From assembly GCF_001038455.1 (NCBI RefSeq), contig NZ_LDUY01000007.1, forward strand, positions 1 to 64,000: a stretch of 64,000 nucleotides of DNA, in the 5' to 3' direction. Shown here one piece after another: positions 1 through 64,000 of the stretch; within the stretch, counting starts at the first letter, position 1, and each line of letters starts with the position of its first letter. This DNA is from Fructobacillus sp. EFB-N1. Lineage in GTDB: Bacteria > Bacillota > Bacilli > Lactobacillales > Lactobacillaceae. The position numbers and the translations under genes are program-made. The notes beneath the pieces are model-generated. The model made no database searches, had not been told where the DNA came from, and worked only from the letters and a program-made list of their open reading frames with translations.

Positions 1-31
1 ACCACGGTCATAAGATGATAAAATTAAATGG

Positions 32-97
32 CTCAAAGAATTTCTCCTTTTGGTTGGTCTAATCAACTACCATTGTAAAGAAATTCTTTGGGTTTTT
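32..97 (+). terminator. Rho-independent terminator of a gene upstream of the window
   Basis: A 14-bp stem (CTCAAAGAATTTCT at 32-45 pairing with 79-92) closes a loop that has a smaller inner pairing, and a T-rich tract follows at 93-100. It would end a plus-strand transcript that enters from before position 1. No gene is seen between 1 and 262. Confidence 0.6.
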
Positions 98-173
98 ATT
101 TTAAATTTTCTCGTTCGAATTAATTATAGAATCTGCCAATGATTTTAAAAATTAAAATCAATCATCCCTAAAA

Positions 174-217
174 ACAAAAAAGAATGCCACTAACATGATT
201 GTTAGCGACATCCTTTT
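174..217 (-). terminator. Terminator of the ykcB-ykcC operon
   Basis: On the minus strand a long GU-containing stem centred on CTAACA/TGTTAG is followed by a run of six T. It lies 46 bases downstream of the stop codon of the glycosyltransferase gene. Confidence 0.7.
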
Positions 218-262
218 GAGGGGAAGTTTGTTGATTAAGCCAAGCCCAGACTAACCAATCAC

Positions 263-1330
263 TTAGCGACTAATCACTTGGTGAACAACCTGGTAATCAG
301 TTTCATAATCTTGTGTTTCTTCTGATTGTGGCATTGGACTCACTTTTGTGAGTTGGTCTTCTGCCACAGGGTAGCCATCCTCACGCTCAATCTGGAAGAG
401 TGGGCGGTGCTTGACTTCGGTAAAGATTTTACCGATGTAAGTGCCGACAACACCCAAAGCAATCAGATTCAAACCGCCGAGTAACCAGATGGAAATCATC
501 AATGATGACCAACCGGCAGTTGGATTACCGACAATTTTTTCAAAAACTGTATAGGCAATTTCGACACCGGCAATTCCGAGGACGAGAATTCCTAGGTGAA
601 GGAGCAAGCGGATTGGTTGGATACTAAACCTGGTGATCCCATCGATGGCAAAGGAGAACATCTTTTTTAATGGGTATTTGGACTCCCCGGCTTGACGTTC
701 ACCACGCTCGTAGTAGACCTTAGCGGATTGGAAACCAACTAAGGGAACCATCGCCCTGAGGAAGACGTTGCGTTCTGGCATTTTGAGGAGGGCCTTCACG
801 GCAACTTTACTCATTAAGCGGAAATCAGCGTGGTTGGGCACCATTTTGACCCCTAACCAGCCAGCAAGCTTGTAAAAGGCTAGCGCTGAATTACGCTTGA
901 ACCAAGTATCGGTTTGGCGGCTGGAGCGCACGGCATAGACGACTTCATTGCCTTCTAAGTACTTTTCGACCATTTGTTTAATGACGTCCGGATTGTCCTG
1001 CATGTCGGCATCAAGGGTAATCATGATATCCGCGAGCTTGCTACTTTCGGTCATACCGGCCAAGAGAGCTGGTTGGTGACCAAAGTTTTTGGACAACTTA
1101 ACGCCGATAATGTCGGAGTTTTGTCGTTCTTGCTGTTGGATAATTGACCAAGTCTTATCAGCTGAACCATCATCAACAATCATAATGAAGCTATCTTCGC
1201 TGACGAGCATCTGTTCAACCAAGCTTGCTTTACTCCCTTGGAGGACGTTCAGCGTGGTTGGAAGAACTTCTTCTTCGTTATAAGCTGGTAGGATTAACCC
1301 TAACCGTGGGATTTTTGAACGTGTCAACAT
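263..1330 (-). CDS. ykcC: Family 2 glycosyltransferase, polyprenyl-phosphate sugar transferase (YkcC/GtrB-like)
   Basis: The 355-residue protein has a GT2 catalytic domain: an LPAYNEEE nucleotide-sugar start near residue 14, VDDGSADKT near 52 and the metal-binding DADMQD near 107. Two membrane helices follow near 236-258 and 272-298. This is the architecture of DPM1/GtrB-type enzymes, which move a sugar from a nucleotide donor to undecaprenyl phosphate on the cytoplasmic face. The start ATG has AAAGGAG upstream. It follows the ykcB-like gene by 18 bases, so the pair is one operon: this enzyme makes the lipid-linked sugar and the partner uses it outside the membrane. No GtcA-type flippase is next to it. 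The sugar and acceptor are unknown; the symbol is by analogy with Bacillus. Confidence 0.85.
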   Translation of the reverse strand: MLTRSKIPRLGLILPAYNEEEVLPTTLNVLQGSKASLVEQMLVSEDSFIMIVDDGSADKTWSIIQQQERQNSDIIGVKLSKNFGHQPALLAGMTESSKLADIMITLDADMQDNPDVIKQMVEKYLEGNEVVYAVRSSRQTDTWFKRNSALAFYKLAGWLGVKMVPNHADFRLMSKVAVKALLKMPERNVFLRAMVPLVGFQSAKVYYERGERQAGESKYPLKKMFSFAIDGITRFSIQPIRLLLHLGILVLGIAGVEIAYTVFEKIVGNPTAGWSSLMISIWLLGGLNLIALGVVGTYIGKIFTEVKHRPLFQIEREDGYPVAEDQLTKVSPMPQSEETQDYETDYQVVHQVISR

Positions 1331-1348
1331 AATTGGACTCCTTTCGTC

Positions 1349-3559
1349 TTAATAAATTGAGGACAAATCATACAGAGTAGAACTTGAAGAGCCACCCATT
1401 CCCGTTGGACCACCAGCTGTCATGCCACCTGCAGTTGGACCACCAGCGGTTGTCGCTGTTGTTTGGCTAGCAGCTGTCGTTGTAGACTTTGAACTTGAGT
1501 CATAAGTGACAACTGTACCCTTTTCCTTTACCCAGGCCAGAATCTTCTTGATTTGACCATCAGAACTCTTGCTACGGGAACCAAGGACGAAGTACTTCAA
1601 CTTACCATCCTTAACGAGTTGCTTAAATTGCTTAAAAGTCATCGTTGGATCAGTACCATTATAACCACCAAGAGCCATGACAGCCTTTCCTGATTTGATA
1701 ATGTAACCAGAAGCTGAGTTTGAATCGGTTGTGGCAAAGAGGTACTTAGCGGAACCTTGGTGCTTTTCGGTATAGGCTAAGAGCTTCTTGTTCACAGTGC
1801 CACCCATATCGGTACCACCACGACTGAAGAGGGATGGACCGGCAGCTGGAATAGCTGCTGAAGTATGGGTGATGGTTGGTGTGGCTGCCCAGAAGGCACC
1901 CATTGTCAAGACTGAAACAGCTGTGGCAATAATCTTTGCTTTGATTGCTGTCTTTTGTGGGAAGAGCCACCAGACACCGAGGGCAACGGCCAGTACAATC
2001 AGGATACCGGTAATCACTGGGTAATAAGAAGAAACGTAATAAGCTTGTAGGAGTAGCGTGGCAATTACGGCAACACTAAGCATGATACGAGCAACGAATG
2101 GCTGTGTCTTGTCAACGGTTTCATCTTCACTGTTGGCATCGACTTTCATCATCTTGGCAACGGCAGCGACACCGATAGCCGTCAAGGCGGCAATGGCTGG
2201 GGCCAACATGATGGTGTAATAAGGGTGGAAGAATGAAGCGACTGAGAAGAAGCCGTAAACAGGGACGAGCCAGCCGGCCCAGAGGAGAACTTCTTCTTGT
2301 TCACTTGAAACGTGGTACCACTTGCTACCGCGCTTGCGGAAGCCAAGCCAACCAGCAATAAGGCCAAGGAAGGCTAATGGGAGGTACCAACCTATTTGAG
2401 AACCAAGATCTGACTGGAAGAGACGGAATGGTCCGATAGAACCAATGGCAAAGGCACTTCCAGCACCACCCATACCGCCATGTTTACCAGTCTTACCACC
2501 AGGCTGACCAGTCATCTTGCCCATCTTACCGGTTGGCTTCTTGCCATTCATACCGGTTGGAGCTTGGCCAGTTGGTGCAGTACCGTTTGTTGTCTGACCA
2601 GTTTGTGTTCCGGTCTGATTTTGACCATTAGCGGTCTGACCAGTTGTACCAGTTCCTGTAGTCGGAGCCTGGCCCATTTGGTTCGTTCCAGTTGCGGATT
2701 TTGAAGACTTAGAAGTCTTAGAAGTCTTCTTTGTTCCCATACCAGAGAATGTCCCACCAGTACCAGTTGATTGCCCAAGTAAACGCTGGGTCCCGTTGTA
2801 GCCAAAGGCCAATTCCATCAAGGAATTAGTCTGAGAACTACCAATATAAGGACGCGAACTCTTGCTTGCTGAATCAACTGCCATTGGGTAGGCCAAGGTG
2901 AAGACGGAAAGGGAAACGAGTGCGAGTCCCAACCAGCCAATCTTCTTTTTCCAAGGAATCTTGATGGCAACAATGTAGTAGGCGAACATGGCTGGTAAAA
3001 TCATGAAGGCTTGGAGCATCTTGATGTTAAAGGAAACACCAATCAGAGCAAAGCTCAACATGACTAACCAGACATTCCTCTTGTTCACAGCCTTTTGTAA
3101 TGTGAAGACCGCTAACAGAAGGAAGAGGACTAAGATGGCATCCATGTTGTTTGTCCGGCTGTTGGCAACAACAGTGGGCGTCAATGTCATGAATAATGCG
3201 GCCGTCCGTCCAGCCCAGACACCAAACTTTGGTGCTAAGAGACGATACATCAGGTAAACGGAGGCAATTCCAGCCAAAACACTTGGGAGGACAACGGACC
3301 AACCGTGAACGCCGAAGATTTTAGCGGAAATGGCCATGAACCAAAGCGCTACAGGTGGCTTATCCACTGTGATGAAACCGGCTGGGTCAAATGCCCCGTA
3401 CCAGAAGTTTGACCATGACTTTGTCATGGAAGTGATGGCTGCAGTGTAGAAACTGTTGGCACTGCCTGCATCCCAGATACCCCAGCCATATAAAATAGCG
3501 CTGAGAATCAGTATGCCGACAAGGTACCAATCAAGTTTGTATATCCTTTTTGATCGCAA
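1349..3559 (-). CDS. ykcB: ArnT/PMT-like membrane glycosyltransferase with low-complexity insert (YkcB-like)
   Basis: This 736-residue polytopic protein belongs to the GT39/ArnT superfamily. The first extracytoplasmic loop carries the ITVDKPP motif near residue 63, typical of lipid-sugar-dependent transferases, and many membrane helices follow. Residues about 264-367 are a Gly/Thr/Gln/Lys/Met-rich low-complexity segment between helices, and the C-terminal ~50 residues are also Ser/Thr/Gly-rich. The start is a TTG preceded by AAGGAGGT at nine bases, which fits better than any internal ATG. It probably transfers sugar from the polyprenyl phosphate made by the downstream GT2 to a wall polymer or surface protein. 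It is the first gene of the operon. Confidence 0.82.
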   Translation of the reverse strand: MRSKRIYKLDWYLVGILILSAILYGWGIWDAGSANSFYTAAITSMTKSWSNFWYGAFDPAGFITVDKPPVALWFMAISAKIFGVHGWSVVLPSVLAGIASVYLMYRLLAPKFGVWAGRTAALFMTLTPTVVANSRTNNMDAILVLFLLLAVFTLQKAVNKRNVWLVMLSFALIGVSFNIKMLQAFMILPAMFAYYIVAIKIPWKKKIGWLGLALVSLSVFTLAYPMAVDSASKSSRPYIGSSQTNSLMELAFGYNGTQRLLGQSTGTGGTFSGMGTKKTSKTSKSSKSATGTNQMGQAPTTGTGTTGQTANGQNQTGTQTGQTTNGTAPTGQAPTGMNGKKPTGKMGKMTGQPGGKTGKHGGMGGAGSAFAIGSIGPFRLFQSDLGSQIGWYLPLAFLGLIAGWLGFRKRGSKWYHVSSEQEEVLLWAGWLVPVYGFFSVASFFHPYYTIMLAPAIAALTAIGVAAVAKMMKVDANSEDETVDKTQPFVARIMLSVAVIATLLLQAYYVSSYYPVITGILIVLAVALGVWWLFPQKTAIKAKIIATAVSVLTMGAFWAATPTITHTSAAIPAAGPSLFSRGGTDMGGTVNKKLLAYTEKHQGSAKYLFATTDSNSASGYIIKSGKAVMALGGYNGTDPTMTFKQFKQLVKDGKLKYFVLGSRSKSSDGQIKKILAWVKEKGTVVTYDSSSKSTTTAASQTTATTAGGPTAGGMTAGGPTGMGGSSSSTLYDLSSIY

Positions 3560-3679
3560 AAGCGAGGACCTCCTTCGTTCGAATAAAAATAGTGTAGGCC
3601 TAAAGCGCTATATCAAGATTAAGTGAGTATCAAGTGAATATTAAAATATCCAACGAATCAAAATCCGCTGTTGGATAAA

Positions 3680-3716
3680 TGAAAAAATAAAAAGACCATC
3701 AAAAAATTGACAGTCT
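3680..3716 (-). terminator. Terminator of the 70-residue gene
   Basis: On the minus strand a 10-bp stem (two GU pairs, TTTT loop) is followed by TTTTTATTTTTT. It begins directly after the stop codon of the small gene. Confidence 0.75.
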
Positions 3717-3929
3717 CTAACACTGATAGCAAAAGCCCAAAGTTTGGCCTTGATTAAGCTGCATAAAAGGAAATAAGAATCGGACAGCAAACATCATAAA
3801 AAAGCAGTCTGCAGGCGTTTTTGTCTTGGAAATAGCAGAAACATGGACAGCAGATAGCCGTTTTGCGTTGGCCATCAGACGGCCACTAACAAGGGGAGTC
3901 AAGTGGTTGAGAAACCATGTTTGAGTCAT
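3717..3929 (-). CDS. Small hypothetical protein, 70 residues
   Basis: I do not recognise this protein. The reading frame is open further upstream, but the ATG at 3929 has GGAGG at a good distance, giving a 70-residue product starting MTQTWFLNHL. It is basic in the middle, has a hydrophobic Phe-rich stretch near residues 43-56 and three cysteines, two of them close to the C-terminus. It has its own promoter (TTGACA, 17 bases, CATACT) and an immediate terminator, so it is a complete monocistronic unit. It could be a real small protein or a short RNA with a chance frame; I cannot decide from sequence alone. Confidence 0.45.
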   Translation of the reverse strand: MTQTWFLNHLTPLVSGRLMANAKRLSAVHVSAISKTKTPADCFFMMFAVRFLFPFMQLNQGQTLGFCYQC

Positions 3930-3957
3930 TTTTACGCCTCCGGTATTCTTGTAAAGA

Positions 3958-3986
3958 AGTATGGACTTTTGACCAAAAATTGTCAA
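3958..3986 (-). promoter_or_regulatory. Promoter of the 70-residue gene
   Basis: Minus-strand -35 TTGACA (3981-3986) and -10 CATACT (3958-3963) are separated by exactly 17 bases, a near-consensus housekeeping sigma-factor promoter. The -35 box sits in a TTGAC/GTCAA inverted repeat. Confidence 0.7.
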
Positions 3987-4079
3987 GATGTGTCCGTACA
4001 GTCCAAAATTTTTTTTAAAGTCAGTAAGGAAGCGGCCATGATGGTTGTATTTAATAAAAATCGTTTGCCGAAAAGATAG

Positions 4080-4125
4080 TATAATACGGGTTATATGGCG
4101 CAATAACGAATACCCGAGTGGGTAT
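4080..4125 (+). promoter_or_regulatory. -10 box and leader hairpin before the flavodoxin-fold gene
   Basis: TATAAT lies at 4080-4085, with no convincing -35. At 4110-4125 ATACCC-gagt-GGGTAT forms a perfect 6-bp hairpin ten bases before the ribosome binding site. The role of the hairpin is unknown. Confidence 0.4.
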
Positions 4126-4148
4126 CCCAACAGAAAAGGAAAAACACC

Positions 4149-4706
4149 ATGAAAATGCTTATTATTCAGGGTCACCCTGACCAAGAATCATTCACTCATG
4201 CTAATGCAATGAACTTTGCAGCGGTGGCAAAAGAAAAGGGCCATGAAGTCCAAATTGTGGACCTAGCGACCGCTGATTTTGATAGCGTCTTACGCTATGG
4301 CTACCGTCAACATATGGAAGATGAAAGTTTCCCCAAGGCAGTCCAAGAAAAGATTGCCTGGGCGGATCGAATTTCATTCTTCTTCCCTGTTTGGTGGTCA
4401 GCAGAACCATCCGTTTTGAAGGGGATGATCGACCGTGTCTTCACTCCTGGCTTTGCCTATAACCGTCGTAACGGTAAAATCGTTAAGCACTTGACGGGCA
4501 AGAAGGCGGACGTCTTTACGAGTTCTAATTTTGGGGGCTGGTACTACAAGCTGTTTGGTAATGTCGTCAGCCGTTACAAGTTAGGAATCTTTGCTTACAC
4601 AGGAATTAAGTTGAACAAAGCTTATGTTTTGGGCCACATGGATTCAGGTGTGACACAAAAAGACCGCGAAGCATACATTGAAAGGTGTGCGGCAACAATT
4701 GATTAA
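4149..4706 (+). CDS. Flavodoxin-fold NAD(P)H oxidoreductase
   Basis: The 185-residue protein starts with a beta strand followed by IIQGHPDQESFTHANA, the FMN/FAD-binding start of the Flavodoxin_2 family (NQO1/KefF/MdaB type). It also has FFFPVWWSAEPSVLKGMIDRV near residues 75-96 and a GGWYYKLFG loop near 129. It likely reduces quinones or other electrophiles with NAD(P)H in the cytoplasm. The start is an ATG with AAAAGGAAA upstream. A TATAAT box at 4080-4085 and a small ATACCC/GGGTAT hairpin lie in its leader. It stands alone, bounded by a terminator shared with the convergent permease. Confidence 0.8.
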   Translation: MKMLIIQGHPDQESFTHANAMNFAAVAKEKGHEVQIVDLATADFDSVLRYGYRQHMEDESFPKAVQEKIAWADRISFFFPVWWSAEPSVLKGMIDRVFTPGFAYNRRNGKIVKHLTGKKADVFTSSNFGGWYYKLFGNVVSRYKLGIFAYTGIKLNKAYVLGHMDSGVTQKDREAYIERCAATID

Positions 4707-4709
4707 ATT

Positions 4710-4750
4710 AAAAAAAGGGATTTGCGTTGATGGACGCAAGTCCCTTTTCT
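4710..4750. terminator. Bidirectional terminator
   Basis: A stem GGGATTTGCGT/ACGCAAGTCCC is flanked by A7 on the left and TTTT on the right. It serves the flavodoxin-fold gene (+) and the converging amino acid permease gene (-). Confidence 0.8.
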
Positions 4751-4751
4751 G

Positions 4752-6149
4752 TTACTGATTTTGTAGGTTGGAGTGACGGACACTGTAGGTGAAATAGACG
4801 GCAATGCCAATCAAGAGCCAAATACCGACAGAAACCTTGGTAATGTCTGGCAGCATCACAATAAAGAAAATACTGCACAGTCCGGCCAAAATTGGCAGAA
4901 ATGGATACCAGGGCATTTTGAAACCGGTATTTTGAATATCTGATCGACGACGGAGTTTTAAAATACCAAAAGAGATAAAGGTAAAGGCAATCAATGTTCC
5001 AGCGTTAATCAGGGAAGCCAATTGAGTCAGTGGAACGAGCCCAGCAAAAACTGCTTGGACCACGGTTGCAATTAAAACGGCATTGGTTGGGACTGCATGC
5101 TTTTGGCTCACCTGACCTAATTTTTTAGGTAAAAGGCCGTCGCGCCCAAGGGCATAAACGAGGCGTGACCCACCAATAAACATCGTGACCATTGCGGTAA
5201 AAATCCCAAAGAGGGCGCCAATCGTAATGAGTTTATTCCAGGCAGTCAGATGGACCACCTGAAGTGCGTAGGCGGCGGGGTCATCGACATTTAGCTCTTT
5301 GTAGTTGACGATACCGGTCAAAACTAGGGAAAAGGCGACGTAGAGAATCACGGCAATAATGACGGTTCCCAAAATGCCTTTAATGACGTTTTTACCGGGG
5401 TTAATGGTTTCGGCTGAATTGGATGCGAGGGCATCAAAACCAATAAAGGCAAAGAAAACCGTTGCCGCTGCCGTGAAGATGCCACCCATCCCAAAGGGAA
5501 CACTGTGAAATTCTTTTGGATAAAAAGGCACGTAGTTACTGGTCTTGACATAAAAAAAGCCAACAATAATAAAGAGAATGATAATGGCTACTTTGACAAT
5601 GACGGCAAAGTTTTCGACTTTCTTTGATAATTCGGTTCCCATCATGAGAATTCCGGCAATAATCAAGACAATCGCGACGGCGGTGAAGTTAATCAAACCG
5701 CCTTCCATTGGGCTGGCCTGCAGGGCCTTTGGCAGGTTAAGACCAAAGCTTGCTAAAATATTGTGATTAAAGTAGGCCGCAAAGCCAGTTGCTTCTGCTG
5801 AAACAGCTAAAAAATACTCTAAAATCAGTGACCATCCTAAGATCCAGCCAACAAATTCCCCGTAGATAACGGAACCAAAGGAGTAGGCTGAACCGGCAAT
5901 CGGCATGGCGGAAGAAAACTCCGCGTAGGCCATGCCGACCAAACCAGAGACGAGGGCGGCGATTAAAAAGGCAATGGCGACGGCCGGGCCAGCATGACTG
6001 GCAGCTTCGTGACCGGGTAGGATGAAAATACCGGTACCAATCACGGCACCAATGCCAAGGGCAATCAAGTCCTTGGCGGTTAATGTTTTTTGGAGACGAG
6101 CATCAGCGCTTAGAAAATTAGCGACTGATTCTTTTTTGAAAATGTTCAT
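4752..6149 (-). CDS. APC-family amino acid permease, cationic amino acid transporter type
   Basis: The 465-residue protein has about 12 membrane helices. Near residues 32-45 is the APC helix-1 motif GIGAVIGTGIFILPG, and near 70-90 the conserved AYAEFSSAMPIAGSAYS. The overall pattern resembles the CAT subfamily (Bacillus YfnA type), which imports amino acids by proton symport. It diverges from a LysR-type regulator gene across a 101-base region holding a 7-7 bp palindrome, so that regulator is the obvious candidate to control it. The substrate cannot be read from sequence. Confidence 0.88.
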   Translation of the reverse strand: MNIFKKESVANFLSADARLQKTLTAKDLIALGIGAVIGTGIFILPGHEAASHAGPAVAIAFLIAALVSGLVGMAYAEFSSAMPIAGSAYSFGSVIYGEFVGWILGWSLILEYFLAVSAEATGFAAYFNHNILASFGLNLPKALQASPMEGGLINFTAVAIVLIIAGILMMGTELSKKVENFAVIVKVAIIILFIIVGFFYVKTSNYVPFYPKEFHSVPFGMGGIFTAAATVFFAFIGFDALASNSAETINPGKNVIKGILGTVIIAVILYVAFSLVLTGIVNYKELNVDDPAAYALQVVHLTAWNKLITIGALFGIFTAMVTMFIGGSRLVYALGRDGLLPKKLGQVSQKHAVPTNAVLIATVVQAVFAGLVPLTQLASLINAGTLIAFTFISFGILKLRRRSDIQNTGFKMPWYPFLPILAGLCSIFFIVMLPDITKVSVGIWLLIGIAVYFTYSVRHSNLQNQ

Positions 6150-6198
6150 AATGATACCTCAAATATTTCTTTCTAGCTTTTTTACTATAGAAGAAATG

Positions 6199-6227
6199 AT
6201 ATGATAAGTACAATTAATAAATCATAT
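6199..6227. promoter_or_regulatory. Candidate LysR operator in the permease/regulator divergent region
   Basis: ATATGAT (6199-6205) and ATCATAT (6221-6227) form a perfect inverted repeat with a 15-base AT-rich spacer. LysR-type regulators usually bind such interrupted dyads between divergently transcribed genes. Assignment to the adjacent regulator is inference. Confidence 0.5.
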
Positions 6228-6250
6228 AGTTGTATTAGGAAAAACGATTG

Positions 6251-7120
6251 ATGAACCATTTACTAGTTTTAGAAAAAATTCTCCAGATGAATAGCTTCAC
6301 TAAAGCTGCAAAAGCGTTGGGGTATACGCAGTCCTCGGTCAGCCAGATGGTGGCCAGCCTTGAAAATGAGTTTGGCATTCAATTGTTAAAGCGTTCGCGT
6401 CAAGGTGTTCAACTGACCCCAGAAGGCGAAAAGCTCTATCCCTATATTGAGCGGTCGTTGCGCCAATACCAAATCTTGCAAGAAACGGCGGGGGCAATTC
6501 GAGGTCTTGAAACGGGGACTGTTCGAATTGGTGCGATTACGAGTGTTAGTTGTTACTGGCTGCCAGACCTCTTTAAACGGTTCCAAGAACGCTACCCGGC
6601 GATTGAATTTGTTTTGCATCAAGGTGATTATGGAACCATTGTGAATTGGATTCAGGATGGGACCGTTGATTTTGGCCTCATGACGGCCGACTATGGGGAT
6701 GGCTTGGCTAAGCGAGTTATCCATACCACCGAGATGAAGGCCTTTCTTCCGGCGAATCACCCACTGGTAAAATTAGACCGAGTGCCGATCGAATCTTTGA
6801 CAGCAGAGCCCTTTATTTTAGTCGAAGGTGGGGGCTATAGCGAACCACTTGAGGCTTTTCGCAAGGCTGGCCTAACGCCCAATGTTCGCTACCGTATCCA
6901 AGACGATTACACGATTATGGCCATGGTTGAGGCGGGCTTAGGTATCAGTATGTTATCTGAGTTAGTGGCTAGTCGAACTAATTTTAACGTGGTGACAAAA
7001 TCAGTTGAGCCACAGGTCAAGCGCCCGGTGGCAATCGCTTACCGGGAGAAAGAAGCACTGCCAATTGCCAGTCAGTATTTTATGGACTTTTTAACGGCCA
7101 ACCAGCAAGAACTGATTTAA
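6251..7120 (+). CDS. LysR-family transcriptional regulator
   Basis: The 289-residue protein has an N-terminal winged helix-turn-helix (SFTKAAKALGYTQSSVSQMVASLE near residues 15-38, hallmark of LysR proteins) and a C-terminal periplasmic-binding-like effector domain from about residue 90. I chose the ATG at 6251 rather than the TTG one codon upstream because AGGA is better spaced to it. It is divergent from the permease gene and probably senses a metabolite linked to that transporter. A terminator follows at 7207. Confidence 0.87.
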   Translation: MNHLLVLEKILQMNSFTKAAKALGYTQSSVSQMVASLENEFGIQLLKRSRQGVQLTPEGEKLYPYIERSLRQYQILQETAGAIRGLETGTVRIGAITSVSCYWLPDLFKRFQERYPAIEFVLHQGDYGTIVNWIQDGTVDFGLMTADYGDGLAKRVIHTTEMKAFLPANHPLVKLDRVPIESLTAEPFILVEGGGYSEPLEAFRKAGLTPNVRYRIQDDYTIMAMVEAGLGISMLSELVASRTNFNVVTKSVEPQVKRPVAIAYREKEALPIASQYFMDFLTANQQELI

Positions 7121-7206
7121 AAGTGGCGTGCGCTGGAAAATCTTCTTTTTGTTTCTCATTAAATTAGCGTTATCTTTCACAATATGTCTTCAAATACATC
7201 TCTAAC

Positions 7207-7239
7207 AGCACTCGGGTTCTGCTTTCCGGGTGCTTTTTT
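7207..7239 (+). terminator. Terminator after the LysR gene (repeated type, copy 1)
   Basis: AGCACTCGG pairs with CCGGGTGCT around the loop gttctgcttt, followed by T6. The same hairpin, including the loop with one base change, recurs at 10147-10178. Confidence 0.8.
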
Positions 7240-7263
7240 GTGGACTATTGTGGCTTTAAAGGT

Positions 7264-7303
7264 GCAAAAAAAGAAGCCAACATTTTTGATAAGTTTGGCT
7301 TCT
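7264..7303 (-). terminator. Terminator of the TetR gene
   Basis: On the minus strand a GAAGCCAA(A)C / GTTGGCTTC stem is followed by seven T. It lies about 20 bases downstream of the TetR stop codon. Confidence 0.75.
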
Positions 7304-7322
7304 GATAGAAAAAAATATTGGT

Positions 7323-7895
7323 TTATTCTTTTACGGATTTTTGATTATCGAAAAAACTATCCGGCAACGTATTGACCAAAAAATCAGCCATTTCTTCTGG
7401 ACTTTCCTTGGCCCCGTTTTGCAACCAAGCCATCATCACGTGAAAGGAGGCACCAAAAACAAAGATGTGCTTATAAGTAAAGTGATTCTTCTTTTCCGGA
7501 TGCTTCGCCTTGATAATTTCACCAAAATCTACAAAGAATTCATAAATATGACTGGAAAGCCCTCGGTCGATTAATAGCATAAAGCGCTCTTCTTGACTTT
7601 TGAAAGCAACGAAAGCAGTAGTGAAGCGCATTTTCATGGTTTCCCGGGTGCGATTATGGGGAATCGGGCTCTTTTTTTCTTGCTCGTGGTGCTGGGTAAC
7701 CAAGCAGGTTAAGTAAAAGGTCAAAATATCTTCAATGCTGTCAAAGTTGCGATAGTAGCTGACGCGCGCGACCCCAGCTGATTTAATGAGTTGTGCAACG
7801 CGGATTTCTGAGAAAGGCTGTTCCTTTAATTGCTCAAAAAAGCCGTCCACAATTTGTTGCTTAACTCGGATATTTTCTTGTTGGCCAAATTTCAT
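7323..7895 (-). CDS. TetR/AcrR-family transcriptional regulator
   Basis: The 190-residue protein has an N-terminal TetR DNA-binding domain. The recognition helix-turn-helix is near residues 30-52 (IRVAQLIKSAGVARVSYYRNF), followed by the usual FDSIEDIL linker. The C-terminal ligand domain is of the short Firmicutes type. The start ATG has GGAGG upstream. It is divergent from the DHA2 drug exporter gene, with three dyads in the 167-base intergenic region. The classic arrangement is a local repressor released by an exporter substrate; the ligand is not predictable. Confidence 0.85.
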   Translation of the reverse strand: MKFGQQENIRVKQQIVDGFFEQLKEQPFSEIRVAQLIKSAGVARVSYYRNFDSIEDILTFYLTCLVTQHHEQEKKSPIPHNRTRETMKMRFTTAFVAFKSQEERFMLLIDRGLSSHIYEFFVDFGEIIKAKHPEKKNHFTYKHIFVFGASFHVMMAWLQNGAKESPEEMADFLVNTLPDSFFDNQKSVKE

Positions 7896-7907
7896 CTAGG
7901 TTCCTCC

Positions 7908-7921
7908 ACGACAAGTGTCGT
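7908..7921. promoter_or_regulatory. Inverted repeat near the TetR gene start
   Basis: ACGACA-AG-TGTCGT is a 6-bp dyad located just upstream of the ribosome binding site of the TetR gene. It is a candidate autoregulatory site. Confidence 0.4.
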
Positions 7922-7984
7922 TTTGTGATTAAATTCCTTTTTTCTAAGAACATTATAGCAAATAAATAAATTTAGTGAAACAGG

Positions 7985-8047
7985 TTGACTCAGTTAAATC
8001 TAACTGTTACACTATGTTCCACAAAGTAACTGGTACAAATTGTACCA
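7985..8047 (+). promoter_or_regulatory. Exporter promoter with nested operators
   Basis: The -35 TTGACT (7985-7990) and -10 TACACT (8008-8013) have a 17-base spacer. CAGTTA-aatc-TAACTG (7991-8006) fills that spacer. A perfect 8-bp dyad TGGTACAA-a-TTGTACCA lies at 8031-8047, between the promoter and the ribosome binding site. Both are well placed for repression by the divergent TetR protein. Confidence 0.6.
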
Positions 8048-8062
8048 TGAAAGGAAATAACG

Positions 8063-9550
8063 ATGGAAGCAGTTCAAACAAATACTCGAACTTACAATCG
8101 AACACTCGTCGTTGTGGTCATGATGATTGCAATGGCCGCCGGTGCGTTGATGCAGACATCATTGGGGACGGCCATTCCTTCCCTAATGAAGGCTTTCGAC
8201 ATTAACTTGTCGACAGCTCAACAAGCAACGACATGGTTCCTTCTCTTTAACGGGATGATGGTGCCATTGTCAGCTTACCTAGCTAACCGAATTCCAACCA
8301 AAATCTTACACATGGTTGCCTATGGATTACTCTTTATTGGTGTCTTGGTGACGATGTCCACACCAGAAAATAGTGGATCTTGGTGGATTTTCATTGTTGG
8401 CCGGATTATTTCAGCCATGGCCTTTGGAATCATGATGCCAATGATGCAAATCGTTATCTTGAACATGTATGAGCCTAAAGAACGAGGCGCAGCCATGGGT
8501 GCGATGGGATTGGTTATTGGAATGGTCCCAGCCATCGGCCCAACTTTGTCAGGTTGGATTTTGAAGCAAGATCACACGATTTTGGGCTTCACCTTGTCAG
8601 ATAGCTGGCGTTCAACTTTCTTGATTCCTTTGATTATCACTGGAATCGCCTTGGTCTTGACACCATTCTTAATGAAGAACGTCATTCCAACTAAGAAGGT
8701 TAAGTTGGATTTCTTGTCATTGATTCTTTCAACGATTGGTTTTGGTCTCTTCTTGTGGGGCTTCACCAACGTTGGTTCACACGGTTGGGGGAACGTGCCA
8801 AACGTTCTCTTGCCAATTTTTGCAGGTGTTTTGCTCATCGTTGTCTTCGTTTGGCGTCAGTTAAAATTGTCAAACCCATTCTTGGATGTTAAGGTCTTCT
8901 TGACGAAGGACTTTACCATTCCATCTATCGTTGGAATCTTGGCCATGATGGCCATGTTCGGTGTCGAAATGATGTTGCCAACGTACTTACAAAACGTTCG
9001 TGGCTTGTCAGCCTTTGATTCTGGATTGACTTTGCTTTGGGGAGCCTTGTTGATGGGTGTCTTCAGTGCCATTTCTGGAGCCTTGTATAACAAGGTTGGC
9101 GCCAAGGCCTTAGGAATGGTTGGTTTTGCCATCCTTGGTTTGGGAACTTTCCCATTCTTGTTCTTAACCCCTGAAACACCAACCATTATTATTAGTGTCT
9201 TGTACGGTGTTCGAATGGCCGGAATTGCCATGGCGATGATGCCAATGACAACTAAGGCCATGGCCGCTTTGCCTGATGAAAAGACATCTCACGGTACTGC
9301 TGCTAACAACACTTTGCGTCAGATTGCTAACTCTGTTGTGGTTGCCTTGTTGACTTCAGTTGTTCAAAACGTTATCAACAACAACACACCAAGTAACCAT
9401 ATGAAGCTTACAGAACCATTGCGTTATGCAAGCAAGATGCTGGATGCTTCCTTGGACGGCTTCAAGATTGCCTTTATGATCAGTCTTAGTTTCGCCGTTC
9501 TCGGCTTCATCTTGTCATTCTTTATTAAGCAAGACAAGGAGAAAGCATAA
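8063..9550 (+). CDS. MFS multidrug exporter, DHA2 (EmrB/QacA) family
   Basis: The 495-residue polytopic protein begins with a hydrophobic helix after about 15 residues. It carries the exporter-specific motif C (GLVIGMVPAIGPTLSGWIL near residues 150-168) and a motif-A-like loop (ANRIPTKIL near 73). The length and number of hydrophobic segments suit the 14-helix drug:H+ antiporter 2 family. It is transcribed with the DUF4811 gene, whose start is two bases after its stop codon, and is probably repressed by the divergent TetR regulator. Substrates are unknown. Confidence 0.9.
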   Translation: MEAVQTNTRTYNRTLVVVVMMIAMAAGALMQTSLGTAIPSLMKAFDINLSTAQQATTWFLLFNGMMVPLSAYLANRIPTKILHMVAYGLLFIGVLVTMSTPENSGSWWIFIVGRIISAMAFGIMMPMMQIVILNMYEPKERGAAMGAMGLVIGMVPAIGPTLSGWILKQDHTILGFTLSDSWRSTFLIPLIITGIALVLTPFLMKNVIPTKKVKLDFLSLILSTIGFGLFLWGFTNVGSHGWGNVPNVLLPIFAGVLLIVVFVWRQLKLSNPFLDVKVFLTKDFTIPSIVGILAMMAMFGVEMMLPTYLQNVRGLSAFDSGLTLLWGALLMGVFSAISGALYNKVGAKALGMVGFAILGLGTFPFLFLTPETPTIIISVLYGVRMAGIAMAMMPMTTKAMAALPDEKTSHGTAANNTLRQIANSVVVALLTSVVQNVINNNTPSNHMKLTEPLRYASKMLDASLDGFKIAFMISLSFAVLGFILSFFIKQDKEKA

Positions 9551-9552
9551 TC

Positions 9553-10083
9553 ATGATTTTGGTAATTATTCCGATTTTTGTTGCCTTAGCTGCTGCTAGT
9601 TGGTTCCTGATTTCATCAAAGGCCTTGAAGGCCACTTTTGGGACAATCTTCTCATTAGCGATGATTGCATCAATCTTTTTGTTGGCTGCTAACATGGATT
9701 CTCATTATGGGATGAAGAAGGAGACAACGGTTGCTACCAAGCAAGTTTACTCTGCTGCACCGGCTCAGATGCCTGTCGGCATGGCTGCTGCTAAGAAGAT
9801 TGGTACTGACGACTACGTTTTGGTCTATAAGGACCAAGCAACGGACAAGGAAGCAACTGCTCACTTTGCGCCAGATACAAGTGACATTGTCAAATCAGTT
9901 AAGCAATCAGCTACTTATACGAAGGCTGATGTTCAAACTGCCCAGGTTAAGACGGTGACAACGAAGTGGGTTTACAAGAACCATACTTACAAGTGGTTGT
10001 TCAAGCAAAATAAAGAAGATAACTTGGTCAAGGAAGTACACACTCTAGAAGTGCCTACTAGCTGGCAAGTTGTCCTTAAGTAA
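9553..10083 (+). CDS. DUF4811-type membrane-anchored protein
   Basis: The 176-residue protein has two N-terminal hydrophobic helices (about residues 1-18 and 24-46). These are followed by a soluble, probably extracytoplasmic domain rich in Lys and Thr, with the motif TKWVYKNHTYKWLF near residue 136. Proteins of this kind (DUF4811) are commonly found beside EmrB-type exporters in lactobacilli. Its start overlaps the translation context of the exporter, with only a two-base gap, suggesting an accessory subunit. No catalytic motif is visible and the function is unknown. Confidence 0.7.
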   Translation: MILVIIPIFVALAAASWFLISSKALKATFGTIFSLAMIASIFLLAANMDSHYGMKKETTVATKQVYSAAPAQMPVGMAAAKKIGTDDYVLVYKDQATDKEATAHFAPDTSDIVKSVKQSATYTKADVQTAQVKTVTTKWVYKNHTYKWLFKQNKEDNLVKEVHTLEVPTSWQVVLK

Positions 10084-10146
10084 CTGACGCTTAAAGTTAA
10101 CTTACGCTTAAAAAATACATTTCTGCTTAATTTATTCTTCTCTCCA

Positions 10147-10178
10147 AGCACTCGGATTCTGCTTTCCGGGTGCTTTTT
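10147..10178 (+). terminator. Terminator of the exporter operon (repeated type, copy 2)
   Basis: AGCACTCGG and CCGGGTGCT surround the loop attctgcttt and are followed by T5. The hairpin is nearly identical to that at 7207-7239. Confidence 0.8.
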
Positions 10179-10197
10179 CTATTTTGCCATTAATTTC

Positions 10198-10206
10198 TGT
10201 TATAAT
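10198..10206 (+). promoter_or_regulatory. Extended -10 promoter of the YdcF-like gene
   Basis: TGtTATAAT is an extended -10 element 30 bases upstream of the start codon. No good -35 is present. Confidence 0.5.
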
Positions 10207-10236
10207 TGAAATAAAAGTGTAAAGAGGGTGGCTGAA

Positions 10237-11256
10237 ATGCTGACACCATTCATTAATTTATTATTAGCTCTTGTGGTCGTGGCAGTCGTCGCCGTTGCCA
10301 TTGATAAGCGGAACTTCATTTTTGGAAGTTTACTGATTTTTTCGTTGCTGCTGACGGTAATAGCGCTTTATTTGAAGTTAGCTGGTTATGTCTTAGACAA
10401 ACAGATACCGGTGATGAATGTCTTAGTCATCTTATTGCCAATTGCGGTGATTGCCTTCGCTATTTTTTGGCTGGCGCGCAATACTAATATTATTTCCCAT
10501 AAGGAAGGGAAGAGTTTTACCGCTAAATTAGCGCTCTTCTTGGCAGTCACGATGGGCATTGATTTTTATTTGCTCTTTTTGATTGGGGAAGTTCATGGTC
10601 GTTTTCTTTTCTTCTGCTATACACTGGGACTGCTCGTCTGCAATACTTTCTTCTTGCTGTTTCTCAGTTACCTGGGTTATTCACTTTTGTACCAGGTATT
10701 GCCAGCGACGAAGAAGGCTGAGTACATCATTGTGCTGGGTAGCTACATCCATAGTGGGCGGGTCACGCCGTTGCTCCAGAGTCGAGTAGATCGGGCCTTG
10801 GCCTATTACCGTCAGGCCGAAGAAGGAAAACGCCCAAAGTTTGTGGTTTCCGGAGGACAGGGGTCTGATGAAAGTACATCTGAAGCAGATGCTATGCGGA
10901 AGTATTTGCTCGAAGTTGGTGTGCCGGAAAAAGATATTATCCTGGAGGATAAATCGCGCAATACCTTTGAGAATTTTATGTTTTCAAAGGAAAAGATTTT
11001 AACAGACTGGGAAAAATCAGGTCGTACTGGTCAACCGCAGATTCTTTTTTCAACCAGCAATTACCATGTTATGCGGGCTAGTCTGTATTCCAAACGGATT
11101 GGTTTTTCGGCTCAGGGAATTGGGGCGCCAACTTCTTTGTACTTTTTGCCAACGGCCTTGATTCGAGAATACGTCGGAATTCTTTCCTATTACCGTTTAA
11201 TTACCTTTTTGCTTTTGGTCGTTGAGGCCTTTCTTGCTTATTTGATTGCCTTTTAA
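10237..11256 (+). CDS. YdcF/SanA-like (DUF218) membrane protein
   Basis: The 339-residue protein has four or five N-terminal membrane helices (to about residue 155), then a DUF218 domain. The signature strands are IIVLGSYIHSGRVTPLLQSRVDRAL, FVVSGGQGSDES, the acidic EDKSRNTFENF and a SNYHVMRA loop. A further hydrophobic segment ends the protein. DUF218 proteins such as YdcF, SanA and ElyC act at the envelope and are linked to lipid-carrier or cell-wall homeostasis, but biochemistry is unclear. I use the ATG at 10237, which has AGAGG at a proper distance, rather than the GTG three codons upstream. It is a single-gene unit with its own promoter and terminator. Confidence 0.75.
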   Translation: MLTPFINLLLALVVVAVVAVAIDKRNFIFGSLLIFSLLLTVIALYLKLAGYVLDKQIPVMNVLVILLPIAVIAFAIFWLARNTNIISHKEGKSFTAKLALFLAVTMGIDFYLLFLIGEVHGRFLFFCYTLGLLVCNTFFLLFLSYLGYSLLYQVLPATKKAEYIIVLGSYIHSGRVTPLLQSRVDRALAYYRQAEEGKRPKFVVSGGQGSDESTSEADAMRKYLLEVGVPEKDIILEDKSRNTFENFMFSKEKILTDWEKSGRTGQPQILFSTSNYHVMRASLYSKRIGFSAQGIGAPTSLYFLPTALIREYVGILSYYRLITFLLLVVEAFLAYLIAF

Positions 11257-11300
11257 AAAAACGATAGTTACTGATCTCTGGTCAGTGGCTATCGTTTTTA
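11257..11300. terminator. Terminator after the YdcF-like gene
   Basis: An A-tract, the stem ACGATAG(T)TACTGA / GTCAGTG(G)CTATCGT and a T-tract begin at the stop codon. It is symmetrical and could work in both directions. Confidence 0.75.
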
Positions 11301-11343
11301 GTAGCGTTATGATTGGGGCTAGTTTGAATCTGATTTTCTTAAA

Positions 11344-11526
11344 TTAGTGAAGCGTCATCAAATTATAAATAATAAAGATGAGCCCGATTAGAAAAAGGAA
11401 GGCAGCAATTCCAAGTAGTGGGAGCATGCTGACGTCTCCTTGACGGAACAGTTTCCAGCCGTGAGCGGCCGCAAATAAGATGATTAATAAAGCAAAGGCG
11501 ACGACGAGTAATCCAACAATGGCCAT
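11344..11526 (-). CDS. Small two-helix membrane protein, 60 residues
   Basis: The frame is open upstream, but the ATG at 11526 has AAAGGAG eight bases before it, giving 60 residues. Two hydrophobic helices (about 2-22 and 34-56) are joined by a short polar loop with KLFRQGD. There is no recognisable family. A TATAAT box upstream overlaps an 8-bp inverted repeat, so it seems to be an independently controlled single gene. It resembles the many small DUF-type membrane proteins of lactic acid bacteria, but I cannot name one. Confidence 0.55.
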   Translation of the reverse strand: MAIVGLLVVAFALLIILFAAAHGWKLFRQGDVSMLPLLGIAAFLFLIGLIFIIYNLMTLH

Positions 11527-11556
11527 GATTTTGGCTCCTTTCAACTCCTCAATAAG

Positions 11557-11579
11557 GACCATTATACCGATTAATGGTC
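11557..11579 (-). promoter_or_regulatory. Inverted repeat over the -10 box of the small membrane protein gene
   Basis: GACCATTA-taccgat-TAATGGTC is a perfect 8-bp dyad. On the minus strand it contains GGTATAATGG, so a bound protein would cover the TATAAT box. Confidence 0.45.
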
Positions 11580-11732
11580 GATTGAAAAAGAGACAATCTG
11601 CCCAACCTGTTGCTTTTGTTATCATCAGAACAATCGCCCTGAACACAGCCGGTTAGCGACGATGATGCTTTGACCACCAAAGGTGATTAATTTGATGATT
11701 AGCCATGATAATGGTTCTTTTTTGCTATTTTG

Positions 11733-12788
11733 TTATTTGAAGACGGGCAATTCGCCTAAAAATTGCACAATGATAATCCAGAGCGGTAAGACCACTGTGG
11801 CTGAAATTGTCGAAATCAGCGAGGTATTGGCCGCCAGTAAACTTTGATGATTAAAGGCCATGGCGTAGTTGACTGCCACGGTAGCAACGGGGGTCGCCAT
11901 CATAATGACCATTGTCGCCATGGCCACTTGGTCAACGGGCAAAATATGGGTAGTATTTGCCAAGATGGCAATGGCAGCCATGATGATTGGGACGATAATG
12001 ACTTTATTAAAGGAATAGTACCAGGCAGTGTGGTTTTTAATGGCATCTGTGAAGGGCATCTGTGCCAAGTTGGCTCCAATGGCTAACCAGGCTAATGGTG
12101 AAGCTAGGCCGGCTAACAGCTTCATCCAGGCAAAGAGCCAAGGGACGGTCACATCGAGGCGGTAGAAGGCCACCTGACTAGTTTTACCGGCAGTGCTGAT
12201 ACTGATTTTAGGCATCCAGTTTTGACTAGCCCAGAGAATCAGACCAACGAAGGTCGCAATGACAATCGGATTAACAAGCATCTTTTTGATATGTTCACCG
12301 CGTAGCTGCTCCCCGGACATTTTGATGTAGGCGTAGGAGTACAAGAAGATACGATAGCCAATATTGAAAACGGAAGCATACATTATCCCCTTAGCGCCAT
12401 AGACAGCACCGGCGATTGGCATACCAAAGAATGTTGTTGATCCAAAGGCGGTTAAGACACCTAAAACGTCGCGTTGGTCTTTGTCGTATCGACCGTATAA
12501 AAAGGGCATCGTGACAATCAAAATGACGTAGATAATCAAGCCCCAAATCAGAACATCCATACTTTGGACGAGGGTTTGATGATTTAGCGGCGTCAGAAAA
12601 GCTGTAAAAGCTAAGGGGGGCAGGGCGATTGTCATGGTAATGCTCGTCAAAGTTTTGACGGCATCCAGGCTAAGGGTTCGCCGCTTACGCAGCCAAAACC
12701 CTAAGAGGATGGTCCCTAAGGTTTTGACAATCGCAGCGATAATCGAAGTGTTGGTAAGCGTTTTTTCAAGAGCAGAGCTAATCAACAT
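11733..12788 (-). CDS. AEC-family (auxin efflux carrier/malate permease type) transporter
   Basis: The 351-residue protein has about ten membrane helices in two bundles, as in the AEC family. It has the conserved FGSTTFFGMPIAGAVYG segment near residues 114-131 and a second-half motif ATPVATVAVNYAMAF near 296-310. Family members carry organic acids such as malate; the substrate here is not known. The start is an ATG with GGGAGG upstream. It lies downstream of, and in the same direction as, the LemA operon, but a strong terminator separates them. Confidence 0.85.
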   Translation of the reverse strand: MLISSALEKTLTNTSIIAAIVKTLGTILLGFWLRKRRTLSLDAVKTLTSITMTIALPPLAFTAFLTPLNHQTLVQSMDVLIWGLIIYVILIVTMPFLYGRYDKDQRDVLGVLTAFGSTTFFGMPIAGAVYGAKGIMYASVFNIGYRIFLYSYAYIKMSGEQLRGEHIKKMLVNPIVIATFVGLILWASQNWMPKISISTAGKTSQVAFYRLDVTVPWLFAWMKLLAGLASPLAWLAIGANLAQMPFTDAIKNHTAWYYSFNKVIIVPIIMAAIAILANTTHILPVDQVAMATMVIMMATPVATVAVNYAMAFNHQSLLAANTSLISTISATVVLPLWIIIVQFLGELPVFK

Positions 12789-12930
12789 TTATACCTCCCA
12801 GTGCCAACTTGTGGCGACAAACGATTTATTTATTAGTCTATCATTAAAATTAGATTGGAACAATTCTCTAGTTAGAAAAATTAACTTACAGAATTGTAAC
12901 AAAATGAAATAAAAGAAATGGCCAAAAAGA

Positions 12931-12959
12931 TTGTTCGATTATCGAAGTTCTTGTATAAT
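12931..12959 (+). promoter_or_regulatory. Strong plus-strand promoter without a gene
   Basis: TTGTTC (12931-12936) and TATAAT (12954-12959) are separated by 17 bases. Transcription would start near 12966 and meet the terminator at 12987-13015, leaving a transcript of about 50 bases. All neighbouring genes are on the other strand. Confidence 0.6.
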
Positions 12960-12986
12960 AATAGTATTCTTTATGAGAGACAAAAT

Positions 12987-13015
12987 AGCCCCAACCATTA
13001 CTGGTTGGGGCTTTC
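12987..13015. terminator. Strong terminator downstream of lemA
   Basis: An 11-bp perfect stem AGCCCCAACCA/TGGTTGGGGCT has a four-base loop. It ends the minus-strand lemA operon, and it is also the end of the short plus-strand transcript predicted from 12966. Confidence 0.75.
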
Positions 13016-13032
13016 TGCTGTCTTCTTCAAGA

Positions 13033-13659
13033 TTATTTACTGAAGTTAACGGTTGGATTTTGTTGGGCAGTACTGTCTGCAGTGAAGTAGTTGAACTTAT
13101 GATGGTTTGTCATAGATGCCACTAAAGAACTAGGGAATGACACAACTTTGTTATTGTAGTCTTGGACAGCCTTATTATATACCTTACGCTCGTAGGTCAC
13201 ACGGTTGTTAACACCTTCGAGTTGGACCATCAAAGTTTGAATTTGGTCAGAGGACTTCAAATCAGGATAGTTTTCGTTAATCGTCGAAACCATCAGATTG
13301 AAAGCCTTATCCTGATTTTGCATGGCCGTTGTCTTTTGGTCTTGATCATTGGCATTTGCATAGCTTTGCTTTGCTTGATTGTATTGGGTTCTGGCATCAG
13401 CAATCTTACCGTAAATCGTAGATTCCTGTCCTTGGGCCCCCTTAACAGCATTGACCAGATTTGGAATCAAATCGGCGCGGTTTTGCAACGCGGTTTGAAT
13501 ACCACCAGTGGCAGCATCAACATCCTGTTCCTTGCGGGACAAGCCATTGGCAGAAGAAATAAAGCCGCCAATGAGAATGATGAGGACTAAGGCGATAATC
13601 GCCGTAATTTGCCAACCGCGTTTCTTGTAAAAGGGCGTCTTTTCATTAATGATTGTCAT
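13033..13659 (-). CDS. lemA: LemA family protein
   Basis: The 208-residue protein has one N-terminal membrane helix (about residues 16-35). A helical LemA domain follows: the typical RADLIPNLVNAVKGAQGQES and a second segment with the NENYPDLKSSDQIQTL pattern. LemA proteins are membrane-anchored with an outward helical bundle and commonly pair with TPM-domain proteins. Here the TPM gene lies 86 bases upstream on the same strand, which supports a joint envelope role. The start is an ATG with AAAGGA upstream. Function beyond family membership is not established. Confidence 0.88.
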   Translation of the reverse strand: MTIINEKTPFYKKRGWQITAIIALVLIILIGGFISSANGLSRKEQDVDAATGGIQTALQNRADLIPNLVNAVKGAQGQESTIYGKIADARTQYNQAKQSYANANDQDQKTTAMQNQDKAFNLMVSTINENYPDLKSSDQIQTLMVQLEGVNNRVTYERKVYNKAVQDYNNKVVSFPSSLVASMTNHHKFNYFTADSTAQQNPTVNFSK

Positions 13660-13745
13660 GATTCGTATCCTTTATCGTTGTTTAGCTTGACGCTATTAGA
13701 AATATTGTAGCGGGGATTGTATCCTGGCGCAACCATAGTCAGTCT

Positions 13746-14675
13746 TTAGAAATCAGATCCACCGCCACCAAAGTCACCGCCACCACCGAAGTCAGATCCA
13801 TCAAAATCGGATCCGCCACCAAAGCCACTACCGAAATCATCGTAGTGATCGTAATGGTCATCGTCAAAATGGCGTCTTGGACCCGAGAAGAGGTTTGAAA
13901 GTAACAATCCTCCTAGGAACCAATTCAGGCCTGAACTGTGGCCACGCTGCGGCCCATTTGGTGATTGATTGAAGTAGTGTGTATTGCCATTACCGCCGCG
14001 ATAATAAGACGTGTTACCATCCCTAAAACGACGCATCTTGGACCAAACTAAGAAAATAACGAGAGCCAGAATGGCGACTAAGCCAAAGCTAATCACTGCA
14101 CTGGTTGTTGAGGCGCTTTGCTTACCACTTGTTGGTGTTGCTGGTAGCGTCTTTTCAACCTGTAAAAAGAGATTGCGAATCCCTCGATCAATCGCTGTTG
14201 GGTCCGAAGATTTTAACTCCTGCTGGTTAGCTTGTAGGAGCTGATAAATTTTACCATCTGGTAGAACGGATTCAGCACCAGTTCCTGTGACCACGCGGAC
14301 ATTATTTTCGCCGTTATTCTTGGCAAAGACAATAATAACGCCATTATCTTGCCCTTTTTTACCAGCGTGCCAAACCGAGCGCATGGTTAAATCGTTAGTG
14401 AAGTCGCGGATTGATTGGCCATCGGTATTGTTGACAGTTAAAACTGCTACTTGGGGCTGTTCCTTGGTCTTTTTAAACGTTTGTTCCTGCTTTAAAATAA
14501 CTTGCTTGGTTTGATCTGAAAGCACATTGGCATTATCAGTGACAACAAAGTTTGAGCTGGGTTCAATTTTGTTTGGGTCTTCTGCCTGAGCTGTTTGAAA
14601 GTGTAATCCCAGGAAGAAAAGGGCCAGTAGGCTAATGGTGGTTAGCCCAATTTTATTTTTTAGCAAAACCATCAT
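13746..14675 (-). CDS. TPM-domain (YgcG-like) secreted, membrane-anchored protein
   Basis: The 309-residue protein has a signal peptide (hydrophobic 9-26, AQA cleavage context near 28-30) and a TPM domain to about residue 170 with VTDNANVLSD and DNGVIIVFAKN motifs. A membrane helix near 190-212 and a long Gly/Asp/Phe/His-rich tail (GGGSDF, DFGGGGDFGG repeats) complete it. This is the standard YgcG/TPM architecture found next to LemA. TPM domains have been linked to acid phosphatase activity and photosystem repair in other organisms; the role in lactic acid bacteria is unknown. The tail is low-complexity and probably disordered. Confidence 0.85.
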   Translation of the reverse strand: MMVLLKNKIGLTTISLLALFFLGLHFQTAQAEDPNKIEPSSNFVVTDNANVLSDQTKQVILKQEQTFKKTKEQPQVAVLTVNNTDGQSIRDFTNDLTMRSVWHAGKKGQDNGVIIVFAKNNGENNVRVVTGTGAESVLPDGKIYQLLQANQQELKSSDPTAIDRGIRNLFLQVEKTLPATPTSGKQSASTTSAVISFGLVAILALVIFLVWSKMRRFRDGNTSYYRGGNGNTHYFNQSPNGPQRGHSSGLNWFLGGLLLSNLFSGPRRHFDDDHYDHYDDFGSGFGGGSDFDGSDFGGGGDFGGGGSDF

Positions 14676-14714
14676 AAGACCTCCAGTTGACGAAGCAAAA
14701 TGCTTGATGAGCGG

Positions 14715-15599
14715 TTAGCGGCTAAAGCCATCGCTAATACTCTTGGCTTTTTTTGGTGTTAGTTTGGAACCATCATTTGGATTTTGTAGGACAAGTTCAC
14801 GAATCAGGTTAATCACTTCAGGATTTTCCGGTAACTTGGAATGCCCGGCATTATCACCCGAAACTGTTGTTTGGGTGTACTTAGCAACATTCTTTTGGAA
14901 AATATACTTACCGGAAAGAACGGATTGGACGGGAACCGTACCGTCATCGGTGTAATCTTCTGAACCGGCAACCGAGTAGACGACCAAATCACTAGGCAGG
15001 CTACTTGCGCCATCAATCATATCCGAAAGCATGGTTGTTTGTCGTGTTGTTGAGGTTTCAGAGAAATTGAAGGGTGTTCCCAAAGTCATCAACGTCCGAA
15101 TGTGGAAGTTGGTTGAACTATAGTAATTTTCCAAATAATCTGTCCAAATCAAGCCACCGTTTGAGTGACCAACGGCTGAAAAGCTCCGGAAGTGGTAACG
15201 AGTTTGCAAGTCAGTCATGACTTTCGATAGCGCCTCTGAGTCGGCTTGGATGGTTGGATAATTATCTTGGTTACGTTCAAAGCCAACAACAATAAAAGGC
15301 CGACGGTTAGAACTATCAACGTGACCAGAATAAGTGAGGCTACCATCGTAATTGACCTGGACCTTCAAGACAGAGTGGGTGCCTTTATCGCGGTCTTCTG
15401 AATTGATTGTGGCAAAGAGATCATCAAACCGTCTGACAGTTGCGCTGGAACCAGGGACAAAAATGACGGGTTCCATCCGTGATTTTTGAATTGCCCGGTC
15501 ATTTTGGTGCTCAGAAAGCATCCAAACACGACCAAAAAGGGCAATGACAACGGTCAACAAGACCGTCAGGACCAGCATGAATTTTGTACTTTTAGTCAT
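14715..15599 (-). CDS. Alpha/beta hydrolase, DUF915 family, membrane-anchored or secreted
   Basis: The 294-residue protein has an N-terminal hydrophobic segment (about 7-29, signal anchor). An alpha/beta-hydrolase fold follows: the VIFVPGSSATVRRFDDL oxyanion loop near 45 and the nucleophile elbow GHSNGG near residue 144. A DDGTVPVQS segment near 218 could carry the acid, and NAGHSKLP near 250 the catalytic His. DUF915 enzymes are cell-surface lipase/esterase-like proteins of Firmicutes. Its start overlaps the end of the EIIC-like gene by eight bases, suggesting translational coupling. The substrate is unknown. Confidence 0.83.
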   Translation of the reverse strand: MTKSTKFMLVLTVLLTVVIALFGRVWMLSEHQNDRAIQKSRMEPVIFVPGSSATVRRFDDLFATINSEDRDKGTHSVLKVQVNYDGSLTYSGHVDSSNRRPFIVVGFERNQDNYPTIQADSEALSKVMTDLQTRYHFRSFSAVGHSNGGLIWTDYLENYYSSTNFHIRTLMTLGTPFNFSETSTTRQTTMLSDMIDGASSLPSDLVVYSVAGSEDYTDDGTVPVQSVLSGKYIFQKNVAKYTQTTVSGDNAGHSKLPENPEVINLIRELVLQNPNDGSKLTPKKAKSISDGFSR

Positions 15600-16809
15600 G
15601 CTCTGCCTCCCTTTTAACCATGTCTTTCACAAATGGCCAGTAGATCAAAATTGAGCCAATCAGGACAAAGATGGCCAAGATTAATGACCGCCATGGGGTT
15701 TGACTGGCCATGAAACCAAGCAATAAGTGAGGCGTACCATTTGGCGCACTAAAGACGGTTGGCCGGATAAAATCAAGCTTAATGGCGACACTAGCTGAAA
15801 GTGAACCAAAAAGGGAACTCAAAATCATCGGTACCAATGTCAGTGGCCGGAAGTACAAGGGCACACCATAGGCTAAAATACGGTTGCTATCAAATAAAGT
15901 TGGTAACAAAGACCAAAATCCAAGTCGTCTTGTCTTTTTACCTTTTGCAAAAATAAGGATGAATGCCAGCCCCAAAGTTGCCCCAACGCCACCAATCATG
16001 GCCGAAGTGGTCAAAACAGAATAGGGATTTTGTGGTTGTGGCAGGGTGGCCATCACTGATTGATAAACGGCATTCAGGTTTGTGTTCACCTGGGCTAAAT
16101 CGGTCGCGCTAGTTGATAAGTCCAAGGGGATACTGATTCCTAAAACAAGCATAATTGGTGCCAAAACAGCAACCAATGCCAAAGAATAATAATGCGCGAA
16201 AAAATTAGATGAAAAGAAGGTGGTGTAAGTCCCCTGGGTCACAATGTTGGGCATGAATGAGGTGATAGTCACGACGATAACTGAGACGATGGCTGCCCAA
16301 CTAAGATAGGCAAAGCCCATGTCTTGCAACCGATTTTTCGTAATCTTGGTTAGCGCTAAGTAGGTCAGATTAATGAGATAGGCCACTAGTAAACACAGTC
16401 CAAGATGGATAGTCAACTGTCCCTGGTTGGAAACGGTGAAAAAGGTCTGAACTAAGACCAGACCAAAGTTAACGGTGACCGGCAAGATTGGATCGCGCTT
16501 GTCGGAAAGCTTTTCCGTTAAATACTTTTTTGTCCATAGAGCAATCGTAAAGGCGACAACTAGGTAGTCTAAGACATTGCCGACTCCTTGTGAAAATTGT
16601 GGATTGCTAAAAAAGTGGATTTTGTAATGGAAAATAGTGGCGAATAAAGCGCCAGGGTCTAAAAATAATCGAGTAATCAAACGCCAATAAACATCAATGA
16701 TTACCAAAGGTAATACTTGCTTAAAGGAAGAAAAAAGATTTTTGATAGGTGAAAGACCTACCCAAGCTCGATCCCATTGTTGAACCTTTGCTAGGATCTT
16801 TGCAAACAT
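15592..16809 (-). CDS. Degenerate PTS EIIC-like membrane protein
   Basis: The 405-residue protein has about ten helices and aligns by eye with the lactose/cellobiose EIIC family. The diagnostic stretch IGGVGATLGLAF...LFDSNRILAYGVP near residues 272-317 parallels the family's GGSGATLGL...FNINEPIIFGLP, and GFMASQTPWRS near 362 parallels its GFLATGGDWR. However, the catalytic Glu of NINEP is Arg (near 310), and the conserved GIHG histidine is replaced (GISI, 224-227). No EIIA or EIIB is adjacent. It is unlikely to phosphorylate sugar and may have been recruited for an envelope function. The start is an ATG with GGAGG at nine bases. It heads the operon with the DUF915, TPM and LemA genes and diverges from dlt. 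Confidence 0.75.
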   Translation of the reverse strand: MFAKILAKVQQWDRAWVGLSPIKNLFSSFKQVLPLVIIDVYWRLITRLFLDPGALFATIFHYKIHFFSNPQFSQGVGNVLDYLVVAFTIALWTKKYLTEKLSDKRDPILPVTVNFGLVLVQTFFTVSNQGQLTIHLGLCLLVAYLINLTYLALTKITKNRLQDMGFAYLSWAAIVSVIVVTITSFMPNIVTQGTYTTFFSSNFFAHYYSLALVAVLAPIMLVLGISIPLDLSTSATDLAQVNTNLNAVYQSVMATLPQPQNPYSVLTTSAMIGGVGATLGLAFILIFAKGKKTRRLGFWSLLPTLFDSNRILAYGVPLYFRPLTLVPMILSSLFGSLSASVAIKLDFIRPTVFSAPNGTPHLLLGFMASQTPWRSLILAIFVLIGSILIYWPFVKDMVKREAEHD

Positions 16810-16847
16810 GTACAAGTGCCTCCAGACTTCCCCCAGATTTGGGGTGG

Positions 16848-16876
16848 TATTGCAAGAAAAGATATTGTGCTATAAT
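16848..16876 (+). promoter_or_regulatory. Promoter of the dlt operon
   Basis: An extended -10, TGcTATAAT (TATAAT at 16871-16876), has a weak -35 (TATTGC at 16848, 17-base spacing). A CCCCA-gatt-TGGGG hairpin/dyad lies just upstream at 16830-16843, between the divergent transcription units. Confidence 0.6.
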
Positions 16877-16957
16877 AGTAAAAGTGTTTTACTAGATACC
16901 ACTGGTAATATGCCAATAATTATAACACTAACCGAACAATTTTGGGGGCGTCACGCG

Positions 16958-17098
16958 ATGTTCAAGCGTTTTCTAAGCAAGCCCTGGGTGACATTTATTG
17001 TCAGAACCCTGGCTTATTTTTTAATCATTTTAGCCTTGATTTATCTGTACGGCTATTCCGGTGTCACCGGGGGCCACTTCATTTATAACGAATTCTAA
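16958..17098 (+). CDS. dltX: DltX, teichoic acid D-alanylation accessory peptide
   Basis: The 46-residue peptide has one membrane helix (about 13-31) and a conserved C-terminal end YGYSGVTGGHFIYNEF, the signature of DltX. DltX is required with DltB and DltD to move D-alanine across the membrane onto teichoic acid. The ATG at 16958 is preceded by GGGGG. The frame is open upstream of it, but without a ribosome site. It is the first gene of dltXABCD, 19 bases before dltA. Confidence 0.9.
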   Translation: MFKRFLSKPWVTFIVRTLAYFLIILALIYLYGYSGVTGGHFIYNEF

Positions 17099-17117
17099 AA
17101 TAAAGAGGAAGCGACAA

Positions 17118-18647
17118 ATGATTGATAACATTTACAAAAATATTGATGCCTATGCAGTAGAAAATCCTGATGCGATTGCCTACGATGGCTTGGGCCATAC
17201 TTATACTTACGGCGATTTGAAGTCATACTCTGACTCGTTGGCCGCCTACTTAGATGAGCAAAACTTGCCTGACAAGTCACCAATTATGGTTTTTGGTGGT
17301 CACCAATTTGAAATGGTAGCTGCTTTCTTAGCTGCTGTAAAATCAGGCCACGCCTATGCGCCGGTTGACAAGGACTCTGCCAAGGATCGAATCGAAAACA
17401 TCTTGGAAATTGGTCAACCCTCAGCAGTGATTGCTTTGGATGAATTGCCATTGCCAATCGATTCTGTTCCTGTCTTCCAGGGCGAAGAATTGCAAGCAGC
17501 CTTTACTGCTAAGAAGTCATACGAGTTAACGCATCCGGCTTTGGGCGATGATAATTACTACATTATCTTTACTTCTGGTACGACTGGTAAGCCAAAGGGT
17601 GTTCAGATTTCACATAAGAACGCCTTGTCTTATTTGAACTGGCTTTTCTCTGATGAATTTGATTTGCATCATGGTGACAATGTCTTGACACAGACGCCAT
17701 TCTCATTTGACGTTTCTGTTATGTCATGGGGTGGTTCACTGTTGATGGGTGGCGTGATGAAGCCATTGTCAAAAGAAATTGCCGATGACTTCAAGCAACT
17801 CTTTACGGTTTTGCCAGAAATGGACTTGGACTTGTGGGTTTCAACACCTTCATTTGTCAACGTTGCTTTATTGAGTCCGGATTTTAAGCAAGAAAATTAC
17901 CCTCGCTTGAAGAAGTTCTTGTTCTGTGGAGAAGTTTTGACAGCAACAACTTCTAAGAAGTTGCGCGAACGCTTCCCAGATGCCCGAATCTTCAATACTT
18001 ACGGACCAACGGAAGCAACTGTTGCCGTATCAGCCATTGAAATCACGGACGCAGTCTTGGCCAAGTACGACAAGTTGCCAATCGGTTACATGCAACCTGA
18101 AATGAAAGCAACCATCATGGATCAAGACGGAACGGTCTTGCCAATTGATGAATCAGGTGAAATTGTTTTGTCTGGTGCAGCCGTTTCAAAGGGTTACTTA
18201 AACAACCCTGAAAAGACGAAGGCCGCTTTCTTAACGGTTGACGGTCAACCAGGATATAAGACTGGTGACTTGGGTTACATGGACAAAGACGGCTTGTTGC
18301 ACTACAAGGGTCGTGTGGACTTCCAAATCAAGTTGCATGGTTTCCGAATCGAATTGGAAGAAGTCGCTCAGCACTTCTTGAAGTCTCAGTGGGTTGAACA
18401 GGCTGCTGCCGTTCCTCGCTACGATGCAGATGGCGAAGTTAAGCAACTTTTGGCCATTGTTGTTCCAAAGAAGAACGACTTTGAAAAGCCAATGGATTTG
18501 ACGAACGCTATTAAGGCTGATTTAAAGGACATCATCATGCCGTACATGATGCCATCACGGTTTATCTACCGCGATGCCATGCCTTTGACACCAAATGGTA
18601 AGGTAAACTTAAAGGGCCTGATTGCTGAGGTGAATGGCAATGCCTAA
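17118..18647 (+). CDS. dltA: D-alanine--D-alanyl carrier protein ligase
   Basis: The 509-residue adenylating enzyme has an AMP-binding domain with the P-loop TSGTTGKPKG near 155, the NTYGPTEATV motif near 291 and the TGDLGYMDKDG motif near 380. The C-terminal lysine lies in TPNGKVNLKGL near the end. It activates D-alanine with ATP and loads it onto the phosphopantetheine of DltC. The chosen ATG has AGAGGA upstream; the frame extends upstream into dltX, but that stretch is not part of the protein. The D-alanine is likely provided by the alr gene about 4 kb downstream. Confidence 0.96.
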   Translation: MIDNIYKNIDAYAVENPDAIAYDGLGHTYTYGDLKSYSDSLAAYLDEQNLPDKSPIMVFGGHQFEMVAAFLAAVKSGHAYAPVDKDSAKDRIENILEIGQPSAVIALDELPLPIDSVPVFQGEELQAAFTAKKSYELTHPALGDDNYYIIFTSGTTGKPKGVQISHKNALSYLNWLFSDEFDLHHGDNVLTQTPFSFDVSVMSWGGSLLMGGVMKPLSKEIADDFKQLFTVLPEMDLDLWVSTPSFVNVALLSPDFKQENYPRLKKFLFCGEVLTATTSKKLRERFPDARIFNTYGPTEATVAVSAIEITDAVLAKYDKLPIGYMQPEMKATIMDQDGTVLPIDESGEIVLSGAAVSKGYLNNPEKTKAAFLTVDGQPGYKTGDLGYMDKDGLLHYKGRVDFQIKLHGFRIELEEVAQHFLKSQWVEQAAAVPRYDADGEVKQLLAIVVPKKNDFEKPMDLTNAIKADLKDIIMPYMMPSRFIYRDAMPLTPNGKVNLKGLIAEVNGNA

Positions 18648-19851
18648 TCTACAACCCTATGCTGATCCGACCTATTTCTTTTACCTTCTAGTGGCTTTAG
18701 CGCCACTGGCAATTGGCCTTTACTTTGGTAAGCGCTTTGTCTGGTATGAGATTTTGGTCTCTTTGGCTTTTATCTTTTTCATTTTCGATACTGGTCACTA
18801 TGTGAACCAGGGAATTGCGATACTAGTTTATAGTATCTGGCAGTTCTGTCTCGTGTCCTTTTATTCGGCTTATCGTAAAACAAAGAATGCTAACTGGGTT
18901 TTCTACTTAATGGTAGCATTGTCAATTTTGCCAATTACAATGGTGCGCTTCGGTGCCATTGGCGTTTTCAAGCCTGAGTTCACTCTGCTTGGTTTCTTAG
19001 GAATTTCTTATTTGACTTTTCGCTCAACAGGGATGATTATTGAGACGCGGGATGGTGCCATTAAAGAGTTTAAGCCAATCATGTTTTTGCGTTTCATGCT
19101 CTTTATGCCAACCCTGTCATCAGGTCCAATTGATCGTTACACGCGCTTTGCCGGCGATGCTGGTTCGGTGCCAGAGCGAACGGACTACATTGACATGCTG
19201 AGCTACGCAGTCAAGTCTTACTTCTTAGGCTTTGTCTACAAGTTCATCTTGTCTTATTATTTCGGTCAAATCGTCTATCCATTCTTTCAAAGTTTGGCAA
19301 TGGGCGACAACCATCACGGCTTTTCCTGGTGGTTGATTGGTGTGGCCTATTCCTATGGTATGTATTTGTTCTTTGACTTTGCGGGTTATTCTCGCTTTGC
19401 CATAGCTACATCATATGTTATGGGGATTAAGTCACCAATAAACTTTAACCAACCTTACCGGGCCCATAACATCAAGGACTTTTGGAATCGTTGGCATATG
19501 TCGTTGTCATTTTGGTTCCGAGACTTCGTCTTCATGCGTTTCTCCTTCATGGTGATGCGTAAGAAGTGGATTAAGAGCCGGACGACTGTTTCAAATGTTG
19601 GCTATTTGGTCAACATGATGGTCATGGGTCTTTGGCATGGATTGACATGGTATTATATCGTTTATGCTTTGCTGCATGGAACGGGAATGATTGTCAACGA
19701 CGCCTGGTTGCGCTTTAAAAAGAAGCATCGTGACCAAATCCCACATAACAAATTCACGGAATTGTTCGCCATCTTCTTGACCTTCAACTTCGTGATGTTA
19801 ACATTCTTGGTATTCTGTGGATTCTTAGATAAGTTCTGGTTCCACCACTAA
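18640..19851 (+). CDS. dltB: DltB, MBOAT-family D-alanine transfer protein
   Basis: The 403-residue polytopic protein belongs to the membrane-bound O-acyltransferase family. The motif IKDFWNRWHMSLSFWFRDF is near residue 280, and the catalytic MGLWHGLTWYYI histidine is near 335. It accepts D-alanine from DltC at the inner face and passes it outward. I start at the second ATG (18640), which has GAGG nine bases upstream; the ATG two codons earlier is too close to it. It overlaps dltA by eight bases. Confidence 0.95.
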   Translation: MPNLQPYADPTYFFYLLVALAPLAIGLYFGKRFVWYEILVSLAFIFFIFDTGHYVNQGIAILVYSIWQFCLVSFYSAYRKTKNANWVFYLMVALSILPITMVRFGAIGVFKPEFTLLGFLGISYLTFRSTGMIIETRDGAIKEFKPIMFLRFMLFMPTLSSGPIDRYTRFAGDAGSVPERTDYIDMLSYAVKSYFLGFVYKFILSYYFGQIVYPFFQSLAMGDNHHGFSWWLIGVAYSYGMYLFFDFAGYSRFAIATSYVMGIKSPINFNQPYRAHNIKDFWNRWHMSLSFWFRDFVFMRFSFMVMRKKWIKSRTTVSNVGYLVNMMVMGLWHGLTWYYIVYALLHGTGMIVNDAWLRFKKKHRDQIPHNKFTELFAIFLTFNFVMLTFLVFCGFLDKFWFHH

Positions 19852-19866
19852 TAGAGGAGAAATATA

Positions 19867-20103
19867 ATGGACGTAAAAGCAGGCGTATTAGAAGTTTTGA
19901 ACAACATCATTGGGGAAGACTTGTCTTCACAAATGGACGAAAACCTATTTGATTCAGGGTTGTTGGATTCAATGGCTACTGTTGAATTGTTGTTGGACCT
20001 GGAAAACAAGTTCGGTATTCAAGCACCCGTTTCAGAATTTAACCGTGAAGACTGGGACACAGCAAATAAGATTATTGCTAAAGTAGAATCATTGTTGGGA
20101 TAA
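19867..20103 (+). CDS. dltC: D-alanyl carrier protein
   Basis: The 78-residue acyl-carrier-like protein has the phosphopantetheine attachment serine in LLDSMATVELL (Ser35). It carries D-alanine as a thioester between DltA and DltB. AGAGGAG precedes the ATG. The phosphopantetheine is probably attached by the acpS product encoded just downstream of the operon. Confidence 0.95.
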   Translation: MDVKAGVLEVLNNIIGEDLSSQMDENLFDSGLLDSMATVELLLDLENKFGIQAPVSEFNREDWDTANKIIAKVESLLG

Positions 20104-20109
20104 AACCTC

Positions 20110-21396
20110 ATGACTAACAAGAAAAAATTGTGGCAGATCTTTGGCCCGGTGCTTGCAGCACTGGCACTTATCGGCCTGGTCTTTTTTCTGCCATTCCCGC
20201 TGAATCATTATAGTCAGCAGGACTTGAGAGAAGCTTCTGTTTCTTTCTCAAGCCAAATCGTTAAAGGGGAAGCGGTTAAAGACGCTGCCTTTAGTGACAA
20301 AAAAGTAAATTATATTCCTTTCTTTGGTTCATCAGAATTATCTCGTTTTGATTCTTTGCATCCATCTGTTTTGGCTGAAAAGTATAACCGTTCTTATCGA
20401 CCATTTATGCTGGGTAAGGCGGGATCTGAATCAATGGTTCATTTCTTGAATATGCAAGAGATGCCCAAAGCCTTGGATCATAAGAAGGCAGTCTTTGTGA
20501 TTTCACCACAGTGGTTCACCAAGACCGGCTCAACGGATGCGTTCTCAATCTTCTATTCACCACTACAAGTGGTTGATTGGTTGTTGAACATGGACAAACC
20601 AAGCCAAACTGATCAATTTATGGCCCAGGCCGTGTTGAAGCAGTCTTTGGTGCGTGACAAGCCGATGTTTAACCGGCTGTTACACAGCGTAGAAGATGGT
20701 CAGGGTCCAAGTTCAGCTGATAAATCAGCCTTGCGCTTCCAGCATAAGATTTTGTCACGACAGGATGCCTTGTTCTCAAACTTTGAAACAAGCCATAACT
20801 ACAAGAACCAAGTGATGAAGTATGCTAAGGACTTGCCTAACCAGTATCAAGAGCAAACTTTGAACCAAATTGGTTTTGAACAGGGTGAAAAGAACACCGG
20901 TTCAAACCGCTTTAGGATTAAGAACTCGTTCTATCGTACTCGTGTTTGGGCTGACCAGAAGATGCTCAAGGATGCTCAGGTCAACTATGACTACCGTCAA
21001 TCAGTTGAATACGCATACTTTCAGGCGGTTTTGGAAAACTTTGCCAAGAACCATACTGATGTCGAATTCGTCATTACACCTGTTAATCAACGTTGGGCTG
21101 CTTACACTGGTTTGTCAGATAAGATGTACTACCAGGCGGTTGATAAGATTAAGTATCAGTTGCAAAGCCAAGGCTTTAACAACATTGCTGATTTGTCACG
21201 CCGTGGTGGGGAGGACTTCTTCATGCAGGATACCATTCACATTGGTTGGCGTGGTTGGCTGGCATTAGATCAGTATTTGAATCCATTCTTGTCTGGTAAG
21301 TACCAGGATAACGACTACAAGATCAACAACAACTTCTTGTCAAAGGAATGGCAGAACTTTAAGCCACAAGATCAAGAACTACAAACCTTTTCATAA
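20110..21396 (+). CDS. dltD: DltD, teichoic acid D-alanyltransferase
   Basis: The 428-residue protein has an N-terminal membrane anchor (about 9-28) and an SGNH-hydrolase-like extracellular domain: FFGSSELSRFD near residue 73 (nucleophile Ser), ISPQWFTKTG near 135 and the DTIHIGWRGW motif with the Asp/His pair near 374. It completes D-alanine transfer to lipoteichoic acid. It starts six bases after dltC stops, and the operon terminator follows its stop codon. Confidence 0.94.
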   Translation: MTNKKKLWQIFGPVLAALALIGLVFFLPFPLNHYSQQDLREASVSFSSQIVKGEAVKDAAFSDKKVNYIPFFGSSELSRFDSLHPSVLAEKYNRSYRPFMLGKAGSESMVHFLNMQEMPKALDHKKAVFVISPQWFTKTGSTDAFSIFYSPLQVVDWLLNMDKPSQTDQFMAQAVLKQSLVRDKPMFNRLLHSVEDGQGPSSADKSALRFQHKILSRQDALFSNFETSHNYKNQVMKYAKDLPNQYQEQTLNQIGFEQGEKNTGSNRFRIKNSFYRTRVWADQKMLKDAQVNYDYRQSVEYAYFQAVLENFAKNHTDVEFVITPVNQRWAAYTGLSDKMYYQAVDKIKYQLQSQGFNNIADLSRRGGEDFFMQDTIHIGWRGWLALDQYLNPFLSGKYQDNDYKINNNFLSKEWQNFKPQDQELQTFS

Positions 21397-21402
21397 AAAG
21401 TT

Positions 21403-21441
21403 AGAGGATTGACACATTCTGTGTTGATTCTCTTTTTTTTT
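21403..21441 (+). terminator. dlt operon terminator
   Basis: A 14-bp stem with three GU pairs (21403-21416 with 21420-21433) is followed by T8-9. Confidence 0.8.
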
Positions 21442-21455
21442 GATAAAATGGAGGT

Positions 21456-21860
21456 ATGATTATCGGAATCGGAAACGACATGGAGTCCATTAGCCGAATT
21501 GAAGGCGTATTGTCTAGACGACCAAACTTCTTGTCGACAATCTTAACGCCAGCTGAGCAAGAGGCGGTTCAAAAGCGGACGGGCAAGCATTACTTAGAGT
21601 TTGTTGCGGGTCGTTTTTCAGCCAAGGAAGCCTATGCCAAGGCATTGGGGACCGGGATTGGCCGCGATGTGTCTTGGCAGGATATTTCAATCCTTAATGC
21701 CAAATCAGGCCGACCAATTATGAAGGTTGTTGGACAAAAAAATCGAATTGAAGTTGCCATTACCCATAGTGGCGACTACGTTAGCACAGTTGTTACGATT
21801 GAAAGAGTTGGCTGGTTACAACGCCTCACGGCTCATTTTATTGGTAGAAAAGAGAAATAG
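21456..21860 (+). CDS. acpS: Holo-[acyl-carrier-protein] synthase
   Basis: The 134-residue protein starts MIIGIGNDMESI, with the Mg-binding Asp and the AcpS family signature, and has the RFSAKEAYAKALGTGIG motif near residue 55. It transfers phosphopantetheine from CoA to acyl carrier proteins and probably also to DltC. The start is unusual: GGAGGT touches the ATG, and a TAAAAT box ends seven bases upstream, so a leaderless transcript is possible. alr follows after two bases, as is common in Firmicutes. Confidence 0.95.
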   Translation: MIIGIGNDMESISRIEGVLSRRPNFLSTILTPAEQEAVQKRTGKHYLEFVAGRFSAKEAYAKALGTGIGRDVSWQDISILNAKSGRPIMKVVGQKNRIEVAITHSGDYVSTVVTIERVGWLQRLTAHFIGRKEK

Positions 21861-21862
21861 AC

Positions 21863-23011
21863 ATGAATGATGATCCATTTTCTAGGCGAGGAGCGGCACT
21901 CTTCGTTTCAGCAGCAGCGCTGGTTCATAATGCCAAAACAATTATGGCTCACGCAAAAGCCAAGCGCTTAATTGCCGTTATTAAGGCCAATGCCTATGGG
22001 CATGGTGCCAATTGGGCCGCGACAGTTTTGGCGAGTCAAGCAGACGTTCACGACTTTGCTGTGGCAACGGTCGATGAAGGACTTTCCGTCCGTCAGGTTT
22101 TACCGAAAAAAAGTGACCAGATTGTCCTCCTTGGCGTACAAAACGTTGATTTGGCACCAGTGATGGCGGAAAACTATCTCGCACCGGCTGTTGGCAACCT
22201 GGATTGGTTACTGGCTGCAAGAGACCTTTTACAAGCTAGCGAAAGGTCACTGCCACCTTTGCGAGTCCATCTGGCGATTGATACCGGCATGGGTCGAATG
22301 GGTGCCAAGACGAAGGCTGATTTGTCATCGATGTATCAGTTCGTCATGGGTGAGGATGCCTTTGAACTGGCGGGGGTTTTCACGCACTTTGCTACGGCAG
22401 ATGACCAAAACCAGGCTTACTATGACCAGCAGAAGGTTGATTTCTTAGCACAGGTTACGGCCTTGGATATCGATTCCAAGTACTGGCATGTTGCGAACTC
22501 TGGTTCGGCACTCTTCCATTTTGATGAAATTCCAACCGAAACGATTCGCGTTGGTTCGGCCCTTTATGGTTATAATCCGGCCTATCCAGCCAAGAAAACT
22601 GACCTGCCATTGCAACCGGTAGCGACCTTTAAAGCTAAAATTTGGGGTGTTCATCAGCTGTTGGCTGGTGAGGCAGTTTCCTACGGAGCAACCTATGTAG
22701 CACAAGAAGACCAGTGGGTTGGAACAGTGCCGATTGGCTATGCCGACGGTTATCATCGAACGCTTGCGGGTATGACCGTTTTGGTCAACGGTCATAAAGA
22801 GCGAGTCCTTGGCCGGGTCACAATGGATCAAATTATTGTTTCATTGAGTAAGCCTGTTCCAATCAATACGGATGTGATTCTATTTGGTCAAGATGGCCAA
22901 GGAAAAATCAGTATTGAGGAACTGGCTGAATATGGTCAAAGTATCCCGCATGAAGTGCTCACTGGAATCGGGTCACGAATTCCACGTATCATTGAAGATG
23001 AACAAGCGTAA
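21863..23011 (+). CDS. alr: Alanine racemase
   Basis: The 382-residue fold-III PLP enzyme has the cofactor lysine in VIKANAYGHG (Lys41), the catalytic tyrosine in AVSYGATYVA near 270, and YADGYHR and VTMDQI motifs. It interconverts L- and D-alanine for peptidoglycan and for the dlt pathway encoded upstream. It follows acpS by two bases, with only a weak ribosome site, so translation is probably coupled. The length is normal. Confidence 0.95.
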   Translation: MNDDPFSRRGAALFVSAAALVHNAKTIMAHAKAKRLIAVIKANAYGHGANWAATVLASQADVHDFAVATVDEGLSVRQVLPKKSDQIVLLGVQNVDLAPVMAENYLAPAVGNLDWLLAARDLLQASERSLPPLRVHLAIDTGMGRMGAKTKADLSSMYQFVMGEDAFELAGVFTHFATADDQNQAYYDQQKVDFLAQVTALDIDSKYWHVANSGSALFHFDEIPTETIRVGSALYGYNPAYPAKKTDLPLQPVATFKAKIWGVHQLLAGEAVSYGATYVAQEDQWVGTVPIGYADGYHRTLAGMTVLVNGHKERVLGRVTMDQIIVSLSKPVPINTDVILFGQDGQGKISIEELAEYGQSIPHEVLTGIGSRIPRIIEDEQA

Positions 23012-23037
23012 CAAAGAGTATATGAAGTGACAAAATA

Positions 23038-23050
23038 GGGCAAATTGCCC
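23038..23050. promoter_or_regulatory. Palindrome before mazF
   Basis: GGGCAA-a-TTGCCC is a perfect 6-bp dyad with a one-base centre, 19 bases before the mazF start. It could be an operator or a small RNA hairpin in the alr-mazF message. Confidence 0.35.
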
Positions 23051-23068
23051 ATACATAAGAGGATAGAC

Positions 23069-23434
23069 ATGACAGCAGATTATGAAAACGTTCGCCGTGG
23101 CGATGTTTTTTATGCCGATTTAAAACAGGGTATTGGCTCCGAACAGTCCGGCTTACGCCCAGTTTTAGTGGTACAAAATGATATGGGCAACATGAACGCC
23201 CCAACCACGATTGTGGTTGCCATTACTTCCAAGATGGCTAAGCCCAAGTTGCCGACACATATTTCACTACCGGCGGCAATTAGCGGTATTAAACGGGATT
23301 CCATTATTTTAGCCGAACAAATCAGAACCATCGATAAGCACCGTTTGCGCGACCGCATTGCCCACATTGACCAGCAAGATGGTTTGATGAAGGCGGTGGC
23401 AAAGGCCTTGAAAATTAGTATTGGCTTGGCCTAA
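23069..23434 (+). CDS. mazF: MazF/PemK-type endoribonuclease toxin
   Basis: The 121-residue protein has the MazF fold: RRGDVFYADLKQGIGSEQSGLRPVLVVQND near residues 8-37, then TSKMAKPKLPTHISL and ILAEQIRTIDKHRL near 77-90. It cleaves single-stranded RNA at short motifs. I start at the ATG with AAGAGG upstream rather than eight codons earlier. Only 57 bases separate it from alr and no antitoxin frame fits there. The alr-mazF order is usual in Firmicutes, where MazE often precedes MazF; here it appears to be absent or encoded elsewhere. Confidence 0.88.
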   Translation: MTADYENVRRGDVFYADLKQGIGSEQSGLRPVLVVQNDMGNMNAPTTIVVAITSKMAKPKLPTHISLPAAISGIKRDSIILAEQIRTIDKHRLRDRIAHIDQQDGLMKAVAKALKISIGLA

Positions 23435-23545
23435 AATTTTTTAGATGATTGCCTTTTAGCAGGCGTCAACCACCGTTAGCAATGATTATCGCTTGTTAGC
23501 CTGATTAACGAGGGCATCATCTTCGCTAGACCATGGTAAAGGCCT

Positions 23546-23587
23546 TTTAATATGACCTTAATCTGTTGTTGCTAAAGTAATATTACT
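23546..23587 (+). promoter_or_regulatory. CiaR-like direct repeat and palindrome before the two-component operon
   Basis: TTTAAT-atgac-CTTAAT (23546-23562) is a hexamer repeat with five-base spacing, the layout of OmpR-family sites such as the streptococcal CiaR box. A 12-bp perfect palindrome AGTAATATTACT follows at 23576-23587 and contains a possible -10 (TAATAT). It lies 47-88 bases upstream of the response regulator start. Regulation by the encoded regulator is inferred. Confidence 0.45.
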
Positions 23588-23633
23588 GATAAGACATTTT
23601 AACGGGCACTGACTGCCCCAAAGGAGAAGGACT

Positions 23634-24332
23634 ATGGCCAAAGCGATTAAAATCTTGTTAATTGAAGATGATAAGAATCTGGCCGATAATATTGTCGGCT
23701 TTTTGGAAGACTTTGCCGATGTCACAGCGGTGACGGATGGCCAAGATGGTGAATATGAAGGAAAAGAAGTTCCTTACGATTTAATTATTTCTGATTTGAT
23801 GTTGCCGGGTGAAAATGGCCTGGAAATCATCAAGAACCTACGGGATGACAAAGTGGATACCCCTGTTCTGATTTTAACGGCGAAGGCATCTTTGGACGAT
23901 AAAATTGAAGGCTTCAACGTTGGGGCCGATGACTATTTGACCAAGCCTTTCCACCGGGAAGAATTATTGGTTCGAGTAAAGGCGCTCTTGCGTCGAACGG
24001 GTGTCTATTCCGAAGATAACACGATTACGGTCGGTGAACTAACGATTAACTTAGAAAATCGTGGTGTCCAGGTTCACGGTCAAAGTGTTAAATTAGTTGG
24101 GAAGGAATTCGATATTTTGACCTATTTGGGTCAAAACAAGAATATCATCGTGACCCGTGACCAAATTTTTGATCGTGTTTGGGGAATCGATTCTGATACC
24201 ACGATTAACGTGGTCAATATTTATTTGAATAATCTGCGCCGAAAACTTGAGGCAGTTGGCCAGGGCGGGCTAATTAAGACGCTCCGTAACATTGGTTTTA
24301 TACTCGAGGTACCGGATGCCAAGACTGATTAA
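23634..24332 (+). CDS. OmpR-family response regulator
   Basis: The 232-residue protein has a receiver domain (acidic EDD at 11-13, phosphoacceptor Asp54 in SDLMLPG, Thr in LTAKAS, Lys in LTKPF) and a C-terminal winged helix from about residue 130 with DQIFDRVWG and NNLRRKLE motifs. The ATG has AAAGGAG upstream. The kinase gene overlaps it by 17 bases and an HtrA-like protease gene follows. That layout, together with a CiaR-like repeat upstream, suggests a cell-envelope stress system comparable to CiaRH. I give no symbol because orthology is not shown. Confidence 0.92.
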   Translation: MAKAIKILLIEDDKNLADNIVGFLEDFADVTAVTDGQDGEYEGKEVPYDLIISDLMLPGENGLEIIKNLRDDKVDTPVLILTAKASLDDKIEGFNVGADDYLTKPFHREELLVRVKALLRRTGVYSEDNTITVGELTINLENRGVQVHGQSVKLVGKEFDILTYLGQNKNIIVTRDQIFDRVWGIDSDTTINVVNIYLNNLRRKLEAVGQGGLIKTLRNIGFILEVPDAKTD

Positions 24333-25632
24333 TCGCAAACAACAAATTGATAATTTCTCAACGTTGGCCTTGGGTCTAATGGTCATTTTTGGCTTTTTGG
24401 CCGGGGTCATTTTTTGGGTTTATACCTTCACGATTTACGATAGCTCTGACAAGGTCATTAACCAGTATGTGGAATACTATCAACGGAATAATTGGTTGGA
24501 TGAAGGCGTCTCTGCTAAGCAAAAGATGCTGACGGCTGACTCTATGCGTCATATGCCAGAAGATTTTCGTGGAAACTTCTTGTACTATGATGACAAGGGG
24601 AAGGAAATTGAAAATCAGACAAATAATAATGGTTCCAAAAATGTCTTAACGAGGCGTTTTGGTCTGAAGTTTGATACCGGTGATTTGAACTTAGCACCCA
24701 GGACAGTTCACGTTAATAAGACATATCTGCGAATTCAAGCCGTTAAATTCAAGCCGAACACGGTCTTAGTACCAGATGGCCAAGGTTTGAAATCGGCTAC
24801 CTATGGTTACGTCTTTGTTGATGTCACGGATACTGTGTTGAATTTGAAAAAATTCCAGGACGTGATGGTTTGGTCCTTTGTTTCGGCCTTTATCTTTGCC
24901 TTGTTCTTTGCCTTCTTTATTGCACGACAAAGTATGAAGCCAATCTTAAAGGCCTGGGATCAGCAACAAGACTTCGTTAATAACGCTGCCCACGAATTGC
25001 GGACACCGATGTCGGTTATTCAAGGGAAGCTGGAAACGATGCTGACCAAGCCGGATAATACAATTCGTCAGCAGTCCGAAGCCATTATCCTGTCGCTATC
25101 GGAAGTCAGACGGTTAAATTCCTTAACCAATAATATGTTAACCTTGGCGAAAACCGGGTCAAACATGACCAAGATTGAAAGGGAAAAAACTGATGTCGGG
25201 CAGTTCTTGAAGCAAATTTTGTCCCCCTACGTTGAAATGGGGGAAATTTCCGACAAAAAGGTGGTTATCCACAATGCTGTTCGTCAGGAAGTCGAAATTG
25301 ATCAAAAACGGATTCACCAATTATTGGTACTGTTAATGGATAACGCACTCAAGTATTCGGACGATGGTGCTACCGTGACAGTTTCGGCTGCGATTGAGAA
25401 AAAACGTTTAGCACTTTCGGTTGCCGACACTGGCCGGGGCATTTCAGCTGATGCGAAAAAGCATATTTTTGACCGCTTTTACCGCGAGGATAAAACTGGA
25501 AACCGGGAAACTGGTGGTACTGGTTTGGGTCTTTCCATTGCAGAATGGATAGTTGCTGCCCATAATGGTAAGATAACCGTAAGCGATAATGAACCAAAGG
25601 GAACAATTTTTAAGGTGATCCTTCCACTTTAA
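24316..25632 (+). CDS. Membrane sensor histidine kinase
   Basis: The 438-residue kinase has two membrane helices (about 17-40 and 185-208) flanking an extracellular domain of about 145 residues. A HisKA domain follows with the phosphoacceptor in NNAAHELRTPMS (His226), then an HATPase domain with N box MDNALKYSD, G1 VADTGRGIS and G2 GGTGLGLSI. The start ATG at 24316 has GAGG six bases upstream and lies inside the end of the regulator gene. It should phosphorylate the upstream regulator; the signal is unknown. Confidence 0.92.
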   Translation: MPRLINRKQQIDNFSTLALGLMVIFGFLAGVIFWVYTFTIYDSSDKVINQYVEYYQRNNWLDEGVSAKQKMLTADSMRHMPEDFRGNFLYYDDKGKEIENQTNNNGSKNVLTRRFGLKFDTGDLNLAPRTVHVNKTYLRIQAVKFKPNTVLVPDGQGLKSATYGYVFVDVTDTVLNLKKFQDVMVWSFVSAFIFALFFAFFIARQSMKPILKAWDQQQDFVNNAAHELRTPMSVIQGKLETMLTKPDNTIRQQSEAIILSLSEVRRLNSLTNNMLTLAKTGSNMTKIEREKTDVGQFLKQILSPYVEMGEISDKKVVIHNAVRQEVEIDQKRIHQLLVLLMDNALKYSDDGATVTVSAAIEKKRLALSVADTGRGISADAKKHIFDRFYREDKTGNRETGGTGLGLSIAEWIVAAHNGKITVSDNEPKGTIFKVILPL

Positions 25633-25675
25633 GTGTGGTGTAAAAATCAGAAAATATTGAAAGGAAAGTTGCTGG

Positions 25676-26533
25676 ATGATTCGTAAAAGAGTACACGCTT
25701 TTACTACTATGATAGTGGCTGCCTTTGTAATCGGAGCATTGCTGGTGTGGTTTAGTTCCTCACCAGGATCTTGGTATCAAAGTCAGTTGGCACAAGCCAC
25801 CCATACAAATGCTGCCGGGACGGCAACGGTGGCCAAAACTGCCTATACAAGCAATGATCAGGCAACTAGTGCGTACAACAAAGTTAAAGATGCCGTCGTG
25901 ACGGTGCAGAATTTACAAAAATCAGCTGCACTAAGCGATGGTGCATCAGTCTTTGATGACCAAACAAAGGATAAGCAGCAAACCGATTATGAGACAGCAG
26001 CCCAGGGATCAGGCGTTGTTGTTAAGATTGGAAAGGATACTGCTGATATCGTGACGAATAACCACGTGATTGAAGGTTCAGCAGCCATCCAGGTCGTTGA
26101 TGCTAACGGTCAAAAGGCCGAAGCAACTGTTATTAAAACAGATACGGCCAAGGATTTAGCCTTGATTCGCGTGAAGTCAACCGCCTTTAAGCAGGTTGCT
26201 AAGCTAGCGGATAGCTCGTCTTTGAAGTCCGGTCAACAGGTGCTGGCTCTTGGATCGCCATTGGGAGCAGCCTATGCCTCAACGATGACGAAGGGTATTA
26301 TTTCGTCACCAAACCGGATGCTAGCAATTTCACAGACCAATAATCAAAACGTCCAAGTTATCCAAACAGATGCGGCCATTAACCCTGGTAATTCAGGTGG
26401 GGCCTTAATTAATTTGGATGGGGAGGTCGTCGGCATTAGTTCAGCCAAGATTTCGGCTGGTGCTGCTGATACCAATATTGAAGGAATGGGCTTTGCTATT
26501 CCAGCTAATACGGTGGCTGCTTTTATTAAATAA
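25676..26533 (+). CDS. htrA: HtrA-like serine protease without a PDZ domain
   Basis: The 285-residue protein has an N-terminal membrane anchor (about 9-26), a linker, and a trypsin-like domain with an intact triad: His130 in TNNHVI, Asp160 in AKDLALIRV, Ser240 in NPGNSGGAL. It stops at FAIPANTVAAFIK, exactly where HtrA proteins normally continue into a PDZ domain. No PDZ-like frame is found in the 100 bases before the next terminators, so this is an end, not a frameshift. It is probably co-expressed with the kinase (43-base gap). HtrA degrades misfolded surface proteins; loss of PDZ should change substrate selection or trimer control. Confidence 0.85.
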   Translation: MIRKRVHAFTTMIVAAFVIGALLVWFSSSPGSWYQSQLAQATHTNAAGTATVAKTAYTSNDQATSAYNKVKDAVVTVQNLQKSAALSDGASVFDDQTKDKQQTDYETAAQGSGVVVKIGKDTADIVTNNHVIEGSAAIQVVDANGQKAEATVIKTDTAKDLALIRVKSTAFKQVAKLADSSSLKSGQQVLALGSPLGAAYASTMTKGIISSPNRMLAISQTNNQNVQVIQTDAAINPGNSGGALINLDGEVVGISSAKISAGAADTNIEGMGFAIPANTVAAFIK

Positions 26534-26534
26534 A

Positions 26535-26566
26535 AACTGCTCCATACTAGTTAGTACTGAGCAGTT
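26535..26566 (+). terminator. Hairpin after the htrA-like gene
   Basis: AACTGCTC and GAGCAGTT form an 8-bp stem with an inner AGTA/TACT pairing. The following tract is A-rich, so it is a weaker terminator than the next one. Confidence 0.45.
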
Positions 26567-26583
26567 AAAAATGATTAAAAAGA

Positions 26584-26612
26584 AAACCAAGCCTTTTGGC
26601 TTGGTTTTTTGT
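26584..26612. terminator. Bidirectional terminator
   Basis: AAACCAAGCC-tttt-GGCTTGGTTTTTT also has a minus-strand T-rich end. It serves the htrA operon (+) and the thioredoxin-like gene (-). Confidence 0.8.
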
Positions 26613-26627
26613 TAGAATGAAGTTGAC

Positions 26628-26957
26628 TTATTGAAGGGTTCCTTCATACCAGTCAGTTACTTGCTTTGGTGTTAGGCGTTCTCCGTGACCAATTTGGTCA
26701 ACCTTCTTGCCATCAACAAAGAGGACAAAAGAAGGAATACCTCGTAAACCATAGCTTGTTGCTAGGTCCAAGTTGTCATCGCGGTCGGCGTCAATCCAAC
26801 CAGCTGTCTTAGAAACTTCATCCTTGATTCCTTGAACGAAAGGTTTGATTACCTTGCAATCACCACACCAGTCGGCAGATAAGAACATTAGCTGCCGGCC
26901 GGGTTGGTCAATAAAGGTTTGAATTTCTTCGTTTGTGTGTTTTTCAGGTTGGTACAT
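26628..26957 (-). CDS. Thioredoxin-family protein with a CGDC active site
   Basis: The 109-residue thioredoxin-fold protein has the redox motif WCGDC near residues 30-34, a cis-proline in RGIPSFVLF near 74-82 and a normal C-terminal helix. The middle residues GD differ from the GP of classical thioredoxin, which suggests a different redox potential or partner; similar proteins (YtpP-like) are common in Firmicutes. The ATG has GGAGG upstream, and an extended -10 (TGcTATAAT on the minus strand near 26990) precedes it. Confidence 0.85.
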   Translation of the reverse strand: MYQPEKHTNEEIQTFIDQPGRQLMFLSADWCGDCKVIKPFVQGIKDEVSKTAGWIDADRDDNLDLATSYGLRGIPSFVLFVDGKKVDQIGHGERLTPKQVTDWYEGTLQ

Positions 26958-27065
26958 GGGATTGACCTCCGTTATTTTTCATCTATTATAGCATGAAAAT
27001 CAGGATTAAGAAAATTGGCCTAGTTGTAATCGTGTCGTTATTTGAAAGCAAAATAAGGAAAACTA

Positions 27066-27809
27066 ATGCAGTCAGTAACTGATTTTTACCAAGACCATCG
27101 AGGACCGGTGATTTCACAGGAATTAACCATCAAAAATGGCTTGAAAAGTGCCTGTGCCCGAAATCAGGCACAGTATTTTAGCCTGGCCAACCAAGGCCAA
27201 ACGGATCACGATTGGCAGACCCTTTTGAAGACAGCAACGAAAGTTCAGCTGACAACGAAAAAACCGGTGATGGTTCACGTTCGGGCTAAAGATGTTCAGC
27301 CCGACCAAGTGAAATCAACTTTTCACCACCTGTTGGACCTGGAATTAAACAATTTTCTGCTGGTGACTGGGGATAAGCTGGCAGATAGCAATGGGTTTTC
27401 ATCAGCTCAAGAGTTGCTAGTGGCCACTGGCCAAACCGGGTTAGCGAAGCTAAGCTTGGCGACAACTTTAGACGTCAACCAGGTTGCTAACCACGGTGTT
27501 GCCTGGGTGGTTAACCAGACTTTGGCTAAGGACAGGGCTGGGGCGAAAGTTTTGATTAGCCAAATCTTCTTTGACGTGGATAACTTTTTGGCGGTTCAAG
27601 AGGGTTTGAAGATGGGCGGATCGGATTTGATCTTAGTGGCGGGTATCCTTCATTATCCTAGCCAAAATCAGCTTGACTGGGTTCAACGAGTCTTACGTCT
27701 GACTGTCCCTGATGATTGGCGAGAAAATCCTGATTTGGCCAGCGCCCGTTTAGTTGCAGATTTAACTGACGGCCAGGCGGCAGGGATTCACTATTTTGCT
27801 AATTTTTAA
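27066..27809 (+). CDS. Methylenetetrahydrofolate reductase-like protein
   Basis: The 247-residue protein has the order of motifs of the MTHFR TIM barrel: an N-terminal ISQEL segment where MetF has its catalytic Glu, KPVMVHVRAKD near 65, NNFLLVTGDK near 93, AGAKVLISQIFFDVDNFL near 157 and LVAGILHYPS near 190, ending with PDDW and GIHYFANF. It is shorter than typical MetF (about 290) and the usual Pro-Pro after the Glu is absent, so activity with folate/FAD is uncertain. No methionine-biosynthesis gene is adjacent. It diverges from the thioredoxin-like gene. Confidence 0.72.
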   Translation: MQSVTDFYQDHRGPVISQELTIKNGLKSACARNQAQYFSLANQGQTDHDWQTLLKTATKVQLTTKKPVMVHVRAKDVQPDQVKSTFHHLLDLELNNFLLVTGDKLADSNGFSSAQELLVATGQTGLAKLSLATTLDVNQVANHGVAWVVNQTLAKDRAGAKVLISQIFFDVDNFLAVQEGLKMGGSDLILVAGILHYPSQNQLDWVQRVLRLTVPDDWRENPDLASARLVADLTDGQAAGIHYFANF

Positions 27810-27931
27810 GTGCTTAGGAGGGCTCTTTTGGACGCAGAAGGGTTGAATCGTGGAAAAAAAGATGATGAATGGCTATTTTTCTTCTTCATTCCAAGGTACA
27901 ATGGTTTGATTACAACGATTTGGAGACAACC

Positions 27932-29776
27932 ATGTTTAGAAACGTGAAGCGGTTTGTAATTGGCAAGCCGTTGAAAACATTAGAAGCGTCCGACCAGGCT
28001 TTGTCAAAGTCCAAGGCCTTGGCCCTTCTATCATCTGACGCCCTTTCATCCGTTGCTTATGGGACGGAATCGATTACAGCGGTTTTGCTAGCCGGTGGTG
28101 CAGTGGCCCTTTGGCTGCAATTGCCGATTGCGCTCTTAATCTTGCTACTCTTAGCGGCCATTGTTTTGTCTTACCGGCAAATTATCCATGCCTATCCGAA
28201 CGGTGGTGGTGCTTATACGGTTGCTAGTAAGAATTGGGGCCCCAAGGTTGGCCTCGTAGCTGGTGGCTCATTGTTAGTTGACTATATGTTAACGGTTGCG
28301 GTGTCGGCATCGGCTGCTGCTGATGCGATTACAGCCGCTATCCCGAGTTTGCTGCCTTTTGCTGTTCCGCTTTCGTTGGTGATTATCCTGATTTTAACTG
28401 CTTTAAACCTTCGTGGTTTGCGTGAATCGGCTAACTTTTTGATGATTCCGGTCTACTTCTTTATCGTCATTATGGCGGCGACGGTTGGTTATGGTCTCTT
28501 TCAGGCCGCAACCGGGGCGATTGCCTACCATGCTGCCGCAAAAATCGGCACTGATTTTTCGGCTTTATCGCTCATCTTCTTTTTGCGTGCCTTTTCATCC
28601 GGTTCATCTTCACTAACAGGGGTGGAAGCCATCTCAAATGCGGTGCCAAACTTTAAGGCACCCAAGGAAAAACACGCGGCTGCCACTTTGACGATGATGG
28701 CCTTAATCTTGGCTAGTTTCTTTTTGGGCATTACTTTTTTGTCTTACTGGTATGGCATTGTGCCAAACAGCCATTCGACGGTTTTGTCGCAAATTGCCGC
28801 CATTACCTATGGCGGTCATGGTCTAGGCTTTTATTTGGTTCAATCAGCCACAACGCTGATTTTAGCAGTGGCGGCCAATACTGGCTTTTCGGCTTTCCCC
28901 GTCTTGGCTGTGAACTTAGCCAAGGATAAGTACCTGCCACACCTCTTTATGGACCAGGGTGACCGGTTGGGCTATTCAAATGGTATTTTGTCGTTGTCCT
29001 TTGGGGCCATGATTTTGACCGTGATTTTTCATGGATCGACCGACGCCTTGATTCCGCTGTATGCAGTTGGGGTTTTCGTACCTTTTACGCTGTCTCAGTC
29101 GGGGATGATTATCCATTGGTGGCGGTTGAAGCCAAAGTTTTGGTGGGGGAAGGCGGCTATTAATTTCCTTGGTGCCTTTATGTCGGCTGCCTTGGTCATC
29201 GTCTTATTTGCGACCCGATTAACCCATGTTTGGCCGTACTTGATTATCATGCCAGCGGTCTTGACCGTATTCTTTAAAATTAGGAAGCACTACGATGCGG
29301 TTTCCAAGCAATTACGTTTACAGTATCTCGACCAAAAGGAACAAAAGCACCTAGAATATGCTGGCTCGACAGCAATTGTCCTTGTTTCCAACTTAACGCA
29401 GGTAACGGCTGAGGCCATCGACTATGCGCAATCCGTTGCGACCAAGGTAGTGGCCATGCACGTTTCCTTTGATATTAATCCTGCCAAGGAAGAAAAAATT
29501 GCTAAGCAGTTTGCGGCTAATTTCCCAGACGTCCGTTATGTCGATGTGCATTCTTCTTACCGGTCAATCGTCAAGCCAGTGGTTGGCTTTGTAACCAAGG
29601 TTTCGCATCAATCTGAAAAGATTAATCATTCGGTAACGGTCATTATTCCACAGTTCGTACCGAAGAAGCCTTGGCAAAATATTTTGCATAATCAGTCTTC
29701 ACTGCGGTTGCGAGCAGCCTTATCGGCCATGGATAATATCTCGATTTCGACCTATTATTATCATCTTTCAGAATAA
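27932..29776 (+). CDS. KimA/YdaO-type APC-family potassium or amino acid permease
   Basis: The 614-residue protein has 12 membrane helices, beginning with the characteristic KALALLSSDALSSVAYGTE near residues 27-47 and NGGGAYTVASKNWGPKVG near 90. A C-terminal cytoplasmic domain of about 145 residues resembles a universal-stress-protein fold. This matches Bacillus KimA (YdaO), a proton-coupled K+ importer controlled by c-di-AMP. Some relatives are annotated as amino acid transporters, so the substrate is not certain. I chose the ATG at 27932 with GGAGA upstream. No c-di-AMP riboswitch is evident in the 122-base leader. Confidence 0.82.
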   Translation: MFRNVKRFVIGKPLKTLEASDQALSKSKALALLSSDALSSVAYGTESITAVLLAGGAVALWLQLPIALLILLLLAAIVLSYRQIIHAYPNGGGAYTVASKNWGPKVGLVAGGSLLVDYMLTVAVSASAAADAITAAIPSLLPFAVPLSLVIILILTALNLRGLRESANFLMIPVYFFIVIMAATVGYGLFQAATGAIAYHAAAKIGTDFSALSLIFFLRAFSSGSSSLTGVEAISNAVPNFKAPKEKHAAATLTMMALILASFFLGITFLSYWYGIVPNSHSTVLSQIAAITYGGHGLGFYLVQSATTLILAVAANTGFSAFPVLAVNLAKDKYLPHLFMDQGDRLGYSNGILSLSFGAMILTVIFHGSTDALIPLYAVGVFVPFTLSQSGMIIHWWRLKPKFWWGKAAINFLGAFMSAALVIVLFATRLTHVWPYLIIMPAVLTVFFKIRKHYDAVSKQLRLQYLDQKEQKHLEYAGSTAIVLVSNLTQVTAEAIDYAQSVATKVVAMHVSFDINPAKEEKIAKQFAANFPDVRYVDVHSSYRSIVKPVVGFVTKVSHQSEKINHSVTVIIPQFVPKKPWQNILHNQSSLRLRAALSAMDNISISTYYYHLSE

Positions 29777-29810
29777 AAATCAGCTAGTCAATCATCGCGA
29801 TGATTGGTGA

Positions 29811-29840
29811 AAAAAAGCCTCCAAATTTTTGGAGGCTTTT
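29811..29840. terminator. Bidirectional terminator
   Basis: A6-GCCTCCAAA-ttt-TTGGAGGC-T4 lies between the convergent permease (+) and gatD (-) genes. Confidence 0.8.
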
Positions 29841-29853
29841 GTATTGCTGATTT

Positions 29854-30585
29854 TTAGAAAGTTTCGGTAGGGACTTGATTTAACTTAGCTTGCCAATTAA
29901 TGTCTGGATACTTACGAGACAAGGCTGTTGCCAAGACACGCTTGGCCAGGTTACCATTACGGGTGAAGATTGGGCCGTGGAAGTAAGAACCGTAAACGTT
30001 GTGATAAATCACGCCCTCGGTCTTGTCCATGCCATTATTGCCTTGGCCGGTGGTGACGGTTCCCAAGGCCTTCTCACCCTTGCCCAAGAATGTCCGACCC
30101 TGGTGGTTTTCAAAGCCGTGGTATTCTTCGCCGGTTTCGTTATTTTTGATGACGATATTACCAGTTAGTCGGCTACCATTGAGGGTTTTAACCTGGTCAT
30201 CAGTCATATTAGTGGTGTAGTGGTCCATGACCCCGATACCATCGACTTTGGTCCCATCGGCCATTTCCATATAATGACCTAGGAGCTGGAAACCACCGCA
30301 GACGGCTAAAAGTGGACCATCGTTTTCGATGTATTCTTTTAGGCCATCAGCCTTGGCTTTCAAATCGTTAGCCACGATAGTTTCTTCGTAGTCCTGGCCT
30401 CCGCCAAAGAGGACAAAGTCGTAAGCTTTGGGATTGAAGTCCTCATTGAGCGAAACGAGGCGGTCGTCAACGTCGACGCCAATTTGCTTGGCATAGTAAC
30501 GCAGGGCAATGATGTTACCGTAGTCACCATAGGTGTTCATTAAATCACCGTAGAGGTGGGCTAGTTCGAGTGTGTAGTCAGCCAT
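29854..30585 (-). CDS. gatD: Lipid II isoglutaminyl synthase, glutaminase subunit
   Basis: The 243-residue class I glutamine amidotransferase (CobQ-like) has its nucleophile in AVCGGFQLLG (Cys96) and the catalytic His in SYFHGPIF near 201. GatD makes ammonia from glutamine for MurT, which amidates D-Glu of the peptidoglycan stem. It overlaps the murT stop by one base (TAATG) and has GGAGGA upstream. The three-residue-rich active-site pattern is intact, in contrast to the altered zinc site of its partner. Confidence 0.94.
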   Translation of the reverse strand: MADYTLELAHLYGDLMNTYGDYGNIIALRYYAKQIGVDVDDRLVSLNEDFNPKAYDFVLFGGGQDYEETIVANDLKAKADGLKEYIENDGPLLAVCGGFQLLGHYMEMADGTKVDGIGVMDHYTTNMTDDQVKTLNGSRLTGNIVIKNNETGEEYHGFENHQGRTFLGKGEKALGTVTTGQGNNGMDKTEGVIYHNVYGSYFHGPIFTRNGNLAKRVLATALSRKYPDINWQAKLNQVPTETF

Positions 30586-31943
30586 TAATATTCCTCCTGA
30601 ATGTAACCATGGTTTTTTAAGACGGCTCGAATTTGGAGCATCGCCGTGTAAGTAGCGGCCAGATAAATCTTTTTAGTTGGTGCCTGGTCGATTGCTTTTA
30701 GGATATCTTCCGTCTTTTGGTAGGTGCCATCGAGGTCAAAACCGGCCATCTTCAAGCGGACAGTGATGTCCTTGTAGCGTTCACCGCCGGTTGATAAGGA
30801 GGCTAATCTTGAGTCATGGAGGCGTTCGAATTCAGCGTCCCAAATCCAAGAAGTATCAATTCCATCCGCATAATTGGCATTGAGCAACGTAATTAAAGTG
30901 AAGGGATCTTTTTCCGTTTCCATCATATCGATAACGGAGTTTGTCCCAACGGGATTTTTGATGAGCAAAATCGTGACATCCTTGCTATCGACATTAAGTG
31001 ATTCCTGGCGACCGAAAACCTGCTTATCTTCTTCAAAGGCCTTCTTAATATCTGCAGGGCTGACATCAAAGGTCCGGCCAACAGCATAGGCTGCCAATGC
31101 ATTGTAGATGTTGTAGAGGCCACCAATGGCAATCTTGTAAGATGTGCCATCGAGGTCAAAGGCAGAAGACTTTGGTGTTAACTCGTTTAATGCCGTTACA
31201 GCATAGTCGAGTTTGGGACGCTTGAAACCGTCGGTTGTTGAAAAATAGCGGCCGAGGTTCGCGTAAGTAATGAAGTCATAGTGGAGGACGGAGTTGTCCG
31301 TTGGGGAAAGGATACCATCCGTATTTGTTGGTGCCTTCAAGTCTTTAAAATCAGCTTCCTTGACGTTGTCAAAGCCATAATAAATCCGCTGATTTGAGTA
31401 AGAACCGCGAGCAAAGATGGGCGAATCAGCGTTGGTAATCACCGTTGCGTTTGGTGCCTGGTTAATGCCGGCGATAATCTTATCGTAAGTGGAATAAATT
31501 TCACCGTAGCGGTCGAGTTGGTCGCGGAAGAGGTTGGTGAGAACAAAGTATTTTGGTTCAATGGCCTTTGCCAAAGACAAAACATTGGCTTCATCAACCT
31601 CCAAGACCGCAACCGGTTTTTTCCCATTGGGTGATGGCTTCACCTTTGTTGTTAGAAGCGTACCGACAATTCCCTGGACCATGTTGGAACCAGATGGGTT
31701 GGTCACTACTGTGTAACCGCCGGCCCGTAAAACCCGGGTAATCAAAGCGGTTGTCAACGTTTTTCCATTTGTCCCCGTGACAATGACTAGGTCAAATTCT
31801 TTTTCAATGGTCTGTAAAACTTCTGGATCAATCTTAACGGCTAGCTTGCCGGGCAAAGAAGTGCCACCGCGCTTTAAGATGTTGCGGAGCAAAAAATGAC
31901 TACTTTTGGCCGTAAATTTGGCTAACTGACTTTTTACTGACAT
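30585..31943 (-). CDS. murT: Lipid II isoglutaminyl synthase, MurT subunit lacking zinc-ribbon cysteines
   Basis: The 452-residue Mur ligase has the ATP P-loop in VTGTNGKTLTT (55-65), a DEAN motif near 117 and the MurT-specific C-terminal domain. In MurT proteins with a Cys4 zinc ribbon the insert reads roughly CPxC...CxxCGF. Here the same place reads SPTD (213-216) and STTDGF (235-240), and the whole protein contains no cysteine. The rest of the insert (VLHYDFITYANLGRYF) is well conserved, so the fold is probably kept without zinc. It forms an operon with gatD. Confidence 0.93.
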   Translation of the reverse strand: MSVKSQLAKFTAKSSHFLLRNILKRGGTSLPGKLAVKIDPEVLQTIEKEFDLVIVTGTNGKTLTTALITRVLRAGGYTVVTNPSGSNMVQGIVGTLLTTKVKPSPNGKKPVAVLEVDEANVLSLAKAIEPKYFVLTNLFRDQLDRYGEIYSTYDKIIAGINQAPNATVITNADSPIFARGSYSNQRIYYGFDNVKEADFKDLKAPTNTDGILSPTDNSVLHYDFITYANLGRYFSTTDGFKRPKLDYAVTALNELTPKSSAFDLDGTSYKIAIGGLYNIYNALAAYAVGRTFDVSPADIKKAFEEDKQVFGRQESLNVDSKDVTILLIKNPVGTNSVIDMMETEKDPFTLITLLNANYADGIDTSWIWDAEFERLHDSRLASLSTGGERYKDITVRLKMAGFDLDGTYQKTEDILKAIDQAPTKKIYLAATYTAMLQIRAVLKNHGYIQEEY

Positions 31944-32041
31944 AAAAAAGTCCCCCTTTTTCTAAACTCTTATTTTACCATGCACCTGGCGAATTTTCCC
32001 TAAAATGGTCTAGGCAGTCGAGTTATGATTAAAAAATTGCT

Positions 32042-32050
32042 ATAATAGAT
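32042..32050 (+). promoter_or_regulatory. Extended -10 promoter of tdk
   Basis: TGcTATAAT overlaps 32037-32047, about 40 bases before the GTG start of tdk. The murT promoter (TAAAAT on the minus strand near 31975) lies in the same divergent region. Confidence 0.45.
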
Positions 32051-32083
32051 TGATAGAATAGATGGAAGAAGTGAGGCGAAAAC

Positions 32084-32674
32084 GTGGCACAACTGTACTT
32101 TGAATATGGGGCGATGGGCTCTGGCAAATCAATTGAAATTTTGAAAGTCGCTCATAATTATGAATCTCAAGACAAAGAGGTCTTGTTGCTAACGCCCTTA
32201 GTGGATGACCGCGATGGGATTGGCGTGATTGCCTCACGAATTGGGTTAAAGCGACCAGCGACGGTTGTGGCCGAGGATGAAAATCTCTATAAAATGATTA
32301 GGGCCCGCAAGAACGATAAATTAGCGGCTGTCTTGGTTGATGAGGCGCAATTTTTAAGGGCGAATCAGGTCGATCAATTGGCCTACGTAGTCGATGATTT
32401 AAACTTGCCTGTGATGGCCTTTGGCCTCAAGCAGGATGCCTTTAACCACCTGTTTGAAGGGTCACGTCGCTTGTTGGAGACTGCCGATAAGCTTGAAGAG
32501 ATGAAAACGATTTGCTCGTTTTGTGGTAAAAAGGCAACGACCCAACTGCGAATTGCCAATGGCCAACCGCAGTATTCTGGTAACCAGGTGCAAATCGGGG
32601 GGGATGAGTCTTACTTGCCAACCTGCCGCAAACATTGGTACCACCCAATTTTAGAAATGATTCCAAATAATTAA
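32084..32674 (+). CDS. tdk: Thymidine kinase
   Basis: The 196-residue type II thymidine kinase has a P-loop GAMGSGKS near residue 9, the DEAQFL motif near 86 and a C-terminal zinc site with CSFC near 144 and TCRKH near 185; it keeps its zinc ligands. It salvages thymidine with ATP. The start is GTG with GAGG upstream. prfA follows nine bases after the stop, as in many Firmicutes. Confidence 0.95.
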
Positions 32675-32683
32675 GGAGACACG

Positions 32684-33763
32684 ATGGATCCGATATTTTC
32701 ACAATTACAAGCGGTCGTGGACCATTACGATGAATTGAATCAAATGCTAGCCGATCCCGAAGTCATGAGCGATTCAAAGAATTACATGGCGCTGTCAAAA
32801 GAAGCGGGTGGCATTCGCGAAACGGTTGAAACATTCAAGCGCTACCAACAGGTCGTCAACGACTTGCTTGAGGCCGAAGAACTCTTAGGGGATGCTGAAA
32901 TGGGTGAATTAGCCAAGGAAGATCTGGCGACACTCAAACCTGAAAAGGCCGAACTAGAGGAAAAGCTAAAGGTCTTGATGTTGCCCACTGACCCCAACGA
33001 TGATAAAAACATCATTATGGAAATTCGTGGTGCTGCGGGTGGGGATGAGTCGTCCTTGTTTGCGGCTGATTTGCTAGGAATGTACCGCCGTTACGCTGAA
33101 AATCAGGGCTGGTCATTGCAGATTGTTGATGAAACGACAACTGAAGTTGGTGGCTATAAGGAAGTCGTGGCGATGATTGTTGGTAACAACGTTTATTCAA
33201 AGTTGAAATTTGAATCGGGTGCCCACCGTGTGCAACGAGTGCCATCAACGGAAACACAAGGCCGAATCCACACCTCAACTGCTACGGTCGGTGTGATGCC
33301 AGAGTTCGAAGAAGTCGATGCAGAAGGATTAATTGATCCAAAAGATGTCCGTGAGGATGTTTACCGGTCATCTGGTGCCGGTGGTCAGCACGTTAACAAG
33401 ACGTCTTCAGCGATTCGCTTGACCCACGAACCAACAGGGATTACGGTGGCCATGCAAGACGAACGGTCCCAGCAACAAAACCGAGCCCGGGCCTGGAAAA
33501 TTTTGAACGCCCGTGTTTACGACCACTTTGCCCAGGAAAACGAGGCGGAGTATGCCGAACAGCGGAAAACTGCTGTCGGATCTGGGGCTCGTTCCGAACG
33601 AATTCGAACTTATAACTACCCACAAAACCGGGTGACAGACCACCGCATTGGCTTGACTTTGAATAAGTTGGACCGGATTATTGCCGGTGACTTAGATGAA
33701 ATCATTGATGCTTTGGTCTTAGCCGAACAAACAGCTAAGCTGGCGGAGTTAAATCAGCAATAA
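32684..33763 (+). CDS. prfA: Peptide chain release factor 1
   Basis: The 359-residue class I release factor has the GGQ catalytic loop ([17 protein letters not shown] near residue 230) and the RF1-type tripeptide region [12 protein letters not shown] near 187. It reads UAA and UAG. AAGGAG precedes the ATG. Its stop overlaps the start of prmC, whose product methylates the GGQ glutamine. Confidence 0.96.
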
Positions 33764-34698
33764 TGACACAAGAAAAAACTGACTGGCAACAGACACATCG
33801 CCCAAATCAGGCAGGCTCCGAAAAAACGGTTCAGATTTCACTTTTAGAAGCGCGCAAGTGGGCGCTCAAGGAACTGGCGGCGGCCGGTTTGGATGCAGAC
33901 GAGGCGAGTGATAACGTTGACTTTCTTTTAACAGGCGCTTTGAAAGTGAACTACGGGATGCTACGGGCCAACCTAACCCGGCAAATGCACCCCTGGTTAA
34001 CCAAGCGCTGGCCAACATGGATTGCCCAGTTGCTCAAGGGCGTTCCTGCCCAGTATGTTCTCGGGCAGGCACCCTTTTATGGTCGCGAGTTCGTGGTTGA
34101 TGACCGGGTCTTGATTCCCCGTCCAGAAACGGAACTATTGGTTGACTGGGTTTTGAGCGATTTGAAGGCTAAGGGTGAGCAGGCCCCGACCATTTTAGAC
34201 GTTGGGACAGGGTCTGGCGCGATTATCTTGACGTTGGCTCAGGAGTTACCAGACGTTCGAGGAATTGGCCTTGATATTTCGTTGGATGCTTTGGCAGTGG
34301 CCAAGAAAAACCGCCACCAATTCGAATTGGCGAATCGCGTTGGCTTGATGCATTCCGACCTTTTTACAGCGGTGGCCGACCAACGCTTTGACGTTATCGT
34401 TTCTAACCCGCCTTATATCCGACCGGATGGACAGGAAGAAATGGATAAATCAGTGGTGGCCTTCGAGCCTGATTTGGCCTTGTACGCCCCAAATGGTGGC
34501 AAAGCCCTCTATGAACGAATGGCGCATGGCTTAGAAAAACAGCTGACGCCAGGCGGGGTAGCCTACTTTGAAATCGGCTATGATCAAGGCGAAGCGTTAA
34601 CTAAGGTCTTCCAAGACCAATTACCAACAGCAACAGTGACATTGAAGCAGGATTTAGCCGGTCTTGACCGGATGATCCGGGTACAGTTAAAAAAATGA
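33763..34698 (+). CDS. prmC: Peptide chain release factor N5-glutamine methyltransferase
   Basis: The 311-residue SAM-dependent methyltransferase has motif I VGTGSGAIIL near 146 and the substrate-binding NPPY motif in VSNPPYIRP near 212. It methylates Gln of the GGQ loop in release factors. It starts within the prfA stop (TAATG) and overlaps tsaC by four bases. Confidence 0.95.
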   Translation: MTQEKTDWQQTHRPNQAGSEKTVQISLLEARKWALKELAAAGLDADEASDNVDFLLTGALKVNYGMLRANLTRQMHPWLTKRWPTWIAQLLKGVPAQYVLGQAPFYGREFVVDDRVLIPRPETELLVDWVLSDLKAKGEQAPTILDVGTGSGAIILTLAQELPDVRGIGLDISLDALAVAKKNRHQFELANRVGLMHSDLFTAVADQRFDVIVSNPPYIRPDGQEEMDKSVVAFEPDLALYAPNGGKALYERMAHGLEKQLTPGGVAYFEIGYDQGEALTKVFQDQLPTATVTLKQDLAGLDRMIRVQLKK

Positions 34699-35705
34699 AA
34701 ACGAAAGAATTACAAAACAATAGTACAGATATCACAGAGGCAGCAGCGCTGATTCAGGCGGGTGAGGTGGTTGCCTTTCCAACTGAAACAGTTTATGGTT
34801 TGGGCGCGGATGCTACCAACGACGAAGCCGTCCAAGCTGTCTTTACGGCAAAGGGTCGGCCAGCCGATAATCCGTTGATTATGACGATTGGGGATGCGAG
34901 CCAATTGTCCGCTTACGTTGAGGTTTCTCACCAAGCAAGACAGTTGATGAACACGTTTTGGCCGGGTTCGTTGACCATTATTTTACCGATTAAGGAAAAT
35001 GCAGTTTCGATGCTGGTGACGGGTGGCCTCCAAACGGCGGCCGTTCGCATGCCGGATAACCAAGCAACGCGGGCAATGATCCGCCAGGCGGGGACCCCAA
35101 TTGTTGGTCCATCTGCCAACCTTTCTGGCAAGCCATCACCAACGACGGCCGCACACGTTCATCATGATATGGATGGGAAGATTGCTGCTGTTTTGGATGA
35201 TGGTCCAACCCAAGTGGGCTTGGAATCAACAGTCATCGATTTAACGGCGGCCGAGCCCACCATTTTGCGTACGGGAGCCGTTAGCCAAAAGATGTTAACA
35301 GTGGTCTTGGGCAAGCAAGTCATCGATGGAACTAGTCAAAAGTCCTTGGCGGCCGATGAAACACCAAAGGCTCCGGGGATGAAGTACCGGCATTATGCAC
35401 CAGATAAGCCAGTGATTGTCTTTGATCCATTGGATTTCAATGACCTCAAGGAAAGCCTGGTAGAGGGCGACGCTGTCTTGGCTTCAGAGGAGCTGTTGGC
35501 AGAATTACCAAAAACCGTGCCATCGTGGTCTCTAGGAGCTGATTTGGCCAGTGCGAGTGAAAACCTCTTTGCTGGGTTGCGCTACTTTGATGACAAAGGT
35601 ACAGTTAATAAAATTTATGCCCAGGTGATGCCGGACATCGATTTGGGTAAGGCATATAACAATCGGTTAGGCAAAGCTAGTGGTGGCCAGCGATTTGCTC
35701 TGTAA
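34695..35705 (+). CDS. tsaC: L-threonylcarbamoyladenylate synthase (Sua5 type)
   Basis: The 336-residue protein has a YrdC domain (PTETVYGLGADA near 28, KGRPADNPL near 53, VGPSANLSGKPS near 137) and a C-terminal Sua5 domain after the APGMKYRHYAP linker near 227. It makes threonylcarbamoyl-AMP, the first step of t6A in tRNA; tsaB and tsaD lie about 1-2 kb downstream. ATGA overlap with prmC indicates one operon. Confidence 0.94.
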   Translation: MKTKELQNNSTDITEAAALIQAGEVVAFPTETVYGLGADATNDEAVQAVFTAKGRPADNPLIMTIGDASQLSAYVEVSHQARQLMNTFWPGSLTIILPIKENAVSMLVTGGLQTAAVRMPDNQATRAMIRQAGTPIVGPSANLSGKPSPTTAAHVHHDMDGKIAAVLDDGPTQVGLESTVIDLTAAEPTILRTGAVSQKMLTVVLGKQVIDGTSQKSLAADETPKAPGMKYRHYAPDKPVIVFDPLDFNDLKESLVEGDAVLASEELLAELPKTVPSWSLGADLASASENLFAGLRYFDDKGTVNKIYAQVMPDIDLGKAYNNRLGKASGGQRFAL

Positions 35706-35720
35706 TAAAAGAGATTTACC

Positions 35721-35749
35721 TTGCTATTTTGTAAGCGCTTTGATAAACT
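35721..35749 (+). promoter_or_regulatory. ptsH promoter with a catabolite-responsive element
   Basis: The -35 TTGCTA (35721-35726) and -10 TAAACT (35744-35749) have a 17-base spacer. The spacer contains TGTAAGCGCTTTGA (35730-35743), which matches the CcpA cre consensus TGWAANCGNTNWCA at 13 of 14 positions. CcpA binding here would repress initiation. Confidence 0.65.
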
Positions 35750-35787
35750 AAAACTGAATAAAAGACTTTTCCAAAAAGGAGAATATT

Positions 35788-36057
35788 ATGGCAGAAACGC
35801 AAGAGTTCAACATCATTTCAGAGACAGGGATTCATGCCCGTCCAGCTACTTTATTAGTACAGGCAGCTTCAAAGTTTGTTTCAGAAGTTACCTTGTCATA
35901 CCAAGGCAAGGAAGTTAATTTGAAGTCAATCATGGGTGTGATGTCACTCGGTGTTGGCCATGGTGCAGACGTGACTATCAAGGCTGATGGTGACGATGCA
36001 AAGGATGCCTTGGCAGCAGTGGCAAAGGTCATGAAGGATGAGGGCTTGGTTAAGTAA
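35788..36057 (+). CDS. ptsH: Phosphocarrier protein HPr
   Basis: The 89-residue HPr has the PEP-dependent phosphorylation site in [12 protein letters not shown] (His near 16) and the regulatory serine in [13 protein letters not shown] (near 47) used by HPr kinase for CcpA control. It is preceded by AAAGGAG and followed by a terminator. The usual partner ptsI is not next to it. Together with the cre in its promoter, this suggests a mainly regulatory role, as expected in heterofermenters with few PTS systems. Confidence 0.95.
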
Positions 36058-36086
36058 CCAAAGCTGATTTTAGATTATTTTCGACG

Positions 36087-36117
36087 AAAGGTCGCACTTT
36101 GGCGGCTTTTTTTATTT
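36087..36117 (+). terminator. ptsH terminator
   Basis: AAAGGTCGC-actttg-GCGGCTTTT stem (one GU pair) is followed by TTTTATTT. Confidence 0.7.
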
Positions 36118-36192
36118 GAATTAAGAATGATTTTTAGTAAAATGAAGAAAAGTATCGATGTTAATTGGCGTCGATGACACGGGAGGGCTTTC

Positions 36193-36978
36193 ATGAATAT
36201 TCTGGTGATTGATACAAGTAACCAACCACTGCTCGTCGGCTTAGGCCAAGACGGCCAATTACTCGACACATTCCAAACGGATAAGCCAAAAAATCATTCA
36301 ATTGATCTTTTGCCAGCGATTAAGTCGCTTCTAGCGGCTCAAGAGTTAACGGTACAAGATATTGATCAAATTGCTGTTGCCAAGGGACCGGGATCCTTCA
36401 CCGGCCTACGAATTGGACTGACTGTCGGCAAGGTTTTAGCGGACACGTTAAATAAGCCGCTCTTGGCGATTTCGTCTTTGCAAAGTTTGGCCAAGCAAGT
36501 GCAATTGAAGCAGCAATCTGGCATTCTTGCAGCTGAGGATTCAACGGTGCAAAATCCTCATCCGGGTAAGCTAACCAAGGACACGGTTGTGTTGGCTCTC
36601 TTTGATGCGCGCAATCAAAATGTTTTCGCTGGTGCTTATTTGGGCGATACAGTTGTGTTAGAAGATGGCCATTATCCATTAGAAGAGGTCTTGGACCTTG
36701 TCAGCCAGGTGGCCGAGCCGGTAGTTGTGGTTGGGGATGGTTTACATTTCCAAGATACAATTGAAGAAGCCTTATCAAATCAGCCCCTCACAATTTTGGA
36801 CCATGACCAGTCATTACCAACGGGGACTGGGCTGTTGGCCTTGGCGCAAACGGCTACCCCCGTGGAAAATATCGATGACTTGACGCCATCGTACTTAAGA
36901 AAAACCCAGGCGGAATTAAACTGGGAACAAAATCATCAAGACGACGGGCAGGACAAACCCTATGTTTTTAAAGTTTAA
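36193..36978 (+). CDS. tsaB: tRNA threonylcarbamoyladenosine biosynthesis protein TsaB
   Basis: The 261-residue ASKHA-fold protein starts NILVIDTSNQPL and has the family motif VAKGPGSFTGLRIGLTVGK near residue 62-80. It is the inactive-paralogue partner of TsaD in the t6A complex. It is somewhat longer than average, with a ~20-residue insert near 100-125. It overlaps rimI by 17 bases and begins the tsaB-rimI-GNAT-tsaD operon. Confidence 0.93.
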   Translation: MNILVIDTSNQPLLVGLGQDGQLLDTFQTDKPKNHSIDLLPAIKSLLAAQELTVQDIDQIAVAKGPGSFTGLRIGLTVGKVLADTLNKPLLAISSLQSLAKQVQLKQQSGILAAEDSTVQNPHPGKLTKDTVVLALFDARNQNVFAGAYLGDTVVLEDGHYPLEEVLDLVSQVAEPVVVVGDGLHFQDTIEEALSNQPLTILDHDQSLPTGTGLLALAQTATPVENIDDLTPSYLRKTQAELNWEQNHQDDGQDKPYVFKV

Positions 36979-37513
36979 GAAAAGACTGAAAGCGCGGCCG
37001 GTCGCCCAGACCTTGGTCGATTTTCCTGGTGAGACTTTTGAAGCAGCTGGGGAAGAATTATTATTACGAGTAGCAACTGTTTCTGATATTCCCGGACTTG
37101 TCGCGATTCAAGAGGCAGTCTACAATGGCTATGCCCCATGGGTTTCGCGCGATTTCTACCATGAATTAACCCAAGAAAAGGATCGATTATACTTGGTCGC
37201 TTTGAGAAAGGACCAGGTCATTGCCTTTATTGCTTTGGTCAAGCGTGATTTGGTTTCTGATTTACATATTGCCAATATCGCCGTATTGCCGGTTTGGCAG
37301 GGACAACAGGTTGGCTCGTATTTGATTAACACGGCGAAGGCAGTTGCGCGTGAAATCGGCTTAAAGGAGCTTTCCTTGGAAGCAAGACGGTCAAATACTG
37401 GTGCCTTGGCACTCTACGACCGTCATGGTTTTACGGTTGTGGATGTTTTGGAACATTACTATATTGATAACCAGGAAGATGCAATTTCAATGGTGCTCGA
37501 CCTTGAACATTAA
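36962..37513 (+). CDS. rimI: GNAT N-acetyltransferase, RimI-like
   Basis: The 183-residue protein has a GNAT domain with the acetyl-CoA loop VLPVWQGQQVGSYLI near residue 110 and an LSLEARRSNTGALALYDRHGF motif near 139, as in RimI (ribosomal protein S18 acetyltransferase). It lies between tsaB and tsaD, the usual rimI place. The N-terminal ~35 residues are extra and basic. Confidence 0.85.
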   Translation: MFLKFKKRLKARPVAQTLVDFPGETFEAAGEELLLRVATVSDIPGLVAIQEAVYNGYAPWVSRDFYHELTQEKDRLYLVALRKDQVIAFIALVKRDLVSDLHIANIAVLPVWQGQQVGSYLINTAKAVAREIGLKELSLEARRSNTGALALYDRHGFTVVDVLEHYYIDNQEDAISMVLDLEH

Positions 37514-37979
37514 AACAGCAATAATCGATGATAGTCTAAGAATCCACCAAATCGCTTTGGCGGCTTTTTCAAGGGACCAGGTGCCAAAGCGGTTGATTGA
37601 TGAGCAATTGGCCGCTGGGCGGGTGACCTATTTATTAGCAGAAACCGATGCACAGGCGCCCGCCAAAGCTGATTTATTAGATGAAGGGACCGTCGAAGGC
37701 ACCCAAGTTGTCGGCTTTTTATCTTACCGTGCCATCTTGGATGAGGTGGACCTCTCTTTTTTGGCCGTTGATCCGGCTTTCCAGGGGCAGGGAATCGCTC
37801 GCGAATTAATGCAGGCTTTCTGTGAGCAAAATAACGAGCGAAAGGCCTATTTGGAAGTTGCTGAAAACAATGTTTCTGCCCGGCGGCTGTATGAAAAATT
37901 TGGCTTTGAAATTTATGCCCGTCGTGATGGTTATTACCATGATGGCCAAACAGCCATCCTAATGGAGAAGAATTTATGA
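37503..37979 (+). CDS. Second GNAT N-acetyltransferase
   Basis: This is a GNAT-fold protein with [18 protein letters not shown] for acetyl-CoA binding and [19 protein letters not shown], again RimI-like. It overlaps tsaD by four bases. The start is unsure: TTG at 37503 gives 158 residues and begins right where the fold should, whereas ATG at 37479 gives 166 residues but has an AGGA too close. It is a second acetyltransferase in the tsaB-tsaD operon. The target is unknown. Confidence 0.75.
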
Positions 37980-39010
37980 CAACTTTAATTGCCTTTGAAT
38001 CAAGTGCTGACGAGACCTCAGTGGCCGTTGTCAAGGACGGCAAGACCGTCTTGAGCAATGCGGTGGCGACTCAGATTAATTCGCACCAACGTTTTGGTGG
38101 CATCGTGCCGGAGGTTGCTTCCCGCCACCACCTAGAATGGATTACGAAGACCTTAGACATCGCCTTAGCGGATGCAAAGGTTCAACCAGAAGACCTCGAC
38201 GGTGTCGCCGTGACCTACGGCCCAGGATTGGTTGGCTCCTTGTTAGTTGGCTTGATGGGGGCGAAAACCTTTGCAATGGCCCATGACCTGCCGCTGATTC
38301 CGGTCAACCACTTGGCTGGTCACATTGCTGCCGCTAATTTTAACCAGCCAATTGTCTTTCCGGCTTTGGCATTGATGGTTTCCGGTGGCCATACGGAATT
38401 GGTCTTGATGGAAGAACCCAATGATTTTCATATTCTGGGTGAGACCTTTGACGATGCGGCCGGTGAATCCTATGATAAAGTTGGTCGGTTGCTGAATTTG
38501 CCATATCCTGCTGGGAAGGCAATTGATGAATTGGCTCATAAGGGGCAGGTCACCATCGATTTTCCGCAGGCGATGGCCAAAGAGGCAGGTTATGACTTTT
38601 CATTTTCCGGTTTAAAATCAGCGGTCATCAACCAAGTTCATAACGCCGAGCAACGTGGTGAAACGATCAAGGAAGAGGACCTTGCGGCTTCTTTCCAGGC
38701 AGCGGTGATTAAGGCACTGGTTGGTCGCACAAAACGGGCCTTGACTGATTTTCCAGTGAAGTCGCTGGTTCTAGCTGGTGGCGTCGCTGCTAACAGCGGA
38801 TTGCGTGCTGCGTTAACTGATTTAATGGCTGATTTTCCTGCCGTTGACTTTATCCCAGTACCCAAGCAGTATACTGGCGATAATGCAGCCATGATTGGCG
38901 CAGCGGGCTATTGGAACTACCAAGACAAGATTTTTTCTGATCTTGATTTGAACACAAATCCTGGCCTTGATTTTCCATTAGCAGACCTCAACCAGCAGGA
39001 TAATGAATAA
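37976..39010 (+). CDS. tsaD: tRNA N6-adenosine threonylcarbamoyltransferase
   Basis: The 344-residue ASKHA enzyme starts [16 protein letters not shown] and has the metal-binding HLAGH near 115-119, [11 protein letters not shown] near 134 and [13 protein letters not shown] near 263. It transfers the threonylcarbamoyl group to A37 of ANN-decoding tRNAs with TsaB and TsaE; tsaE is not in this window. ATGA overlap with the GNAT gene. Confidence 0.96.
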
Positions 39011-39057
39011 AAATATTTGTGAAAAATGAGCGAATAGATAGGAAAAACCACAATCTA

Positions 39058-39092
39058 TGCTATAATAAATATAATTTAGTTCACAAAGTGAA
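39058..39092 (+). promoter_or_regulatory. rex promoter and TTCAC/GTGAA dyad
   Basis: An extended -10, TGcTATAAT (39058-39066), is followed by TTCAC-aaa-GTGAA at 39080-39092. TTCACAA is one half of the Rex consensus (TTGTGAAWWWWTTCACAA), and a lone TTGTGAA lies at 39017-39023. Autoregulation is plausible but the sites are imperfect. Confidence 0.4.
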
Positions 39093-39103
39093 ATGGAGAC
39101 GCC

Positions 39104-39751
39104 ATGGACGAGCAAGCAAAGATTCCACGAGCAACCGCCAAGCGGTTGCCCATCTACTACCGTTATTTAACGTTTTTAAATGATGCCGGCACCAACCGGA
39201 TTTCTTCTGCTGAATTGGCTGAAGCAACCAAGTTTGATGCGGCAACAATTCGCCGTGATTTTTCATATTTTGGTGCTTTAGGCAAACGTGGCTATGGTTA
39301 CGACGTTGAGGCCTTGTTAGAATTTTTTGCCAAGGTTTTGGACCAAAATTCATTGATTAACGTGGCTTTGATTGGGGTTGGCCATTTGGGCCAGGCTCTT
39401 TTGAACTTCAACTTCCACCAATCGTCAAACATGCGGATTGCCGCTGCCTTTGATATTAATGAAAACCGGGGCAAGATTTTGTCTGGGGTACCAATTTATG
39501 ACATGAGTGAATTGGAAGAGCAAATCAAAGCCCAACGGATTAACATCGCCATCTTGACGGTACCACAAGGTGTTGCCCAGGAAATTACGGACACCTTGGT
39601 AGCCGCTGGGGTCAAGGGGATTATGAATTTCACGCCGTTGCGGGTTTCCGTACCAAAGGGTGTTCGGGTTCAAAACGTTGATTTGACTAACGAACTCCAA
39701 ACGTTGGTTTATTTTATTCAGAACTACGCCTCAATTACGACGGGAAAGTAA
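39104..39751 (+). CDS. rex: Redox-sensing transcriptional repressor Rex
   Basis: The 215-residue protein has an N-terminal winged helix ([25 protein letters not shown] near residues 30-54) and a Rossmann domain with the NAD(H) loop [14 protein letters not shown] near 87. A C-terminal swapped helix follows. Rex senses the NADH/NAD+ ratio and represses fermentative genes when NADH is low. GGAG precedes the ATG. A dyad with a Rex half-site lies in its leader. The femX gene follows after four bases. Confidence 0.95.
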
Positions 39752-39755
39752 GGAT

Positions 39756-40796
39756 ATGACGGTCTTAGATTTAACACAGCCAAGTCAGGTACAAAGATAC
39801 CAAGACTTTGTTAGGACAGCGGCTAAAGGCCAAGTGACCCAGGACCCACTCTGGGGTGATTTGAAGGCTAATTGGGGCCACTTATACCTCTATCATGAAA
39901 ATCAGGATGGCGACATTGATGCCGCAATGGCGGTCTTGACTGTTGAAGCCGTACCTGGAAAATTGTTGGCATATTGCCCAAAGGGACCTGTTGCTGACGT
40001 GACCAACGTTGGCTTGGTTAAGGAATTGGTTCAAGAAGCGTTGGCTAATTTGCCAGAAAACGTCTTTTTGGTTCGAATGGATCCGGAAGTGCTCTACAAC
40101 CAAGACTTGGATCAGGCTTACCAAGATGCTGGCTTTGTGACCCGGAATGTTAAAGTCGAGAATATGCATGGCAACATTCAACCACGTAAAAACGTGGTTT
40201 TGTTCTATGATGGTCGAGGCGAAGGGGCACAACCAATCACTGATGAAGCCAGTTTGATGAAGCACTTCAAAAGCGATTATCGCAATCAAATTCGGCGGGC
40301 CATCAAGGATGGGGTCACCGTTACCTCTGGTCGTAGTAAGGAAGACATTGAGGCTTTCTATAAGACCTATACGATGATGGCCAAGGCTCAGGGAATCACC
40401 CACCGGCCAATCGAATACTTTTACCGCATGCAAGAACTGTGGGTTGATTCTGATTTGTTCCGGGTTTTCTTGGCACATTATGACGGCCAAGTGATTGCGG
40501 CTGGAATTGGCTTTGGTTACGGGGAAAAGATTTGGTATATGTATGCCGGATCAAACCGTGAATTTGCCAAGCACTATGGTCCCTACCTCGTGCAGTGGGA
40601 AATGCTGAAGTGGGGGCTTTCCTTAGGGAAGGTTGCTTATGATTTCGGCGGTGTTGGCGAATTTGACCACACTGACGGTCTTTATAAGTTTAAGCACGGC
40701 TTTGCCTACCATGACCCACAGGTTGCCTATATTGGGGAGCTGGATTGGGTTGTCGACCAGGTAGCCTATCAAAAATACTTAGAACAATTTGCCTAG
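39756..40796 (+). CDS. femX: FemX-like peptidoglycan interpeptide-bridge aminoacyltransferase
   Basis: The 346-residue FemAB-family protein has two GNAT-like domains, without the coiled-coil arm of staphylococcal FemA. Motifs include FKSDYRNQIRRAIKDGV near 168 and YDFGGVGEFDHTDGLYKFKHGF near 306. It resembles FemX of Weissella viridescens (335 residues), which adds L-Ala from Ala-tRNA to the lysine of UDP-MurNAc-pentapeptide. The first added residue is therefore probably Ala; this is inferred from the family. It probably shares a message with rex. Confidence 0.85.
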   Translation: MTVLDLTQPSQVQRYQDFVRTAAKGQVTQDPLWGDLKANWGHLYLYHENQDGDIDAAMAVLTVEAVPGKLLAYCPKGPVADVTNVGLVKELVQEALANLPENVFLVRMDPEVLYNQDLDQAYQDAGFVTRNVKVENMHGNIQPRKNVVLFYDGRGEGAQPITDEASLMKHFKSDYRNQIRRAIKDGVTVTSGRSKEDIEAFYKTYTMMAKAQGITHRPIEYFYRMQELWVDSDLFRVFLAHYDGQVIAAGIGFGYGEKIWYMYAGSNREFAKHYGPYLVQWEMLKWGLSLGKVAYDFGGVGEFDHTDGLYKFKHGFAYHDPQVAYIGELDWVVDQVAYQKYLEQFA

Positions 40797-40861
40797 CCGA
40801 TGATGGTAGCCCCTAGTTGTGTGAACTAGTCGACTAGCAAACAAGACAAGAAAGGCATCCA

Positions 40862-41707
40862 ATGACCATTAAAATGATTGCATCCGATATGGATGGTACG
40901 TTTTTATCCGGTGAAGATAGTTACGATCAAGAACACTTTGCCCGGGTTTTGTCACAATTAAAGGAAAAAGGCGTGCGCTTTGTCGCGGCCTCCGGTCGAC
41001 AAGTGGCCAATTTAAAGGAGCTTTTTGAGCCGATGGCCGCTTATGGCTTGTTAGACCAAATCGATTTTGTCGGTTCCAACGGGTCGGTGGTAACAACACC
41101 AGGCCAAGAATTGTACGCGGTCTATCTGACACCAGAACAGATTCGTAAGGTGATTGATTGGAATGCTTTAAATCCCCAATCAGCCGACAATGTGATTGTT
41201 TTAGCTGGTGTCAACGGGACCTATATTTCCAACCACGTCAGCCAAGAGTTTAAGGAAATGCTGTCGATGTTCTATCCGAATGTTGTTCAAGTTGAAAAAC
41301 TTTTGAAGATTGATGATAAGATTTTAGGTGTTTCTTTCGTCTGGCCTCATGAAGAGGTCCAGGAACACGTTCAACAATTGGAAGAGGTTTTTGGCGAAGA
41401 AGTCCACGTCACTGGTTCTGGCTTTGGATCTGTTGATGTTTTGCCAAAGGGTGTCGATAAGGCGGCGGCCTTGGAAGTTCTCCAAGATTATTACAACGTC
41501 ACGGATAATGAAGTGATGGTCTTTGGTGATAACACTAATGATTTGGAAATGCTGGCGAAGTATGACAACTCTTACCTGATGCCAAATGCCATGCCATTAA
41601 TGCACGATGTCCATAAGCGGTTGGCGTTAAAGACAAACGTTCAGGATGGCGTGTTGGCAACCATTGAAAGTGAATTACAACTCGATAATCAAGTTGAAAT
41701 GGATTAA
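40862..41707 (+). CDS. Cof-type HAD-superfamily phosphatase
   Basis: The 281-residue protein has HAD motif I SDMDGTFL near residues 8-15, a type IIB cap, the KGVDKAAAL segment near 196 and motif IV FGDNTNDLEML near 218. Such enzymes dephosphorylate sugar phosphates, nucleotides or flavin phosphates; the substrate is not predictable. AAAGG precedes the ATG. A 12-bp palindrome CTAGTCGACTAG lies at 40826-40837 in its leader. A strong terminator follows. Confidence 0.88.
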   Translation: MTIKMIASDMDGTFLSGEDSYDQEHFARVLSQLKEKGVRFVAASGRQVANLKELFEPMAAYGLLDQIDFVGSNGSVVTTPGQELYAVYLTPEQIRKVIDWNALNPQSADNVIVLAGVNGTYISNHVSQEFKEMLSMFYPNVVQVEKLLKIDDKILGVSFVWPHEEVQEHVQQLEEVFGEEVHVTGSGFGSVDVLPKGVDKAAALEVLQDYYNVTDNEVMVFGDNTNDLEMLAKYDNSYLMPNAMPLMHDVHKRLALKTNVQDGVLATIESELQLDNQVEMD

Positions 41708-41733
41708 AAAAAGACTCGCTGAGTCTTTTTTTT
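41706..41733. terminator. Bidirectional terminator
   Basis: A-tract, AAGACTC-gct-GAGTCTT, T8. It lies between the Cof-type gene (+) and the exporter-like gene (-). Confidence 0.8.
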
Positions 41734-41784
41734 CTTGCCTATTAAATTGTATTTGCTGTCGGACACTTAGACCGAAAGATATGT

Positions 41785-42270
41785 TTAATTGGTTTCCTGT
41801 TCTGGGATACCAAAATAATTAACGCCGATAGCAAACAAAACACCAATAAAGGTATCAACGATTCGTAAGAAGACGTAGTCGATGGTGGCATCCATTGGGA
41901 TGGTCAAAGCAATCAACAAGAGGGCTGCGAGGCCACCGACAATTCCTAGACTACAGTTTAAAGCGTTGAGAATAACAATCGTGCAGATAACAAAAATTGG
42001 GATAATGACGATTGGCATCCAACTATTGTGGTGTGTAAATTCTCGGATCAAAAAGTAAAGTAGCGAGAAGAAACCACCAACACTATTTGATAGTAAACGA
42101 ATTTTGGCGAATTGAATGGTATTGTCCCAATCTTCTCGAAGGGCGAAGACGGCCGCCAGGGCGGGAACAGACGCTGGTCGGTCAACAAAGTGGTAAACGA
42201 GTAAGACCAACATCACAACAATGGCGGTTTTCACGGTCCGCATGCCGACGTGGATCTGTAACTTTTTCAT
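41785..42270 (-). CDS. Aromatic-acid exporter/FUSC-like membrane protein
   Basis: The 161-residue protein has four or five membrane helices. The N-terminal MRTVKTAIVVMLVLLVYHF and the later ALREDWDNTIQFAKIRLLSNSVGG resemble the membrane half of the aromatic acid exporter (ArAE/FUSC) family. The large soluble C-terminal domain of longer members is missing, as in many Firmicutes homologues. The ATG has GGAGCA upstream. It is a single gene; the substrate is unknown. Confidence 0.72.
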   Translation of the reverse strand: MKKLQIHVGMRTVKTAIVVMLVLLVYHFVDRPASVPALAAVFALREDWDNTIQFAKIRLLSNSVGGFFSLLYFLIREFTHHNSWMPIVIIPIFVICTIVILNALNCSLGIVGGLAALLLIALTIPMDATIDYVFLRIVDTFIGVLFAIGVNYFGIPEQETN

Positions 42271-42355
42271 GGGGTGCTCCTATTTTATTGATAGTATTTA
42301 GCGTATCATAGATAGTAAGATAAAGGTAATGATTGTCCAATCAGTGAGGTAAAAC

Positions 42356-43099
42356 ATGATTAAAAATCCAGTACTTGATCAATTACATGACCACCAATCA
42401 ATCCGTTCTTTCTCCGATCGGCCAGTGACCGATGAGGAAGTCGAAGCAATTTTCTCTGCAGCCCTTGCCGGACCGAATATGCAAAACTTTCAGCCAGTCA
42501 CTTTTATTGAAATCACCGACCAAGACCTCAAGAGGCGGGTCACTGAAAAGGTGAAGATGAAGTACATCGAAAATGCCACTCGGTATTTTGTTGTTACCGT
42601 CGATTGGCACAAGGTTTTGTTAAATCAGGACGCTGAAACCCGGGCCATTATGGAAGAACGAATCCAGCACTACCAATATTTGGAGGGCGGTATTGTTTCA
42701 GCTTCGATTGCCTTAGGTCGTGCTCAGGTGGCGGCTGAATCGCTTGGAATCGGTTCTGTCACAATGGCAGGTGCAATGGGCGCCTTTGAACTCTATGAAA
42801 AGGAATTGGACTTGCCAAAGTACGTTAAGCCAATTATGGGCTTTTCACTTGGCTACCCTAATCCAAAACCAGGCGTCAAACCTAAGTTGCCATTGGCTGG
42901 TTCATTGATGAAGGACCATTACGATGACGACCAAATGAAGGCTGCCATTGAGGAATATGATCAAACGATGGCCACTTACTTTAAGGGGCGGGATATTGAT
43001 TCCAATTGGACGAAGCATAACGCCTCTTTGTTAACGAAGGGTGCTGCGAACACTGCCCTATCTCAATACCCTCATGATAAGGGACTTGATTTAAAATAA
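42356..43099 (+). CDS. NADPH-dependent nitroreductase-family oxidoreductase
   Basis: The 247-residue FMN-dependent protein is of the NfsA/FRP type: HQSIRSFSDRPV near 13-24 (FMN phosphate contact), AALAGPNMQNFQPV near 35 and ESLGIGSVTMAG near 129, with MGFSLGYPNPKPGVKPKLP near 160 typical of the NfsA branch. It reduces nitro compounds, quinones or flavins with NADPH. GAGG precedes the ATG. It lies just upstream of groESL but has its own terminator. Confidence 0.88.
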   Translation: MIKNPVLDQLHDHQSIRSFSDRPVTDEEVEAIFSAALAGPNMQNFQPVTFIEITDQDLKRRVTEKVKMKYIENATRYFVVTVDWHKVLLNQDAETRAIMEERIQHYQYLEGGIVSASIALGRAQVAAESLGIGSVTMAGAMGAFELYEKELDLPKYVKPIMGFSLGYPNPKPGVKPKLPLAGSLMKDHYDDDQMKAAIEEYDQTMATYFKGRDIDSNWTKHNASLLTKGAANTALSQYPHDKGLDLK

Positions 43100-43111
43100 A
43101 ATAAAGATGTA

Positions 43112-43160
43112 TAAAAAGTCGTGCAAGCTCTATTGATGGAGGCCTTGACCGGCTTTTCTT
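43112..43160 (+). terminator. Probable terminator before groES
   Basis: AAAAGTCG and CGGCTTTT flank a weaker inner CAAG/CTTG pairing and T-rich bases follow. The stem is imperfect. Confidence 0.5.
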
Positions 43161-43184
43161 TTGCATAAAACGAATTTCACTGTG

Positions 43185-43212
43185 TTGACAAATAGGTCTT
43201 AGGTGCTATACT
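43185..43212 (+). promoter_or_regulatory. groESL promoter
   Basis: TTGACA (43185-43190), a 16-base spacer and TATACT (43207-43212) preceded by TGc form a near-consensus vegetative promoter. Confidence 0.85.
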
Positions 43213-43221
43213 AAAGTCAGA

Positions 43222-43248
43222 TTAGCACTCGATGTGTACGAGTGCTAA
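43222..43248 (+). promoter_or_regulatory. CIRCE element (HrcA operator)
   Basis: TTAGCACTC-N9-GAGTGCTAA is a perfect match to the CIRCE consensus, ten bases after the -10 box. HrcA binding represses groESL until heat or misfolded protein titrates GroEL. hrcA itself is not in the window. Confidence 0.97.
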
Positions 43249-43273
43249 AAATAACAAACGGAGGTTGTGATTC

Positions 43274-43558
43274 ATGTTAAAGCCCTTAGGAGACCGCGTG
43301 GTCGTCAGTGTTGCAGAACAAAGTGAAAAGACAGTTGGTGGCATTGTCTTAGCCGCTAATACGCAAGAAAAGCCAGTAACCGGTAAGGTTGTGGCAACAG
43401 GGAGTGGCTTGGTGGCTAATTCAGGCCAGAAGCTGGACATGACAGTCAAAGAAGGAGACCAGGTTTTGTTTGACAAGTTTGCTGGTCAGGAATTGACTTA
43501 TGATGGTCAATCATACTTGGCTCTCCATGAAAAAGATATTATCGCCATCGTTGATTAA
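43274..43558 (+). CDS. groES: Co-chaperonin GroES
   Basis: The 94-residue protein is a complete Gro[12 protein letters not shown] at the N-terminus, the mobile-loop motif [18 protein letters not shown] near 17-34 and a [12 protein letters not shown] segment. It caps GroEL rings during protein folding. GGAGG precedes the ATG, and the CIRCE operator lies in its leader. groEL follows after 70 bases. Confidence 0.97.
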
Positions 43559-43595
43559 ACAATAATTACAAGACAATTAGCACAAATAATGATGA

Positions 43596-45251
<1,656 letters not shown>

Positions 45252-45300
45252 ACTGAGCGCATTTCTGCTAAAAATGTTTTGAATAAGTGCTAAAGAAGGA

Positions 45301-45331
45301 AGTAGTCCAATTTGGATTACTTTTTTTTTCT
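45301..45331 (+). terminator. groESL terminator
   Basis: AGTAGTCCA and TGGATTACT pair across a very short loop and are followed by T9. Confidence 0.75.
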
Positions 45332-45390
45332 AAAAAAATCAGCTGGACCGATGGCTGCCTTGTGCTAGAATAAAGTAACGGAGGGAACTT

Positions 45391-45834
45391 ATGACGTTTT
45401 ATAGTGTTGATTATTTAACCAAGCAAAATAACTTAACCAATACCGTTGTGATCTTGCTGGTGGCCTTGACCTTTGTTCTTTTGGCTGTTGGTTTGGTAGC
45501 AACTTTTCGCCATCGCTTTAATACGCGTTATCGCGATTTGACGATTATTGCCTTTTTATTTTTTGTTTTTTTCGCGGGCGTTCAGTTTACTGATTTGCAA
45601 AACACAAATATTAGAAATTCACAGCAAAGTCAGATGACGGCCTTTATTAAAAACTACGTTAAGGCACAGCATGTTAAAACCGACGACGTTTACTTTAATT
45701 CGACTTCGTTTGTTGATGGCATGATTGCTAAAGAAGGCAAGAATTATTACCAAATTGGCCTTTCAAAAGATGGCCAGTCCTATACCCGGACTCAGGTTTA
45801 TTTGGTTAATGCGAATGTGGAGGTACAACGATGA
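45391..45834 (+). CDS. DUF3290-family membrane protein
   Basis: The 147-residue protein has two membrane helices (about 16-40 and 48-66) and a soluble C-terminal domain of about 75 residues. The family (DUF3290) is typically encoded next to a DUF421 protein in lactobacilli, as here with a four-base overlap. An extended -10 (TGcTAGAAT) and CGGAGG precede the start. The biochemical role is unknown. Confidence 0.75.
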   Translation: MTFYSVDYLTKQNNLTNTVVILLVALTFVLLAVGLVATFRHRFNTRYRDLTIIAFLFFVFFAGVQFTDLQNTNIRNSQQSQMTAFIKNYVKAQHVKTDDVYFNSTSFVDGMIAKEGKNYYQIGLSKDGQSYTRTQVYLVNANVEVQR

Positions 45835-46481
45835 GTTTTTACTTACCGATTATTTTAAAGTTGGGCATCGGCCTGATTGCCTTGATCGTTCAAATTAATA
45901 TTTTTGGAAAAGGGAATTTGGCCCCATCAAATGCCTTAGACCAAGTTCAAAACTATGTTTTAGGTGGTATCATTGGAGGAACCATTTATACGGCAACGAT
46001 TACCGTTTTTCAGTTCATTATCGTGCTGGTCATCTGGACGCTTTGGGTCATGATTTTGAAGTTCTTAAAGGAACACAATCACTTGGCCAAAAAGATTATT
46101 GATGGCACGCCAAAGGTCGTAATTGACCGTGGCCAGATTGATGTTGATGCTGTCGTGATGGCCGGCCAGTCGGCTTCTGATTTGATGTTTAAGCTCCGAG
46201 AGCAAGAAGTCTACGATGTTTCTAAAGTGAAGCGGGCCGTGATTGAACAAAACGGTCAGTTAACCGTGATTGAATATGGCGATCAAAATCCCAAATATCC
46301 GATTATTTATGATGGCCAGGCGAACTTTGATGTGTTGGATGCCATTGATCAAGACGAGGATTGGTTGGAAAATCAGGTCATTGCGGAAGGCTATGCCGGG
46401 ATTAATGATATCTTCGTTGGCGAATACATTCAGGGGAAGATTCGGTTGACTCCTTATAATCAAAGTGATCAGAAGAAGTAA
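45831..46481 (+). CDS. DUF421 (YetF-like) membrane protein
   Basis: The 216-residue protein has three N-terminal membrane helices. The DUF421 soluble domain carries LAKKIIDGTPKVVIDRGQID near 84 and SASDLMFKLREQEVYDVSKVKRAVIEQNG near 112. Homologues such as YetF/YrbG occur as partners of DUF3290 proteins and have been tied to spore or stress phenotypes; the molecular function is unresolved. It probably forms a complex with the preceding gene product (inference from overlap). Confidence 0.8.
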   Translation: MSFYLPIILKLGIGLIALIVQINIFGKGNLAPSNALDQVQNYVLGGIIGGTIYTATITVFQFIIVLVIWTLWVMILKFLKEHNHLAKKIIDGTPKVVIDRGQIDVDAVVMAGQSASDLMFKLREQEVYDVSKVKRAVIEQNGQLTVIEYGDQNPKYPIIYDGQANFDVLDAIDQDEDWLENQVIAEGYAGINDIFVGEYIQGKIRLTPYNQSDQKK

Positions 46482-46519
46482 TCGCTTGTTGTCAAGGCGG
46501 GCGTAGAAAGGATTTTTCA

Positions 46520-47200
46520 TTGACTCTTAAAGAAATCTATCATCGCGCTCGCACTAGTCGAGTTTGGACCATTGTGGTGCCAATGCTCGTTGGTATTGCC
46601 TATTCGTGGTGGCGTTACCAGCGCCTTTTGTTTTGGCCAAGCTTATTGATGGTGGTGACGGTGGCCATAGTCAAGCTTGCCTATGACTGGTGGTTTGACC
46701 AGTACCCCATCCATTCGATTTGGATTTTGCGGCTGAAGCGGGGCATTGACGTTATCTTGCCATACTTTTTAATTATTTTAATGCTGTTCTTGAATACAAA
46801 GTTCAAGCCAACTGCGGGACTGTTAACTGTTTGGTTCGGGATTGCGTTTCCTTTAATTGCCTTTTCACTGTCGATTTCAGTCGCCAAGGATGTTCGTAAA
46901 ATCCGCGCAGAGGAAATCAGTGCCAAGGAGTTCCAGCATGCTCAAAGTCGGGCTAGTTGGGTGCGCCCAATCTTCTTGCTCTTGCCGGTTATTGCCTATG
47001 CAGAAATTTTATTGCTAACGCTGTCAGGTTACCTACCACTGCTTGCTTGGGCAATGCTTGTTTTGTTCCCATTAGTTTTTGCTCAGGCATTGGCGGTTGG
47101 TTTGGAGTCCGACTTGGATAAGTCGGCTGATTTACCAGCGCGTAACCTCTTTTTGACGGGGCTTGCCCTTGTCTTAGTGTTGGTAATCGCAGGTGCTTGA
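46520..47200 (+). CDS. Multi-pass membrane protein of unknown function
   Basis: The 226-residue protein has six or seven hydrophobic helices. The start is TTG with AAAGGA upstream. The N-terminal arrangement (RVWTIVVPMLVGIAYSW, then KLAYDWWFDQYP where UbiA/MenA prenyltransferases have their first NDxxD motif) looks like a much decayed UbiA family member. However, the second Asp-rich motif is absent, so I assign no enzyme function. It follows the DUF421 gene by 38 bases and may belong to that operon. Confidence 0.6.
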   Translation: MTLKEIYHRARTSRVWTIVVPMLVGIAYSWWRYQRLLFWPSLLMVVTVAIVKLAYDWWFDQYPIHSIWILRLKRGIDVILPYFLIILMLFLNTKFKPTAGLLTVWFGIAFPLIAFSLSISVAKDVRKIRAEEISAKEFQHAQSRASWVRPIFLLLPVIAYAEILLLTLSGYLPLLAWAMLVLFPLVFAQALAVGLESDLDKSADLPARNLFLTGLALVLVLVIAGA

Positions 47201-47211
47201 TTTAAATATCA

Positions 47212-47281
47212 AAAAGAAAACCGATGACTGTGAGATATGAACCCTGAATTTTAGGCTTTATATCACTACTGTCATCGGTTT
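47212..47281 (-). terminator. Terminator of the CBS-ACT gene
   Basis: A 10-11 bp stem ACCGATGAC/GTCATCGGT, with further interrupted pairing inside, ends on the minus strand in TTTTCTTTTT. The plus-strand side lacks a T-run. Confidence 0.6.
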
Positions 47282-47288
47282 ATAGTGC

Positions 47289-47939
47289 TTAGACAAATTC
47301 ATTTAAGTTTTCAACGGATTGAACTTGGAACCGCTTGCGCTCGAGCTTGGTGATAATCTTGCGCAGGATGGGGGAGTCTTCCGTTAGTGGTAGAGTAAAG
47401 AGAATGGATTTCGGTTCGTTTTTCTCGTTTTGGATCGAAAGAACGGACTCGATATTAGTATAGCGGGTGATAACTCGGGTAATTTGTTGTAGATTTCCCC
47501 GTTCTTCTTGCTTGGTCTTGACTGCCAGTGAAACGCCACCCTTTTGGAGTGACCATGACTGTGATAACAGGTCCATCAAAGAGGAGTGGGTTAGGACGCC
47601 GATAAAGTGGTGGGCGTCATCAACCACCGCAATGTGTGGCAGGTCGCGAATAGCGAAGAAAAGTTCATAGAAATCAGCCGAAGTTGAGATAAACTTGGTT
47701 GAATTGCGCATGATTGAAGTTGCCCGCTTGCTTGTATCACCACCACGAGCAATATACTCATAAACGTGTTGACGGTAAACATTACCACGGAAGAGGTGCC
47801 CGGTGGTATCTAAAATTGGAATTGTACGGATGTGATCGGCTTCTTTACTTTCAAACAGTTCGTAGACTTCTTTGATAGTGGTGTCTTCGCTGATGGTAAG
47901 TAATTGATTTTTAGGGACGATCAAAGACTTTGGAAACAT
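47289..47939 (-). CDS. CBS-domain protein with a C-terminal ACT-like domain
   Basis: The 216-residue protein has two CBS motifs (SEDTTIKEVYELFESKEADHIRTIPILD near 17-44 and the FISTSADFYELFFAIRDLPHIAVVDD region near 85-110). An ACT-like regulatory domain follows (about 140-215). This CBS-ACT layout is found in AcuB-like proteins and in CbpA of Listeria, which binds c-di-AMP. The ATG at 47939 with AGGCAGG upstream is preferred over a start 20 codons earlier. It is presumably a ligand-sensing protein; c-di-AMP binding is only a suggestion. Confidence 0.75.
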   Translation of the reverse strand: MFPKSLIVPKNQLLTISEDTTIKEVYELFESKEADHIRTIPILDTTGHLFRGNVYRQHVYEYIARGGDTSKRATSIMRNSTKFISTSADFYELFFAIRDLPHIAVVDDAHHFIGVLTHSSLMDLLSQSWSLQKGGVSLAVKTKQEERGNLQQITRVITRYTNIESVLSIQNEKNEPKSILFTLPLTEDSPILRKIITKLERKRFQVQSVENLNEFV

Positions 47940-48059
47940 AGATTGCCTGCCTTTATAAAAGTTCTTTCTTTGCTCTATCCTAACATATTTATGTGTCAAA
48001 CTTGCGTGTTATAATGATAAGATTAGGATGTTAGTAGAAATGTTTGAAAGGAAACCCTG

Positions 48060-48626
48060 ATGAAATTTATTTTTGGCCTTGGAAATATTGGTGAAAGCTA
48101 TGATTTGACAAGACACAACATTGGCTTTATGGCCTTAGACCACTTCGCGGCTAGTCAGGGGGTCGAATTTGTACCAACGAAACTTTATGCATCGGCCGCC
48201 AAGGTTGTGATTGATGGGGAAACGGTTTGGTTGGTCAAGCCAAGTACTTACATGAACGATTCTGGCCAGGCGGTTCGAGCTTTTTTGGACTTTTACGGTG
48301 GGGATGTTGATGACATCCTCGTGTTGGCCGACGATATGGACCAATCCTTTGGCAAGATTCGCTTTCGGGCCAAGGGCTCTGCCGGTGGCCATAATGGATT
48401 AAAATCAATTATGGCCCATACGAAAACGCAAGGTTTTTTGCGCTTAAAGTTTGGCATTGGCCATCCAGACCATGACCATCAGTCGGTCGTTAATTACGTT
48501 TTGGGTAAATTTTCAAAAGACGATTTAGCCACCTGGGATGACACTTTTAAAAAGGTCGACCAGGCCCTCGTGGATTGGGTTCATGGGGCAAATGCGGCTG
48601 AATTGAGCAATCAATATAATGGGTAA
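48060..48626 (+). CDS. pth: Peptidyl-tRNA hydrolase
   Basis: The 188-residue enzyme has FGLGNIGESYDLTRHNIGFMALD near residues 5-27 (catalytic His in the TRHN motif), LVKPSTYMNDSGQAV near 60 and AGGHNGLKSI near 110. It releases peptides from peptidyl-tRNA. GAAAGGA precedes the ATG, and a TATAAT box lies near 48011. mfd follows after two bases. Confidence 0.96.
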   Translation: MKFIFGLGNIGESYDLTRHNIGFMALDHFAASQGVEFVPTKLYASAAKVVIDGETVWLVKPSTYMNDSGQAVRAFLDFYGGDVDDILVLADDMDQSFGKIRFRAKGSAGGHNGLKSIMAHTKTQGFLRLKFGIGHPDHDHQSVVNYVLGKFSKDDLATWDDTFKKVDQALVDWVHGANAAELSNQYNG

Positions 48627-48628
48627 GC

Positions 48629-51600
48629 ATGACGTTAACAAAATATTTAACGAACAATGAAACAATTACGAAATTAACCGAACAACAAAAGCCTGGCGAG
48701 CGCCAGCTTTTTTTGGGTGTGAATGGGGCAGCAAAGGCGGCCTCGTTAGCAGCGCTTTATGAACGGCGGCCACAGCCGATTTTGGTGCTCACCGATACTC
48801 AGGCTCACTTGGAGGATTTGGCGAACGATCTGGCTGATTTAGTAGCCGAGGAGGACCTTTACCGGTTTTCGGCCGAGGAAGCATTGGCGACGGAACTCGC
48901 CGTTTCTTCCAATTCTTTTGTGACTGATCGGGTAGAAGCTTTAACAGGCTTGGCCACTGGTCGGCCTGGAATTTATCTGACAAATTTGGCGGCCTTCGTT
49001 CGTTATGAGCCGCAGGTGGCTGATTTCACGAATGCACAAATGCGCTTGAAGGTTGGGGAGAGCTATGACTTTCAAGATTTGAAAGCGCGGTTGGTGACTC
49101 TGGGATACCACTTGGTTGTTCGAGTGGAAAATCCGGGTGAATATGCCCAACGGGGTTCTATTTTTGATGTTTTTCCACCAACAGCCGATAATCCCTACCG
49201 GCTCGATTTTTTTGATGATGAATTGGATATGATTAAGACCTTTGATCCGTCCAGCCAAAAGAGTGCCGATTCGGTGACCGGGGTGACGGTCTTGCCAGCG
49301 ACTGATTTGGTGATTGACCAAGACCGCTATCAGGCTGGTAAAGAACGTCTGGAGGAGGCCTTTTCAGCTTATCGTAAGGGTTTGCCGGGAGTGGAGAAAA
49401 AACACGCCACGGAGGGCTTTGATAGCACGCAGACGGCACTTGATGAAGGGCGGCGGGATCAATCGATTCTGCCGTATGCTCAGTATTTTTTCCAAGAGAA
49501 GACGACGTTGATTGATTACTTGGGTCAAGAGGGATTATTTGTTGTTGATGACTTTGCTCGCTTGCAGGAAAGCGCCTTATCGCAAAATACCCTTGACCAG
49601 GAATGGCTTGACCAGCAGGTCGAGACCTACCAGATTGTGCCACCATTGGCCATTAAGGATGACTTGGAAGCCATTTTGGGTCGAGTTCACCAGGCCGAAC
49701 TTTATCTGGCCAACTTCCAGCGTGGCTTGAATAAGTTAACGTTTGCTCACTTGGAAGAGATCACCTCCAGGCCAGCAAACCAATACTACGGTCAAATTCC
49801 GGCTCTTTTACCGGATTTGCAGTTTGCAAAAGACCGCGGGATGACGATGGTGCTTTTAATCAGCGACCGCGATCGGGCACAAAATTTTGTGGCAACATTG
49901 AAGGATCATGATTTAACGGTGCCAATTAACCGCGAAATTCAGCCCAACCAGGTCCAAATAATTATTGGTAACTTTGTGGCCGGCTTTGAGTGGCCTAAGA
50001 GTCATTTAACGGTCTTAACTGAGCGCGAGTTGTTTGATAAGGCACGGAAGCCGGTGGCCCGTCGGTCCCGGAAGATGGCGAACGCCGAACGTTTGAAGTC
50101 CTATAATGAGCTTCAGGTAGGCGACTATGTTGTCCATATCAACCATGGAATCGGTCAGTATCAGGGCTTGCAAAGTCTCGAGGCCGATGGTGGTAAGCAG
50201 GACTATTTGGTCATTTTGTACCAAAAGAATGCTAAGATCTTTTTGCCAGTCACCCAGTTAAATCTGATTCAAAAGTATATTGGTGGGTCAGACACTGGGA
50301 AGAAGCCTAAGATTAATAAATTGGGCGGGACCGAATGGCAAAAGACCAAGAAGCAAGTTCAAAATAAGATTGAAGATATTGCTGATGAGCTGTTAGAACT
50401 CTATGCCGAACGGGAGGCCAAGCAAGGCTATGCCTTTCCACCCGGTGATACGGCCCAACTAAAGTTTGATACGGCCTTTCCTTATCCGGAAACGCCCGAC
50501 CAGGTTCGTAGTATCGAAGAAATTAAGGCTGACATGCAGCGCTTACGACCAATGGACCGGCTACTGGTTGGGGATGTTGGCTTTGGTAAAACCGAGGTTG
50601 CCTTGCGAGCGGTCTTCAAGGCTGCCCACGCTGGTAAGCAAGTTGCCTTTTTGGCGCCAACGACGATTTTGGTTCAACAGCACTATGAGACGATGGTCGA
50701 ACGCTTTGCTGATTTCCCGGAAATTCGGATTGGCCACTTGTCCCGCTTTCAAACGGCAGCCGAAAACAAGCAGACCATTCAGGCGTTAAAGGACCACGAA
50801 CTGGATATCGTCGTTGGCACACACCGTCTGTTAAGTGCCGACGTGGCCTTTGCCGACCTTGGCTTACTGGTCATCGATGAGGAACAGCGCTTTGGTGTTA
50901 AGCACAAGGAAAAGTTAAAGCAAATCAGGACTAACGTCGATGTCTTGACGTTAACAGCAACGCCAATTCCACGAACGCTGAACATGGCCATGGTTGGTGC
51001 TCGCGATTTGTCCGTGATTGAAACGCCACCATTGAACCGTTACCCAATTCAGACCTACGTCGTGGAACTTGATTGGACGTTGGTGCGCGATGTGATTGGC
51101 AAGGAATTGGCCCGTAATGGCCAGGTTTTCTACCTGCATAACCGGGTGGCCGACCTGGAACGGATAGCAGATCAGATTCAAGACTTGGTACCCGATGCTC
51201 GGGTCGCAGTCATTCACGGTCAAATGTCAGAAGTCCAGTTGGAGGGGATTCTCTACTCCTTCTTAAACCAGGAATTCGATGTCCTGGTAACAACTACGAT
51301 TATAGAAACTGGGGTCGACATTCCCAATGCGAACACGTTGATTGTTGATAATGCCGATCACATGGGTCTGTCACAGCTTTACCAGCTTCGTGGCCGAGTC
51401 GGACGGTCAGCCCGGTTAGCCTATGCCTACTTTACTTATCCATTTACCCGCACGCCGAGTGAAGAGGGGCAAAAGCGGCTGGAAGCCATTCGGGACTTTA
51501 CGGAACTGGGTTCAGGCTTTAAAATTGCGATGCGTGACCTATCGATTCGAGGCGCCGGCGACCTGCTTGGTAAGCAGCAGCACGGCTTTATTGATTCGGT

Positions 51601-52168
51601 CGGTTATGATTTGTATACCCAGATGCTCAAAGAGGCTGTTGCTGCAAAGCAGGGTCAGACCAAGCCGGCAACGACAACGCAAACGGATGCCGAACTCATT
51701 TTGGGAGTATTGGCCTTCTTGCCCGATGACTACGTGGCAGATTCGGCGGAAAAGATTGACCTTTACCGTCAAATTCGTCAGGCGAAGTCAGATGAAGACT
51801 TCGAGAATGTGGAGTCTGATTTGATTGACCGCTTCGGTGATTTCCCAGATGAGGTTGGTCGCCTATTACTGGTTTCTCGAATCAAGAACTTGGCTGATTT
51901 GGCAGAGGCCACGCAAATCCGGCGCCAGAAAAATCAGGTCACAGTACGCTTTGCTGAATCGATGACCAGCAAATTAGCTGGGGAAACCATTTTCCAAGCT
52001 TTGCAGGACGTCCCCTACAAGGCGGTAGTCGATGGCAAGCAGGCTCAGCTGGCCGTCACGTTAACTGTTGATTTAAAAGAGGAGTCAGCATACTGGCTCA
52101 ATAACCTGCGAAACTTCCTCTTGGTTGTTTTGCAACTAACAAAAAAGGATGAATTTGATGCGAATTGA
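48629..52168 (+). CDS. mfd: Transcription-repair coupling factor
   Basis: The 1179-residue protein is full length. It has an N-terminal UvrB-like part, the RNA-polymerase-interaction module (VGDYVVHINHGIGQYQGL near 495), the translocase with Walker A GDVGFGKTEVA near 650, the DEEQ box VIDEEQRFGVKHKEKLK near 750, and a C-terminal TRCF domain. It removes RNA polymerase stalled at DNA lesions and recruits UvrA. It overlaps rqcP by 11 bases. Confidence 0.97.
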   Translation: MTLTKYLTNNETITKLTEQQKPGERQLFLGVNGAAKAASLAALYERRPQPILVLTDTQAHLEDLANDLADLVAEEDLYRFSAEEALATELAVSSNSFVTDRVEALTGLATGRPGIYLTNLAAFVRYEPQVADFTNAQMRLKVGESYDFQDLKARLVTLGYHLVVRVENPGEYAQRGSIFDVFPPTADNPYRLDFFDDELDMIKTFDPSSQKSADSVTGVTVLPATDLVIDQDRYQAGKERLEEAFSAYRKGLPGVEKKHATEGFDSTQTALDEGRRDQSILPYAQYFFQEKTTLIDYLGQEGLFVVDDFARLQESALSQNTLDQEWLDQQVETYQIVPPLAIKDDLEAILGRVHQAELYLANFQRGLNKLTFAHLEEITSRPANQYYGQIPALLPDLQFAKDRGMTMVLLISDRDRAQNFVATLKDHDLTVPINREIQPNQVQIIIGNFVAGFEWPKSHLTVLTERELFDKARKPVARRSRKMANAERLKSYNELQVGDYVVHINHGIGQYQGLQSLEADGGKQDYLVILYQKNAKIFLPVTQLNLIQKYIGGSDTGKKPKINKLGGTEWQKTKKQVQNKIEDIADELLELYAEREAKQGYAFPPGDTAQLKFDTAFPYPETPDQVRSIEEIKADMQRLRPMDRLLVGDVGFGKTEVALRAVFKAAHAGKQVAFLAPTTILVQQHYETMVERFADFPEIRIGHLSRFQTAAENKQTIQALKDHELDIVVGTHRLLSADVAFADLGLLVIDEEQRFGVKHKEKLKQIRTNVDVLTLTATPIPRTLNMAMVGARDLSVIETPPLNRYPIQTYVVELDWTLVRDVIGKELARNGQVFYLHNRVADLERIADQIQDLVPDARVAVIHGQMSEVQLEGILYSFLNQEFDVLVTTTIIETGVDIPNANTLIVDNADHMGLSQLYQLRGRVGRSARLAYAYFTYPFTRTPSEEGQKRLEAIRDFTELGSGFKIAMRDLSIRGAGDLLGKQQHGFIDSVGYDLYTQMLKEAVAAKQGQTKPATTTQTDAELILGVLAFLPDDYVADSAEKIDLYRQIRQAKSDEDFENVESDLIDRFGDFPDEVGRLLLVSRIKNLADLAEATQIRRQKNQVTVRFAESMTSKLAGETIFQALQDVPYKAVVDGKQAQLAVTLTVDLKEESAYWLNNLRNFLLVVLQLTKKDEFDAN

Positions 52169-52433
52169 TAAGTTTTTAAAGCTTTCACGGATTATTAAGC
52201 GCCGGGCCGTTGCCAAGGATTTGGCCGACCAAGGACGGATTGAAATCAACGATAAGCGGGCGAAGTCAGCTGCTAATGTTGGTACCAATGATTTGATTAC
52301 GATTCATTTCGGTAACAAGACTTTGGTGGTCAGGGTTTTGAAATTGGCCGAAATCGTTAAAAAGGACGAAGCACAGGATCTGTATGAGGTTGTTTCCGAA
52401 TCTTATGAGCAGCAAGATGACAAGGAAGATTAA
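52158..52433 (+). CDS. rqcP: S4-domain RNA-binding protein RqcP (YabO)
   Basis: The 91-residue protein has an S4 fold from MRIDKFLKLSRIIKRRAVAKDLADQGRI, with the acidic C-terminus seen in RqcP. RqcP works with RqcH in ribosome-associated quality control of stalled nascent chains. I start at 52158, eight bases after AAAGGA; the ATG three codons upstream overlaps the ribosome site. The genomic place between mfd and divIC is the conserved one. Confidence 0.9.
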   Translation: MRIDKFLKLSRIIKRRAVAKDLADQGRIEINDKRAKSAANVGTNDLITIHFGNKTLVVRVLKLAEIVKKDEAQDLYEVVSESYEQQDDKED

Positions 52434-52510
52434 GTTTGTCTAAAGCCTGCTAATTTGCCTTGCAAGTCTATTGCGATTATGTCAAAATAATACTGATAAG
52501 GAGTGGGGCG

Positions 52511-52903
52511 ATGGTAGAAAACGAGCACCGACAATCGAATATTCGGCCGTTAAATGCTCGGATTGCCAAGCAGATTGCTGCCTCCGATGCCCGTCGTGAA
52601 GCGAGTCGTAGGCACTATGCCAGGGCCCACCACTTGCGGGAACGACGGATTGTCTTAATCGGTCTTGCTGTGGCCGTGGTTTTCATGGTTCAGTTGGTGC
52701 TGGGGCAGGTGCGGTTGCACGCTGCTAACCAAACACTGACTAAGTCCGAACTATCCCTTCAAGCCGTTCAAAAGGAAAACAAATCCTTGAAAAAAATGTC
52801 GAACCAATTGAAGGATCCGGTTTACTTGCAACAAATTTTGCGTGATAAGTACGGTTACTCACGCAAGGACGAAACGATTTATAATTTACCAGACAAATCT
52901 TAA
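52511..52903 (+). CDS. divIC: Septum formation initiator protein DivIC
   Basis: The 130-residue protein has a basic cytoplasmic N-terminus (about 1-50), one membrane helix (about 52-70) and an extracellular coiled coil (LTKSELSLQAVQKENKSLKKM) followed by the LRDKYGYSRKDETIYNLP motif of the DivIC/FtsB family. It acts with FtsL and DivIB at the division site. The ATG has AAGGAG upstream. A strong terminator hairpin follows its stop codon. Confidence 0.9.
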   Translation: MVENEHRQSNIRPLNARIAKQIAASDARREASRRHYARAHHLRERRIVLIGLAVAVVFMVQLVLGQVRLHAANQTLTKSELSLQAVQKENKSLKKMSNQLKDPVYLQQILRDKYGYSRKDETIYNLPDKS

Positions 52904-52913
52904 TGAATTGTCT

Positions 52914-52944
52914 AAAAGCCACCCTGGATAAGGGTGGCTTTTTC
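52914..52944 (+). terminator. divIC terminator overlapping the tilS ribosome site
   Basis: An 11-bp stem AAAGCCACCCT-ggata-AGGGTGGCTTT ends in T5. The 3' arm contains AGGGTGG, the only purine-rich ribosome-binding candidate for tilS. Confidence 0.75.
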
Positions 52945-52947
52945 TTG

Positions 52948-54279
52948 ATGACAATGGGTAAAATAAAAGCGATGAAGAAAACGATTGCACAGACAATTAA
53001 AGCAAAAGAGTGGCCAGAGAAGGTGGTGCTAGCCGTCTCTGGTGGCCTTGATTCCATGACACTCCTGGATTCATTGCACCGTTATCGACCAGACATCAAA
53101 CTGGTCGTTGTCCATGTCAATTATCAACTGCGTGGTGCCGCTTCCGATGGCGATGAAATCTTTGTGAGAAATCAGTGCCAAGCACGCCAAATTCCCTGTT
53201 ACTTTAAAAAGGTGACGGCGCCCGGAAACAGTGGCGTGGAGGCCTGGGCACGAAAGGTGCGTTACGATTTTTTTGACCAAGTTGCAAAAGAAACAGGTGC
53301 TCGGGCTGTTGTTTTGGCCCAGCACCAAGATGACCAGGTCGAAACACTATTATTACAATTAATTCGGGGTGGTCTAGCCCAGCAAAAAGTGGGGATGATG
53401 GGGCAGTCGGATTATTACTTGCGGCCCTTTCTGGACTTCTCAAAGGAAGAACTCAAAAACTACGCTAAAGATAATCAGGTCGAGTGGCGGGAAGATGCGA
53501 CGAATGCAGATCCTAGTTATACAGGTCGGAACCAGTTGCGCCACGAAATCATTCCGGCCTTAGCGACCATTAATGCCAAAGCGCAAGAACACTTAGCTGA
53601 TTTTGCCAAGCAGGAAGCTGTTGACCAAGAACTGCTGCAAGATCAGGCGAAGACATTTTTGCCGATTTTTCAGGCTGATTTTCACCAGGTGCCGAAACCT
53701 TGGTGGGAGAAAACAATCTTACTATGGCTACAAAATCAGGGCATCTATCAAGTCAAAAATGGACAAATGATTGCCATTTTGTCTTTATTAGCCAATGACC
53801 AAAAGCCCAATGGTCAGGTTGATTTGGGGGATGGCTGGATGATGATTAAGGCTTATTCACGGGTTCAACTTATAAAAGAAGAAAAAACTGTAAAAAATGA
53901 CCGAAAGCCCGAAGAACTTGTGTTAAAATTAGACCAATGGCAATTTTTTGACTGTGGCCAGCTTTTGTGGACCCAAAAAAGACCGCAAAAAGCTGATCAA
54001 GCCCTGGTTTTACCCGAACATTCGGTGGGCGTTTTAACGTTATCTTTGGCTAAAAAAGATGATCGTGTCCCTCTGAAAATCGGTACAAAATCAGTGCGTC
54101 GTCTCTTAATTGACAAAAAAATTCCGGTCACATTACGGGAAAAGACCTGGTTATTAAAAGATCAAAGTCAGGTAGTTTTGGCTGTTTGGCTAGGTCAACA
54201 GACTTGGTACCTGCCCGCCGGACGTGATCGTCCGAATGTAGCTAAGCAATGGTTAGTATGGCGAATTGAGGAAAATTAG
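52948..54279 (+). CDS. tilS: tRNA(Ile)-lysidine synthase
   Basis: This is a PP-loop ATPase with the signature LAVSGGLDSMTLLD about 26-39 residues from the start and the family motif HQDDQVETLLLQLIRGG near 125. C-terminal TilS domains end near VWRIEEN. It makes lysidine at C34 of tRNA-Ile(CAU). Start choice: 52948 is ten bases after an AGGGTGG that is buried in the preceding terminator hairpin; 52954 and 52972 are alternatives with no ribosome site. It overlaps hpt by one base. Confidence 0.92.
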   Translation: MTMGKIKAMKKTIAQTIKAKEWPEKVVLAVSGGLDSMTLLDSLHRYRPDIKLVVVHVNYQLRGAASDGDEIFVRNQCQARQIPCYFKKVTAPGNSGVEAWARKVRYDFFDQVAKETGARAVVLAQHQDDQVETLLLQLIRGGLAQQKVGMMGQSDYYLRPFLDFSKEELKNYAKDNQVEWREDATNADPSYTGRNQLRHEIIPALATINAKAQEHLADFAKQEAVDQELLQDQAKTFLPIFQADFHQVPKPWWEKTILLWLQNQGIYQVKNGQMIAILSLLANDQKPNGQVDLGDGWMMIKAYSRVQLIKEEKTVKNDRKPEELVLKLDQWQFFDCGQLLWTQKRPQKADQALVLPEHSVGVLTLSLAKKDDRVPLKIGTKSVRRLLIDKKIPVTLREKTWLLKDQSQVVLAVWLGQQTWYLPAGRDRPNVAKQWLVWRIEEN

Positions 54280-54815
54280 TGAATAACGATATCGAAGAAG
54301 TATTATTTGACCAAGAGCAAATCCACGAAGCAGCGGTTCGTCTTGGTCAAACCATTACCAAAGACTACGCGGGGAGAAAGCCTCTCGTGTTGTCAGTGCT
54401 CAAAGGTGCTTACCTTTGGACAGCGGATTTGGTCCGTGAAATCGATTTGTACGTCGATTTAGAATTTATTAAAATTTCTTCCTACCATGGTGGGGTAACA
54501 TCATCCAATGAAATTCAGTTGGTAACGGATGTCCAGTCGGATGTCGCTGGACGCGATGTCTTGATTATAGAAGACATCGTTGATACAGGTCAGTCCCTGC
54601 GGTTTTTGAAGGACTTACTTAAAGATCGTGGCGCCAATTCCGTGCAGGTCGCTACGTTCTTAGACAAAAAGGGTGGACGGAAGATTGAAATCGATGCCGA
54701 TTACGTTGGCTTCGATGTTCGCAACGAATTTGTTGTTGGCTATGGTTTAGACTATGCAGGCTTGTATCGTAACTTGCCTTACGTTGGTATTCTGAAAAAG
54801 GATATTTATAGTTAA
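54279..54815 (+). CDS. hpt: Hypoxanthine phosphoribosyltransferase
   Basis: The 178-residue type I PRTase has the PRPP loop VLIIEDIVDTGQSLRFL near 94-110 and the LSVLKGAYLWTADLVR start near 38. It salvages hypoxanthine and guanine. The start is GTG, overlapping the tilS stop codon. The tilS-hpt-ftsH order is the classical Firmicutes arrangement. Confidence 0.95.
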   Translation: MNNDIEEVLFDQEQIHEAAVRLGQTITKDYAGRKPLVLSVLKGAYLWTADLVREIDLYVDLEFIKISSYHGGVTSSNEIQLVTDVQSDVAGRDVLIIEDIVDTGQSLRFLKDLLKDRGANSVQVATFLDKKGGRKIEIDADYVGFDVRNEFVVGYGLDYAGLYRNLPYVGILKKDIYS

Positions 54816-54878
54816 CATCCATTTAATCTCGTACCCGTATAATTTATAGCAACTTTTATTCAAGATTGAGGACTCCCG

Positions 54879-56957
54879 ATGAAAAAAAATAACGGTGGCT
54901 TCTTTAGAAGCTCCTTTCTATATGTCATCATCTTCTTGGCGGTCATTGCTGGAATTTACTCACTAGTTGGTGGGTCAAATGGCGGAACAAAGACGTTATC
55001 ATCGTCTGACTTCGTTAAGCAATTGTCCGACAAGGAGATTGACTCTTTCACAATCCAGCCCGGTAACGACGTTTACACGGTGACTGGAACTTATAAAAAT
55101 AGCCAAAAGTCATCATCGACTGGTCAAGGCTTGAATAGCCTCTTGGCAAATCAGACTACGACAACGAAGTTTTCAACTTCTGTCTTGGAAAATGATTCAT
55201 CATTGAAGCAGATTACTGATTTGGCCAAGAAGACCAACACGGATATGACGACAAAGCCAGCACCATCTTCTGGCTTCTGGTTGAATTTGATTATTTCCAT
55301 TGTGCCATTGCTCTTAATTGTGGGTGTCTTCTACTTGATGATGTCCCAATCAAGCGGCAAGGGCGGTCAAGGCGGCATGATGGGTAACTTTGGTAAGTCA
55401 AAGGCAAAGCCTTCTGATCCGAAGGATAACAAGATTCGCTTTGAAAACGTTGCTGGTTCTGACGAAGAAAAGGAAGAACTGGTTGAAGTTGTTGAATTCT
55501 TGAAGTCGCCAAAGAAGTTCGTAGATATGGGCGCCCGTATTCCAAAGGGGGTTTTGCTTGAAGGCCCTCCCGGAACTGGTAAAACATTGCTAGCAAAGGC
55601 TGTTGCCGGTGAAGCTTCCGTACCATTCTTCTCAATGTCTGGTTCAGACTTCGTTGAAATGTTTGTCGGTGTTGGTGCTTCACGTGTTCGTGACTTGTTT
55701 GAGGAAGCCAAGAAGGCTGCCCCTGCCATTATCTTTATCGATGAAATCGATGCCGTTGGTCGTCGCCGTGGTTCTGGCGTTGGCGGTGGTAACGATGAAC
55801 GTGAGCAGACGTTGAACCAAATCTTGATTGAAATGGATGGATTTGAGAACTCTGAAGGTGTTATTATTCTGGCATCAACCAACCGTTCTGATGTTTTGGA
55901 TCCGGCCTTGCTTCGTTCAGGTCGTTTTGACCGAAAGATTTTGGTTGGCGCTCCTGACGTTAAGGGTCGTGAAGCAATTTTGAAGGTGCACGCTAAGAAC
56001 AAGCCATTGGCACCGGCCGTGGACTTGAAGGCGATTGCCCACCAAACACCTGGTTACGTTGGGGCTGATTTGGAAAACTTGTTGAACGAAGCTGCCTTGC
56101 TGGCTGCTCGTCGCGACAAGAAGTTAATCGACTCCGCTGACTTGGATGAAGCCGAAGATCGGATTTTCCAAGGACCTGCTAAGGCCAACCGGGCAATGTC
56201 CGAGTTGGAACGGAAGACAACCGCCTTCCACGAAGCCGGTCACGCCTTGGTTGGTTTGGTTCGTTCAAACGCATCCGTCGTTCGTAAGGTTACGATTGTG
56301 CCGCGTGGACGCATTGGTGGTTACGCTTTGATGACACCAAAGACAGATCGTTATAACATTCGTTATTCAGAAGCTAAGGAACAATTGGCTGGTTTGATGG
56401 GTGGACGTGCTGCCGAATTGGCAACATTTAACGAAGCTTCATCCGGTGCTGCGAACGATTTCCAGCAGGCAACGAATTTGGCCCGCCAAATGGTGACGGC
56501 CTATGGAATGTCTGAAAAGTTGGGTATGGTTCAACTTGAAGGAAATGCTTCTGTTGGCTATAGCGAACAGGGTGGCGCACAGTCATATTCAGACGAAACG
56601 GCTGCATTGATTGATGAAGAAGTTCGTCGTTTGACTAAGGAAGCCTTTGAGGAAGCAACAAAGATTTTGACGGAACACAAGGATAAGTTGGCAGCGATTG
56701 CTAATGCCTTGTTGGATGTTGAATCATTGGACGAAAAGCAAATTAAGGACATCTACGAAACTGGTCACTTCACCAAGAAGGGTGAAGAAGACGAAGATGA
56801 TGCCAAGTCATTTGATGAAACTAAGGCTTCTTTGGATCACAAGGAAGACGAAGTGGAAGATGAAGAGCAAAAGGGTGATGAAAACCCAACGAAGCCTCTT
56901 GATCAAAATGATAACCAAGCTGAATCGGCGGACGATACGACTGATTCAGATAAATAA
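54879..56957 (+). CDS. ftsH: ATP-dependent zinc metalloprotease FtsH
   Basis: The 692-residue protein has an N-terminal membrane helix (about 10-28), an extracytoplasmic domain and a second helix near 130-150. The AAA+ domain follows (Walker [14 protein letters not shown] near 229, Walker [12 protein letters not shown] near 286, [16 protein letters not shown] near 347), then the metalloprotease HEAGH near 450. The C-terminal ~70 residues are very acidic. It degrades membrane and regulatory proteins. GAGGA precedes the ATG and a TATAAT lies at about 54838. Confidence 0.97.
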
Positions 56958-56964
56958 GTTTTTT

Positions 56965-56993
56965 AAAAAAGTTGGCTTAGGCCGGCTTTTTCT
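56965..56993 (+). terminator. ftsH terminator
   Basis: AAAAAGTTGGC-ttag-GCCGGCTTTTT stem (one GU pair) is followed by C and TTTT. Confidence 0.75.
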
Positions 56994-57029
56994 TTTACAA
57001 TAAAGACAAGAACAAATAAAGGAATTCTT

Positions 57030-57980
57030 ATGTCAGATCAATTAATTAAGGTCATTACAAAAGATGAGGCCTTCCGTGCCTTTGCCATTGACGGGACAAA
57101 GTTAGTCCAAGAAGCAGCAAGCGCTCACCATGCCTCACGGATTGCAACGGTCGTCCTCGGACGGGCATTGCTCGCAACAGAAATCTTGGCCCAGGCAACT
57201 TTGAAGGGCGAAGAGCGTCTTGGTGTGAAGATTGACGGGAAGGGACCGATTGGCAACGTTGTAACGGAAGCGGACGCTCATGGGGCGGTTCGTGGCTACG
57301 TAACCAATCCTCAATTGGAACCAATCGTTAACGATGACAATCAATTGAACGTGGCTGGCGCTGTTGGCAACCATGGTTCTTTCCAAGTGACGAAATTGGC
57401 ACCTTATTCGAAGCCGTACCTCGGTCAATCGATTATTGTTTCTGGTGAAATTGGTGATGATTTCACCTACTATTTGACACAATCAGAACAGATTCCATCC
57501 GTGATTGGTGTCGGTGTAACGATGAACCCGGATGACACGGTTGCGTCTGCTGGTGGTTTTTTGGTTCAGGCATTGCCAGGAGCGACAGATGCTCAGTTGG
57601 ATCAATTGGACGAGCACTTAAAGCAGATGACACCACTTTCTGAACTCTTGTCTGAAAAGAAAGGTCCACTGGCTGTTTTGGATGATCTTTTGGGCAAGGA
57701 TAACTATACGTCTCTGGCTTCTGTAGCTGTTGGCATCGCCGCTGAACCACCCAAGGAAGCTTATGGTGAGATGTTAGCAACGCTGCCATCCCATGAAGTC
57801 CAGGCGATGATTGATGAGGATGGCGGGGCTGAAGTGGTCGGACGTTTCTCAGGCAAGAAGCATTACTTTGAAGCCAATGAGCTAGAAGGAATCTTAAGTA
57901 AGATTTTAAAGCGTGAGGCCGAAGCAGAAGAAAAAGATGATGAAAAATCAGCTGCTGATAACGAAAACAAGCAGGACTAA
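57030..57980 (+). CDS. hslO: Hsp33-family chaperone lacking all redox cysteines
   Basis: The 316-residue protein has the complete Hsp33 core: ASAHHASRIATVVLGRALLA near 30-49, GNVVTEADAHGAVRGYV near 75 and AGGFLVQALPGA near 174. In canonical Hsp33 the C-terminal switch carries CxCS and CxxC, which bind zinc and form disulfides on oxidation. Here those places read about IAAE (236-239) and GRFS (271-274), and the protein contains no cysteine. The surrounding DEDGGAEVVGRFSGKKHYFEANEL still aligns. The chaperone could be always active or switched in another way. A charged tail ends the protein. It lies between ftsH and lysS as usual. Confidence 0.9.
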   Translation: MSDQLIKVITKDEAFRAFAIDGTKLVQEAASAHHASRIATVVLGRALLATEILAQATLKGEERLGVKIDGKGPIGNVVTEADAHGAVRGYVTNPQLEPIVNDDNQLNVAGAVGNHGSFQVTKLAPYSKPYLGQSIIVSGEIGDDFTYYLTQSEQIPSVIGVGVTMNPDDTVASAGGFLVQALPGATDAQLDQLDEHLKQMTPLSELLSEKKGPLAVLDDLLGKDNYTSLASVAVGIAAEPPKEAYGEMLATLPSHEVQAMIDEDGGAEVVGRFSGKKHYFEANELEGILSKILKREAEAEEKDDEKSAADNENKQD

Positions 57981-58015
57981 CGCTTCTTAAAAAAACGGAA
58001 AAAAGACCATGAGAT

Positions 58016-58044
58016 GGGCAAACCAGGCGGTTCGCCCTTTTGTC
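58016..58044 (+). terminator. hslO terminator (weak)
   Basis: GGGCAAACC and GGTTCGCCC pair with one mismatch and are followed by TTTTGTCTT. Confidence 0.5.
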
Positions 58045-58082
58045 TTGGCCGTTGTTTTGTTATACTGGAACAAGATAAATGA

Positions 58083-58094
58083 GCGAATATTCGC
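58083..58094. promoter_or_regulatory. Palindrome in the lysS leader
   Basis: GCGAATATTCGC is a 12-bp perfect palindrome between a TATACT box (near 58060) and the ribosome site of lysS. Its role is unknown. Confidence 0.3.
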
Positions 58095-58114
58095 CGACAG
58101 GAAGGTAGATAGAC

Positions 58115-59602
58115 ATGGCTGAAGAAAAAGCCTTAAATGATCAAATGGTCGCCCGCCGTCAGAAGATGAAGGCGCTGGTTGATGATTTGAGCATTGATCC
58201 ATTTGGACATCGTTTTGACCGAGACGCTTTGGCAGCGGACCTCCATGAACAATACGATGAGAAGACACAAGAAGAGTTAGAAGCAAACCCTGTAGAGGTC
58301 ATCATTGCTGGCCGAATGGTCGCTAAACGTGGTGCCGGAAAAGTTATCTTTGCTGACGTCCGTGACCGCTCAGGTGAAATTCAAGTTTATGCTCGTCGTG
58401 ATGACTTGGGTGATAATTACCCAATCATTAAGCGTGCTGATTTGGGTGACTTCTTAGGAATTAAGGGTCAAGTGATGAAGACGGAGGCTGGTGAATTAAC
58501 CATCTTGGTTAAGCACTTGACTCACTTGTCAAAGGCCTTGCGTCCAATGCCCGACAAGTTCCACGGTATTTCAGATGTTGAAACGCGTTACCGTAAGCGC
58601 TATCTTGATTTGATTGCCAACAAGGAATCTTTGACTCGGTTTCAAAACCGTTCAAAGATCGTTTCAGCTATCCGGGCCTTTATGGATGGTCACGATTTCT
58701 TAGAAGTGGAAACACCAATCTTACAAACGCAAGCCGGTGGTGCGGCTGCTAAGCCATTTATTACCCACCACAACGCCTTGAACATCGATATGTACATGCG
58801 AATCGCAACTGAATTGTATTTGAAGCGTTTGGTTGTTGGGGGTATGGAACGGGTTTATGAAATCGGTCGAATTTTCCGAAATGAAGGAATGGATCCAAAG
58901 CATAATCCCGAATTTACAACCTTGGAATCATATGCTGCTTATTGGGATTTCACAGACGTAATGGACGAAACGGAAGGGATCTTCCGCGCTGCCGCTAAGG
59001 TTGTTCATCCTGATTTGCAAGTAAATTACCAAGGCACTGACATTGATTTGTCAAAGCCATTTGCTCGTAAGCATATGGTTGACTTGATTAAGGAAAAGAC
59101 CGGTGTTGACTTCTGGCCAGAAATGACGGTTGAAGAAGCTCGCCAATTGGCGGATGAACACCACGTGAAGTACGAACGGTACTGGCAGGTTGGCCACATT
59201 ATCAACGAATTCTTTGACAACTTTGTTGAAGACACGTTGGAACAACCAACTTTCGTCTATGGTCACCCAGTGGAAGTTTCACCATTGGCTAAGAAGAATG
59301 CTGATGACCCACGCTTTACGGACCGATTTGAGTTGTACATCGTTGGTTCTGAATTTGCTAACGCCTTTACTGAATTGAACGATCCAATCGACCAACGAGC
59401 TCGTTTTGAAGCCCAAGCGGCCGAACGTGATAACGGTAATGACGAAGCTGAAGGTATCGATGAAGACTTCTTAGAGGCCTTGGAATACGGTATGCCACCT
59501 ACAGGTGGTTTGGGCATTGGAATTGATCGTTTGGTTATGCTCCTAACGGATGCCGCTTCTATTCGTGATGTTGTGTTGTTCCCAACAATGCGTCCAGAAT
59601 AA
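58115..59602 (+). CDS. lysS: Lysyl-tRNA synthetase, class II
   Basis: The 495-residue enzyme has an N-terminal OB-fold anticodon-binding domain and a class II catalytic core, with motif 2 [20 protein letters not shown] near 252-271 and motif 3 [13 protein letters not shown] near 468-480. It charges tRNA-Lys. GGAAGG precedes the ATG. The dus gene that often separates hslO and lysS is absent here. Confidence 0.97.
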
Positions 59603-59626
59603 TTATGTATTTTAACAAATAAATAG

Positions 59627-59655
59627 TTGACACGCTTGGTCCAATTTTGTATACT
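59627..59655 (+). promoter_or_regulatory. Promoter of tRNA-Asn copy 1
   Basis: TTGACA (59627-59632), a 17-base spacer and TATACT (59650-59655) form a near-perfect promoter 25 bases before the tRNA. Confidence 0.85.
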
Positions 59656-59680
59656 AATATAGTTGAGCCAAGCGCTTTAT

Positions 59681-59753
59681 TCCGACTTAGCTCAGTTGGT
59701 AGAGCACCTGACTGTTAATCAGGTTGTCGCCGGTTCGAGCCCGGCAGTCGGAG
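59681..59753 (+). tRNA. tRNA-Asn (GTT), copy 1
   Basis: The 73-nt cloverleaf has acceptor TCCGACT/AGTCGGA with discriminator G, D stem GCTC/GAGC, anticodon stem CTGAC around the GTT anticodon and T loop TTCGAGC. CCA is not encoded. It is identical to the copy at 62488. Its own promoter lies upstream and a terminator downstream. Confidence 0.97.
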
Positions 59754-59756
59754 TAT

Positions 59757-59791
59757 TAAAAAAGACCAGACAGAAATGTCTGGTCTTTTTT
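59757..59791 (+). terminator. Terminator of tRNA-Asn copy 1
   Basis: AAAAAAGACCAGAC-agaaat-GTCTGGTCTTTTTT, a perfect long stem with T6. Confidence 0.9.
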
Positions 59792-59902
59792 GGTTGAAAC
59801 CATCCCGAGGTTATCCTTTGAAGTCTAAGGTTCGTCTTTTTTAATGCTGGAAAATAATACATAAAGACTGGGACACAGGGCTCAGGCAATGAAGGAGAAA
59901 TT

Positions 59903-59938
59903 ATGGCACAGCTAAGGGAAACGGGTCGAATGACTTAG
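59903..59938 (+). CDS. Possible 11-residue leader peptide
   Basis: ATG with GAAGGAG five bases upstream opens an 11-codon frame (MAQLRETGRMT) that ends inside the AGCTAAG/CTTAGCT hairpin. The ribosome site is as good as any in the window. It may be a translated leader, a remnant of a gene start, or chance. Confidence 0.25.
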   Translation: MAQLRETGRMT

Positions 59939-60249
59939 CTTTGTAGGTTGCTGCCACTAGTCGGAAAGGCTTCCTGCAAAATAATGACGACATTCAGTTT
60001 TTTCTGTGTCGTGCCTGCTCTTACTTAAGCGACACAAGTTAAATCTATTTCAAATTTTCTAAAGGCAATAACTTTTTTTAAAAAAAGTGCCTATTAGCAA
60101 AGGAGTATGAAAAATAATTTCACCCATTAAATTATTTTTTTATTAAAAATTATCAATATAGCAAAGCTACTATTAATGAATTTTCCCTGTATTTCTTATT
60201 AATCGTCAATTTCGTGATAATTTTTTAATGAGAGGGATAATAATTGTCC

Positions 60250-60278
60250 TTGTTAGCTGAAATCAATAGCGCTATACT
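60250..60278 (+). promoter_or_regulatory. Promoter of the MFS transporter gene
   Basis: TTGTTA (60250-60255), 17 bases, TATACT (60273-60278). The palindrome ATAGCGCTAT (60266-60275) overlaps the -10 box and may be an operator. A TAGCG/CGCTA dyad lies further down in the leader near 60322. Confidence 0.6.
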
Positions 60279-60364
60279 GAACAATAGTGTTTTGCCAATA
60301 GTGGCAGCACCGGAGAAATAATTAGCGTCCGTGAGCGCTAGTTTTGAAAGGAAGTATATTTAAT

Positions 60365-61621
60365 ATGGCAGATTTTCCCCCTATGCAACCGACGGAGGTT
60401 TTGCGGCATAAGCACTTTTCCAAAAATCAGAAGTTGACCCTATGGTCGACAACAGCTGGTTTTGGGCTTGAAAATATGGATGTGATGTTCATTTCTTTTG
60501 CCTTATCTTCAATTATCGCTTCTTTGCGTATTAGTAACTTTGCAGGTGGGTTGATAGCAACAATCTTTTCTCTAGGAACGCTTGTTGGTGGTTTGTGCTT
60601 TGGTATGCTGGCTGATAAATTCGGCCGGGCACGTATTTTTACGAGTACACTGGTCATTGTCGCTTTGGCAACCGCAGGAATGTACTTTGCCCATAATATT
60701 TGGGTTTTGTATGCGCTACGTTTTATTGTGGGTGCGGGCACCGGGGCTGAGTATAGCGCCGGCGTAACAATGGTGGCCGAAGCCTTTGCAGGCAAGAAAA
60801 TCGGTCGGTTGATGTCTATCGTGCAAATTGGTGGGCAAGGTGGGTCAGTTTTGGCAGCCTTGTCAGCGGCCTTTATCATCCCTCGTTGGGGTTGGAACGC
60901 CTTATTCTTGGTGGGCCTTTTGCCTATAATTTTTGCATTTTTAATTCGGATTCACCTCAAGGATAGTGAGGAATTTGAGCACGCAAAAGAGCACCGCCAG
61001 GAAAATCAGCAAGAAAACAGTCGTGTGCCCCTTTTAGCAGTTTTTCAGACGCCGGCGATGGCGCTGCAAACGATTGGCCTGATTTTGATGATGATGATTC
61101 AAACGGGTGGGTACTACGGGTTAATGAACTGGTTACCTAAGATTATGCAAAAGCAATTGGGTCTCTCAATTTCTTCCTCCTCAATGTGGATGATTGCGAC
61201 CATTGCAGGAATGTCTTTGGGTATGTACGCCTTTGGTTTTATTTTAGATAACTTTGGTCCACGCTTGGCCTTTGGTATCTTCTTGGTTGTTGCAGCCGCT
61301 TCCGTTTATTTGATCCCGATGGCTAATAGCGCTTGGTCATTACTATTGATCATGATGATGGTTGGCTTTTTCTCAAATGGTATGTATGGTGGTTACGGTG
61401 TTGTTGTTTCCCGATTATATGGAACTGATATCCGTGTGACAGCTAATTCCGTTGTTTCCTGTGTTGGAAAGCTCTTTGGTGGTTTCTTCCCGGCCTTGAT
61501 TGGTCTGATGATGGATAAGACATCGCTGTCAGTGGTCATGATGTTCTTCTCAGCCATTTATATTTTTTCTTTCTTAGTGATGCTGTCGATTCCTGCATTG
61601 GGTAAGAAAACTCAATTTTAA
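60365..61621 (+). CDS. MFS transporter, metabolite:H+ symporter type
   Basis: The 418-residue protein has 12 membrane helices. Motif A is GMLADKFGRARIF near 79, and the helix-4/5 segment RFIVGAGTGAEYSAG lies near 118-132. After a charged central loop (about 200-220) the second bundle begins. The pattern resembles the aromatic-acid:H+ symporter and related organic-anion importers. I start at 60365; the frame reaches a TTG seven codons upstream that lies inside the ribosome site AAAGGAAG. The substrate is unknown. It stands alone between promoter and terminator. Confidence 0.82.
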   Translation: MADFPPMQPTEVLRHKHFSKNQKLTLWSTTAGFGLENMDVMFISFALSSIIASLRISNFAGGLIATIFSLGTLVGGLCFGMLADKFGRARIFTSTLVIVALATAGMYFAHNIWVLYALRFIVGAGTGAEYSAGVTMVAEAFAGKKIGRLMSIVQIGGQGGSVLAALSAAFIIPRWGWNALFLVGLLPIIFAFLIRIHLKDSEEFEHAKEHRQENQQENSRVPLLAVFQTPAMALQTIGLILMMMIQTGGYYGLMNWLPKIMQKQLGLSISSSSMWMIATIAGMSLGMYAFGFILDNFGPRLAFGIFLVVAAASVYLIPMANSAWSLLLIMMMVGFFSNGMYGGYGVVVSRLYGTDIRVTANSVVSCVGKLFGGFFPALIGLMMDKTSLSVVMMFFSAIYIFSFLVMLSIPALGKKTQF

Positions 61622-61634
61622 TAATTAATATAGT

Positions 61635-61713
61635 AAAAAACCAGGTAAAATCTGTTAAATCACTCCATCAGTGCCAAGCATCGGGCGTGATTCATAGGCT
61701 TACCTGGTTTTTA
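61635..61713. terminator. Bidirectional long hairpin terminator
   Basis: AAAAAACCAGGTAA pairs with TTACCTGGTTTTT across a 50-base loop that contains an inner ATCAC/GTGAT pairing. It lies between the MFS gene (+) and the oxidoreductase gene (-). Confidence 0.65.
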
Positions 61714-61724
61714 GTATTGAACAA

Positions 61725-62294
61725 TTACTTGACCACGGCAAAGCCACCAGTCCAAGCAATTTGTTTCGTCACGGCTAAGGTCATTTGCAAGAAGCCAATG
61801 GATTCTAATTCACGGGCGCGGCGCAAAGAACCAGCATCAATCACGGCCAAGTCGCTACCTTCGAAGGCTTTTTGCAGCAATTCCTTGCTGTCCTTGTTAT
61901 CACCGACGGTCAAAACTTCAGTGGGATTGTTGCCGACTTTACCGGATACAAGGTTAGCTGCAAAGACGGTATTAAAAGCCTTCAAGACGTGACTGTCTGG
62001 TAAATCAGCCTGTAACTGGGCAGTCGCTGAAGAGTCAGATGGGACATCCAGGCTGTCAAAAGTTTTAAAATTAACAGGGTTGGTTGTCTCAACAATCGTT
62101 TTTCCGGCAAATTTTTGCTGGTATTCTTTAGCAATGCTTGCTAAAGCGGCGTAAGGGACGGCCAAGATGACTAAGTCAGCCACCGTGTCCGCCTTATGTT
62201 CGGTTGTTACATAGTCGACTTGATTGCCGGCTTTTTCCAATTGAGCACCAACGGCTGAGCCGATATTTCCTTTACCAAAAACAGTAACATTCAT
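61725..62294 (-). CDS. NADP oxidoreductase, F420-dependent reductase-like
   Basis: The 189-residue Rossmann protein starts NVTVFGKGNIGSAVGAQLEKAG (NADP-binding GxGxxG variant), with ADLVILAVPYAAL near 40 and VLKAFNTVFA near 103, and ends in a helical segment with ARELESIGFLQ. It belongs to the small NADPH-dependent F420 reductase/ferric reductase-like family, whose members in lactic acid bacteria do not use F420. The physiological substrate is unknown. GGAGA precedes the ATG. Confidence 0.8.
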   Translation of the reverse strand: MNVTVFGKGNIGSAVGAQLEKAGNQVDYVTTEHKADTVADLVILAVPYAALASIAKEYQQKFAGKTIVETTNPVNFKTFDSLDVPSDSSATAQLQADLPDSHVLKAFNTVFAANLVSGKVGNNPTEVLTVGDNKDSKELLQKAFEGSDLAVIDAGSLRRARELESIGFLQMTLAVTKQIAWTGGFAVVK

Positions 62295-62430
62295 GTGCAG
62301 TCTCCTTTTCTATCCGATTATGCCTACATTGTAAGGCGGGGATTTGTGAGTGTCAAAGGACGGTCTTGAATGGCAGGCAAAACTTTGTCTGATTTTTTGA
62401 AAAAATTAGTAAAATAAAATGTAAAAATGA

Positions 62431-62459
62431 TTGACAGCCCCCACTGTAAATGGCATAAT
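62431..62459 (+). promoter_or_regulatory. Promoter of tRNA-Asn/tRNA-Thr
   Basis: TTGACA (62431-62436), 17 bases, CATAAT (62454-62459). The near-palindrome GTTGTTTTAAACAAC (62466-62480) lies between it and the first tRNA. Confidence 0.8.
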
Positions 62460-62487
62460 GTAATAGTTGTTTTAAACAACAAATCAT

Positions 62488-62560
62488 TCCGACTTAGCTC
62501 AGTTGGTAGAGCACCTGACTGTTAATCAGGTTGTCGCCGGTTCGAGCCCGGCAGTCGGAG
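62488..62560 (+). tRNA. tRNA-Asn (GTT), copy 2
   Basis: This 73-nt tRNA is identical over its whole length to the copy at 59681-59753. CCA is not encoded. It is followed after four bases by tRNA-Thr in the same transcript. Confidence 0.97.
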
Positions 62561-62564
62561 TTAT

Positions 62565-62637
62565 GCCGATGTAGCTCAGTTGGTAGAGCACGGGTATCGT
62601 AAACCTGGGGTCGAAGGTTCAAATCCTTTCGTCGGCA
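62565..62637 (+). tRNA. tRNA-Thr (CGT)
   Basis: Acceptor GCCGATG/CGTCGGC (one GU pair) with discriminator A, D stem GCTC/GAGC, anticodon stem CGGGT/ACCTG around loop ATCGTAA (anticodon CGT, reads ACG), T stem GAAGG/CCTTT with loop TTCAAAT. The CCA end is not encoded. Confidence 0.93.
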
Positions 62638-62653
62638 TCATTAATACTTGTTC

Positions 62654-62685
62654 AAAAATGTAACTTTCTTAAGTTACATTTTTTG
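62654..62685 (+). terminator. tRNA operon terminator
   Basis: AAATGTAACTT-tctt-AAGTTACATTT, followed by T6. Confidence 0.85.
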
Positions 62686-62786
62686 TTTTATCCAAAACTT
62701 TTTAGACAGTTTTTATTAAAAAGAATAGAATAGCAATACGACAATTCATCGTGATTGATTTTAATAATATTCTAGGGAGGGGCATT

Positions 62787-63572
62787 GTGAAAAAGACGTT
62801 CAACTATGGCACAGTTGAAGAACAATTTACTGTATTAAATTTGCCAGATAAGAAGTTCGACCAAAAATTGCCAGTGGTGATTTCGATTCATGGTGGATTT
62901 TGGAAGGATAAGTATGATTTGAGTCAATTCACCCCGTTAGACCAGCAATTAGTTGATGCAGGAATAGCCACTTGGAATATCGAGTATCGTCGAGTTGGAA
63001 AATCTGCTGGTGGTTATCCAGAAACATTTTTAGATGTGACGGCAGCGATTAACTATTTAGCAAAAATTGCGGTCGACTATTCACTTGATTTGGACAGAGT
63101 TGTTGTGATTGGCCATTCAGCAGGAGGTCATTTGGCCTTGTGGGCTGCGTCACGCTACGACCATCTGACGAACGCCCTTGGTGAAGCGATTCAAATTAAG
63201 TTTGCTGGTGTTGTGAGCATGGCAGGTGTCACTGATTTAGCGGCGATGTGGCTGGACCAACAAGGAAGCAATATGGCTGATACTGTTCCTGATTTTATTG
63301 GTGGAACGCCTGAGGAGGAGCCTGGTCGCTATCATGATGCATCACCAATCAATTTGCTACCATTGGGTGTAGCAACGGTCTTGATACACGGAACAGTTGA
63401 CGATAGGGTTCCTGTAAAATTAAGCCAACAATATTATCAAAAGGCTAAGGCTTTAGGCGACACGGTCGGCTTGATTGAGTTGCCTAATGTTGGCCACTTT
63501 GAACTGATTGATTCGAAAAATTTTGCCTGGGAAAGGGTTCAACGGGCTATTGAAAACTTATTAGCTAAATAA
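62787..63572 (+). CDS. Alpha/beta hydrolase, carboxylesterase/kynurenine formamidase-like
   Basis: The 261-residue protein (from the GTG start) has the oxyanion motif ISIHGGFW near 32, the nucleophile elbow GHSAGGHL near 109 (Ser), the acid in TVDDRVPV near 204 and the His in NVGHFELI near 234. The HGGFW and GHSAGG pattern fits the BD-FAE/kynurenine-formamidase branch of esterases. I chose the GTG at 62787 because GGGAGG lies six bases before it; the frame is open 12 codons further up. The substrate is unknown. The GNAT gene follows after 29 bases. Confidence 0.82.
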   Translation: MKKTFNYGTVEEQFTVLNLPDKKFDQKLPVVISIHGGFWKDKYDLSQFTPLDQQLVDAGIATWNIEYRRVGKSAGGYPETFLDVTAAINYLAKIAVDYSLDLDRVVVIGHSAGGHLALWAASRYDHLTNALGEAIQIKFAGVVSMAGVTDLAAMWLDQQGSNMADTVPDFIGGTPEEEPGRYHDASPINLLPLGVATVLIHGTVDDRVPVKLSQQYYQKAKALGDTVGLIELPNVGHFELIDSKNFAWERVQRAIENLLAK

Positions 63573-63601
63573 AATTTTAATTATGAAATTGGAGAAGATT
63601 T

Positions 63602-64000
63602 ATGTGGCACATTAAGACTTTTGATGAACTCAGTAATCGTGAAATTTGGGCGATCTACCGTGCTCGGATTGCCGTTTTTGTCGTTGATCAGCATAGTGAG
63701 TATCAAGACGTTGATGAGCAGGATTTAACGGCACTGCACGTCTTTTATGAGGAAAATGGTGAATTGCTAGCCTATGCCCGCGTATTTGAAAAAGACCAGG
63801 ATACAGTGACCTTTGGTCGGGTGTTGACCGTGCGACAGGCTCGCGGTAAAGGATTTGGCAAAGCGCTTATTCAACAATTGATGGATGTAATGGCTACCCG
63901 CTTTGATCAAGATAAAATTGAGATTGAGGCGCAAGAGCATGCAGTTGGCCTTTATGAACGATTCGGCTTTGAGGTCTATGGTGATACCTTCTTGGATGTT
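63602..64000 (+). CDS. GNAT N-acetyltransferase, ElaA-like (cut by the window end)
   Basis: The first 133 codons are present and the frame runs out of the window. The start MWHIKTFDELSNREIWAIYRAR followed by VFVVDQ resembles ElaA-type acetyltransferases. The acetyl-CoA loop VRQARGKGFGKALIQ lies near residues 77-91, and a YERFGFEVYGD end motif near 118. ElaA members are usually about 150 residues, so little is missing. GGAGA precedes the ATG. The target is unknown. Confidence 0.82.
   Translation, partial: MWHIKTFDELSNREIWAIYRARIAVFVVDQHSEYQDVDEQDLTALHVFYEENGELLAYARVFEKDQDTVTFGRVLTVRQARGKGFGKALIQQLMDVMATRFDQDKIEIEAQEHAVGLYERFGFEVYGDTFLDV

Follow-up and report, generated by a model that had tools for sequence, protein, structure and literature searches.

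Loss of the four redox-switch cysteines from Hsp33, and of the DnaJ zinc finger, in Fructobacillus and related genera

Hsp33 is the textbook chaperone with a redox switch: in the classical protein, unfolding is triggered by disulphide formation and the release of zinc. The hslO gene of this Fructobacillus genome raises the question of how such a chaperone might be controlled when the CxC...CxxC zinc-binding cysteines of redox-regulated Hsp33 are absent. These cysteines have been called fully conserved, with fewer than 10 of 1579 Hsp33 homologues lacking the second one (PMC7423844), and Hsp33 has been described as having 'four absolutely conserved cysteine thiols' (PMC4735815). In the open-access literature, we found no prior report of a cysteine-less Hsp33 or a finger-less DnaJ in these genera.

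We identified hslO by profile matches in the window, the whole 64,000-nucleotide stretch that was analysed (Table 1). The gene starts with ATG and encodes 316 residues, none of them cysteine. The Pfam HSP33 model (PF01430) matches the protein over its full length (251 bits against a cut-off of 21.4, E 1.4e-74; residues 3-280, model positions 1-272/273), and the HslO equivalog model NCBIfam PRK00114 scores 258.8 bits, above its cut-off of 244. The solved structures closest to it are the Hsp33 proteins of B. subtilis, T. maritima and E. coli. A genome search found one Hsp33 gene in the 1.64 Mb Fructobacillus genome, flanked by ftsH (54879-56957) and lysS (58115-59602); the nearest named genome to the window is that of Fructobacillus tropaeoli, at 98% protein identity. 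We conclude that the protein is a true HslO/Hsp33 orthologue. Use of the Hsp33 fold in some other role, for example one directed at EF-Tu or the ribosome, is very improbable: effects of classical Hsp33 on EF-Tu have been reported (PMC8614738), but the invariant core motifs, the ftsH-hslO-lysS order and the full family score are all kept. We note that other readable Lactobacillaceae loci carry, between hslO and lysS, a gene starting MEWKIGD..VVAPMAGVTN, which looks like a tRNA-dihydrouridine synthase gene (dus); no gene with this start occupies the interval (57980-58115 here) in any Leuconostocaceae locus read.

We located the four switch positions by ungapped alignment to Pediococcus acidilactici HslO, whose cysteines are C238, C240, C271 and C274. 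In the clade-wide alignment, no conserved His/Asp set replaces them at these positions. Because both the cysteines and such a set are missing there, the known zinc site is gone. The total of zero cysteines is itself unremarkable: cysteine makes up 0.17% of residues over the 59 ORFs of the window, most of which have none, so that about 0.5 would be expected in 316 residues by chance, and the neighbours FtsH, LysS and Hpt likewise have 0 in this genome. The notable point is the loss of four otherwise invariant positions. A sequence-only reading of this locus was right in identifying the protein as Hsp33 and in seeing that the switch is lost. It had placed the altered switch motifs at IAAE and GRFS, correct to within two residues, with the first motif shifted by two relative to the Pediococcus alignment; and its remark that the protein has no cysteine anywhere is accurate for all 316 residues but loses its significance in a cysteine-poor window.

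Table 1. Positions of hslO, its parts and switch positions, and of the finger-less DnaJ
Feature	Position	Strand	Basis
hslO, cysteine-less Hsp33, 316 aa	57030..57980, stop included	+	Pfam/NCBIfam profile matches
N-terminal client/linker-docking core, residues 1-178	57030..57563	+	alignment to 1vzy/1vq0, AF2; boundary by homology
Linker region, residues 179-230	57564..57719	+	boundary by homology
Former zinc/redox-switch domain, residues 231-288, without cysteines	57720..57893	+	alignment, conservation, AF2
Switch position 1, Cys to Ala238	57741..57743	+	alignment
Switch position 2, Cys to Pro240	57747..57749	+	alignment
Switch position 3, Cys to Gly271	57840..57842	+	alignment
Switch position 4, Cys to Ser274	57849..57851	+	alignment
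Acidic C-terminal tail, residues 292-316	57903..57977	+	AF2 low confidence; length comparison
Finger-less DnaJ	G000:C10:42831-43289 (L182); loci L179-L198 except L195		

Distribution of the cysteine loss

All four cysteines are absent in 31 genomes of six genera (13/13 of the genus Fructobacillus and 18 from five more) and in 35 named sequences from Fructobacillus, Convivina, Leuconostoc, Weissella, Oenococcus and related MAGs; the two sets share species and are overlapping samples. Every Hsp33 of the former Leuconostocaceae that is readable to its end lacks all four, and the Convivina protein has a single unrelated cysteine at residue 30. Replacements follow genus: A-P-G-S in Leuconostoc, Convivina and Fructobacillus, P-I/M/T-D-T in Weissella, and A/D-L-D/S-N/T in Oenococcus. 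The four cysteines are present in all other Lactobacillaceae genera and Bacilli that were read. The motif is kept in at least one copy in each of 14 Bacilli genomes, including the lowest-scoring of 200 sampled, and in 39/40 low- to middle-scoring genes from a phylum-wide Bacillota draw, the remaining one being a fragment. Nearly all Bacillota Hsp33 proteins examined outside the clade therefore keep the four cysteines. A maximum-likelihood tree built from core and linker only, with the switch domain excluded, separates the 35 cysteine-less sequences from the others by a single branch, supported at 100/98. These sequence comparisons show that the switch cysteines were lost in a single event, on the stem of the former Leuconostocaceae.

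Frameshifts do occur among these genomes: hslO of Leuconostoc fallax KCTC 3537 (L099) is unreadable for this reason, and G018 (genus g7) has frameshifts in hslO, dnaJ and clpX. They look like assembly errors more than pseudogenes. Such errors are what would have to be assumed if a sequencing error, frameshift, misassembly or second copy concealed the cysteines, a reading to which we give practically no credence. Sequencing error and misassembly are ruled out by the agreement of the 13/13 genus genomes with independent assemblies of all the other clade genera, and no second copy bearing the cysteines exists, as hslO is single in this genome.

We also note that Hsp33 is absent from the Lactobacillaceae genomes G020, G058, G088 and G114 (genus g9) and G113 and G161 (g8), two of which are single-contig, and that one locus (L168, G343:C13) has an extra, C-terminally truncated Hsp33 copy without the switch domain alongside a full copy.

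State of the former switch domain

We considered whether the C-terminal domain, once without its cysteines, shows signs of decay. The cysteine-less proteins share a consensus of their own in this domain, vGLAAEPxKxaYaxmLaTLP..e.qaMIDEDgGAEivGkFsGKr..F. In Fructobacillus, Leuconostoc and Weissella the domain has a Nei-Gojobori w of 0.06-0.09, versus 0.047 in Pediococcus; these values are indicative only because few pairs are unsaturated. Amino-acid distances in the domain, compared over pairs that are not independent, are lower in cysteine-less than in cysteine-bearing proteins at core distances of 0.10-0.25 (0.231 versus 0.407) and 0.25-0.40 (0.358 versus 0.466); at the widest core distances the domain is slightly less conserved in the cysteine-less set (0.588 versus 0.528). 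By these measures purifying selection acts on the C-terminal domain, and the protein still makes use of it. A decaying switch domain is rejected as far as conservation, with purifying selection and a new consensus, shows.

We predicted the structure of HslO with AF2 and a 53-sequence alignment. The model has the predicted Hsp33 fold of core, linker and C-terminal domain, with linker helices at residues 187-198, 203-208 and 213-221. The C-terminal blocks reach pLDDT 91-97 and contain the same elements as a model of the cysteine-bearing Pediococcus protein. By TM-score, the closest Foldseek match is B. subtilis 1vzy_B (TM 0.86/0.94, rmsd 1.6 A, 285 columns). Since AF2 ignores metal and stability, this result speaks for fold compatibility and not for a stable metal-free state, and the high pLDDT is no proof of a stable apo domain because AF2 on an Hsp33 alignment tends toward the family fold. 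The last blocks fall to pLDDT 56-68 and correspond to an acidic, probably disordered tail, which is present in Fructobacillus and L1_55_11 but not in Leuconostoc, Weissella or Oenococcus.

The clade proteins thus resemble classical Hsp33 (E. coli 1i7f/1hw7, B. subtilis 1vzy, T. maritima 1vq0) in three-part architecture, core motifs and predicted fold. They differ in having all four zinc/redox cysteines replaced (by A, P, G and S here; by P, I, D and T in Weissella), in having no alternative metal-ligand set and, in Fructobacillus, in the added acidic tail.

The main rival to a cap controlled by unfolding is constitutive activity, which we regard as unlikely, though the least so of the alternatives: a zinc-less C-terminal domain would fail to clamp the linker, and the protein would bind unfolded clients at all times, like truncated E. 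coli Hsp33. This fits the finding that coordinated zinc lends stability to the switch domain and linker of the classical protein (PMC4735815), and the E. coli fragment 1i7f has been described as constitutively active. However, a closure domain that is no longer needed should drift or vanish, whereas the domain in these proteins equals or exceeds its cysteine-bearing counterpart in conservation at near to middle distances, has a new consensus of its own, and is predicted to fold and pack normally. The conservation could alternatively reflect client handling or dimerisation, rather than a cap.

The DnaJ zinc finger and cysteine use in the clade

To check whether zinc sites had been lost generally, we searched for the DnaJ zinc finger (PF00684). 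It was over the cut-off in 0/13 Fructobacillus genomes versus 13/14 control genomes. The clade DnaJ matches PF00226 and PF01556 but not PF00684, and it is missing the central CxxCxGxG zinc finger of type I DnaJ. Its C-terminal match spans about 150 residues in 19 Leuconostocaceae genomes (one frameshifted) versus the normal 218 in five others, and in alignment the finger is cleanly gone: a domain of about 65 residues has been lost, leaving 0 cysteines in every Leuconostocaceae genus tested. The gene is that of the dnaK-dnaJ operon, with DnaK ending just upstream in L182; its product is about 63% identical over shared columns to a finger-bearing, Pediococcus-like Lactobacillaceae DnaJ, and it is the sole DnaJ_C match in the Fructobacillus genome. 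Several copies apparently use a GTG or TTG start. Some long frames also retain weak CxxCxGxG matches; judging by their length, these are probably UvrA. With a J domain, a G/F region and C-terminal domains but no finger, the clade DnaJ is like type II J-proteins such as CbpA and an engineered finger-deleted DnaJ (PMC4428491); it is, however, the orthologue encoded in the dnaK-dnaJ operon and not a CbpA paralogue.

Of 151 Lactobacillaceae genomes, 124 have a finger match above the cut-off and 27 do not. These 27 are all the sampled members of seven genera, those with the switch-less Hsp33 (20 of the 27 Hsp33 proteins were read directly, one is frameshifted and six were not read). Class-wide, 197/200 Bacilli genomes have the finger, the exceptions being this genome and two draft assemblies in which Hsp33 scores like a cysteine-bearing one. 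Zinc fingers have not been purged wholesale: the ClpX finger is over the cut-off in 24/24, and a general zinc-finger purge is rejected on this ground. The DnaJ finger is kept in genomes without any Hsp33 (g9 and one of g8), so complete loss of Hsp33 does not entail loss of the finger. As one clade and one pair of events are involved, the co-loss of switch and finger is an association and not proof of coupling, and it may be a coincidence on a long stem branch.

The clade is also poor in cysteine. As estimated from the window and flanks, flanking proteins contain 0.225% cysteine in the clade versus 0.406% in cysteine-bearing Lactobacillaceae, and cysteines per protein average 0.06 versus 0.85 for FtsH and 0.08 versus 1.29 for Hpt. 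This roughly halved use is what would be expected if the loss were a passive by-product, in which lineage-wide depletion eroded the switch after redox control was no longer selected, with no functional re-tooling. We consider this improbable as a full account. Functional cysteine sites persist, namely the ClpX finger and the CxxC motifs of thymidine kinase-like and thioredoxin-like ORFs within the window; DnaJ lost an entire domain, beyond cysteines alone; and the Hsp33 switch domain is without sign of decay. The loss may have taken place against a background of cysteine depletion, yet such depletion accounts neither for the removal of a DnaJ domain nor for the survival of the ClpX finger or the conservation of the cap.

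A proposed unfolding-controlled Hsp33

On balance, and by a reading of sequence and model, we lean toward an Hsp33 that binds no metal, has a cap that opens under unfolding stress and passes its clients to the finger-less DnaJ system. The C-terminal domain would stay folded as a metal-free cap, pressing the linker onto the client-binding surface, with packing in place of zinc holding it over linker and client site. If the cap is kept as such a lid, the chaperone would be switched on by any stress that unfolds it together with the linker, such as heat, low pH, ethanol, another solvent or some other denaturing condition, and refolding would switch the chaperone off, with neither disulphide formation nor zinc release involved. 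Activation of this kind is plausible because linker unfolding alone suffices in E. coli Hsp33, where the M172S variant becomes active at about 40 C with no oxidant present (PMC4735815). By analogy with this engineered, linker-destabilised variant, oxidant-free activation by unfolding would be expected of the clade proteins; unlike them, M172S retains its cysteines and can be oxidised, whereas the clade lost the redox input by natural evolution.

Hsp33 clients are handed to DnaK/DnaJ (PMC7423844), and in the clade the receiving DnaK system would presumably be the one with the finger-less DnaJ. The clade thus seems to run the Hsp33-DnaK/DnaJ rescue pathway without a cysteine or zinc sensor. A broader proposal, which we hold more tentatively and with some doubt, is that the clade rebuilt the whole Hsp33 to DnaK/DnaJ relay to be independent of thiols and zinc, with Hsp33 turned into a pure unfolding sensor and the DnaJ finger dropped in the course of that rebuilding. 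The sequence-only reading had seen the loss as a feature of one protein, which the Lactobacillaceae alignments and tree now trace to the former Leuconostocaceae stem, and had offered permanent activity, control by unfolding alone or a new role without choosing among them; the evidence favours the second.

A clade that has Hsp33 with its regulatory domain but no switch cysteines is a natural experiment in which control by unfolding is separated from control by oxidation, and it tests the need for Hsp33 beyond oxidative stress. With the DnaJ finger lost as well, a possible functional link between that finger and the Hsp33 switch can be tested directly, and in food-grade bacteria. If the broader proposal is true, evolution has produced in this clade an equivalent of the Hsp33 variants engineered to be switched by heat.
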